From positions 1 through 41,819 of the forward strand of contig JABCYU010000004.1 in the NCBI GenBank assembly GCA_013290045.1: a DNA stretch of 41,819 nucleotides, written 5' to 3'. The position numbers were made by a program, and so were the translations under genes. The notes under the pieces were generated by a model. That model made no database searches, was not told the DNA's origin, and worked only from the letters and a program-made list of their open reading frames with translations. Of this stretch, positions 1 through 41,819 are shown piece after piece (the stretch's first letter is position 1; every line of letters begins with the position of its first letter). The DNA comes from Methanobacteriota archaeon. Its GTDB lineage: Archaea; Thermoplasmatota; Thermoplasmata; Lutacidiplasmatales; UBA184.

Positions 1-1
1 T

Positions 2-1465
2 CCGATCTCGTACCTCTTCGGGACCCGGGGGGACGTCGTCAACGACACCAGCCACCTCGAGGTCGGGAACTTCAGCGCGGGACCCGGCCCCGACGGGTTC
101 GCCTACGACCCCGCCAATCGAGCGGTGTACATCTCGAACCTCAATGGCGCCAACGTCACCGTCATCAATGGAACGACGAACCTCCGCCTGACCACCATCG
201 CCGACCCGGGGTGCTCCCCGTCCTCGGAGGCGTACGACCCGACGAACCACTACCTGTACGTCGGCGACAGCTACTCCGCCAACGTCAGCGTGATCGACAC
301 GCGGACCAACACCTGGCTCCGGAACATCACGCTCGCCGCGGCCCCGACGATGGTCCTCGGGGTGGACGGCCGGAACGGCGACGTCTATCTCTCGACCGGC
401 GGCAACGTCTCCGTCCTCAACGCCACGAACGCCGTCGTCGCGACGCTCGCGAGGCCCGCTTCGGCCCCAGCGTTCGGATCGATCGTCTACGACCCGTCCG
501 CCCGGGAGCTCTACGCCCCGGAGGTGCTGACGAGCAGCGTCGGTGTCCTGCAGCCGAGGAACGCCCCCCCGCCCCCGTCGAGCTTTCCGGTGACGTTCAG
601 TGAATCCGGCCTGCCCGGGGGGACTTCCTGGACGGTGGTCTTCCGCGGGAACACGACGACGGCATCGGCTCCCGCCCCGGTGGCCTTCTCCTCCACGAAC
701 GGCTCCTTCGCCTTCCGGGTCTCGGCCCCGGCCGGCTACACGATTACTCCCCTCTCGGGCGTCGTGGACGTCGCGGGGGCGGGGGTGACCCAGGCGGTTC
801 AGTTCGCCCGCAACTATTCGCTCGTGTTCACCGAAACCGGGCTATCGGTCGGCGCCCCATGGTCCGTCGACCTCTCCGGGATGGTCCATCCGGTCTCCAT
901 GGCGAGCGTCGGCTTCGCGCTTCCCAACGGGACGTACGCGTTCTCGATCCCGGCCGTCCCGGGGTTCGTAGCCAACGTGACGAGCGGGAACGCGCAGATC
1001 CAGGGGGAGAACGCGACGGTGGCGATCGGGTTCCGGAGCACGGCCGGTCGCCCCACGTTCGCCGTCACCTTCGCCGAGACGGGGCTTACCACCGGTTCCC
1101 GTTGGTGGGTGACCCTGAACGGATCGGAGATGTCGGCGACCGGCGCCACCATCCGGTTCCTCGAGCCGAACGGGACGCTCTCGTACAACCTGAGCGGCCC
1201 GGCCGGCGAGCGAGCGGCCGTTGCGATGGGACAGGTGACCGTGACCGGGAACCCGACCTCGGTGAGCGTGACCTTCACGGCGAATTCGAGCGTGCCGGGC
1301 ACCCAGCCGATCTCATCCCCGCCCGGTTGGGGGTCGATCGGGCTGGGGCTCCTCGGCGTCGCGATCGTGGTGGTCATCGGACTCGTGCTCCTGCTCTGGC
1401 GCCGCCGGCGAATTCCGCCCGCCGCCCCCTCGCTCCCGCCCCCGCAAGCCGCCCCACCGAAGTAG
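2..1465 (+). CDS. Cell-surface protein: YVTN/NHL-like beta-propeller, three tandem GLP/GT/W repeats, C-terminal TM anchor (5' partial)
   Basis: Frame is open from base 2 (PISYLFGTRGDVVNDTSHLEVGN...) into the listed 125..1465 ORF. Propeller-like repeats (YDPTNHYLYVGDSYSANVSVIDTRTNTW), then FPVTFSESGLPGGTSW / YSLVFTETGLSVGAPW / FAVTFAETGLTTGSRW, then TM IGLGLLGVAIVVVIGLVLLLW-RRRR. Confidence 0.85.
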   Translation, partial: PISYLFGTRGDVVNDTSHLEVGNFSAGPGPDGFAYDPANRAVYISNLNGANVTVINGTTNLRLTTIADPGCSPSSEAYDPTNHYLYVGDSYSANVSVIDTRTNTWLRNITLAAAPTMVLGVDGRNGDVYLSTGGNVSVLNATNAVVATLARPASAPAFGSIVYDPSARELYAPEVLTSSVGVLQPRNAPPPPSSFPVTFSESGLPGGTSWTVVFRGNTTTASAPAPVAFSSTNGSFAFRVSAPAGYTITPLSGVVDVAGAGVTQAVQFARNYSLVFTETGLSVGAPWSVDLSGMVHPVSMASVGFALPNGTYAFSIPAVPGFVANVTSGNAQIQGENATVAIGFRSTAGRPTFAVTFAETGLTTGSRWWVTLNGSEMSATGATIRFLEPNGTLSYNLSGPAGERAAVAMGQVTVTGNPTSVSVTFTANSSVPGTQPISSPPGWGSIGLGLLGVAIVVVIGLVLLLWRRRRIPPAAPSLPPPQAAPPK

Positions 1466-1600
1466 GTCGTCTCGCCCCGGACCCTCGCCGGATTCCGGCC
1501 GATGTCGGACCCGCCCAACGGCGGGGTTTGGGGAGCTCGAACCCCCGGGCCAGTTCCGGTCCGGTCGGAGAGCGGGCGCCCTTCGGGCGATGCCGGGGGA

Positions 1601-2293
1601 TCAGTAGGGCACGCCGACCGCACCCGCGAGGAACCGGTTGAGCGGGTCGAGCGAACGACAGATCGCGACGAACTTCTCCGGAAACCGGGGGCCCGTCACG
1701 ACCGAGTCGGCGACCGTCTGACCCGTCGTGAACCCCTTTCGCTTGAGATCCGCGATGTACGGGTGATCCGGATCGAAACCGGGCGGTGGGCGCTTGAGCG
1801 ACTCCCCCTCGATCTCCGGCACCTGGGCGCGGACCTTCTTCCACGCGCCAGGACGCTCGGCGATCGCGGTGCGGATCTTCGCGAGGTGGGGGGGCGCGGC
1901 CTGCCAGACGCCGGCGTAGACCCACGAGTCCCCCGGTGCCAGGTGGAGAAAGAACCCGGGGAGGTGCTCCTCGTCGGCCGTGACCCCGTCGTGCCAGAAG
2001 TGGATCCCGATGCTCGTCCGGTACGGGCTCTTGTCCTTCGAGAACCGCACGTCCCGGTAGATCCGCATGATCGAGCCGCCGACCGGTCGCGGGTCGGCGA
2101 CGAGGTGGCGGCTGATCTTCTGGAGCTTCGGGCCCATGGCCTCGACGAACGCCCGGGTCGGGGCCTGGACGCTCTCATCGAACCGGCCCTTGTTCGCCTG
2201 GAACCAGTTCCGCTCGTTGTGCTTCGCGAGCTCGCGAAGGAACCGGAAGAACTCGGGGGTGAATCGCTCGGGGGCGCTGCGGTCGCTCGCCAT
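1601..2293 (-). CDS. DUF2461 (TIGR02453-like) family protein
   Basis: FFRFLRELAKHNERNWFQANKGRF and RIYRDVRFSKDKSPYRTSIGIHFWHDG are characteristic of DUF2461. Confidence 0.85.
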   Translation of the reverse strand: MASDRSAPERFTPEFFRFLRELAKHNERNWFQANKGRFDESVQAPTRAFVEAMGPKLQKISRHLVADPRPVGGSIMRIYRDVRFSKDKSPYRTSIGIHFWHDGVTADEEHLPGFFLHLAPGDSWVYAGVWQAAPPHLAKIRTAIAERPGAWKKVRAQVPEIEGESLKRPPPGFDPDHPYIADLKRKGFTTGQTVADSVVTGPRFPEKFVAICRSLDPLNRFLAGAVGVPY

Positions 2294-2472
2294 GCTCGAC
2301 CTCGGCGCTCCTCGGAAACGTCCCGGGCGGATAGCCGTTCGGGGACCTGGCTCCCTCGGCGTCGGCCTCCGGAAACGTCCCGCCCGGGAAATCCGGGCGT
2401 CTACGGATTCCCCCGGGGCCCCCGGAATACTACCTCGGGCGGGTATACCCGCCCCCGTCGCGGTTGGGGATC

Positions 2473-3693
2473 ATGGTCCGCAACCGGAAGGCCCGAATCC
2501 TCGGCTACTCAGCGTTGGCGCTCGTCCTGATCGCTTCGTCGGTGGGGATCCTCTCGGCGGGGGCCGCCCCGGACGATCGGGCCGGCCCGAGCCACGGCAG
2601 CAGGCCGGCGAGTCCGCCGAACACCCTCCCGCAGACCACGTTCGTCCCGGCGCCCCCGACGGGAGCGAAAGGGCCGGACGACATCACCCACCTCGCGCTC
2701 CGGGCGCTCGACCACGGACGGGACGTCGTCTGGACCGCCTACCAGAACGGGGTCAACCCGAACGGGACCGCGGGCGCTCCCGGCGGGCCCACGCACAGCA
2801 CCGTCGTGGGCTACGACCGGCTCAGCGGGGCCGTCGTGCGCAGCATCAACATCTCGGGCAAGGTCGACGGGCTCGCCGCCGACCCGTGGATGGGGACCCT
2901 GATCGCCACGGCCAACGAGGACGTCAACTCCGCCTTCCAGCTGATCTACCCGGTCACCGGCGCCGTCGCGACCTACTCGTACAGCCCGAACCCGGCCGTC
3001 TCAGGCAACGGGGGGACCGACAGCATCGCGGTCCGGGCCGGGGTGATCTACGTCGCGCACTCGAACCCGAACGACACCCGCCAGGCGACGGACTACCGGG
3101 TGACCCTCCATGCCGCGACCCTGACGGCGCAGCTGACGCCCGTCTTCTACGACGACAGCTCGGCGATCGACGTCCTCACGCACGCATCGGTGACCCTCGC
3201 GCTCACCGACCCGGACACGAACTTCATCATGCCCCACGCGAGCCCGCGCTTCGGGGGCGAGCTCGCCACCATCGGCCAGGCCGACGGCGAGATCGTCTTC
3301 GAGGCGAACGGGGCCCACCACCCCCTGCTCCACGTCCTGCCCCTCCACGACAACGTCTCCGGGAACGTGCCGCCGATCGACGGCATCGCCGTCGCGACCT
3401 GCAACGCCGGAACGCTCTACGTCGTGGACGCGAAGGCGAACACGATCCTCGCGCTCAACACGACCGGCTGGCCCGCGGGCACGGTCTTCCTCGGGGAGCC
3501 GAGCGACAACGGCAACCCGCTCGTCGGAACCCTCAACCTGAACACCGGGAACATCACGCCGCTCGGCAACCACTTCGTGAGCCCGAAGGGCCTCCTGTTC
3601 GTCCCCGACTACTCGGCGGGATGCGGCCTCGGCGGGCACGGCTGGAAGTCGCACGAGGGGGACTCCGGCTCCGAACGCGGCGAAGAGGAGTAG
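2473..3693 (+). CDS. Secreted beta-propeller-like protein
   Basis: N-terminal signal (MVRNRKARILGYSALALVLIASSVGILSAGAAP) and repeated propeller-like strands. The ATG at 2473 is preferred over the TTG at 2464. Confidence 0.7.
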   Translation: MVRNRKARILGYSALALVLIASSVGILSAGAAPDDRAGPSHGSRPASPPNTLPQTTFVPAPPTGAKGPDDITHLALRALDHGRDVVWTAYQNGVNPNGTAGAPGGPTHSTVVGYDRLSGAVVRSINISGKVDGLAADPWMGTLIATANEDVNSAFQLIYPVTGAVATYSYSPNPAVSGNGGTDSIAVRAGVIYVAHSNPNDTRQATDYRVTLHAATLTAQLTPVFYDDSSAIDVLTHASVTLALTDPDTNFIMPHASPRFGGELATIGQADGEIVFEANGAHHPLLHVLPLHDNVSGNVPPIDGIAVATCNAGTLYVVDAKANTILALNTTGWPAGTVFLGEPSDNGNPLVGTLNLNTGNITPLGNHFVSPKGLLFVPDYSAGCGLGGHGWKSHEGDSGSERGEEE

Positions 3694-3816
3694 GGCGGAA
3701 CCCCGGGGCCCCGGGACCCCCGCGCGCCCCGTCGGCTCCGTCGCGGCGGGGCCGGACGCCACCGGCGTTCGGACGCTTCCGCCAAACCCAAGAAGGAGCG
3801 GCGCGGTGGCCCACCG

Positions 3817-4608
3817 ATGCCCATCGAGTTCGAGACCGATGGGCCCGTGGCGTGGATCACCCTCAATCGACCCGAGGCGCTCAACGCGATCGACCCGGAG
3901 TCCCACGCCGAGCTCCTCGGGGCCTGGACCCGGTTCCGGGACGACGATCGCTTGCGGGTGGCGGTGCTCACCGGCGCCGGGCCGAAGGCGTTCTGCGCCG
4001 GCGTCGACCTGAAGCGGATGGGCGAGTTCTACCCGGGCGAACCGGGGCCGGAGCGCGTGGAACGGTGGAACCGGGAGCCCGGGATCGGCGGCATCACGCG
4101 CAACCTGGAGGTGGGAAAGCCGGTGCTCGCCGCGGTCAACGGGCTCTGCCTCGGAGCCGGGCTCGAGCTCGCGCTCGCCTGCGATCTGCGGATCGCGAGC
4201 GAGAACGCCACCTTCGGGCTGCCCGAGGTCCGATGGGCGATCATTCCGGGTCAGGGCGGGACCCAACGACTTCCGAGGGCGATCCCGCCGGCCGTTGCGC
4301 TGGAGATGATCCTCACGGCCCGGCCCATCGATGCCGCCCGAGCGCTCTCCGTCGGCCTCGTGAACCACGTCTACCACCCTGACCGTCTCCGGGCCGAAGC
4401 GGCCGAGCTCGCCGGGGCGATCGCCGCCCACCCGGCGCGGGCCGTCCGGAACGCGCTCGCCGCGGTGCGCGGAGGCCTCGCATTGCCGCTGTCGGATGGC
4501 CTGCGGCTCGAGCAGGAGCTCGCGGACCCGCTCCGCGACGCTCCGGACAACCGGGAAGCCCGAGCCGCGTTCCGCGAAAAGCGGGCTCCCCGATGGTCCG
4601 ACCCCTGA
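3817..4608 (+). CDS. Enoyl-CoA hydratase/isomerase family protein
   Basis: Crotonase motifs: WITLNRPEALNAID, GAGLELALACDLRIASENATFGLPEV, IIPGQGGTQRLPR. Confidence 0.92.
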   Translation: MPIEFETDGPVAWITLNRPEALNAIDPESHAELLGAWTRFRDDDRLRVAVLTGAGPKAFCAGVDLKRMGEFYPGEPGPERVERWNREPGIGGITRNLEVGKPVLAAVNGLCLGAGLELALACDLRIASENATFGLPEVRWAIIPGQGGTQRLPRAIPPAVALEMILTARPIDAARALSVGLVNHVYHPDRLRAEAAELAGAIAAHPARAVRNALAAVRGGLALPLSDGLRLEQELADPLRDAPDNREARAAFREKRAPRWSDP

Positions 4609-4663
4609 GGGGGCGGCCGCGCCGGCGTTCCCGACGGATCGCGAACGCGTCCGATCGGGGACG

Positions 4664-5170
4664 CTAGTCGCCCGACTCGAGTTCGGCGCACGTGGCGCGG
4701 GCGAGCCGCTCGAGCAGGGGGGTTCCGACCTCGGAGAGGGCGTGGGCGACGAGCATCGAGGGGGGCGTGGTCGAGCAGGCGACGCGCAGGGTCGATCCTC
4801 CCTCGATCGCTCCGGGAAGGAACGGAACGCCGGACCCCACGGAGGCACGCGGGACGACGAGCAGGTACAACCACGCGTCCGGTTCCTCCGGGGGCGGGGC
4901 CGACGATCGGACCGGAGACCAATCGACCCGTCGGCGCCACCCGACGGTCCCGGGCGGAACGACCCCGTAGGGCACGTCGACGACGGGTCCGAGGCGGAAC
5001 CCGGTGTACTCCCGGAGCTCGGCGACGTGGAGCGCGGCCTCGTCGAAATCCTCGCGCAGGCTCTCGATTGCCTCGCGCTCCACGGCCACGGGTGCCGGTG
5101 CCGGGCGGTGGGGAGGGGCTCCGCGGGGGCCGGGGGTCGCTCGTTTGGTGCGGTGGGGGGGCGAAGACAT
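4664..5170 (-). CDS. Hypothetical protein
   Basis: 168-aa ORF with ordinary amino-acid composition; T/A-rich ctttcaaaagg promoter-like sequence just upstream on the minus strand. No family recognised. Confidence 0.55.
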   Translation of the reverse strand: MSSPPHRTKRATPGPRGAPPHRPAPAPVAVEREAIESLREDFDEAALHVAELREYTGFRLGPVVDVPYGVVPPGTVGWRRRVDWSPVRSSAPPPEEPDAWLYLLVVPRASVGSGVPFLPGAIEGGSTLRVACSTTPPSMLVAHALSEVGTPLLERLARATCAELESGD

Positions 5171-5248
5171 GCGGCACGGGACCCTTTTGAAAGTACAAGA
5201 AAGCGGCGGTACCGAGGCGCTCGATGGCCCGGGGACAGGGGCCGTGGC

Positions 5249-7816
5249 CTACCCGAGCCGCCCGGGGGACTGGATCGGCGGGCGGTCGCCCGCAGGCCGG
5301 TGAATCGGCCAGAGGCGCCGCAGCATCAGGGCGGCCGTCGCGGCGATGAGGAGGGCCGCGGGGGAGGCGACGAGCAGCTGGAGCGGCCAACCGGAACTCG
5401 GGAGCAGGTGGAACCCGAGCGGCCCCGTCGCGTTCGCCGTCAGCGCGCAGACGGGGGCCCGCGCGCAACTCGGGGTCCGATTGAGGGCGAGGACGAGCGT
5501 CGGCAAGTTCCCCGACGGGGTGAGGACGACGAGCGAGGAACGGCTCTCATAGCCCGACGCGGAGCCGACGACCACCGCCGGGCCGGGGGGACCGAGGAGG
5601 GAGAATCGGACGGTCCCGTCGGCTCCGGTCGTCCCGGAGAAGTTGGGGGCGACGGAGACCGTGCCCCCGGAGATCGGCGAGCCATCCGACCGGTCGATGA
5701 GGCGGACGGTGAGGTTGTCGCCGCTCGGAGCTCCCAGGGAGATCAGCCAGGTCGTCGTCGTCGCCCACGGATGGTACCCCGGCCCGTAGCGCACCGGGGC
5801 CAGGCCGGGCGCCGATACGCTCACCGTGAAGTTGGCGCCGCCGATGGTGACGTTGAACCAACCTCCGTGCCCCGTGGAGAATCGCACGGGTCCGACCGAC
5901 AAGGGGTCGATGGAGGTCAGTACCCCGCTCGCTCCGATGATCGGAGCGCCATCCGACCCGCGGACGACCTCGATCCGCAGCGGGCCGCTCGGCCTCAGGG
6001 TGAGATTGGCGAGGACGTTCGCGTTCGGGGGAGTGAGGACCGAGTCGTTGGATCCCGAGTACCCGGAGCGGGAGCCGCTGAACGTGAGAACCCCCCCGGC
6101 GAACGGCAGCCTCAGGGGGCCGAGCTGCCCGGTGCCGTCGCAGGTTCCGAGGATCACGCTACCATCGAGCGTGACCGTCACGTTCGGGAGGGGAACGGGA
6201 CCCGTCGACCCGCCGATCCCCCAACACCGGATGGTGGCGATCGGGAGGTCCTGGAGCCGGATGGTGAGCGCGGCATGCGCGGCGAAGGGGGCGCTGTACC
6301 ACAGCGTCTTGGTGTAGTACCCCAGGCGGGTGACGGTGACGTTCCAGCCGATCCCCGGTGAGACGTACGCCCGGACCGTCCCGTTCGGATCGGTCGTGCC
6401 CGGTGTGGGGCTGCACGGCCCGTCGTACACGATGCTCGCGCCCACGACCGGAGCGCCGGTGGCGAGGTCGAGGACGGTGACGTTCAGCTCGGTGGAGGTC
6501 GGCGGGCATTTGGGGGGAGGCCCGTGGCTCCCGTTCGGCAGTTTCGGGATGAAGCAGTTCGGGAACGGCGGATTCGGAGACTCCAACAGCCAGGTATTCA
6601 CCGGGAGACCAGCGAGGGAAGGACTGGCCGACCAGACGAACATTCCCGCGCAGCCGTTCTGCTCCGGCTCGGCCACAGTCGGGTCGTACAGCGGTGGGGG
6701 CTGGTCCGAGAACTGGATCGTCGCCCACTGCCGGGTGGCCGGATCGAACAGCTCGGTGTCGTCGAGCACCCTCGGTCCGGACGCCCCGGGCTGGAACCCC
6801 CCGAACAGGAGGGTGGCGTTCTGCGTCGGGTCCCACTCGAAGGCCGGCGACGCCCTCGGGAAGATGACCGCGCCGGTGGCGTTGACGACTCGCCACGCCG
6901 TGTCCCCGGGTCGGTAGGTCCACAGCGTGCTCGAGCAGGTGGTCCCGCACCCCCCGAACAGGTAGAACTGCCGGTCGACGGTGTCGAAGATCATCGACGA
7001 GCCAAACATCGGCGCCGGGGCCCCCGCGAGGAACAGTTGGGTCCAGGTGCGGGTGGAGAGGTTCAGCATCCACGTGTCGTTCCACAACGCCTCGCCGGTC
7101 GAGCTCCCGTATCGGAACGAAGGGTCGACCCCTCCTTCCAGGATCGCGATGTTCCGGGCCGGGTCGACGGCCATCGCCGCGCTCTGGCGGGCGGACGGCG
7201 ACGGGCCGTGGGTCGCGTTCGTCCAGTTCTCGCGGGCGAAGTCGAACACCCACGTCTCGTTCGACACGCGCTGCTGGGTGAGGTTGGTGATCCCCCCGAA
7301 GATGACCCCGATCCCGAGGGTGGGATCCGAGCCCGACGACATGTTCGCCCGGGGAGTGGGCGCGTATCCCAATGGCAGATTCCACTCCGACCAGTTGTAC
7401 GGGGTCGAATTGTACTCGATCGTCGTGTTTCCGAGACCGCCGCTCGCGAGACCGCCAAAGATCGTCAGGTTGTTCGTGGGATTGTCGATGAGGAACGCGC
7501 CGCCTTCCCCCAAGGTGTGGCTGTTGTCCCCGGGCCCGTAGATCCACCAGCCGATCGACCAATCGTAGCCCCGTTGGACATCTGGGTGCACGAGAGGCCC
7601 CCGGAGTCCCGGCAACGTGCCCGTCCCGCCCTCCGCGCTCCGGGCTAGCTCCCGAGGATGGGTTCCGGCGGTCCCGGGCGAATGGGGCGCCCCGCGGGCA
7701 TCCACGGGCGGGGAGGTGAACAATAACGACGAGACCGAGACGAAGGCGATCGTCACCGCCATCCACGGGACCGCGACGGCGCCGGGTCTGCTCGGGGACC
7801 AAGGGGAGCGGTTCAT
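5249..7816 (-). CDS. Large secreted kelch-type beta-propeller protein with carboxypeptidase-regulatory-like repeats and C-terminal TM
   Basis: Signal peptide MNRSPWSPSRPGAVAVPWMAVTIAFVSVSSLLF; kelch repeats (FGGLASGGLGNTT, FGGITNLTQQR, YLFGGCGTTC, LLFGGFQPG); Ig-like regulatory repeats; C-terminal TM. Start moved to M at 7816. Confidence 0.8.
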   Translation of the reverse strand: MNRSPWSPSRPGAVAVPWMAVTIAFVSVSSLLFTSPPVDARGAPHSPGTAGTHPRELARSAEGGTGTLPGLRGPLVHPDVQRGYDWSIGWWIYGPGDNSHTLGEGGAFLIDNPTNNLTIFGGLASGGLGNTTIEYNSTPYNWSEWNLPLGYAPTPRANMSSGSDPTLGIGVIFGGITNLTQQRVSNETWVFDFARENWTNATHGPSPSARQSAAMAVDPARNIAILEGGVDPSFRYGSSTGEALWNDTWMLNLSTRTWTQLFLAGAPAPMFGSSMIFDTVDRQFYLFGGCGTTCSSTLWTYRPGDTAWRVVNATGAVIFPRASPAFEWDPTQNATLLFGGFQPGASGPRVLDDTELFDPATRQWATIQFSDQPPPLYDPTVAEPEQNGCAGMFVWSASPSLAGLPVNTWLLESPNPPFPNCFIPKLPNGSHGPPPKCPPTSTELNVTVLDLATGAPVVGASIVYDGPCSPTPGTTDPNGTVRAYVSPGIGWNVTVTRLGYYTKTLWYSAPFAAHAALTIRLQDLPIATIRCWGIGGSTGPVPLPNVTVTLDGSVILGTCDGTGQLGPLRLPFAGGVLTFSGSRSGYSGSNDSVLTPPNANVLANLTLRPSGPLRIEVVRGSDGAPIIGASGVLTSIDPLSVGPVRFSTGHGGWFNVTIGGANFTVSVSAPGLAPVRYGPGYHPWATTTTWLISLGAPSGDNLTVRLIDRSDGSPISGGTVSVAPNFSGTTGADGTVRFSLLGPPGPAVVVGSASGYESRSSLVVLTPSGNLPTLVLALNRTPSCARAPVCALTANATGPLGFHLLPSSGWPLQLLVASPAALLIAATAALMLRRLWPIHRPAGDRPPIQSPGRLG

Positions 7817-8169
7817 CGTCGCGGTCCCGGCAGCTCCGCCACGCGGCTTGGCTCGAGTCCCAGGAGGAACTCCCAGGAGGCGCGGGTGGACGCCGTCGAT
7901 CCGGGGGTGCCCGTGAGGAGGTGTTGGATCCGCCCGTCGCTCCACTCGAGGAACACTTGGGGGATCAGATAGTCGTCCGACCAGTCGCCATGGGCCTCGA
8001 CCAGGCGATCGGCGACGCGCTCCTGTTCGCGGATATCGATGTCGAGGAGGCGGAGCGGCACCCCGAGTCGCTTCGCCAGGACGGGCGCGCGTTCGGTCGA
8101 GATCGGATCACAGTGCGGACACCAGTGGGCGAGCACCAGGTCGAGGCGAACCGGGCTCGCCGACGCCAT
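7813..8169 (-). CDS. Thioredoxin/glutaredoxin-fold protein with CPHC motif
   Basis: LDLVLAHWCPHCDPISTERAPVLAKRLGVPLRLLDIDI; stop overlaps the start of the kelch gene as ATGA. Confidence 0.7.
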   Translation of the reverse strand: MASASPVRLDLVLAHWCPHCDPISTERAPVLAKRLGVPLRLLDIDIREQERVADRLVEAHGDWSDDYLIPQVFLEWSDGRIQHLLTGTPGSTASTRASWEFLLGLEPSRVAELPGPRR

Positions 8170-8277
8170 CCCGCGACCCCCCACTCCCCTAGACCGCGGA
8201 CAAGCCTTGAGGATGACCTCCGGGTCGGCGCGAACTCCGGCGCCCGCTCAAATACCGCCGCCGCGGTCGGCGTTCCC

Positions 8278-8592
8278 ATGGCCCGCCGACGTCCGGTCCC
8301 CAAGCCGCGATCCTCCGCGAGAGCGCGAGCTCGCAAGCCACCGGCCGTCGGGCCGAAGGTGACGGTCGTCGTGCCGACCGAGATCCCGTTCCCGCCGAGA
8401 TTGCGCGAGGAGCCCCACGCGCACGCCGTCTGCCGCAACTGCGGGCGGATCGCGGGGGTGGCACTGACCCAGCTCGACCTGTTCGAGCTCGAGCTCTTGG
8501 CCGACCGTCGGCCGACCGGATGGTCGGTCGAGGGGGTCACCTTCTCCCTCACCGGCCTCTGCCCCCGATGCGGGCGCTCCGGCCCCCGGTGA
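8278..8592 (+). CDS. Stand-alone Fur C-terminal (metal-binding/dimerisation)-like domain protein
   Basis: HAHAVCRNCGRIAGVAL...GWSVEGVTFSLTGLCPRCG resembles the Fur C-terminal domain. A TATA-like ctcaaatacc lies about 25 nt upstream of the ATG, so there is no room for an N-terminal wHTH. Confidence 0.6.
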   Translation: MARRRPVPKPRSSARARARKPPAVGPKVTVVVPTEIPFPPRLREEPHAHAVCRNCGRIAGVALTQLDLFELELLADRRPTGWSVEGVTFSLTGLCPRCGRSGPR

Positions 8593-8632
8593 CCCCCGCG
8601 GCACTCCGGGTGGCTCGGTCGGGACGGTCGAC

Positions 8633-9787
8633 ATGATGGGTTTCCTCACCGCGCCCCGTCTCGCATTCGGCGTCGGCGCCCTCGAACAGCTGAGCGCGCT
8701 GGGCGCGCGCCGCGCGCTCGTGGTGGTCGATCCGAACGTCGCACGTCTCGGACTCGAGCGCCGGGCGATCGAGGAGCTTCGGAAGACCGATACGGCCGTT
8801 GAGACCTGGGCCGGGCCGCCGGTCGACTCCACCGTTGAGGAGCTGGAACCGGGGGTGGCCAAGGCGAACGCCTTCCAACCGGACTGGATCGTCGCGGTCG
8901 GGGGCGGGAGCACGATCGATGCGGCGAAGGGCGTGTGGCTCCGCTTCGAGCGTCCGGAGCTGCCGATGGAGACGATCACCCCGCTCGTCGAACTCGGGTT
9001 GCGACGGCGTTGCCGCTTCGTCGCCGTGCCGACGACGAGCGGCAGCGGCGCGGAGGCCGGCTGGACCGTGGGTTTCCGGCGGGAGGGAGCCCTCCCGCTG
9101 GAGGTCGGATCGCGCGATCTCGTCTCCGACTGGGCGTTGTTGGACGCCACGCTCGCGCGCAGCATGCCGAGCGACGTCCGGGCGAACTCGGGGGCGGACC
9201 TGCTGGCCCACGCGCTGGAGGCGATCGCGTCGGAATGGTCGAACCCGTTCTCCGACGCCCTCGCGCGAGAGGCCCTGGCGACGGCGCTCACGAACCTGCC
9301 GAAGGTGGCGAAGCATCCGGACGACGACGAGGCGCGGACCGAGATCCACTACGCGGCGACGATGGCCGGCATCGCCGTCTCGAATTCGCAGGTCGGGGTC
9401 GGCCACGCCCTCGCCGCGGCGCTCGCGTCGGAGTTCCGCGTCGCCCACGGTCGGCTCCTCGGGGTCCTGCTGCCCTACGTGCTCGAGTACAACTTTCCGG
9501 CCGCGCGGGACCGTTACGGTACCCTCGCGCCGCTTCTCGGCCCGGCGTCGGTGCAGCATCGCGCCGCTCTTCCCGACCGGATCCGACCGGTCCTCGAGCA
9601 GCTCGGGATCCCCGCCACCCTGGAGGGAGTAGGGATCCCGGCGGCGGATCTCACGCCGCGGATCGCCGAGATCGCGCGGCGGGCCTCGAACAGCCCCGGG
9701 GCCGTCGCCAACCCGCGCGTCCCGTCGGACGACGAGATGCAGGCGTTGCTCCGAATCGCCCTGGCGGGCGGCCACGTCAACTTCTGA
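8633..9787 (+). CDS. Iron-containing alcohol dehydrogenase family protein
   Basis: DWIVAVGGGSTIDAAKGVW, FVAVPTTSGSGAEA, ALEAIASEWSNPFSDALA, GVGHALAAAL, VAHGRLLGVLLPYVLEYN. Confidence 0.88.
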   Translation: MMGFLTAPRLAFGVGALEQLSALGARRALVVVDPNVARLGLERRAIEELRKTDTAVETWAGPPVDSTVEELEPGVAKANAFQPDWIVAVGGGSTIDAAKGVWLRFERPELPMETITPLVELGLRRRCRFVAVPTTSGSGAEAGWTVGFRREGALPLEVGSRDLVSDWALLDATLARSMPSDVRANSGADLLAHALEAIASEWSNPFSDALAREALATALTNLPKVAKHPDDDEARTEIHYAATMAGIAVSNSQVGVGHALAAALASEFRVAHGRLLGVLLPYVLEYNFPAARDRYGTLAPLLGPASVQHRAALPDRIRPVLEQLGIPATLEGVGIPAADLTPRIAEIARRASNSPGAVANPRVPSDDEMQALLRIALAGGHVNF

Positions 9788-9811
9788 TCCCACGATCGCC
9801 GAGGTCGGCAG

Positions 9812-10600
9812 CTAGCGGCTCCGCCGGCTCCGGGTCCTCGCGCCGGCCCAGGAGGGCAACGCCGCGAGCGGACCCGAGGGTCCCCGGACCGGGCGTCGGC
9901 GGTCGCCGAGGGCGCTCCATTCGCCGAGCGCCCCCGCCCCGATCCCCGCCAAGAGCCCGGACGCCACGATCGGGACCGGCGAGAACGGCGGCGCGACCGA
10001 ACCCGGGCCCGGGGGGGCGAGGAACAGGTAGAGGGAGACCGGTGCCCCATCGACGACGACCTGGACGGTCGACGACCGGTACCCCGGCGCCGACACGGTG
10101 AGCGTGTAGCTGCCGTTCTCTAGATTGAGCCGGTAGACCCCCGACGCCCCGGAGGTCGTCACGATGTTTCCCGGGTCAGCGACCACGACGACGCCGGCGA
10201 TCCCCACCGACCCGACCGGATCGACGACCGCCCCGTGGACCGGGTAGACGTACGGCTGGAGGGTCACGTTGAGCGGGGCTCCTCCGGCGTGGACGACGGT
10301 GGTGACGGCCGAGGGGTGGAATCCGACATGCGTGACGGTGATCGTCACCGACCCGTTCGGGAGAACGAGCCCGAACGATCCATCGGAGGTGGTCGAAGTC
10401 GAGGGTCCGCTGCTGGCCGAGACGATCGCCCCGGGGACCGCTCCGCCGGTCAACGCGTCCAGGACCCAGCCGGAGAGCGTTGGCCCGGCCTGGGGGTGGC
10501 CGTGGGCCACCGGGGGCAGGGATGCCGGGTCGGCGAACGCCGCCCCCGAGGCCGATCCGACGGCCCAGAGGCAAACGAACAACAACAGAAATCGGCGCAC
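9812..10600 (-). CDS. Secreted protein with two carboxypeptidase-regulatory-like domains and C-terminal TM
   Basis: Signal VRRFLLLFVCLWAVGSASGAAFA (GTG start at 10600 preferred); two domains GWVLDALTGGAVPGAIVSAS...GSFGLVLPNGSVTITV and GAVVDPVGSVGIAGVVVVAD...GVYRLNLENGSYTLTV. Confidence 0.75.
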   Translation of the reverse strand: MRRFLLLFVCLWAVGSASGAAFADPASLPPVAHGHPQAGPTLSGWVLDALTGGAVPGAIVSASSGPSTSTTSDGSFGLVLPNGSVTITVTHVGFHPSAVTTVVHAGGAPLNVTLQPYVYPVHGAVVDPVGSVGIAGVVVVADPGNIVTTSGASGVYRLNLENGSYTLTVSAPGYRSSTVQVVVDGAPVSLYLFLAPPGPGSVAPPFSPVPIVASGLLAGIGAGALGEWSALGDRRRPVRGPSGPLAALPSWAGARTRSRRSR

Positions 10601-10692
10601 ACACTCCCAGACGCCCCCGGGGGGGTTTTGGACCTTTGGGCCGGTTCTCACTCGGCGCGGGGGGCCCAGGGGCCTTGCGGACCGGCCCCGGG

Positions 10693-11781
10693 TCAGCTCC
10701 CGGCGACGGCGACGGCCGCCGACTTCGTCTCCCCCTTCCGGGGGAGCGGGGCCGGAAGCTCGCGGTTCTCGACGGCATGGTTGATCGCGATCTCGGCGAG
10801 GTCGCTGGCGTACGAGGCACTGCGTTCCAGGCTCTCGAGGACGTAGGCGAGACTCACGGCGAGGCGCCCCCGCTTCGTCGAGAGCTCCCGGAGGATCTTC
10901 TCCCGCTCGCGCGTGACCCGGTGGGCGTCGTCGACGACGGCGTTCGCGCGGGCGATGTCCTTCGCCTCAAGCGCGTCGAGCGCCTCGGCGAGCGCCGAGG
11001 AGGCGGCCGCGGAGAGCGACTCGAGCTCGTTGACGAGCGAGGGCGGGGGCTTCTCCTTGCCGAGCATCTCGACGGTGTCGGCGATGCGGACCGCATGGTC
11101 CGCGATACGCTCCAGGACCCGGGACGCCAACAGGTAGGTCGAGCACTCCGGCAGAGTGAGCCCGAGGCTCGTCAGCATCCGGGCGTCTCGCAACGCCGTC
11201 GTGACCTGCTTCTGCACGAACCAGTGGAGCCGGTCGACCTCCCAGTCGCGCTCGACGACATCGCGCGCGATCGATTGATCCTGCGAACGGAACGCCGCCA
11301 TGGCGTCGGTCTGCATCGCCCGGACCATCTGGTGCATCCGCCGGATCACCGAGGGGATCGGGAGCGGGTTCGTTCCCACGACGTCCTGAAGGACGACGGC
11401 GTCGGCCGTCTCCTCGAGGATCTCCGGACCGATCATCCGCTGGGTGAACGAACGGATCACGTCCCGCGTGTGGGGGCTCATCCGGCCGGGCGTGCGGACC
11501 TCGAGGAGGGGCGCGCCGGCGATGTACTCGGCGACGAGGATCCGGAACAGGTGGTCCTCGATCATGTCGTTGGTCACCTGGACGACCCGACGGATCGAGT
11601 CGACCCGGGGGCTGTCCTCGGCGTAGACCGTCAGCGAGCCATCGGAGCGGGGGGTGAACAACAGGACGTCCCCGGCGTGGAGCCCACGGCTGACGACCCA
11701 GGTCTTCGGCAGAGAGACGATGAACGTCGACCCGCCGGTCTTCTGGATTCGCCGCCCGTGGAAGCCCCCGGTCGTCCGCAT
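10693..11781 (-). CDS. AbrB-like N-terminal domain + PhoU-type phosphate uptake regulator
   Basis: RRIQKTGGSTFIVSLPKTWVVSRGLHAGDVLLF (SpoVT/AbrB-like) followed by PhoU helices. ctatatag TATA box about 30 nt upstream of the ATG at 11781. Confidence 0.88.
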   Translation of the reverse strand: MRTTGGFHGRRIQKTGGSTFIVSLPKTWVVSRGLHAGDVLLFTPRSDGSLTVYAEDSPRVDSIRRVVQVTNDMIEDHLFRILVAEYIAGAPLLEVRTPGRMSPHTRDVIRSFTQRMIGPEILEETADAVVLQDVVGTNPLPIPSVIRRMHQMVRAMQTDAMAAFRSQDQSIARDVVERDWEVDRLHWFVQKQVTTALRDARMLTSLGLTLPECSTYLLASRVLERIADHAVRIADTVEMLGKEKPPPSLVNELESLSAAASSALAEALDALEAKDIARANAVVDDAHRVTREREKILRELSTKRGRLAVSLAYVLESLERSASYASDLAEIAINHAVENRELPAPLPRKGETKSAAVAVAGS

Positions 11782-11921
11782 GCGCTCGGGTCGCACTTCT
11801 CCCGATACTATATAGATTTGCGAGCTCGCCCGGACATCGGCCTTCCGGGAGATTCCCCACGCCAGCGGCCGGCCGTTGCGGGGGCGCTCTAATAATCGGC
11901 GCCCGGTTCGTTCGAGCCTCC

Positions 11922-13595
11922 ATGGCCTCCCCGCCGCGCTCCACCGTACGGTTCGGGTCGCGGCGTCTTCCGATCTCGCCGGGTCGAAGCCTTCTGGAGG
12001 CGTTATGGAACGGCCGGCTGCCGATCCTGCAACGGTCGATCCGTTACCATCGACCCCGCGCCCCCTTCTGCGGGGTCGGTCAGTGCACCCAGTGTCTGGT
12101 CCGGGTCAACGGGGTACCGAACGTCCGCGCCTGCCGGTACGTCCCGGGCGACGGCGACGTCGTCGAGACGGAGAACGCGTGGCCCTCACCCAACCACGAC
12201 GTTCTGGGCGCGCTCGACCTGCTGCTGCCGGGGGGAATCGATACCCTTCGGGGGTTCCGACGACCGGCGTTCCTCACCCCGCTGTACCATCAGGTCGTCC
12301 GGCGGCTTTCCGGATACGGGCGCATCGCCGACCGCCCGGGGGGGATCGAACCACCGGCGGCCCGCCGTATCGAGACCGAGGTGGCGGTCCTCGGTACCGG
12401 GATCGCCGGCGCGGCGGCGCTTTCGACCCTCGCCGAGCACGGGATCGCGTCCGTCGGGATCGACACGAGCCCGATCGCCGCGGTTCGACCCGGCGTCGCG
12501 ATGCTCTCGGGAACGACCGTGGCGTTCCTGCCTCCTCCCCGACCCGAGGTCGATCGACCGTGGCGCCTCATCGCCGTCGAGGGTCGACGACGAGGGGTCG
12601 ACGTGCGAGCGAGATCCGTGATCATCGCCACCGGGGGGTACGATGCGGGACTCTGGTTCGCCGGGAGCGACCGACCGGGGGTGGTGACGGCCGAGGGGGC
12701 CCTCGCCTTCACCGAACCGAACCGCGCCCCGTTCTTCCGACGCGCGGTGGTGTTCGGCGGTGGCGAGCGGGCCGCGGAAATCCTCGATCGGTGCGGCCCG
12801 CAGGTCGACGCCGTGGTCGCGCCGGGATCCGTATCCCCCGAACTCACCGAGAAGGCCTCGGCCCTGGAGGTGCCGCTCTACCCGAGGACGCTGCTGATGG
12901 CCGCGATCGGGCGCCGCCGGGTCCGGGGGGTCCGGCTGCGTTCCCGGGCGGACGGCGCTGAGTTCTCGCTCGAGACGGATGCGGTGATCCTGGCCCACCG
13001 CCGGCTGCCTCACCCGCAGCTCTACTTCCAGGCCGGGGCGGAGATGGAGTGGCGGAACGCCGGCGGGGCGTACTACCCGAAGCTGGGTCGAGGCACCGCC
13101 ACCAGTCAGCCGGGACTGTTCGGGGCGGGCGAGGGCGCGGGGTTCGTGGGAACCGCCGCCGCCGAGGCGAGCGGGACCGCGGCGGCGATGCAGGCGCTGG
13201 GGGAAGAGCCCCCGAGTCTCGCCAATTTGGGCCGGGTCGACGCGATCGAGCCGAACGAGATCGAGGGCTACTACCGCCAGCTGTTCGCAGGGCGCCGACC
13301 GAAGGGCAAGTGGATCGTCTGTCCCTGCGAGGACGTGATGCTCACCGAGATCGAGGAGGCGCACGAACGGGGATACCGGGGGATCGAGGTGATCAAGCGC
13401 TACACGGGGGTCGGCTCCGGGCTCTGCCAGGGCCGGTACTGCCTACCGGACACCCTGCTGCTCCTCGCCCGGCTCGAGCAGCGGCGGCCTACCGAGGTCG
13501 GATACATCACCCAGCGGCCTCCCGTGACCCCGCTCCCGCTCTCGGCGTTCGCCGGCCTCCCCGACGAGTCGGAGCCGACGGGGGCCGCCCGATGA
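11922..13595 (+). CDS. Sarcosine oxidase alpha / dye-linked proline- or opine-dehydrogenase-like flavoprotein with N-terminal [2Fe-2S] and C-terminal BFD-like [2Fe-2S] domains
   Basis: CGVGQCTQCLVRVNGVPNVRAC (Fer2_4-like); GTGIAG Rossmann motif; C-terminal CPCEDVMLTEIEEA...GSGLCQGRYC (BFD-like). Confidence 0.85.
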   Translation: MASPPRSTVRFGSRRLPISPGRSLLEALWNGRLPILQRSIRYHRPRAPFCGVGQCTQCLVRVNGVPNVRACRYVPGDGDVVETENAWPSPNHDVLGALDLLLPGGIDTLRGFRRPAFLTPLYHQVVRRLSGYGRIADRPGGIEPPAARRIETEVAVLGTGIAGAAALSTLAEHGIASVGIDTSPIAAVRPGVAMLSGTTVAFLPPPRPEVDRPWRLIAVEGRRRGVDVRARSVIIATGGYDAGLWFAGSDRPGVVTAEGALAFTEPNRAPFFRRAVVFGGGERAAEILDRCGPQVDAVVAPGSVSPELTEKASALEVPLYPRTLLMAAIGRRRVRGVRLRSRADGAEFSLETDAVILAHRRLPHPQLYFQAGAEMEWRNAGGAYYPKLGRGTATSQPGLFGAGEGAGFVGTAAAEASGTAAAMQALGEEPPSLANLGRVDAIEPNEIEGYYRQLFAGRRPKGKWIVCPCEDVMLTEIEEAHERGYRGIEVIKRYTGVGSGLCQGRYCLPDTLLLLARLEQRRPTEVGYITQRPPVTPLPLSAFAGLPDESEPTGAAR

Positions 13596-14758
13596 CCCGC
13601 GCATCGCGAGACCGGTACCCCACGGTCATCGTCGGCGCCGGGATCGTCGGGCTGTTCACCGCCTACCATCTCGCTCGCGCCGGCGGGGGCCCGATCCTCG
13701 TCGTCGACCGCGGGTTCCTTTCCGGTGGCGCCTCCGGGCGCAACGGGGGCGGCGTTCGCCAGCAGTGGGAGACCACGGCCACGGTCCGGCTCGCCCGCGA
13801 GTCGGTCGATGCGTTCCGGCGCTTCGGGCGGGAGTTCGGCTACAACATCTGGTTCCGCCAGGGGGGCTACCTGTTCCTGGCCGAGAGCCCGGCCGAGCTC
13901 GAACGGTTGCGGCGGGTCCGGTCCGTCGTCCGGGGGGAGGGGCTCGACGCGCGCGAGCTCACGCAATCCGAGATCCCCCGCTACATCAACGGCCTCGAAC
14001 TGGACGGCGTGGTCGGGGGGACATTCCTCGGCTCCGACGGGACCCTCTACCCCTTCCCCGCGATCTGGGGGCTCTACGAGTCCGTGCGATCGCTCGGGGT
14101 CGAGGTGCTCCTCGGGTCGGAGGCGACCGGGGTCGCGACCGCCAACGGCAAGGTCGTCGGGATCGGCCTCTCCTCGGGCTCCGTCTCGACCGATGCCGTC
14201 GTGAATGCGGCGGGGGGATGGTCGTCGGAGCTCACGCGCCGCGCCGGGCTCGCGCCCGCGAACGACGCGACGCGTCACGAGATCCTGGCGACGGAACCGT
14301 TGAAGCCGTTCCTTGACCCGATGGTCGTCCGGCTGTCCGACGGCCTGTACTTCTCCCAGACGATGCGCGGGGAGATCGTCGGGGGACTCACCGTCGCGCA
14401 CGCTCCCGGGACCGCGCGCGGGATGCCGAGCTCTCCAAATTTCCTGCGGGCGATGTCCCGGGCGCTCACCCAGCTGGTCCCTCGCCTCTCGAGCCTCGGG
14501 ATCCTTCGGGCCTGGTCCGGGTTCTACGACGATACCCCGGACGGGCTCCCGTTGATCGGCGAGGACCCCCGCCTCCCCGGCTTCTTCCAGGCGAACGGGT
14601 TCGGCGGACACGGGTTCATGCTCGCTCCGGCGTCGTCGCGCCGCGTCGCCCAGGCGGTCCTCGGAGAACCGACGGACCTCGACCCCGGGTTGTTCGGCCC
14701 CGGCCGGTTCCGGGACCCGGGACGGACCCGCCCCGTCGAGCGGGCGCAGCTCGGCTGA
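13592..14758 (+). CDS. DAO-family FAD oxidoreductase (sarcosine oxidase beta / dye-linked dehydrogenase beta-like)
   Basis: TVIVGAGIVGLFTAYHLARAG, GASGRNGGGVRQQW, DGLPLIGEDPRLPGFFQANGFGGHGFMLAPA. Start overlaps the upstream stop as ATGA (13592-13595). Confidence 0.9.
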   Translation: MTRASRDRYPTVIVGAGIVGLFTAYHLARAGGGPILVVDRGFLSGGASGRNGGGVRQQWETTATVRLARESVDAFRRFGREFGYNIWFRQGGYLFLAESPAELERLRRVRSVVRGEGLDARELTQSEIPRYINGLELDGVVGGTFLGSDGTLYPFPAIWGLYESVRSLGVEVLLGSEATGVATANGKVVGIGLSSGSVSTDAVVNAAGGWSSELTRRAGLAPANDATRHEILATEPLKPFLDPMVVRLSDGLYFSQTMRGEIVGGLTVAHAPGTARGMPSSPNFLRAMSRALTQLVPRLSSLGILRAWSGFYDDTPDGLPLIGEDPRLPGFFQANGFGGHGFMLAPASSRRVAQAVLGEPTDLDPGLFGPGRFRDPGRTRPVERAQLG

Positions 14759-14810
14759 CGGGGCACCGGCCCCCCAAGCCGTTTTCCGAGGCCGCCGGTT
14801 CCCGAGCCTC

Positions 14811-16139
14811 GTGGACCGCTCGCCGACGGAACCGTTCTACGAGCCGTTCCCCCGGTCGAGCGGCCCGCCGCCGAAGGGGCCGGACCCGGTCCACGTCCTC
14901 GCGTTCCGGGGGGCGGTCACCGGCGCCGACGCCTATCGGGCGGTCCGCTCCGCCCTCCGGGTGGAGGAGAACGTCCTGCGGGTCGGGAACCGGTTCGTCC
15001 CCGCGGACCGGTACCGCGAGATCGCGTTCGTGGCCGTGGGTCACGCCGCCCTCTCCTCGGCGCTCGGCATCTGTGACGCTCTCGGGGACCGGGTGACCCA
15101 GGGGCTGGTCGTCGGGCCGGACCCGGTCCCTCCCGAGGTCCCGTTCAAGGCGATGCGGACCACCGACGCGTGGCCCGGCGACGTCGAGGCGGAGCCGAGC
15201 GCGGCGGCGATCCTCGAACTGGCGAACGGTCTCGGCGAGCGCGATCTGCTGATCCTCGCGATCTCCCCCGGGGCCCTTCCCTGGCTCGCCACGCCCCCGA
15301 AGGGTCGCACCGGGACCGGCTGGGCGGCTTGGCTCCGCCAGGCGCACACGGCCGGGGCGACCGGCGCCGAGGTCGCGAGCCTCGCGCGGCTCACCGGCCG
15401 CGGGGCCGTCGGCGGCCAGCTCGCGATCGCCGCCTCCACGGCGACCGTCGTGCCGCTTCTCATCGACCGGGGCGACGGGGCCGCCGGGGTGGGAGGCGGA
15501 CCGACGCTCCTCCCCAACGACCTCGAGCGGATCGGAGGTCGCGCCCTCCTGGAGCGCACCGGCCTCTGGTCGACGATGCCCGCCGCCGAGACGGCGTTGT
15601 TCGCCCCGCATCCGGGGACCCCGGCCAAGCTCGGGGAGAACGTACATCGCCCGGTCGTCGTCGCGACGCCGGCGGATGCGCTGCGCGGCGCGGCCGACTC
15701 GGTCGGGGAGCGCAAGTACATGCCGAGGCTCGCGGCATTGAGCCTCTCCGACCCCCCCGAGGCGGCGGCGGAGCGTTTCCTCCAGCGGGTCGACGCCGTG
15801 GTCGAGGAGAACCGGGTGGAGATGGTCGACGCGGGGCGCAAGGGGATCGTCGCGTTCGCCGCGCTCACGCTCGGCCTCCCCGAGGGGGTCGATGAGCAGC
15901 CGGCGTTCGAACGGTTCCTCGTCGCCGTGCGGTCGCACGTACGTCGCCGCGAGCTGACGATCTCGCTGTTGCGGACGAAGGGCGCCTCCGAGCGCGGAGC
16001 CCCGCCCGGGGCTGTGATCGGCGGAGCGATCGTCCCTGGGGGGAGCGCCGGCGCCGCGCGTCCGCTCCCGATGCGCTCCGGTATCACCGACGTGGGGTTG
16101 ATGGCCGTGGCGCTCGCCCCGGCCTCGACGGCGGGCTAG
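14811..16139 (+). CDS. Glycerate 2-kinase (DUF4147/MOFRL)-like protein with divergent motifs
   Basis: Architecture of GckA-type kinase: REIAFVAVGHAALSSALGICDALGD, DLLILAISPGALPWL at the position of the usual SGGGSALL, GGQLAIAASTATVVPLLIDRGDGAAGVGGGPT. Confidence 0.7.
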   Translation: MDRSPTEPFYEPFPRSSGPPPKGPDPVHVLAFRGAVTGADAYRAVRSALRVEENVLRVGNRFVPADRYREIAFVAVGHAALSSALGICDALGDRVTQGLVVGPDPVPPEVPFKAMRTTDAWPGDVEAEPSAAAILELANGLGERDLLILAISPGALPWLATPPKGRTGTGWAAWLRQAHTAGATGAEVASLARLTGRGAVGGQLAIAASTATVVPLLIDRGDGAAGVGGGPTLLPNDLERIGGRALLERTGLWSTMPAAETALFAPHPGTPAKLGENVHRPVVVATPADALRGAADSVGERKYMPRLAALSLSDPPEAAAERFLQRVDAVVEENRVEMVDAGRKGIVAFAALTLGLPEGVDEQPAFERFLVAVRSHVRRRELTISLLRTKGASERGAPPGAVIGGAIVPGGSAGAARPLPMRSGITDVGLMAVALAPASTAG

Positions 16140-16148
16140 CGGGGACCC

Positions 16149-17393
16149 GTGGCGGTCGAACCGGCGCCGCCGGCGAAGGGCGGAGGGTATCGGGCGCTTC
16201 TCTCGGACCGGAACTTCCGGTTCGTTTTCCTCTCCGGGTCGGCCGGGGACACGGGCTACGCCGTCTACTCGATCGCGATCCTGTGGCTCGCCTACCGGGT
16301 CTCCGGGAGCCTCGCCGTCGCCGGCCTCGTCCTGTTCGTCGAGTTCGGGGTCTACTCGCTGTCGTTCCTCGTCGGCCCGTTCGTCGATCGGGTCGCGGAC
16401 CTTCGGACGGTGTTGCTGATCGGCTACCCGATCCAGGCGCTCTTCGCGTTCCTCATCGGGCTGTTGCAGCTGGAGGGGCGTCTGACGACGTTCGCGCTCC
16501 TGGCGCTCGTGATCGCCCTTTCCGTCGTCTGGGATTTCACGTGGACCGCGAGCCAGGCGATCCTCCCCCGGGTCGTCTCGGGCGAGGCGCTGTTCCGGGC
16601 CAACGGACTTCTCGGGGCCGTCAACGGGGGCAACCAGATCGCGGGGTATGCTGCCGGGGCCGGGCTGATCCTGCTCGTGGGACCGGCCGGTGGGGCGCTG
16701 CTGTACGCCGGGCTGAACCTCGCCGGCGCGGTGTTCGCGCTGCCGATCCGGGCCCCCCTGGGAGCCTCCACCCGTACCGGATACCTCGACGAGCTGCGTG
16801 ACGGGTGGCGCTACCTATCGGCCGGCGACGGTCACCCGAGATTGCAGTTCGTCGCCTTCAGCTCGGCCCAGGGCCTCTTCAGCGCGGCCCCCGCCCTCCT
16901 CATCGCGCTCCTCGCCGCGAGCCGGTTCGACGCTCCGGCGTCGAGCTACGGGATCCTGTTCACCGCGTTCGCCATCGGGGGCGTCGTCGGGAGCCTGGCG
17001 ATCGGGCAGCTCAATCCGCGGCAGCGCCTGACGGAGTTCCTTGTCGGGATCGGCCTCGTCGAAGGGGGGCTGGTCGTCGTGGCCGTTCAGGCGGCGCCGA
17101 TGCTGTGGCCGAGCATCGCCGCGTGGTTCGCGGTGGGCGCGTTCGACGTCGGGTTCTACACCGCGTACATCGCCTACCTCCAGGCGACGACGCCGCCCCC
17201 GCTCGTGGCCCGCACGCTCACTAACGCCTACTTCCCGAGGGGAGGCGCCCGGGCGATCGGCGGGCTGCTCGTCGGCGTCCTCGCCCTGTCGCTGTCGGCG
17301 ACGACGCTCGGCGTGATCGTTGGCGGGGCGTTCGTTGCCGCCGCCCTCGCGGGACCGGCGCTACTGCCCGCGGTCCGTCGCCTGCGGTTCTGA
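16149..17393 (+). CDS. MFS transporter
   Basis: About 12 predicted TM segments; LLSDRNFRFVFLSGSAGDTGYAVYSIAILWLAYRVSGS N-terminus typical of MFS_3-type permeases. Confidence 0.85.
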   Translation: MAVEPAPPAKGGGYRALLSDRNFRFVFLSGSAGDTGYAVYSIAILWLAYRVSGSLAVAGLVLFVEFGVYSLSFLVGPFVDRVADLRTVLLIGYPIQALFAFLIGLLQLEGRLTTFALLALVIALSVVWDFTWTASQAILPRVVSGEALFRANGLLGAVNGGNQIAGYAAGAGLILLVGPAGGALLYAGLNLAGAVFALPIRAPLGASTRTGYLDELRDGWRYLSAGDGHPRLQFVAFSSAQGLFSAAPALLIALLAASRFDAPASSYGILFTAFAIGGVVGSLAIGQLNPRQRLTEFLVGIGLVEGGLVVVAVQAAPMLWPSIAAWFAVGAFDVGFYTAYIAYLQATTPPPLVARTLTNAYFPRGGARAIGGLLVGVLALSLSATTLGVIVGGAFVAAALAGPALLPAVRRLRF

Positions 17394-18011
17394 GGACGAA
17401 CCCGGCGGGGACGTGGGGTCGGTGACCTGGAAGTGCCGCTTCAAGGACATGTACTCCTCATAGGATATCTGGCGGCGGGCGCGCACGGCCCCGGCCTGCT
17501 TGATCGATTCGATTCGGTAGAGCTGGAGCAGCTCGTTCACCGGCCGAGGGGTCGTGGGGGTCCGGTCCTGGGCCAGGGGCGCCGCGGCGATCGGGCGCTC
17601 GGTGACCGGCGGCTCCCCCGCTCCGCCGCCGAGCGGGGAGGGTCCGGCCGACGCGATCGGTCCGGGACGCTCCAGGTAGGCCCGCAGGAGATCGTGTTCC
17701 GAGGGGGAGATCTCCCCCTCGTCCCGGAGCAGCTCCACCAGTTCGACCTGTCGCGGGTGGTACGTCTCGATCAGTTCGGAGAGGGATCGGTCGCCCCCGA
17801 GGGCCAACGGCGGCGCCCCGCCGAACTCCACGCTGAGCGCATCGAGCTCCTGCTGGAGGCGAACGGCGAGCTCACCGCGCGCTCGAGCGAGGTCGGTCCC
17901 GGGCGCGGCCGTCCAGCGCGCCGAGACGCGCAACCGGCGGGGCGGCCGGCCGCGGAGTCCCGCCAGGTCCTGCTCCAGGGAGACCTCGATCTCCTGGGGA
18001 TCCGGCGTCAC
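17361..18011 (-). CDS. Hypothetical protein (helical, Pro-rich linker)
   Basis: Ordinary codon-like composition; convergent with the MFS gene, with a 33-nt 3' overlap. No family recognised. Confidence 0.6.
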   Translation of the reverse strand: MTPDPQEIEVSLEQDLAGLRGRPPRRLRVSARWTAAPGTDLARARGELAVRLQQELDALSVEFGGAPPLALGGDRSLSELIETYHPRQVELVELLRDEGEISPSEHDLLRAYLERPGPIASAGPSPLGGGAGEPPVTERPIAAAPLAQDRTPTTPRPVNELLQLYRIESIKQAGAVRARRQISYEEYMSLKRHFQVTDPTSPPGSSSEPQATDRGQ

Positions 18012-18147
18012 GGCCTAGGGAACGCTTCGGCGGGAAAACGTACAAGGCTCGGCGAAGCGGTCCGAACGGTGGCGAACGCCGGCATCACCGTTTCCGCTTA
18101 CCTTGGGAAAGCAACTCCATCTGGGGGAGTAAGTGTAGCCGGGTAAC

Positions 18148-18157
18148 TATATATGGC
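18148..18157 (+). promoter_or_regulatory. TATA box of hxlR-like gene
   Basis: ctatatatgg about 35 nt upstream of the ATG at 18187. Confidence 0.6.
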
Positions 18158-18186
18158 GAAGTGAACTTTCTCCCCTCGAGGTTCCC

Positions 18187-18657
18187 ATGCAGCGACCCAC
18201 GACCCGTCCAGCTCCTTCGGCGGCATCGAACGACATGTGCGAGACGCAGGCCTCGGGCCCCTGCCCGGTGCTGGCGGCCGTTGGGGTCGTCGGGACCGAG
18301 TGGCGGCTGGCGATCATCCATCGATTGCTTCAGGGCCCGCAGCGATTCAGCGAGCTCCTCAAGTCCAACTCCCGGCTCAACGCGAAGACGCTGAGTGCGA
18401 CGCTCAAGTACCTCGAGGGGACCGGCGTGGTCCAGCGCACCGTCGTGAGCACTCGCCCGTTCAGCGTCGTCTATTCGCTCACGGAGATGGGCATGGGCCT
18501 CGCCCCCGCGACGCGAGAGCTGCGCGTCTGGGCCGAGCGCTGGCTCGCTCCGAGGCTCCGCGCGGTCCACGCGCCCAACGCCGCGAGCCGAACCCCCGCC
18601 ATCGAAGGCGAGCTACCGCGCGTCGTCGTCGATCCTTCCGCCGCGCGCTCGCACTAG
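18187..18657 (+). CDS. HxlR-family winged-helix transcriptional regulator
   Basis: CPVLAAVGVVGTEWRLAIIHRLLQGPQRFSELLKSNSRLNAKTLSATLKYLEGTGVVQRTVVSTRPFSVVYSLTEMG. Confidence 0.88.
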   Translation: MQRPTTRPAPSAASNDMCETQASGPCPVLAAVGVVGTEWRLAIIHRLLQGPQRFSELLKSNSRLNAKTLSATLKYLEGTGVVQRTVVSTRPFSVVYSLTEMGMGLAPATRELRVWAERWLAPRLRAVHAPNAASRTPAIEGELPRVVVDPSAARSH

Positions 18658-18672
18658 CCCGAAACCGTCCTC

Positions 18673-18694
18673 GGGGAGGCGTTTCCGCCTCCCC
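18673..18694 (+). terminator. Perfect 9-bp hairpin downstream of hxlR-like gene
   Basis: GGGGAGGCG-TTTC-CGCCTCCCC, 16 nt after the stop codon. Confidence 0.45.
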
Positions 18695-18733
18695 CGCCCG
18701 GCCTTCAAATAGGGCGCGCACCGACATTCGTTC

Positions 18734-18831
18734 GCAACCACCCCGGAAGACCCCCCTCACATCGCCAGAAAGGAGACGGCACCGCGTCTCGGGCGTGCGG
18801 GGGGGTCTTCCACCCGGGGACTCCAGTTTTC
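18734..18831 (+). ncRNA. Candidate structured non-coding RNA (novel; unproven)
   Basis: TATA-like cttcaaatag at 18703-18712. CCCCGGAAGACCCCCC (18741-18756) pairs with GGGGGGTCTTccacCCGGGG (18800-18819), enclosing hairpin GAGACG-gcaccg-CGTCTC (18773-18790). A TTTT run follows. No credible ORF. Confidence 0.4.
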
Positions 18832-19339
18832 AGCGTTCATCGGGAGAGGAGCGGGGATGCCCATCCCGGGCGTTCGCTCGGACGTGTATTGTCGGGTCCA
18901 GCGTGGAATCCCCTCGGCCGTGCTTCGTGGCGCGCGACGCGGCTCTGCCCGGTCCGATCGTTCCCCGTTCGACCCCGGAAACCCGAGCTCTCCGCCGGTC
19001 CCCCGTAGCCGCCCCCTCGAGGTGGCGGCCGCGGGTCCGCCGACGCCGGCTCCAACGACGGTGACGTGATCGTCCGGCCCGGAAGAGGGGTCTTCCTGGC
19101 TGCCGACGGGTAGAGAGCGGCAACGCTCGCCGGTGCGGGAGCGTTCCGACTCTCCGTCGGGGACGCACGGGCCCGGAGCTTCCCGGCTCCTCGAGCCGGA
19201 TCCCCCTCCCCCTCGGGCGGTCGACCACCGGGCCGCCGCCGAAGACCCTTGGGGGAGGGCGCCGCGCGTCGACCTTCCGGTCGGATCGACCGGCACCGCC
19301 GTCGTCGCGCGGTCACCGACGGACGGCTCGGAGTTTTCG

Positions 19340-19669
19340 ATGGTCCGAACGACCCCGGACGCCTCGGCGTCCCCAGAACCCGTTCCGTGTCCCGAAGCCG
19401 AACACCCGAGCGCCCCCGGCAAGGTCCGTCGCGTGGGACGCGTCCGTCTCCCGCTCGGATTGCATCACGCCCCGTGGGCGACCCTGTACCGACTTCCCGA
19501 CGGCCGCCTCGCCTGGATCGTCCACCTCTGGGAGGTGGACGGGCCCGTTCGACGATGGGTGCCGACGTCGACGATCCGCCGATTCTGCGTGATCAACCGC
19601 TTCCCGGCGATCCTCCGAGAGGTCGACCGCCTCGAGGCCCTCGGGGTTCGAAGGGATGCACCCCGCTGA
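19340..19669 (+). CDS. Small hypothetical protein, overlapping the ATPase gene by 14 nt
   Basis: VRRVGRVRLPLGLHHAPWATLYRLPDGRLAWIVHLWEVDGPVRRWVPTSTIRRFCVINRFPAILREVDRLEALGV has protein-like composition. The start at 19340 is the preferred ATG. Confidence 0.55.
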   Translation: MVRTTPDASASPEPVPCPEAEHPSAPGKVRRVGRVRLPLGLHHAPWATLYRLPDGRLAWIVHLWEVDGPVRRWVPTSTIRRFCVINRFPAILREVDRLEALGVRRDAPR

Positions 19670-22310
19670 GGGGACCTCGGGTCCGTGGGCGGTCGGCCTC
19701 CGCGCGGAGGCCCCCGGGTGGACGGGGGCGTTCCTCCGCGAGGCGGCCGCCGCCCTGGCGTCGGCGCCCCGTCGGTCGGCGTTCCTGATCGACCAGTCAC
19801 CGGACACCGGATCTGTCGTGCTGCGACTGCCCGACGGTCGGCTTCGACCGCTCATCGAGCAGGCGTCGGCCCGGATCCCGGGAATCGTCGGTCTCGCTCC
19901 CGGAGGCCCACCGTCGCCCACGACGGAGGGGACGCCGACCGTCTACCTGGTCGCCGTGCCGACGGGCGACCCGGAACCGCGCGATCCGCGACCCTCGGGG
20001 CGCCCCGGGGAAAGCTCGGCCCGCGATCCCCCGCGGCGTACTCCCCCGATCCCGATCGTCCCGTTCGGGCCCGTTCCCCGGCTCGATCCCGTGCGGGGGA
20101 TCCGGGTCGACAGCCAGAGCCTCTGGGAGTCCCGAGGGGACGGCCGGCTTTCGGTCCGTCTCCGGTCCCGGGTACTGGCGAGCCGCGCCCAGCTCGCCCG
20201 CGAGCTGCCCCGATTCGCCGTCGGTCTCCTTCGGCGGCTGGTCGACGCCGGCCTGCCCCCGGCGAGGCTGCAGATGTCGTCGCCGCATCCTTCCCGAGAG
20301 GCCCGATGGACGCGGGGTCCCGGTCGATGGGTCCACCCCGGCGCGCCGTTCGTCGTCCGGCCGGACGAAGCCGCCCGCGAGGTGAGCCTTCCGTCCGTGC
20401 CGGCGTTCCCGACCTCCGACGACCTTCTCCACCACGCCGTCGCCATCGGGGCCTCGGGATCCGGAAAGACCGCGTGGCTCGTCGAGGTCGCCCGTCGGGC
20501 CGTCGAGCGGGGGACGAGCACGTTCGTCGTCGACGTGCACGGCGATGTCGGGCCCCGCCTCGCCGCCCGGCTCTCGCCCGTGGGGCGCGCGCGCCTCGTC
20601 GTCCTCGACCCGACCGACGAGCGGGCTCCGCGGACCGGGGTGCGGGTGCTCGGAGGGACCGGGATCGCGCCCGAGGTCGAGGCGGCGCATCTCGTCGCCG
20701 CGCTGAAGCGGCTCACGGGCGAAGGGGGCGAGACGTACTGGGGGTTCCGGATGGAGCGGGTGTTCGACACGTTCGTGCGGCGCGTGCAAGAGGAGGGGGG
20801 GACGCTGGTGGATCTGTTCGACCTCCTGACCGATGCGTCGCGGCGCGATGCGGCCCGGCTGGCGACCCGGGTCCCCGCGGTGGCCCGGTTCCTCGAGGAG
20901 CTCCCCGCCATCCAGCATCGGAACCCGGAATACCTGGCGCCGGCGGCCTCGAGGATCGCGAAGGTGCTGCTCCGCCCCGAGCTCACCCGGCTCCTCGCCC
21001 CGGTGGATTCCGGGCTACCCGTCGACACCCTGTTGGACGACGGGCGTTCGCTCGTCGTGCGACTGCCGCTGGGTTCGCTCGGTCCCGAGGCGAGCGGCTT
21101 CGCCTCCACCCTCCTGGTGAGCCGGCTGTATCTCGGCCGAACGACCCGGCCGAGCGTCGGCGCGGCGGCGCTGCGGACCTTGTTCGTGGTCGATGAGGCG
21201 TCGAACGTCTCCCCCCGCATCCTGGCCGAGATCCTCGCCGAGGGACGCAAGTTCGGCGTCGGCCTGTTGATCGCCACCCAATACCCGGAGCGCTTTGCGA
21301 TGGAGCTGAGGTCGGCGGCGACGGGCGCGGCCGGGAGCCACGTCGCGTTCCGGGTCCCGATGGCGTCGGCGGCCACGACAGGCGGCTGGGTCGGGCTCAC
21401 CGCCGGGGAGTCGGCCGAGCTGCTGCCGAGCCTCCCGACCGGGACGGCGATCGTCGCTTCGCGATTTCGGCCGGTGGCGCGCATGGCGGTCGTTCCGGCG
21501 CCGCCGCCTTCCCCCGACCCGGACGCGTGGGCCGGCGTCCTCCAGACGAGCACCGCCGAGTTCCCCGGGTCCGTGGAAACCGACCAGGACGACGGCCCCG
21601 AGATCGACGAGGAACTTCTGTTCGCGATCCTCGGGCTCGAGTCGAGGCGAACTCCGGCGGAGACCCCGTCGCTCCATCGTTGGCTCACCGAGGTGTCGAC
21701 GGCCGGCATCGACCCGGCGACGATCCCCGGGCGACTGCCGGTCCTCGAGAGGCGCGGCTGGATCTCGGGGAGCGGGAGCGGCCCGTTCCACCTCACGGCC
21801 GCCGGGCGGAGGTACCTGGGCTGCGACGGGCGGACCGGCGCCACACGCGAGTCGGCGGAGCACCGGGCCCTGCTGATCGGGGCGTTCCGGAGGCTCGCGG
21901 CGCGAGGTTGCCGGCTCGAGATCCTCCGTCAGGGGCGGTTCGACACGAGGCTCCCCGACGCCCGCCTCTGTCTGCTACCGCCCGAACCGGAGGGAGGCGG
22001 CCTCCCGCTCGCCCGGGCGGAGCTCCTCGACCGGGCGCGGTCCGGGTGGGCGTGGAGGTTCTTCGATGGCCACAACGCCTTCTTCGAAGCCGAGGTTTCG
22101 GGAGCCACCCGGCGGGACCGGATCCGCCACGACGTCGCGAAGGCGCAAAAGGCGCAGGCGTTTCTCGTGGTCCTGGTCGCCGATCCCCGGCGTGCGGCGT
22201 TCGTCCGCCGGGTCCTCGACGAGCTCGTTGATCCGCCGCGGGGAGCTCAGGTGTGGACTCTCCCCGAGGCCGCGGGCGTGAGGCCGTCGTCCGGCTTCGC
22301 GTCAGGTTGA
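19656..22310 (+). CDS. VirD4/TraG/HerA-like P-loop ATPase fused to wHTH and C-terminal PD-(D/E)XK-like domain
   Basis: Walker A HHAVAIGASGSGKTAWL; VVDVHGDVGPRLAARL; Walker B TLFVVDEASNVS; GVGLLIATQYPERF; wHTH-like PGRLPVLERRGWISGSGSGPFHLTAAGRRYL; C-terminus TRLPDARL...FFEAEVSGATRRDRIRHDVAKAQKAQAFLVVLVAD. Confidence 0.75.
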   Translation: MHPAEGTSGPWAVGLRAEAPGWTGAFLREAAAALASAPRRSAFLIDQSPDTGSVVLRLPDGRLRPLIEQASARIPGIVGLAPGGPPSPTTEGTPTVYLVAVPTGDPEPRDPRPSGRPGESSARDPPRRTPPIPIVPFGPVPRLDPVRGIRVDSQSLWESRGDGRLSVRLRSRVLASRAQLARELPRFAVGLLRRLVDAGLPPARLQMSSPHPSREARWTRGPGRWVHPGAPFVVRPDEAAREVSLPSVPAFPTSDDLLHHAVAIGASGSGKTAWLVEVARRAVERGTSTFVVDVHGDVGPRLAARLSPVGRARLVVLDPTDERAPRTGVRVLGGTGIAPEVEAAHLVAALKRLTGEGGETYWGFRMERVFDTFVRRVQEEGGTLVDLFDLLTDASRRDAARLATRVPAVARFLEELPAIQHRNPEYLAPAASRIAKVLLRPELTRLLAPVDSGLPVDTLLDDGRSLVVRLPLGSLGPEASGFASTLLVSRLYLGRTTRPSVGAAALRTLFVVDEASNVSPRILAEILAEGRKFGVGLLIATQYPERFAMELRSAATGAAGSHVAFRVPMASAATTGGWVGLTAGESAELLPSLPTGTAIVASRFRPVARMAVVPAPPPSPDPDAWAGVLQTSTAEFPGSVETDQDDGPEIDEELLFAILGLESRRTPAETPSLHRWLTEVSTAGIDPATIPGRLPVLERRGWISGSGSGPFHLTAAGRRYLGCDGRTGATRESAEHRALLIGAFRRLAARGCRLEILRQGRFDTRLPDARLCLLPPEPEGGGLPLARAELLDRARSGWAWRFFDGHNAFFEAEVSGATRRDRIRHDVAKAQKAQAFLVVLVADPRRAAFVRRVLDELVDPPRGAQVWTLPEAAGVRPSSGFASG

Positions 22311-22345
22311 AGCGCCGAAACGGGCGTGACTCCGTGGGGGGAGCG

Positions 22346-22885
22346 ATGAGGGCGTTCGTGGCGATCCCGGCACCGCCGCTGGCCGTTGAGGGGTCGCCCG
22401 AGGGCAGAACCCAGAACGCCCCGGCCCACCTGACGCTGCGCTTCTTCGAGGAGCTCGACCCCACGGCGTTCCCCGCGGTCCAGGGGGCGCTCGACCGAAC
22501 GGCGGCCGGAACGTTCGAGTTCCGCTTGGTCCTGGAGGGGGTGGGGGCGTTCCCGAACGCGCACTCCCCGCGCGTGGTCTGGGTGGGCGTGGGGGAGGGT
22601 CGGGAGGCGGTGATGCGGCTCGAGTCGCGGCTCCGCGACGAGCTCGCTTCGGTCGGATTCCCGCCCGAGTCGAGACCGTTCGCCCCCCACCTGACTCTAC
22701 TCAGGGTCCGGAACGGCCGGGACCGGGAGGCCGCCGGTCGGCTGCTGGCCGACTCCGGTGGCCGCCGGTTCGGGGAGACTATCGTCCGCGAGCTCCTGCT
22801 CAAGGAGAGCGAACTCACCCGCTCGGGTGCCGTCCACCGCGTGGTCCATCGGGTCGCCTTCGCTCCGGCCCCGACCGGCTACTAG
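22346..22885 (+). CDS. thpR: RNA 2',3'-cyclic phosphodiesterase (2H/LigT family)
   Basis: MRAFVAIPAPP; two H-x-T/L motifs: APAHLTLRFFEEL and APHLTLLRV. Confidence 0.85.
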   Translation: MRAFVAIPAPPLAVEGSPEGRTQNAPAHLTLRFFEELDPTAFPAVQGALDRTAAGTFEFRLVLEGVGAFPNAHSPRVVWVGVGEGREAVMRLESRLRDELASVGFPPESRPFAPHLTLLRVRNGRDREAAGRLLADSGGRRFGETIVRELLLKESELTRSGAVHRVVHRVAFAPAPTGY

Positions 22886-23832
22886 CCGTCCGGCTTCCCC
22901 CGACGCTCCTCGGCGAGCTCGGCGACGAGCCGCCGCCACAGGTAGAGCGTCGCATAGCTGCCCCATCCCGGGTAACGGCGGTCCCCCCAGGCCCGGGCGT
23001 CGGTCTCCGGCGCCGATCGGGGAACCGCTCCGAACCGGTCGAGCGCGACCCGCAGCCCGAGATCCCCGGCGACGAACAGATCTCGACGACCGACGCCGCG
23101 TAGCAGCGCGTTCTCCGCGGTCCATCGACCGACGCCGGGCTCGGCGTCGAGCGCCTCGACGGCCCGTGCGACGCTGAGCCGTCGGAACCGGCTCGCCGCG
23201 AACGCCCCGGAGCGCTCGCGTTGGGCGATCGCGAGCAGCGAGCGCGCCTTTCCCCCGCTCGCCCCGACTCCCCGCAAGCCGCTCTCCCCGAGCGCGACGA
23301 GGGCATCGGGTCCCGGTAGACAGGGAAGTTCGACCCCCTCCACGTCCAGGAACGAGTCGCTCCGTTCGATGAGCCGTCGCTTGATCGTGTTCGCCGCGGA
23401 GACCGACAGCTGCTGGCCCAGGATCGCATGGACGAGGGCCTCGTAGAGGGAGGGATCTCGAGGGAGACGCAGCCCTCGGAACGTCCGGACCGCCCCGGAC
23501 AGCACACGTTCCTCCCGAGCCAGCCGGTAGAACTCCTCCAGCGGGTCGTCCAATGAGAACATTGCTCGAACGGCGGCTCGCGCCCGCGGAGCCGAGAGTC
23601 CCCAGGTGGTGATCCGCCATCGGGCCGGCGTCCCGTCGACCCCGAGGACGGCGGGAGAGCCGGGAGGCCCCCAGGCCCGGAGGAGCCGGGGGCCGTCCGA
23701 TGGGAATACCATCGACCGAGAGGAAAATTCGAGCTGTTCCCGCTCCGCCGGCAGGGAGCTCAGCCTCGGCGGCGTCAGGTAGGTGACGATCCGCTCGGAG
23801 GCCCGGAACCGCCGTCGCGGACCTCCCGACAT
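22882..23832 (-). CDS. HhH-GPD DNA glycosylase (AlkA/3-methyladenine type)
   Basis: EALVHAILGQQLSVSAANTIKRRLIE; AEPGVGRWTAENALLRGVGRRDLFVAGDLGLRVAL (HhH plus catalytic Asp). Confidence 0.9.
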   Translation of the reverse strand: MSGGPRRRFRASERIVTYLTPPRLSSLPAEREQLEFSSRSMVFPSDGPRLLRAWGPPGSPAVLGVDGTPARWRITTWGLSAPRARAAVRAMFSLDDPLEEFYRLAREERVLSGAVRTFRGLRLPRDPSLYEALVHAILGQQLSVSAANTIKRRLIERSDSFLDVEGVELPCLPGPDALVALGESGLRGVGASGGKARSLLAIAQRERSGAFAASRFRRLSVARAVEALDAEPGVGRWTAENALLRGVGRRDLFVAGDLGLRVALDRFGAVPRSAPETDARAWGDRRYPGWGSYATLYLWRRLVAELAEERRGKPDG

Positions 23833-23996
23833 CGCCGCGCGCTACCCGCCCCTCGATAAGAAGGCGCCCGACGGGGATCCGGGCATCGTTCACTCTCGAC
23901 GGACCGTCCGACGCGAAATCGACACCCTTAATCCCCCGGGGAGGCGATGCCCGCGCTCCGGCGTGCGGACCCCGGGGGAAGGCGCCGGACGGCGGG

Positions 23997-26858
23997 GTGA
24001 GGATGGATCGCGTGGCCAGTCCGACGGTACGCCCCTCGGTGCCGCTTTGGGCGATCGGCGTCGCGGTGGGCCTGCTGGCGATCGGCCTCGGACTCCCCGT
24101 CGGCCCGACGCGGCCCACCGCCCAGGGAGCCGCGTCGGTCGTCGGAGGCGCGGCCGGGTCGGATGCGGCCCCGTCCCTGGCGACGGGCGCCTGCCCCGGG
24201 AGCACCGTTCCCGGGGTCTACGCCGCGAGCCTCGGGGTCGAGGGATCGGGAGCCCCCGCCCCCTCGATCGCGAACGTGAACCTCTCGGTAGAGTACTACT
24301 ACACCTGGAACTACTCGCCGAGCCACGGGCCGTCGACCCTGAGCTGCCTTCGGGGGGGTTCCACCAACGTCACCGGCCCTTCGGGAACCACCACCCTCGG
24401 CGCTCCGGTCCCCTCCACCACGTGCGGGAGCGGGGGTTGTTCGTACTACCGCGGTCCGTACGGACCGGTCAGCTTCAGCGACCCTTCCGGAAATCCCCCC
24501 GGGTACTTCCTGACGTGGGTGCGCACCGGTTCGAGCATGGTCATGGAGTTCGTCGAGGCCCTGAGCCTCCTCAGCCTCGCGCCGTACGGTCGAAGCGTGG
24601 TGAGCGTTTTCGCGCCCACGCCGATCCACGGGCTGCCCGAGTCCGGCAACGGCGGTCCGAGCCCGGCGAACCTCTCCTACGATTGGCATCTCCGAGGATC
24701 CGGCTGGGTCGCCGACGGGTCGTGGGGGATGCCGACCCTCACCGTGACCGCGTCGCCCGGGGCGGGCCCGGGCAGCGTGGCGCTCTGGACGAACGGCTCG
24801 TACAACGGCACCGCGGTGTCGGCCGGACCGGTCGTCCTCGACCTGAGCGCGGTGGCGACCGCGATCTCGAGCGGGAGCGTCGACCCGACGTCGCTCGATG
24901 CGGAGGAGCGGACGGCGATGTCGGTCACCGGGACCGGCGCCGCGGGCTACCCGTACACCGCCCAGTTCCTCCCGGGGCTGGGAGAGCCCCCGACGAACGC
25001 GTCGTGCGCCAGCACCGTCGTCGTAGGTGGGATCCTCGATCTGACGTGTTCGGCGACGGTCACCTACGCGGCCCCGGGACTGGCCCAACCGTCCGTGAAC
25101 CTCACGAACGGATTTTCGACGGCGAGCGCCGCGCTCCCCACGGTCACCGTGGCCCCCGCCCTCGCCGTCGCTATCAGCCCCGCGTCCGGGCAGACGTACC
25201 TGAACGCGACGACCCCGCTCACCGTCTCGGCCGCATCGGGAAGCGGGACGCCGCCGTACGGTCCGGCCTGCCTGTCGACGGGCGACGGGCGATCGTACTG
25301 CTCGAACCGGACCGGCGGCCCCTGGACGTTCGACGTGACCTGGGGAGAGGCGGGCACGTTCGGAGGCGTCGCCTCCGTGGTCGACACCGCCGGAGTCAAC
25401 CGATCCGTCGGGTTCTCGATCCAGGTCGTCGATCGCCCCGCCCTCGACGGCATCCTCGCCTCCTCGGCGGTAGTGGACGTCGGGCAGAACATCACCCTCA
25501 GTTCGTACGTCCACGGCGGGGCGTTCCCGGTATCGTACTGGTGGAACGACTCGGACCCCGTCGGGACGGTCTACGCCGGCGCGGTCCAGCGGTCCGCTCC
25601 CATCGTGCTGCGGTACTCGCCGACGATCGGCGGCCTCCACAATCTGACGCTGACCGTCCTCGACTCTCTCGGGACCCGGTCGAGCCAACTGGTCCGAGTC
25701 GTGGCGCATCTGGGCGCCCCGGTGTGGATCACCACGTTCGGGGCGCTTCCGGGGGCCAGCGACCCGGCGGGAGACCCGTGGGGCCTGTCGCTCGTGTCGG
25801 TGAACGGCGCCGGTGAGCCGGTCCCGTTCGACCTCACCGGCGAGAGCCTGTCGTTCTCCTTCGTAGGCGGATCCCCCGGCGGCCTGACCTGGGTCAACGA
25901 CAGCCTCGGCTCCACCGCCTTCGATCGCGGCGGGAACCAGTCGAGATTCTCGTTGGCCGTTCCCCCCGCCGCGTGGAGCGGGGGGGTCCTGAACGTCAGC
26001 GTCACTCCGACCCGGATCGGGACGCTCCTTGTCCAGCTTTCCGGCCCCCTCCCGATCCAGGGCGCCCTCTCCGGCCGCCTCTCGGTCCGAGTCACCCCGG
26101 ACACCGGCCACCTGCGGCTCGATCACCCGCGACTCGAGAATCCGGGGAGTCGGGCGAACTCCACCCTCTACCGGATCTCCGATCGGTTCGGGAACGGGGC
26201 TCCCGGGGTCTCGATCATCGTCCGGGCGGTGTTCGGATCGACGGTGCTCCTCTCGAACCCCGCCACCGAGGGGAACGCGTCGTCGACGGTCGTCTGGGTG
26301 AACTTCAGTGCGCCCACGGACAGCTCCGGGACCGTCCACGTCGAGTTCGCCGGACCCAACGGGACCTACGAGCTCCTCGGGCCTATCGAAGTTCCCGCGG
26401 CCGCCGCCGCTCTCGCGCTTCCGTGGTGGCTGGCCGGCCTCGGCGTCGTCGTTCTCGCCCTGGGCCTCGGGGGATACGGCTACCGACGCCGACGCACGCT
26501 CGCAGCGCTCTCCCGAGCGGATCCCGAGGTCGGCGAGGAGGAGTTGCGGCGGCTGGCCGAGGGACGGGCCCACGTGTTCTCCCGGGCCCGGACCGATCGC
26601 CCGACGGAGTTGCCCGAACTCGCCCGGGGATTCCCGGGGGCGGCGCCGAGCGGAGCGGAGCTCGCCGAGTGGGTCGGCTCGCTCGTCTCTGAGGGCGCCT
26701 TGCGGGCCGTGGTCGGTCCGGACGGGCGCCCCGGGTTCGTCCGGGTCCCGGAGCCGGCGGCGCCTCGGACGCTGCGCATCGACGTCGATCCCGCGGTCCG
26801 GGACGCCGCGCTCGCCGCGCGCGAGGAATCGGAATCCCCGACGGACCCGCCGCGATGA
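23997..26858 (+). CDS. Large secreted PKD/Ig-like surface protein with C-terminal TM and cytoplasmic wHTH-like tail
   Basis: N-terminal TM/signal; repeated Ig/PKD-like beta domains (HNLTLTVLDSLGTRSSQLVRVVAH); TM ALPWWLAGLGVVVLALGLGGYGYRRRR; tail GAELAEWVGSLVSEGALRAVVGPDGRPGFVRV. Confidence 0.8.
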   Translation: MRMDRVASPTVRPSVPLWAIGVAVGLLAIGLGLPVGPTRPTAQGAASVVGGAAGSDAAPSLATGACPGSTVPGVYAASLGVEGSGAPAPSIANVNLSVEYYYTWNYSPSHGPSTLSCLRGGSTNVTGPSGTTTLGAPVPSTTCGSGGCSYYRGPYGPVSFSDPSGNPPGYFLTWVRTGSSMVMEFVEALSLLSLAPYGRSVVSVFAPTPIHGLPESGNGGPSPANLSYDWHLRGSGWVADGSWGMPTLTVTASPGAGPGSVALWTNGSYNGTAVSAGPVVLDLSAVATAISSGSVDPTSLDAEERTAMSVTGTGAAGYPYTAQFLPGLGEPPTNASCASTVVVGGILDLTCSATVTYAAPGLAQPSVNLTNGFSTASAALPTVTVAPALAVAISPASGQTYLNATTPLTVSAASGSGTPPYGPACLSTGDGRSYCSNRTGGPWTFDVTWGEAGTFGGVASVVDTAGVNRSVGFSIQVVDRPALDGILASSAVVDVGQNITLSSYVHGGAFPVSYWWNDSDPVGTVYAGAVQRSAPIVLRYSPTIGGLHNLTLTVLDSLGTRSSQLVRVVAHLGAPVWITTFGALPGASDPAGDPWGLSLVSVNGAGEPVPFDLTGESLSFSFVGGSPGGLTWVNDSLGSTAFDRGGNQSRFSLAVPPAAWSGGVLNVSVTPTRIGTLLVQLSGPLPIQGALSGRLSVRVTPDTGHLRLDHPRLENPGSRANSTLYRISDRFGNGAPGVSIIVRAVFGSTVLLSNPATEGNASSTVVWVNFSAPTDSSGTVHVEFAGPNGTYELLGPIEVPAAAAALALPWWLAGLGVVVLALGLGGYGYRRRRTLAALSRADPEVGEEELRRLAEGRAHVFSRARTDRPTELPELARGFPGAAPSGAELAEWVGSLVSEGALRAVVGPDGRPGFVRVPEPAAPRTLRIDVDPAVRDAALAAREESESPTDPPR

Positions 26859-26861
26859 CCG

Positions 26862-28193
26862 CTACGGCTCGTGGCCGACCAGATCGTAGAACCGGTACGC
26901 CGCCTCGCCCGCGCCGAAGCAGTACTTCAGTCCGGTGAACCCGGACTTGAGCTCGGCGGCCGCCGACGATACCTCGGCGGCCGGCCGTTGGCGATGGAGG
27001 AGGTCGTCGAACAACTCGGCGATCCGGGCCATCTCGCGTTCGCGCATGCCGACCCGGGTCACCTCGGGAGTGCCCAACCGGACCCCCTGCGGGTGCTTCG
27101 GGCTCGTGTCCCCCGGGAGGAGGTTCTTGTTCGTGATGATCCCCGCTTCGGCGAGCCGGCGCGCGGCGGCCTCGCCTCCTCCCTCGTTCGCCACCCGCAC
27201 CGCGACGGTGTGGGATCGGGTGAACCCGAGCTCGGGCGCGAGCACGTCGAATCCCCGTTCGTGGAGGGCCTGGCCCAGCGCGCGGGCGTTCGCCACCGTC
27301 TGCCGCGCGTACTCGCGGCCGAAGGCGAGGTGCTCCGCGAAGCTGACCGCCAGCGCGGCCATGGTGTGGAGGTGGTGGTTGCTCGTCACTCCGGGGAAGG
27401 CGGCGGACTGGAGCCGCTTGTCGAGCTCCGGGTCCGGGGCGTTGCCGAGGATGAGGCCGTGCTGCGGTCCCGGGAGCGTCTTGTGGGTCGATGCGGAGAG
27501 CACCACGCACCCCTCGTGCAACGGGTCCTGGAACTCGCCACCGGCGATCAACCCCAGGACGTGGGCCGCGTCGTACCATCCCCTCGCCCCGATCTGCTCC
27601 ATCGTCGGGGCGAGCTCGGCGACCGGCATCGGGAAGAGGAAGAGCGAGAGCCCGAACAGGCAGAGCTTGGGACGGACCGCGAGGAGGATCTCCCGGGTCC
27701 GGGGGACGTCGATCGTCATCCGCTCGGCGTCCCACGCGTAGTAGACCGGCTTCACGCCGCGCATCCCGAAGGCGCCGAACGACGCGCTCGAGATGTGGGC
27801 CCCGTTGGCGAGCCGGGAGGTGCCGACCAGGTCCCCGGGCTCGGCGAGCGCCTTCAGTACCGCCAGGTTGGCGACGGTTCCGGAGATCGGTCGGACGTCG
27901 GCGAACGAGCATCGGAACAGCCGCTTCGCGAGGTCGAGGCACGTCCGCTCGACCTCATCGACCTGCTCGTTCCCCTCATAGTAGCGCTCGCCGGGGAGGC
28001 CTTCGGCGTAGCGCGAATGGAAATCGCTGATCAACAGCTCTTTCGCGTACGGGGAGAGCAGATTCTCGCTGGCGATCAGGGGAATCGACCGCTCGAAGCG
28101 GGACGAATGGCGCTTGACCGTGTCCCGTATCGACCGGACGACGTCGGCCATCTCGCGCTCGGGCGCCGTTCCGGTCTCGTGTGGCGCGGTCAT
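26862..28193 (-). CDS. glyA: Serine hydroxymethyltransferase (PLP-dependent)
   Basis: FERSIPLIASENLLSP, YAEGLPGERYYEGNEQVDEVE, GWYDAAHVLGLIAGGEF, VLSASTHKTLPGPQHG. ATG at 28193. Confidence 0.9.
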   Translation of the reverse strand: MTAPHETGTAPEREMADVVRSIRDTVKRHSSRFERSIPLIASENLLSPYAKELLISDFHSRYAEGLPGERYYEGNEQVDEVERTCLDLAKRLFRCSFADVRPISGTVANLAVLKALAEPGDLVGTSRLANGAHISSASFGAFGMRGVKPVYYAWDAERMTIDVPRTREILLAVRPKLCLFGLSLFLFPMPVAELAPTMEQIGARGWYDAAHVLGLIAGGEFQDPLHEGCVVLSASTHKTLPGPQHGLILGNAPDPELDKRLQSAAFPGVTSNHHLHTMAALAVSFAEHLAFGREYARQTVANARALGQALHERGFDVLAPELGFTRSHTVAVRVANEGGGEAAARRLAEAGIITNKNLLPGDTSPKHPQGVRLGTPEVTRVGMREREMARIAELFDDLLHRQRPAAEVSSAAAELKSGFTGLKYCFGAGEAAYRFYDLVGHEP

Positions 28194-28195
28194 CC

Positions 28196-28223
28196 ACCCC
28201 CACCCCCCCGTTTCCACTGGAAC
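28196..28223 (-). repeat. Left arm of 28-bp imperfect inverted repeat
   Basis: Minus strand GTTCCAGTGGAAACGGGGGGGTGGGGGT; matches 28821-28848 at 25/28 positions; lies 2 nt upstream of the glyA ATG. Confidence 0.8.
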
Positions 28224-28314
28224 GGGTCGGTGGACCACACGACCTCCCCCACCAAGGCGCACGGGTCCCTAGGATCCAAGGGACGGGCCATCCGGGGGGC
28301 CCACGTCACCAACC

Positions 28315-28323
28315 GCATATAGG
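28315..28323 (+). promoter_or_regulatory. TATA-like box of thioesterase gene
   Basis: gcatatagg about 25 nt upstream of the ATG at 28346 (leaderless spacing). Confidence 0.5.
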
Positions 28324-28345
28324 CCACCGCTCCCATCTCACCCCG

Positions 28346-28801
28346 ATGTCGGGCCGTCCCGAACCTCCCATCCATCCGTGGCCGTGCCAGCGCCGATTCC
28401 CGATCGTCTACCACGACATCGACGTGCTGAACCATCTCAACCACGCGGTCTATTTTCCGATGATGGAGACCCTGCGTTGCGACTACTACCTACCGATGCT
28501 CGGGACGACCGACCCGAGATCGCTCGACATCATCCTGGCCGAGGCGACGTGTCGATTCCTCGCCCCGGTCACCTACGGTCAGACCTTGCTTGGTGAGGTC
28601 GCCCCTTCCGTTCCGATCGGTCGTACGAGCTTCTCTCTCCTCTACCGTTTCCGGGATCCGGACGGTACCCGGGTCTACGCCAGGGGTAGGACGGTCATCG
28701 TCTGTTTCGACTACGAGACCAATCGCAAGAAGGAGATCCCCGCCGACCGAAGGGAGCGGCTCCTGCGGGACGGCGTCGACCCGGCCCCGGAAGGATGGTA
28801 A
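28346..28801 (+). CDS. Hotdog-fold acyl-CoA thioesterase (4HBT-like)
   Basis: FPIVYHDIDVLNHLNHAVYFPMMETLRCDYY; LAPVTYGQTLLGEVAPSVPIGRTSFSLLYRF. Confidence 0.88.
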   Translation: MSGRPEPPIHPWPCQRRFPIVYHDIDVLNHLNHAVYFPMMETLRCDYYLPMLGTTDPRSLDIILAEATCRFLAPVTYGQTLLGEVAPSVPIGRTSFSLLYRFRDPDGTRVYARGRTVIVCFDYETNRKKEIPADRRERLLRDGVDPAPEGW

Positions 28802-28820
28802 TGAACCCGGCCGGAGGCCT

Positions 28821-28848
28821 GTTCCACTGGAAATAGGGGGGTGGGGGT
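28821..28848 (+). repeat. Right arm of 28-bp imperfect inverted repeat
   Basis: GTTCCACTGGAAATAGGGGGGTGGGGGT; 25/28 identical to the reverse complement of 28196-28223. Confidence 0.8.
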
Positions 28849-28967
28849 CGGCCTTCGACCCGAACGCCGAACCCGTCGACCCACCTCGACATCGGGATGG
28901 AGTTCGAGCGTCAGAACGGGCGCTGCCCGACTGACGGCCGGGCCGGGGCACCCCCGGGGGTGGCGAA

Positions 28968-28992
28968 TCCGTGAGGGGCCTTCCCCCACGGA
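28968..28992 (-). terminator. Strong hairpin immediately 3' of the SRP RNA
   Basis: Minus strand TCCGTGGGGGAAGGCCCCTCACGGA, directly after the SRP RNA 3' helix. Confidence 0.4.
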
Positions 28993-28994
28993 AG

Positions 28995-29307
28995 TGCTAG
29001 GCCGGTCAGATGGCCGCCCGAAAGAAGGATCCGTGGTTCCCGGCCGCTCCTCGGCCCCGTCGCCCCACCAGCGTCGACGGGTCACGGTAAGGCTGCTCCC
29101 GTCAGGACCTAACCCGGTGCCCGTGATGGATAACCGCTAGGGCACTCCTCCGAGTGCTCGTCGCGATGCCCGCGGCCCGATGGAACAGAGCGTCTGCGGA
29201 GACGACCGAGACGAACCCCTCTTCCGAACGTCGCTCTAACCTGTCACCCCCGCTAAGGACGGTTTCGGTGTATAAGGGGACGCCCAACCCCCCGGTCTAG
29301 CCTAGCA
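28995..29307 (-). ncRNA. ffs: Archaeal signal recognition particle (7S) RNA
   Basis: On the minus strand: 5' TGCTAGGC pairs with 3' GGCCTAGCA (helix 1). 5' domain GCTAGACCGGGGGGTTGGGCGTCCCC...CCGAAACCG resembles archaeal 7S RNA. Helix 6 hairpin GCACTC-GGAG-GAGTGC (29142-29157). Helix 8 core GGTTAGGTCC-TGAC-GGGAGCAGCC (29091-29114). Length about 313 nt. TATA about 25 nt upstream. Confidence 0.88.
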
Positions 29308-29327
29308 GGTTGACCACCGTCTGTCCG

Positions 29328-29337
29328 TATTTATACC
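29328..29337 (-). promoter_or_regulatory. TATA box of SRP RNA gene
   Basis: gtataaatac on the minus strand, centred about 25 nt upstream of the predicted RNA 5' end (29307). Confidence 0.65.
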
Positions 29338-29466
29338 TGCCCGCGGCCGTCCGGGTCTCCCAACACGGAGGCGGGCACGTCGGCGGGGCGTCGCGGCGAA
29401 ACGTCGGCCTCCCGCGGACGCCGGGCCCCCGTCGGGCTCCTGGCCGGGCTCGCGCTCTGCCTCGCC

Positions 29467-32370
29467 TTGATGGCCCTCCCGCCGCTCGCCGCCGCGCACC
29501 TGCGGAGCGCCTCCCATTCCGGCGCTATCCTTCCCGTGGCGGGGCCCGTCGGGAACTGGACGACGTTCCACGGCTCGGAGAACCGTAGCGGGGAGGCGTC
29601 GGGCGTCGGACCGGGGGTCGGTACGACGGTCTGGTTCCGGCATCTGTCGTCGAGCGGGTTCCGGGTAGGCCCCGTCGAGAATCGAACGCAGGTCTACATC
29701 GCCGACGTCTTCGGGGCGGTCTTCGACGTCAACCTGTCGAACGGGAGCGTGCGGTGGTCGCACGGGGTCGGCCTCAACCCGACGACCCCGGATCTCGCCC
29801 AGGGCCAGCTGGTGATCGCCAGCGGGAACCCCGGAAAGGTCACCGACCTCAACGCGACGACCGGTGCGGAGCGATGGAACGTCGTCCTCACCAGCCGCGT
29901 CACGACGCCCGTGAACGTGGTGCAGGGGACCGTGGTCGTCGGCACGGCCGACGGGCGCCTCATCGCCCTCGCGCTGGCCGACGGGACGTTCCTGTGGAGC
30001 GCGTCGTTCGGAGCCGGGGTGGCCGGGGGAGTGGCGTACGAGTCGGGTCGATGGTACGCGGCGACGGACGTCGGGGGGCTGTTCGCGGTGAACGCCGTTG
30101 GCCGCCCGGTCTGGGGGGCGAACGTGACCGCGCCGGTCGACGCCGGCCCCGCCGTCGCCTTCGGCCGCGTCGTCCTCGCGGACGTGCGCGCCAACGTCAC
30201 CGCGTTCAACGCGTCGAACGGTTCGTTCCTATGGCGCTACGTCGGCGCCCTCGCCCATCCGGGGGACGGGATCGAGGCGACGCCGGCCGTCGGGGCGTCC
30301 GGGGTCTATGTAGCGACCGACCTCGGGGCGATCACCGCGCTCGACCTCACGACCGGCGCGCTTCGCTGGTCGCGGAACGTCACGTTCACCGGTTATCCGG
30401 TCTCGAGCGCCCCGGTCCTCACCGTGACCGGGCTGTACGTCTGGGACGCCAGCGAAAGCCTCGACGACTTCGCTCTCGCCAACGGCCGGCCGTACTGGTC
30501 GACGACGCTCGCCGTCGCGACCAGCTTCTCCTCCCCCGCGGTCGAGGGAGGCCAGCTGCTCATGGGGGACGACAAGGGATACCTCTGGGAGTTCGGAGGC
30601 GCGGGCAGCGGACCGGCGTGGAACGTCTCCGGGACGGTGACCGATCGCGCCGGCCGGCCGGTGCCCGGAGCGACGATCGACTACTCGGGGTCGCCGATGC
30701 CTGTGGGGCCGAACGGGTCGTTCGTCCTAACGCTCAGCAACGGCACCTACACGCTGACCGCCACGGCCCCTGGGTACGGGTCGGTCGCTGAGGGGGTCAC
30801 CGTCATCGGGCCGGTCTCCGGCCTCCTCTTCCGTCTCTTGCCGCTGAAGCTCTACCCGATCACGGGGATCGTCGAGGACCGGATCGCCGAGCGGGGGCTG
30901 TCCCGGGTCCTGGTCCAGGTAACGATCCAGTCGTGGACCGACCAGAGCTACTCGAATCCCAACGGCACGTTCCAGCTCTGGGCGCCCAACGGGACGACGT
31001 ACGTGACGGCCCAGCCGCCCACCGGGTTCGATCCGATCGCGATCCACGTCGTGGTGGCCGGCGCGCCGGCCACCGGGGTCGTCCTCGGCCTCGCGCCGAC
31101 GCAGCTCGCCGTCAGCACCGGGGGACCCGACCGGTTGGACCTGCTCCTCCCGCTCGGCGCCGTGGCCGCCGCCGGGATCGCCACCGCGTTCCGGCAGGAG
31201 AGCCGGCGGCGGACCGCCCTCGGGCTGCCGCCGGACGTCCTCTCCCCGTTCGCGCGGTTCGTCGCCATGCGCCTCATCCTCGTGCCGTTCCAGTCCCTCG
31301 TCGTCCTCACGGTCCTGTTCGTCTTCGGAACGTACCTCCCCGTCCTCTCCCATCCCGGGTCGACGCCCTGCCAACTGTCGTCGCAGGCCTGCTCCGGCTG
31401 CACGTGGTCGGATTGGGGGTGCGCCGCGACGGCGTTCCTCTGGGGGTGGTGGACCCTCATCGTCAACCTGTTCACCGGACAGTGGGGGCTCACGTCGTTC
31501 GGCTACCTGCAGGAGCCGGCGACGCTGTTCCTCCAGTGGTGGGCCCCGTACTCCATCGAGCTCGCCGTCGTCGCCCTGCTGTTCTCCGCCGCGATCGCCT
31601 ATCCGGTCGGGCTGCTCTCCGGCTGGCGTCGCGACTCAGTCGTCGACGTGGGAGCCCGCAGCCTGACGACCGTCGGGCTTCTCGTCCCGACGTTCCTCGT
31701 GCTGTTGTTCATCCTGGGGTTCGCCTACACGCCGTTCTCGACGACGTTCGGCGACACCCCCTACGACGTGATCCCGTCGCCGTCGTGGTTCGCATTGCAC
31801 GGGCAACCGGAGTGGATCGGTACCGGCTTCAACACGTCGCCCACCGGCTTCCCGCTCGTGGACGGGGCGGTCCACGGGGCGTGGGCGTTCGAGCTGATCG
31901 TGCTCGTCAAGACGGTGCTGCAGGCGATGATCATCGCCGTGATCTACGTCGGGATCTTCCTCCGCTATGCCCGCAACGCCGTCGTCGACGCGGTCCAGGA
32001 ACCGCACGTCAACGCCGCCCGGGCGCGCGGCATCCCCGAGGGAACGCTCCTGTGGCGGCATACCGCCCGTCGGGTCTGGCCGATCTACGTGCTGGTCTTC
32101 GGACTGACGATCCCCGCGTACATCGGGACCCAGGCGATCGTCGAGGCGCTCGCCAACGACCACGGGTTGGGCACGCTGCTGATCGCGCAGATGACCCACG
32201 TCCAGTCCACCGCCTTCGGGTTCTCCTCCGTCGCCGCGGGGCCGCACATCGGCAATCTCTACCAGGTGCTCATCTTCATCCTCGTCCTGGTCGTCCTCGT
32301 CGGCAAGGTCGTCGCCGACGTCGTCGCCCGCTACCTCGACCCGCGCATCGTCCGACGGAGCGGAGGATGA
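29467..32370 (+). CDS. PQQ-like beta-propeller + carboxypeptidase-regulatory-like domain fused to DppB-type ABC transporter permease
   Basis: PQQ-type repeats (GSVRWSHGVGLNP, GAERWNVVLTSRV, GTFLWSASFGAG, GALRWSRNVTF); regulatory domain GTVTDRAGRPVPGATIDYSGSP; C-terminal permease with LRYARNAVVDAVQEPHVNAARARGIPEGTLLWRHTARRVWPIYVLVFGLTIP (EAA loop). Start codon uncertain. Confidence 0.85.
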   Translation: MMALPPLAAAHLRSASHSGAILPVAGPVGNWTTFHGSENRSGEASGVGPGVGTTVWFRHLSSSGFRVGPVENRTQVYIADVFGAVFDVNLSNGSVRWSHGVGLNPTTPDLAQGQLVIASGNPGKVTDLNATTGAERWNVVLTSRVTTPVNVVQGTVVVGTADGRLIALALADGTFLWSASFGAGVAGGVAYESGRWYAATDVGGLFAVNAVGRPVWGANVTAPVDAGPAVAFGRVVLADVRANVTAFNASNGSFLWRYVGALAHPGDGIEATPAVGASGVYVATDLGAITALDLTTGALRWSRNVTFTGYPVSSAPVLTVTGLYVWDASESLDDFALANGRPYWSTTLAVATSFSSPAVEGGQLLMGDDKGYLWEFGGAGSGPAWNVSGTVTDRAGRPVPGATIDYSGSPMPVGPNGSFVLTLSNGTYTLTATAPGYGSVAEGVTVIGPVSGLLFRLLPLKLYPITGIVEDRIAERGLSRVLVQVTIQSWTDQSYSNPNGTFQLWAPNGTTYVTAQPPTGFDPIAIHVVVAGAPATGVVLGLAPTQLAVSTGGPDRLDLLLPLGAVAAAGIATAFRQESRRRTALGLPPDVLSPFARFVAMRLILVPFQSLVVLTVLFVFGTYLPVLSHPGSTPCQLSSQACSGCTWSDWGCAATAFLWGWWTLIVNLFTGQWGLTSFGYLQEPATLFLQWWAPYSIELAVVALLFSAAIAYPVGLLSGWRRDSVVDVGARSLTTVGLLVPTFLVLLFILGFAYTPFSTTFGDTPYDVIPSPSWFALHGQPEWIGTGFNTSPTGFPLVDGAVHGAWAFELIVLVKTVLQAMIIAVIYVGIFLRYARNAVVDAVQEPHVNAARARGIPEGTLLWRHTARRVWPIYVLVFGLTIPAYIGTQAIVEALANDHGLGTLLIAQMTHVQSTAFGFSSVAAGPHIGNLYQVLIFILVLVVLVGKVVADVVARYLDPRIVRRSGG

Positions 32371-33392
32371 GCGGGGGGTCGCCGACCGGCCTGCTCCTAC
32401 CGGAGCGGGAGCTGACCGACGCCGAGCAGGACGCGCTCTGGGAAGGCGGAGGGCACCGCGGAGGGGTCCTCGCGCAACGGCTGCGCGCCACTCCGTCGAT
32501 CTGGATCGGGGCCGGGCTCCTCCTCGCGTACGTCGTCGCCGGCGTGGCAGCCGCCATCGCCTACGGCGGCTCGCTCACCGACATGCGGCTCAACCTCTAC
32601 CTGGGCGAGCAGCTCCCGCCGCCCGGTCCGTCCCCGGCCCACCCGTTCGGGGTGATGGGGGGGACGGGGGTCGATATCCTCGACGCGATCCTGCGCGCGA
32701 CGCCGGTCGACCTCGCCCTCCTCGCCGGGATCCTCGGTAGCGCGCTCCTCGCCGGGGTGCTCCTCGGGGCGTACGCCGGCTACGACGCCGGCCTCCTCGA
32801 CGATTTCGTCACCGCCGCCGGGGACATCGTGTCGAGCGTGCCCCCGTTCTTCCTCGTCCTCGTGCTGTTCCTCGGGATCCAGCAGTTCGTGCCGCCCGGC
32901 GAGGCGGTCGTCGAGTTCGGGGCCCTCTTCGCCATCGTCCTGTGGCCGTACTACGCGCGTCCGGTGCGGGCCCGCGCCCAGCAGGTGGCGCGCGAGACGT
33001 ACGTCGACTCCGCACGCGCCTCCGGCGCGAGCGGCCGTTGGCTGATGCTGCGCCACGTGCTGCCGAACTCGTTCTATCCGGCGCTCGCCCAGGTGCCGGT
33101 CGACGTCTACAACGTCTTCTTCGTGATGACGGTCTTCCCGTTCCTGGGTTGCTTCGGCGGGGGGGCCGGCCACTTCTACACGACGCTCACGCCGCTCCCG
33201 TCCACCAGCACCTACCCCGAGTGGGGAAGCCTCCTGGCGACCGGCGCCTGCCAGGGGTGGAGCTTCCTGGCCGAGCTCAACTCGTGGTGGATGTACACCT
33301 TCCCGGCGCTCGCGATCCTCGGGTTCGGCCTGGCGATCGGCCTCACCTGCGACGGCGTCGAGAAGATCCTTCGGGCCGGCCGGCTCTCGTGA
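32367..33392 (+). CDS. DppC-type ABC transporter permease
   Basis: ATGA overlap with the upstream gene; PYYARPVRARAQQVARETYVDSARASGASGRWLMLRHVLPNSFYP (EAA loop); multiple TMs. Confidence 0.88.
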   Translation: MSGGSPTGLLLPERELTDAEQDALWEGGGHRGGVLAQRLRATPSIWIGAGLLLAYVVAGVAAAIAYGGSLTDMRLNLYLGEQLPPPGPSPAHPFGVMGGTGVDILDAILRATPVDLALLAGILGSALLAGVLLGAYAGYDAGLLDDFVTAAGDIVSSVPPFFLVLVLFLGIQQFVPPGEAVVEFGALFAIVLWPYYARPVRARAQQVARETYVDSARASGASGRWLMLRHVLPNSFYPALAQVPVDVYNVFFVMTVFPFLGCFGGGAGHFYTTLTPLPSTSTYPEWGSLLATGACQGWSFLAELNSWWMYTFPALAILGFGLAIGLTCDGVEKILRAGRLS

Positions 33393-33422
33393 GCGCGCCG
33401 CGGCGGGTCGGGCCGCGTCGGT

Positions 33423-35738
33423 CTACCGGATGTGGTCGAGCGAGAACGACCCCAAGCTGAACGCCTTCTTCGTGAACGTGTAGCCGATCCACGCCCTCGA
33501 CTGGGTCTCGCCGATCCCCCGGACCGAGAGGAACGTCTTCAGCTGGTCGACCTTGAGGTTGATCGACCCGTCCATCATGTGCTCGAGCGTCTGCAGGTCG
33601 GACTCGGTGTGCATCCCGGTCTCGAGCAGGTAGTAGCTCGCCGCGCCGTCCATCTTGCGCCGCCCCGAGAACGGCTGGAGGAATCGGAACGTCGAGGTCG
33701 TGTCGAGGTACGCCGTGACCGTCGAGACCGACTCGAACGCGAGCCGGTAGCCCGCGCCGTGGTCCTTCAACTCGCCGCTGAACGAGTTGACGGCCTGCGT
33801 CACCTGCTCGAGGACCCCCTTGTCGGTCGACGTCAGGAGCCGGACCCCCGTTTCCGCCTGCGTGACCCCCAGGCTGCGCGAGTAGAGGTCCACGTAGCGG
33901 ACCATCCCCTTCCGCTCGAAGTCGGGGTAGGCGGGAAGGATCTGGGTCATCTCGTCGCGGATCTGCGTGTAGGTCTTGTCCGTCACCACCCAGATGAGGG
34001 GGATGCCGGTCTTCAGGCCCTCCGCCATGAACAGCCGGGCGAGGACCTCCTTGCCGGAGTGCGCCGGACCGGCGACCAACAGCTGGGCCCCGATCGGGAA
34101 GCCGCCGAACATCAGGTCATCCAATCGCCGGACCCCACTGCGCGCCTTGTGCTCCTGCACCTCGGCGACGGCCGCCGAATGGATCGACTCCGCCTCGGTC
34201 TGCGCGGCCGCCTTGCGTTGGGCCGTCTCGAACTCCTGGGTCTTCTGGCTGAGGAACTCCTCGCGCGCCTTCAGCTGGTCTTCCTTCTGGGCGAGCTCGG
34301 TGCGGAGCTCCTCGAGCCGGTGCTCCGCGTCGAGGGAGAGGCCGGAGACGGGCTGGCCCTCGGACTTCGCGGACTCGATCCGTCGCGCCTCGATCTCGAG
34401 CGCCTGCTTCGTCGTCAGGAGCTGCTGCTCCCACTGGGAGAGCTCCTTCTCCTTGTAGGCGACCGGGACGCGCTTGCGCTCCAGCTCCTCCGAGGCGATC
34501 CGGATCTCTTCGAACCGGGCGCGGAGCTCGTTCTCGCGCAGCGTCAGCTCCTTCTCGCGCATCTCGGCGAGCTGGAACCGCTCCTCGAGCTCCTTCGAGA
34601 GCCCCGTGCGGCCCCGCGCATGCGACTCCTCGCGCTGCTGGAGCGAGGCGAGCTCGCTCTTCGAGTTGCGGAGATCCGATTCGAGGGAGACGACGCGCCG
34701 TCGCAGCTCGGTCTCGCGCTCGATGTAGCCGCGCTCGCGCGCGGAGAAATCCTCCCGGAGCTTCCGCTCGATCTCCCGGACCGCCGACTCGGGCAGCGGG
34801 GCCCCCGACGGGGCGGCCTCCGCCGGGCTGCCCTCGGTCGGTCCGGCCGATGGATCGCCGAGTCGGATGCCGGCGGCGAGCAGCTTCAGTTTGAGCTCGG
34901 CGATCTCCGCGTCCTTCGCCTGGACCGCCTGCTCGCGGACCTTCGCCTCGCGGCTTCGGACGTACTTGATGACGGCGATCGAGCCGCGCTTGACGTGCTC
35001 GAGCTCGTCCTCGAGCTGCTTTCTTCGGGCCCGCTCGTCGAACAGCTGCCGATTGACCTCCTGAACTTCCTGGAGGAGCGTTTGGGGGTCGAACTGGTCG
35101 CTCTTGACCCGGTCGAGCAGATCGGTGAGCCAACGGACCACCGTCTCCTCGCGATCGCGAACGTTCGATGGGAGCGACACGCCCGAGGGGGCGGGCTCGG
35201 CGGTCGGGGCCGGCGTGACCGGGATCGGGATTCCCGTCGCATCCTCCGGTTCGGGGCCCTCGGGGGCAGCCGGGATCGGGTGCGCCGCCTCCGACGCCTG
35301 GATCCACGTCTCGAGCGCTTTGTCGTCGCCGCCGACCCATTTTCGGAGCACCTCCGCCGACTCCTTGCCGGGGGCAACGACCCGCCGCCGTTTCGGTCGG
35401 TCCGTCCGGCGGGCGGAGACCATCCACCGCTCGACGATCCGCTCGCCTTCGGCGCTGGGGGTCTTCGCCGCCGCCGGGCGGTCGCCCGGGATCTCCGGCG
35501 GCTCGGCGCTCCGGGCCTCGGCGTTCGTCCGGATGCGGGCGATATCCGCTGGGGCGATCCCGAGGTCGGTCAGGGCGGCTTCGGAGAGCGTCCGGACCGC
35601 GTCGGGGTTCGGATAGCCGTTGTTGATCAGGATCCGGGCCGAGCCGGTGCCGATCCCGAACTGCCGGGCGATCTCCTCGACCGCCTCGTCATCGGGGCCG
35701 CGCACCGAATTCAGGGCCGCATCGGCCGGCTCGCTCAT
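33423..35738 (-). CDS. KaiC/RecA-superfamily-like protein with N-terminal helix-hairpin-helix and long coiled coil
   Basis: EEIARQFGIGTGSARILINNGYPNPDAVRTLSEAALTDLGI (HhH-like); about 250 aa of heptad-rich coiled coil; GVRRLDDLMFGGFPIGAQLLVAGPAHSGKEVLARLFMAEGLKTGIPLIWVVTD. Confidence 0.8.
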   Translation of the reverse strand: MSEPADAALNSVRGPDDEAVEEIARQFGIGTGSARILINNGYPNPDAVRTLSEAALTDLGIAPADIARIRTNAEARSAEPPEIPGDRPAAAKTPSAEGERIVERWMVSARRTDRPKRRRVVAPGKESAEVLRKWVGGDDKALETWIQASEAAHPIPAAPEGPEPEDATGIPIPVTPAPTAEPAPSGVSLPSNVRDREETVVRWLTDLLDRVKSDQFDPQTLLQEVQEVNRQLFDERARRKQLEDELEHVKRGSIAVIKYVRSREAKVREQAVQAKDAEIAELKLKLLAAGIRLGDPSAGPTEGSPAEAAPSGAPLPESAVREIERKLREDFSARERGYIERETELRRRVVSLESDLRNSKSELASLQQREESHARGRTGLSKELEERFQLAEMREKELTLRENELRARFEEIRIASEELERKRVPVAYKEKELSQWEQQLLTTKQALEIEARRIESAKSEGQPVSGLSLDAEHRLEELRTELAQKEDQLKAREEFLSQKTQEFETAQRKAAAQTEAESIHSAAVAEVQEHKARSGVRRLDDLMFGGFPIGAQLLVAGPAHSGKEVLARLFMAEGLKTGIPLIWVVTDKTYTQIRDEMTQILPAYPDFERKGMVRYVDLYSRSLGVTQAETGVRLLTSTDKGVLEQVTQAVNSFSGELKDHGAGYRLAFESVSTVTAYLDTTSTFRFLQPFSGRRKMDGAASYYLLETGMHTESDLQTLEHMMDGSINLKVDQLKTFLSVRGIGETQSRAWIGYTFTKKAFSLGSFSLDHIR

Positions 35739-35756
35739 CGGTAGTGGCGCCCCGGA

Positions 35757-36254
35757 TTAGCGTCGGGAGGGAAGATAATAGGTATGGGACCACCCGCCGA
35801 GGTCATCGGGGGCTCCCGAGGGCCCCCGGGCGCGGCGTTCGTCCCGGAACCGTTCCTCATGGCGACGCAGGGGGTTTCGCCCCCACGCCGCGCGGGCCGC
35901 GATCGCCTCCCCGGCCCGACGTGAGGCGGTCCGGGCCCAGCGCTCCCACCCCCCGCGGGCCCCGGTTGGCGCCCTGAGACGGCCGGGGCCACGGGAGGAG
36001 GTGGGTGAGCTCGGGGCGACCGTCGACTCGAATCCGGGCGAGGCTACGTCGCGCGGGCTCCGCAGGACCGTAAGGATCCGGCGAGCCGGGTAGGCGACTC
36101 CGGCGTTCCGTCGTCGGGGATTGAGGCGGTCGAGCCGGATCGCGCGCTCCTCGAGCCCGGGGAACTCGGCTCCGAGCGGCTTCCCAGTCTCGAGGAGCTC
36201 GGCGCCTCGCGGGCAGGCGACGAGGCGGCGGGAGGAGCGGAACGCCGGTGGCAT
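35757..36254 (-). CDS. Possible hypothetical protein
   Basis: 165-aa ORF, Arg-rich; divergent from tyrS. It may be non-coding. Confidence 0.25.
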   Translation of the reverse strand: MPPAFRSSRRLVACPRGAELLETGKPLGAEFPGLEERAIRLDRLNPRRRNAGVAYPARRILTVLRSPRDVASPGFESTVAPSSPTSSRGPGRLRAPTGARGGWERWARTASRRAGEAIAARAAWGRNPLRRHEERFRDERRARGPSGAPDDLGGWSHTYYLPSRR

Positions 36255-36273
36255 CGGCGGTCGTCCTACGCCC

Positions 36274-36283
36274 GATTAAATAT
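36274..36283 (+). promoter_or_regulatory. TATA box of tyrS
   Basis: gattaaatat about 27 nt upstream of the ATG at 36306 (leaderless spacing). Confidence 0.6.
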
Positions 36284-36305
36284 CGAGTCGCATCCTTCGG
36301 CGGCC

Positions 36306-37340
36306 ATGGACCTCGACGAACGCGTCGCCCGGGTCGCCCGCCACACCGTGGAGACGCTGACGATCGAGGAGCTTCACGGCCTGTTCGAGCGGGAGAGCCG
36401 ACCGAAGGCGTACATCGGGTTCGAACCGTCCGGTCGGCTCACGATCGGACACCTGGTCACCGCGCGCAAAATGCGGGACCTCCAGGAGGCCGGGTGCGAG
36501 CTCACGGTCTTCCTCGCGGACTGGCACGCCTGGATCAACGACAAGCTCGGCGGCTCGCTCGAGCGCATCGAGGCGGCGGGGCGCTACATGCAGGCGGTGT
36601 TCGGCGCCCTCGGGGTCGACCCGGAGCACGCGCGGTACCGGTGGGCCCATGAGCTCACCGGTTCGCAAGAATACTGGTCAAGGGTCATCCGGGTCGCGAA
36701 GGGAACGAGCCTCGCCCGGACCAAGCGGGCGATGACGATCCTCGGCCGGACGGAGGAGGAGAGCCAGCTCGACACCGCGAAATTGTTCTACCCGTCGATG
36801 CAGGCCGCCGACATCTTCGAACTCCCCGTCTCGATCGCCTACGCCGGGATCGACCAGCGCCGGGCGCACGTCCTCGCGCGCGAGGCGGCCCACCAGAACG
36901 GCTGGCCCGTTCCGATCGCGGTCCACACGCCGCTGATCTCCTCGTTGAAGGGTGGCGGCCGCATGGACCCGGCCTCGATGGCGATCGAGCGGAAGATGTC
37001 GAAATCCGACCCGACGAGCGCAATCACCATCCCGTCGACGCCGGAAGAGATCCGCGAGAGGGTCGCCGGGGCGTTCTGCCCCTCCAAGGAGGTCGATGGG
37101 AACCCGATCGTCGAGATCGCCCGATCCATCGTCTTCCCGTGGGAGGGCCGGCTGGAGATCCCCCGGGCGGAGAAGCACGGTGGCCCCCTGGAGTTCGACT
37201 CCGAGGCCGCGTTCACCGAGGCGTGGACGGGAGGGAAACTCCACCCTCAGGATCTGAAGGGGGCCGTGGGCGCCGCCATCGTGCGGATTCTGGAACCGGC
37301 GCACTCGCACCTCGCGCAGCACCCGGTGGCGCTCCCGTAA
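36306..37340 (+). CDS. tyrS: Tyrosyl-tRNA synthetase (archaeal type)
   Basis: YIGFEPSGRLTIGHLVTARK (HIGH-like) and IERKMSKSDP (KMSKS); FYPSMQAADIFELPVSIAYAGIDQRRAHVLARE. Confidence 0.95.
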   Translation: MDLDERVARVARHTVETLTIEELHGLFERESRPKAYIGFEPSGRLTIGHLVTARKMRDLQEAGCELTVFLADWHAWINDKLGGSLERIEAAGRYMQAVFGALGVDPEHARYRWAHELTGSQEYWSRVIRVAKGTSLARTKRAMTILGRTEEESQLDTAKLFYPSMQAADIFELPVSIAYAGIDQRRAHVLAREAAHQNGWPVPIAVHTPLISSLKGGGRMDPASMAIERKMSKSDPTSAITIPSTPEEIRERVAGAFCPSKEVDGNPIVEIARSIVFPWEGRLEIPRAEKHGGPLEFDSEAAFTEAWTGGKLHPQDLKGAVGAAIVRILEPAHSHLAQHPVALP

Positions 37341-37342
37341 GG

Positions 37343-38122
37343 CTACGGGGCCGGAGCCGTGGCCATCTCGTCGGCCCGGACCCGGGCCCACGCGGCGATC
37401 CGGGGGACCTCCCAGGCGACCACATCGACCCGAAGTTCGCTTCGGAGCGTGGAGCCGCCGTAGCGTTCCCGCAATGCGTCGACGGCATCGTGATGGACCG
37501 GTTCCGGCACGTCCCACTGCGAGGAGAACAGCCGCCGGTCCAGGAGCGCGAGCTCCTCGTCGGCGGGTCGTTCCGACCGTAGGACCTCGCTCGACACCGT
37601 CCGGTCCGGGACGAGCCGGGTGACCAGGTCCCGTTCGTGGACGCCGCGATGGGCCCGGAGCACGCCGCGGCCGGCGGCGATCCGATGGTACTCCTCCTGG
37701 AGCGAAGGTATTTCCGTCTCGACCTCGAGCACGCTGAGATACCGCCCGTCCGTCACCCGGGCGATCTCCGATAGGACCCAAGGCCACTCCCGGATGAGGT
37801 GGAGGAGGTGATTGCTCATCGCCCGCTGGAACGTCCCCGGCCGGAACGGCAGTCGTCGGACATCCGCGCGGCAGAGTCGCCTCATTCCCTTCGACCGCGC
37901 CACCTGGAGCATCGGGGTCGAGATGTCGCATCCCGTCAGCCGCACTCCCGCCTCCTGGAGTGGTACGCCGAGGCGCCCGGTCCCGACTCCGACGTCCAGC
38001 AGGGCGAGCGAACCGACCTCGGCCCGGATCATCTCGACAGCGAAGGCCTGGAGCGACGGAGGAAGCGCTCGGGTCGCGTCATACTCCGACGCGACCCGGT
38101 CGAACGATACCGGACGTTGCAC
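37343..38122 (-). CDS. Class I SAM-dependent methyltransferase
   Basis: SFDRVASEYDATRALPPSLQ; LALLDVGVGTGRLGVPLQEAGVRLTGCDISTPML; start GTG at 38122 preferred over 38194. Confidence 0.85.
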   Translation of the reverse strand: MQRPVSFDRVASEYDATRALPPSLQAFAVEMIRAEVGSLALLDVGVGTGRLGVPLQEAGVRLTGCDISTPMLQVARSKGMRRLCRADVRRLPFRPGTFQRAMSNHLLHLIREWPWVLSEIARVTDGRYLSVLEVETEIPSLQEEYHRIAAGRGVLRAHRGVHERDLVTRLVPDRTVSSEVLRSERPADEELALLDRRLFSSQWDVPEPVHHDAVDALRERYGGSTLRSELRVDVVAWEVPRIAAWARVRADEMATAPAP

Positions 38123-38235
38123 GTTTCGGAGATTTCCGTGTCGTACAAGAAGACATTCCGGGGGGGCGGGGTCCTCGGTCGGAGGCCGAACCATCGGGGC
38201 CTTCGCTTCCGCTCCCCACCCCGGGAGAGGCGCCG

Positions 38236-39033
38236 ATGCGGGCCGCTATCTGGCCGGGCGCCATCGGGCCCGCCATGGGCGCGCTCCGCCTCCCCTCCCG
38301 GCTGGGATTCGCGGCCGTCGCGGGCCTCGTTCTGCTCTCGACCCTCCCCGCGTCGGGATCGCCAGCCGCCTCGCCCCCGCTGGTGAGATTCCACCCGTCC
38401 TACGCGCTGTACGGCGGGGTCCCGGTCCTCGGATCACGGATCCTCCTCGCGAGCGGCAACGCGACGAACCTTCCGCCGATCGGGCCCTCGTTCTCCGACA
38501 GGAATGGGAAGGTGCATGAGCGGATCGTCTCGGAGGTCCGCGGCGGCTACGGCCTCGCGGAGATGGTGGTTCGGGCCGGGGTACAGAATCTCTCCTTCTC
38601 CTGCCCGTCGACGTGCGCGAGCTCGTGGCATCCGGTGGTCATCGTCTGGAACCTGACCGACTTCGGTGCGGTGATCGACACCTGCCGACCCGGTGTGGGG
38701 GTCGGCTGGTTCTCCATCGGCGTCGCCGGGGAGGTCACCGACCTCGCGAGCCACTCCGGTTACGGATTGGTGGGTTGGGGGTTCCAGACGGTCTGGCACC
38801 TGCAGCTCAGCATCCCGGGAAGCGCGGGCGCTTCGGACGACGCCCAGGCCGTGACGCTCCGGTTCTCGGCCAACCTGACGAGCGGGCACCACTACACGCT
38901 CGAGTCGTACATCCAGGAGAAGACGTTCGTCTCCTCGCCCGGATGTTATGTGAGGTCCGAGGCGTCGGTCGGCTACTGGGGATTGTACGCCGCCTCGGGG
39001 CCGAGCTACCTCCGCTCCCTCACCGTCCACTGA
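38236..39033 (+). CDS. Secreted hypothetical protein
   Basis: Signal peptide LPSRLGFAAVAGLVLLSTLPASGSPAA; beta-rich mature region. Confidence 0.65.
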   Translation: MRAAIWPGAIGPAMGALRLPSRLGFAAVAGLVLLSTLPASGSPAASPPLVRFHPSYALYGGVPVLGSRILLASGNATNLPPIGPSFSDRNGKVHERIVSEVRGGYGLAEMVVRAGVQNLSFSCPSTCASSWHPVVIVWNLTDFGAVIDTCRPGVGVGWFSIGVAGEVTDLASHSGYGLVGWGFQTVWHLQLSIPGSAGASDDAQAVTLRFSANLTSGHHYTLESYIQEKTFVSSPGCYVRSEASVGYWGLYAASGPSYLRSLTVH

Positions 39034-39100
39034 CGGGACCCTGCGGACCGGGGCGGCCCGGGCTTTACCGGCCGAATCGGCCGCCCGCGCCGCGGCGGTG

Positions 39101-39110
39101 TTAAATAGGG
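39101..39110 (+). promoter_or_regulatory. TATA-like box of the rpl7ae-rps28e-rpl24e operon
   Basis: ttaaataggg about 75 nt upstream of the ATG. Confidence 0.5.
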
Positions 39111-39179
39111 ACTCCCCTACCGCGCCTTCACCCGTGAGCCGAGGACCCCGTCACAGGGTTCCGCTGACGCGAGGAAACG

Positions 39180-39551
39180 ATGTCGCGACCGATCTACGTG
39201 CGTTTTGAGACTCCCACCGAGCTCGCCGACAAGGCCCTGCAACTCGTCCAGATCGCCAGCGAGACCGGAAAGGTCCGTGTGGGAACCAACGAGGTCACCA
39301 AGTCGTCCGAGCGCTCCGAAGCGAAGCTGATCGTGATGGCCGAGGACGTCGATCCGGTCGAGATCCTGGTGCACATCCCGATGCTCTGCGAGGAGAAGCG
39401 CATCCCGTACGTCTACGTGCCGAAGAAGCAGCGGCTCGGCCAGTCGGCCGGCCTGTCGAAGTCGGCGGCGAGCGTCGCGATCGTCGAGCCCGGCGAGGCG
39501 AAGGCGCTCCTCGAAGAGATCGCCCAGATGTTCCCCACGCTGAAGGGCTAG
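39180..39551 (+). CDS. rpl7ae: Ribosomal protein L7Ae
   Basis: [75 protein letters not shown]. Confidence 0.97.
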
Positions 39552-39576
39552 GCGCCCGGACGGCACGGTTCGATCC

Positions 39577-39789
39577 ATGGCAGACGAGAAGGGTTCCCCG
39601 GCCGAGGTCGTGGAGCTGATCGGCCGCACGGGCATGGCCGGCGAGGCCACCCAGGTCAAGGTCCGGGTCCTCTCCGGACGCGACCGGGGCAAGATCATCA
39701 CCCGAAACGTCGCCGGGCCGATCCGGCTCGGGGACGTGCTGATTCTCCGGGAGACCGCGCGCGAGGCGCGGAAGCTGTCGGTGCGGTAG
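39577..39789 (+). CDS. rps28e: Ribosomal protein S28e
   Basis: [59 protein letters not shown]. Confidence 0.96.
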
Positions 39790-39800
39790 GGCGGTGGACC

Positions 39801-40286
39801 ATGGTCGTCAAGCGCCAGTGTTCGTTCTGTGCCGACGAGATCGAGCCCGGGACCGGGACGATGTTCGTCAAGCGCGACGGCAGTATCTTCCACTTCTGCT
39901 CCTCCTCCTGCCGAAAGCAGCAGCTCCACCTCGGTCGGGTCGGTCACCGCTTGAAATGGACCCGAGCCCACTCGATCAAGGTCGCCGCCGAGCAGAGCCA
40001 CGCCACCGCGGCGAAGAAGGCGGCGGCGGCCGCCGCGGCGAGGGCCGAGAGCGCCCCCGCCCCATCGAAGGGTCGCGGAGGAAAGGCGAGGTCGACCTCC
40101 CCGCCCGCCCCGACCCCGGCGGCCAGCCCTCCGGTCAGCCCGGCGCCGGCGGCCGCTGAGTCCCCGGCCCCGGCGAAAGCCGCCTCGGCCGACGAGGGTC
40201 CGGCGGCGGCCGAGCCGAAGCCCAAACCGAAGGCGGCGAAGGCGAAGTCGAAGCCGGCGGACGCCGCCCCCTCGAAATCGACGTAG
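39801..40286 (+). CDS. rpl24e: Ribosomal protein L24e with long Ala/Pro/Lys-rich C-terminal extension
   Basis: CSFCADEIEPGTGTMFVKRDGSIFHFCSSSCRKQQLHLGRVGHRLKWT (zinc ribbon) followed by about 100 aa low complexity. Confidence 0.92.
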   Translation: MVVKRQCSFCADEIEPGTGTMFVKRDGSIFHFCSSSCRKQQLHLGRVGHRLKWTRAHSIKVAAEQSHATAAKKAAAAAAARAESAPAPSKGRGGKARSTSPPAPTPAASPPVSPAPAAAESPAPAKAASADEGPAAAEPKPKPKAAKAKSKPADAAPSKST

Positions 40287-40363
40287 GGACCGGCCCCGGG
40301 CCCGCCCTCCACCGTCCACTGGAGCGGCGACGCTCAAGCGGGCCGCGTACCGTAGCCACGGTC

Positions 40364-40645
40364 GTGAGCGCGCGCGCCGACGCCTCGGAGGACCCCGCTT
40401 GGTGTACGGTCTCCGATCTCGCGGAGTACGCGTACTGTCCTAGGGCGCACTGGTACCGTCATCACCCTCCCGAAGGCGCACCGGACCCCGTTTCCCAGCG
40501 GGCGCAGGGGTTGGGCCGGCGATACCACGCTCATCGAGCCGGGGCGATGGAGGCTCGCGATCGTCACGTCGGTCCGTGGGTCGCGGCGTTGGCGATCTCC
40601 GTTCTCGCGCTGGCCGCGGCGATCTACCTCGGGGTGGGAACCTGA
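40364..40645 (+). CDS. Cas4/RecB-like nuclease, N-terminal fragment ending in a TM helix
   Basis: VSDLAEYAYCPRAHWYRHHPPEGAP...GLGRRYHAHRAGA (Cas4 first Cys and motif I His), then TM WVAALAISVLALAAAIYLGVGT. Confidence 0.65.
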   Translation: MSARADASEDPAWCTVSDLAEYAYCPRAHWYRHHPPEGAPDPVSQRAQGLGRRYHAHRAGAMEARDRHVGPWVAALAISVLALAAAIYLGVGT

Positions 40646-41160
40646 ACGCCGGCGATCTCGCGCTCCTCGTGATCGGGCTCGTCGCCCTCGGAACGATCGG
40701 CGCGTCGGCGTGGGTCCTGTGGACGGTGAGCGAAGAGCGCCGGTACGGGGCGCTGCTCCGCGTCGACCCGGGATCCGGATCGTCGCCGCCGCTCCGCTCG
40801 CCGCGCTGGCGGCTGAGCGGAACGCCGGACGAGCTTCGCCAACTCCGCGACGGGGCGATCGTTCCGGTCGAGTGGAAGCGACGGGCCGCTCCGCCGGGAG
40901 GCCCGTTCCTCTCGCATCGCGTCCAGGTGTGGGCGTACTGCCTGCTCGTCGAGGAGACGTGGGGACGAGCCCCTCCGTTCGGGGTCGTGCGCTACGGCGA
41001 CGGGGTCGAGTTCCGGGTACCGTGGGATCGCGACGCCTACACCCGGGTCATCGCCGTCCGGCGCGCCGTGGCCGCGCGGTACGATGGCGAGGCGACGCCC
41101 AGCGCCGGCCGCTGCTCCGGGTGCGCGTATCGGAACGCGTGCGACGTGCGAGCCGCGTGA
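40642..41160 (+). CDS. Cas4/RecB-like nuclease, C-terminal fragment starting with a TM helix
   Basis: TM LALLVIGLVALGTIGASAWVLWTV; LSGTPDELRQL (Asp), IVPVEWKRR (ExK), HRVQVWAYCLLVEE (QxxxY), CSGCAYRNAC (three Cys). Start shown as CTG overlapping the upstream TGA (CTGA); the alternative is a -1 frameshift fusion. Confidence 0.65.
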   Translation: MNAGDLALLVIGLVALGTIGASAWVLWTVSEERRYGALLRVDPGSGSSPPLRSPRWRLSGTPDELRQLRDGAIVPVEWKRRAAPPGGPFLSHRVQVWAYCLLVEETWGRAPPFGVVRYGDGVEFRVPWDRDAYTRVIAVRRAVAARYDGEATPSAGRCSGCAYRNACDVRAA

Positions 41161-41180
41161 CCCCGGTCCCGCCCGGATCC

Positions 41181-41819
41181 TCAGCCGCCCCGCGTCCGCG
41201 CGAGATAGACCTGGGTGCGGTACGGCAGCTCGACACCGGCCCGGCCGGCCGTCGCGGGGTGGTCGAGGAGCAGCGTGCGGACGTCCCGCGCCACCTGCTC
41301 CCGCACCTCTCCCGGCGCGCCGGCGATGTAGCTGACGGACAGCACCCGCGCGACGACGCCTTCGGGGTCGGTATGGTGAACGAACTCGAAGGCGGCCTCC
41401 TTGCCCGGCTCATACGACGGGTGCCTACCGATCGCCTCGCGCCAGGCCCCGTCTTGGATGCTCCGGACGCCGATGGGCCGGTGGGCGTGGACAATCCGGC
41501 TCAGGTCGGCCACCCACGGGACGCGCTCGTCGCGTCGGTTGAACACCACCGCGAGCCCGCCGCCGGCTCGGAGGACCCGGGCGATCTCCGCGAGCGCCGG
41601 GTCGGGCTCGAACCAATGGAACGCCTGCGCCACGGTGACCGCGTCGAGCGAGCGATCCGGGAGCGGGATCGACTCCGCCGTCCCGTCGAGCACGGTGACG
41701 CCGGGAACGCAGCGCTCGAGCTCCGCCCGCATCGTCCCGGTCGGTTCGACCGCGGTGAGCTGGAAGCCGAAGGGCCGAAGCTCGAGCGCTGCGTTCCCGG
41801 CGTCACCGTGCTCGACGGG
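41181..41819 (-). CDS. Class I SAM-dependent methyltransferase (N-terminally truncated by the window edge)
   Basis: Frame stays open to base 41819 (PVEHGDAGNAALELRPFGFQLTAVEPTGTM...); SLDAVTVAQAFHWFEPDPALAEIARVLRAGGGLAVVFN. Confidence 0.85.
   Translation of the reverse strand, partial: PVEHGDAGNAALELRPFGFQLTAVEPTGTMRAELERCVPGVTVLDGTAESIPLPDRSLDAVTVAQAFHWFEPDPALAEIARVLRAGGGLAVVFNRRDERVPWVADLSRIVHAHRPIGVRSIQDGAWREAIGRHPSYEPGKEAAFEFVHHTDPEGVVARVLSVSYIAGAPGEVREQVARDVRTLLLDHPATAGRAGVELPYRTQVYLARTRGG

Follow-up and report, generated by a model that had tools for sequence, protein, structure and literature searches.

A split, probably membrane-anchored Cas4-like nuclease encoded by overlapping genes in a family of Thermoplasmatota

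The window analyzed here, a 41,819-nucleotide stretch with a GC content of 71%, belongs to a 2.2-Mb archaeal draft genome that consists of 183 contigs and is 89.5% complete. Behind the ribosomal protein genes L7Ae, S28e and L24e lie two open reading frames, ORF1 and ORF2, which a first-pass annotation had read as one set of nuclease motifs divided between two genes, with a transmembrane (TM) helix on each side of the break. We located every element of that reading, namely the first Cys, the motif I His and the terminal TM helix of ORF1, and the TM helix, Asp, ExK, QxxxY and three Cys residues of ORF2, each ORF having a single hydrophobic helix adjacent to the break. The features of the locus are the following.

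40364..40645, + strand: ORF1 (chain A), GTG to TGA, 93 amino acids, with an N-terminal Cas4-like part and a C-terminal TM helix; it matches positions 2-45 of the TIGR00372 profile, has a positionally conserved ortholog in 78 loci and shows dN/dS values of 0.12-0.52.
40436..40438, + strand: Cys25 of ORF1 (YCPR), corresponding to the first Fe-S Cys in nucleases of the Cas4 type; 77 of the 78 aligned orthologs have Cys here, and the remaining row has a gap.
40526..40528, + strand: His55 of ORF1 (GRRYHAH), the motif I His; His in 77 of 78 orthologs.
40580..40636, + strand: TM helix of ORF1, residues 73-91, mean Kyte-Doolittle hydropathy 2.47; the C-terminal helix is above the threshold in 78 of 78 orthologs.
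40642..40645, + strand: the CTGA start/stop overlap (junction sequence ggaacCTGAac), composed of the ORF1 stop TGA (40643-40645) and the likely ORF2 start CTG (40642-40644), as suggested by ATGA in the closest relative, L085, and by start-codon statistics.
40642..41160, + strand: ORF2 (chain B), 172 amino acids if started at CTG, with its stop at position 41160; after a TM helix come the catalytic core and the three Fe-S Cys residues; it matches positions 57-179 of TIGR00372 and, with 32.7 bits, PDDEXK_1, and 81 of the 103 family genomes have an ortholog.
40663..40719, + strand: TM helix of ORF2, residues 8-26, mean Kyte-Doolittle hydropathy 2.23; above the threshold in 72 of 78 orthologs.
40828..40830, + strand: Asp63 of ORF2, motif II, GxPD (here GTPD); Asp in 78 of 78 orthologs.
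40870..40878, + strand: E77-W-K79 of ORF2 (VEWK), motif III, ExK; both residues kept in all 78 orthologs.
40924..40938, + strand: QVWAY of ORF2 (Q95/Y99), motif IV, QxxxY; Q and Y kept in all 78 orthologs.
41113..41142, + strand: CSGCAYRNAC of ORF2 (C158/C161/C167), the three C-terminal Fe-S Cys residues; all three in 78 of 78 orthologs.

The NCBIfam profile of Cas4, TIGR00372, is matched over positions 2-45 by ORF1 (E 1e-4, 21.8 bits) and over positions 57-179 by ORF2 (E 2e-13, 50.8 bits), against a curated cut-off of 65; the pair therefore represents complementary halves of one profile. The match of ORF2 to Pfam PDDEXK_1 (PF12705) exceeds its curated cut-off of 22 bits, and Cas4 models of PADLOC match both ORFs, so the Cas4-like similarity noticed initially is borne out by profile comparison. 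Across the two chains, the motif I His, the motif II Asp, ExK and QxxxY follow each other in the order that is characteristic of the Cas4 family, and the Cys pattern of this family, predicted to hold an Fe-S cluster, is reproduced, with one N-terminal Cys (77/78) and three C-terminal ones (78/78). Judging from these profiles and motifs, we consider the homology of ORF1 and ORF2 to Cas4 to be real, with one complete nuclease set spread over two ORFs as originally proposed. Two other groups of nucleases come close. The PF12705 (RecB/AddB-like) nucleases share the motif set, and ORF2 passes their Pfam cut-off, but the protein described here is predicted to be membrane-anchored and to consist of two chains, and no helicase partner was noted alongside. 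DruK and other PD-(D/E)XK defense nucleases represented in PADLOC yield a weaker match to ORF2 (44.4 bits), whereas the Cas4 profiles score better (50.8 bits) and match both halves.

The split is a stable character of the archaeal family to which the window belongs. ORF2 is matched in genomes of all seven genera of the family, and in each of the 78 readable orthologs, that is, those with both parts legible, the gene is interrupted at the identical place. The first-pass annotation had taken an uninterrupted ORF in relatives as the sign of a sequencing error. Distant relatives do possess such an ORF (see below), which is what an indel that interrupted an intact gene in the present assembly would predict, but this does not hold for the close relatives; given that all 78 readable orthologs from the seven genera are split alike, sequencing error is ruled out as the cause of the split, and we assign practically no weight to an assembly indel. 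Another possibility is that the nuclease was broken in the ancestor of the family and persists as a decaying pair of pseudogenes. The approximately 20% of the family genomes that lack an ORF2 match, many of them incomplete, are compatible with ongoing loss, but an alignment over both chains shows that the catalytic and Fe-S residues are kept in 77-78 of the 78 orthologs, and the dN/dS values of the 22 close pairs printed are well below 1 (0.12-0.52 for ORF1 and 0.12-0.40 for ORF2), which makes decay very improbable. As gauged by these substitution ratios, both ORFs are under purifying selection. The gene order TyrRS, L7Ae, S28e, L24e, ORF1, ORF2, followed on the opposite strand by a methyltransferase gene, recurs among the 8 genus members checked, with the exception of L040, in which TyrRS was not found; all 8 keep the location next to the ribosomal genes. 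The ribosomal protein L24e encoded in the window (39801-40286) has a long C-terminal tail rich in Ala, Pro and Lys.

The TM segments of both chains were called from Kyte-Doolittle hydropathy, with no dedicated predictor, and the helix of ORF2 falls below the threshold in 6 of the 78 orthologs. Over the 78 loci, K+R residues number 4.3 in the 20 amino acids that precede the ORF1 helix and 4.6 in the 20 that follow the ORF2 helix, whereas the few residues facing the loop include hardly any. From this pattern, the positive-inside rule predicts that both nuclease parts are cytoplasmic and that the break is situated in the external loop, in agreement with the initial suggestion of a membrane hairpin with both halves in the cytoplasm.

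For the CTGA sequence at the junction, two options had been put forward: an overlap of the ORF1 stop with an ORF2 start, or a -1 frameshift that joins the frames. The register between ORF1 and ORF2 is identical in 77 of the 78 loci and is the one that a -1 shift would join, and single-ORF relatives show that a fused protein is viable, as would be expected if a programmed frameshift produced one polypeptide with a membrane hairpin. However, 4-nt start/stop overlaps predict the same register, and the junction shows a strong excess of start codons: in 73 of the 77 common-register loci, the ORF2 frame contains ATG, GTG or TTG at a distance of -22 to +2 nt from the ORF1 stop, compared to 2/77 for the same count in the unused frame, 8/77 in the adjacent upstream stretch and 16/77 in the next one. 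A start at -1 and a start elsewhere in the stretch tend to replace each other, the latter being present in 36 of the 40 loci without a start at -1 and missing in 24 of the 37 loci with one (Fisher p 9e-7, a value that overstates independence because the loci are related). Moreover, the junction sequence is not conserved among the family loci, none of the family junctions was found to contain an X-XXY-YYZ slippery heptamer, and in a second split lineage (see below) the ORF2 of locus L106 begins past the ORF1 stop in a different register. Together, these observations render a programmed frameshift improbable; start enrichment, the lack of a slippery heptamer and the ATGA of L085 favor, at the level of sequence, two chains with translation coupled through the start/stop overlap, so that the first of the two original options is retained and the second is disfavored.

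The start of ORF2 in the window itself requires comment. The closest relative, L085 (70% identical), has gggctATGAacgcc where the window has gggaacCTGAacgcc; ATGA in the former corresponds to CTGA in the latter, which points to CTG, in place of ATG, as the most likely start of ORF2. An alternative start is the GTG located 26 nt 3' of the ORF1 stop. At the overlap, the window itself offers only CTG, and three further loci also have no ATG, GTG or TTG there. In L089, the single off-register locus, a GTGA overlap is kept and an apparent 1-nt indel follows immediately. Shine-Dalgarno motifs were considered as support for the ORF2 start and set aside, the signal being weak (11/77 compared to 1 and 5 in the control stretches). 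Short gene overlaps support coupled translation in archaea (PMC6728339, PMC10666635), and subunits of heteromeric complexes are enriched among such pairs (PMC10666635). The overlaps in the family, 4-nt ATGA, GTGA or TTGA or slightly longer ones, resemble the termination-reinitiation pairs of Haloferax and E. coli described in these studies and would likewise join two parts of one complex; unlike those pairs, which encode separate subunits, they appear to connect the two halves of a single ancestral fold that was severed at a membrane hairpin, and the overlap in the window uses CTG.

In other families of the same class and phylum, the gene is a single ORF. All hydrophobic helices of the single-ORF proteins, about two, four or eight in number, fall within the stretch that separates the motif I His from the motif II Asp, and protein length increases accordingly, from ~270-312 amino acids with two helices, through ~320-370 with three or four, to 506-580 with eight; counts of three are probably a threshold effect. 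TIGR00372 matches all 52 single-ORF proteins scanned (E<=0.001), and the scores of three single-ORF orthologs (82.9, 72.8 and 83.5 bits) exceed the cut-off of 65. A profile search of genome contigs yielded 153 confirmed relatives, and among the titles of the best 80 are Thermoplasmata, Euryarchaeota, Methanomassiliicoccales, DHVE2 and Aciduliprofundum, with two labeled only 'archaeon'. The AlphaFold model of one single-ORF ortholog, L203 (pLDDT 89.5), consists of long helices followed by a nuclease core, and its best PDB matches are the Cas4 structures 8d3l, 4ic1 and 7mi4, with Dna2 and MGME1 lower in the list, so that the predicted fold of this protein is Cas4-like. A viral origin was rejected: the single-ORF profile search of viral contigs confirmed no relative, and the viral fold matches are general Cas4/RecB-like proteins. 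Eight helices between the nuclease motifs are present in the single ORFs of loci L049 (G053), L109 (G106) and L110 (G082); in L109, the TM region of the profile gives partial internal matches, suggestive of a duplication of hairpins.

Given that the distant relatives are single ORFs, we infer that the split state in the window results from gene fission. A similar arrangement is found in lineage f35 of another class (loci L102-L106 and L114), where ORF1 ends and ORF2 starts with a TM helix at the corresponding point and the overlaps are ATGA, TTGA or ATAG, apart from L106, in which ORF2 begins after the ORF1 stop. In L102, L103 and L104, the ORF1 stop lies in ATAG and is closely preceded by a GGTGA-like stretch; since sister loci have ATGA and TTGA, ATA may by analogy serve as the ORF2 start in these three. 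A tree of 53 rows places the two split groups apart, each with good support, and sets f35 beside a single-ORF protein with two TM helices. A single origin of both split lineages was therefore considered and not adopted, given that the best tree separates them, although one clade is still compatible with the data under the AU test (p 0.25); the tree favors two fissions.

Combining these lines of evidence, we consider a two-chain, membrane-anchored Cas4-like nuclease to be the probable anatomy encoded at the locus; the first-pass proposal of a split, membrane-anchored nuclease is upheld by the complementary profile halves, the conserved split and the conserved residues. ORF1 and ORF2 would be halves of one PD-(D/E)XK, Fe-S DNA nuclease derived by fission from an ancestral single gene, whose product would have had its nuclease fold interrupted, after the motif I His and ahead of the motif II Asp, by one or more membrane-spanning hairpins. 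Fission in the short outside loop of the hairpin would leave each chain with one TM helix and the nuclease parts in the cytoplasm. A single mRNA would give rise to both chains through termination-reinitiation at the overlap, and the chains would pair in the membrane, reconstituting a single active site and a single Fe-S site of four Cys residues. The split form would thus be a naturally occurring enzyme whose active site is put together where two chains join in the membrane. It would also illustrate clearly how overlapping genes can maintain a gene fission.

Cas4 is a soluble partner in CRISPR adaptation that also occurs as a solo gene without a known role. A CRISPR-associated Cas4 is encoded together with cas1 and cas2. 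The first-pass annotation had seen no CRISPR locus, and consistent with this, there is no cas gene near ORF1 and ORF2 and no Cas1 in the 89.5% complete assembly; across the family, Cas1 is present in 19 of the 103 genomes compared to 81 with ORF2. The nuclease is therefore a "solo" Cas4 that is not tied to CRISPR adaptation. It shares the catalytic motifs, their order and the 1+3 Cys pattern with the Cas4 family (TIGR00372; CAS-Cas4 and solo-Cas4; PMC5704561), the single-ORF relatives pass the family cut-off, and the nearest solved structures are those of Cas4; it differs in the TM helices between motifs I and II, in being encoded by two genes and in the absence of Cas1 from the genome. The text of the main Cas4 survey (PMC5704561) contains no membrane form, and no description of a membrane-embedded Cas4 was found in the literature searched, which mostly lay outside subscription papers and thus leaves novelty unproven.

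The neighborhoods of the single-ORF genes on genome contigs offer hints of function. In 23 loci, the gene directly upstream encodes a TPD-family protein (PF14811, CDIN1-like; e.g. L170 and L192; gap 45-105 nt), and in 21 loci, it encodes an LTD-PLD protein (e.g. L164 and L225; gap 23-444 nt) that is predicted to be secreted and membrane-anchored and has a C-terminal hydrophobic segment; these loci are related, so the counts are not independent, and no single-ORF locus has both neighbors. In the window's family, TPD is encoded but not adjacent to the split nuclease, and LTD-PLD was not found in the 37 family genomes searched. As functional clues for the split nuclease, these conserved neighbors were accordingly set aside: the links are hints that may not carry over to it.

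Our best guess is that the nuclease cuts DNA at the membrane, either incoming DNA or DNA handled in cell maintenance. In the proposed mechanism, it would most likely act on the inner side of the membrane and cut DNA there; DNA that enters the cell is a tentative example of its substrate. Alternatively, a two-chain complex of the same anatomy could act in cell maintenance, that is, repair or chromosome processing at the membrane, a role to which we give appreciable, if less than even, credence. Consistent with this alternative are the conserved place behind L7Ae-S28e-L24e in the 8 genus members, the frequent location of the single-ORF relatives directly behind a TPD-family gene, the presence of TPD in 35 of the 41 relatives searched, this genome included, and the vertical inheritance of most solo-Cas4 genes (Hudaiberdiev et al. 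2017; PMC5704561), but the 21 loci with the LTD-PLD gene directly upstream point instead to DNA at or outside the envelope. The phylum-wide membrane-tethered form in Thermoplasmatota suggests a role of solo Cas4 at the cell envelope. With considerable reserve, we further propose a phylum-wide, hitherto undescribed class of membrane-embedded Cas4 proteins, with hairpins between motifs I and II, that would process DNA at the membrane together with TPD-family or secreted LTD-PLD proteins. Fission at the hairpin loop would have occurred twice in this class, each time giving a nuclease of two chains that assemble in the membrane. Separately from the split nuclease, genomes of the family encode a second, more distant Cas4-like protein of ~270 amino acids with the motif LTPHDLVxYFxCP (L243-L245, in G000:C11, G001:C2 and G029:C10), which in the window's genome is partial at a contig end.
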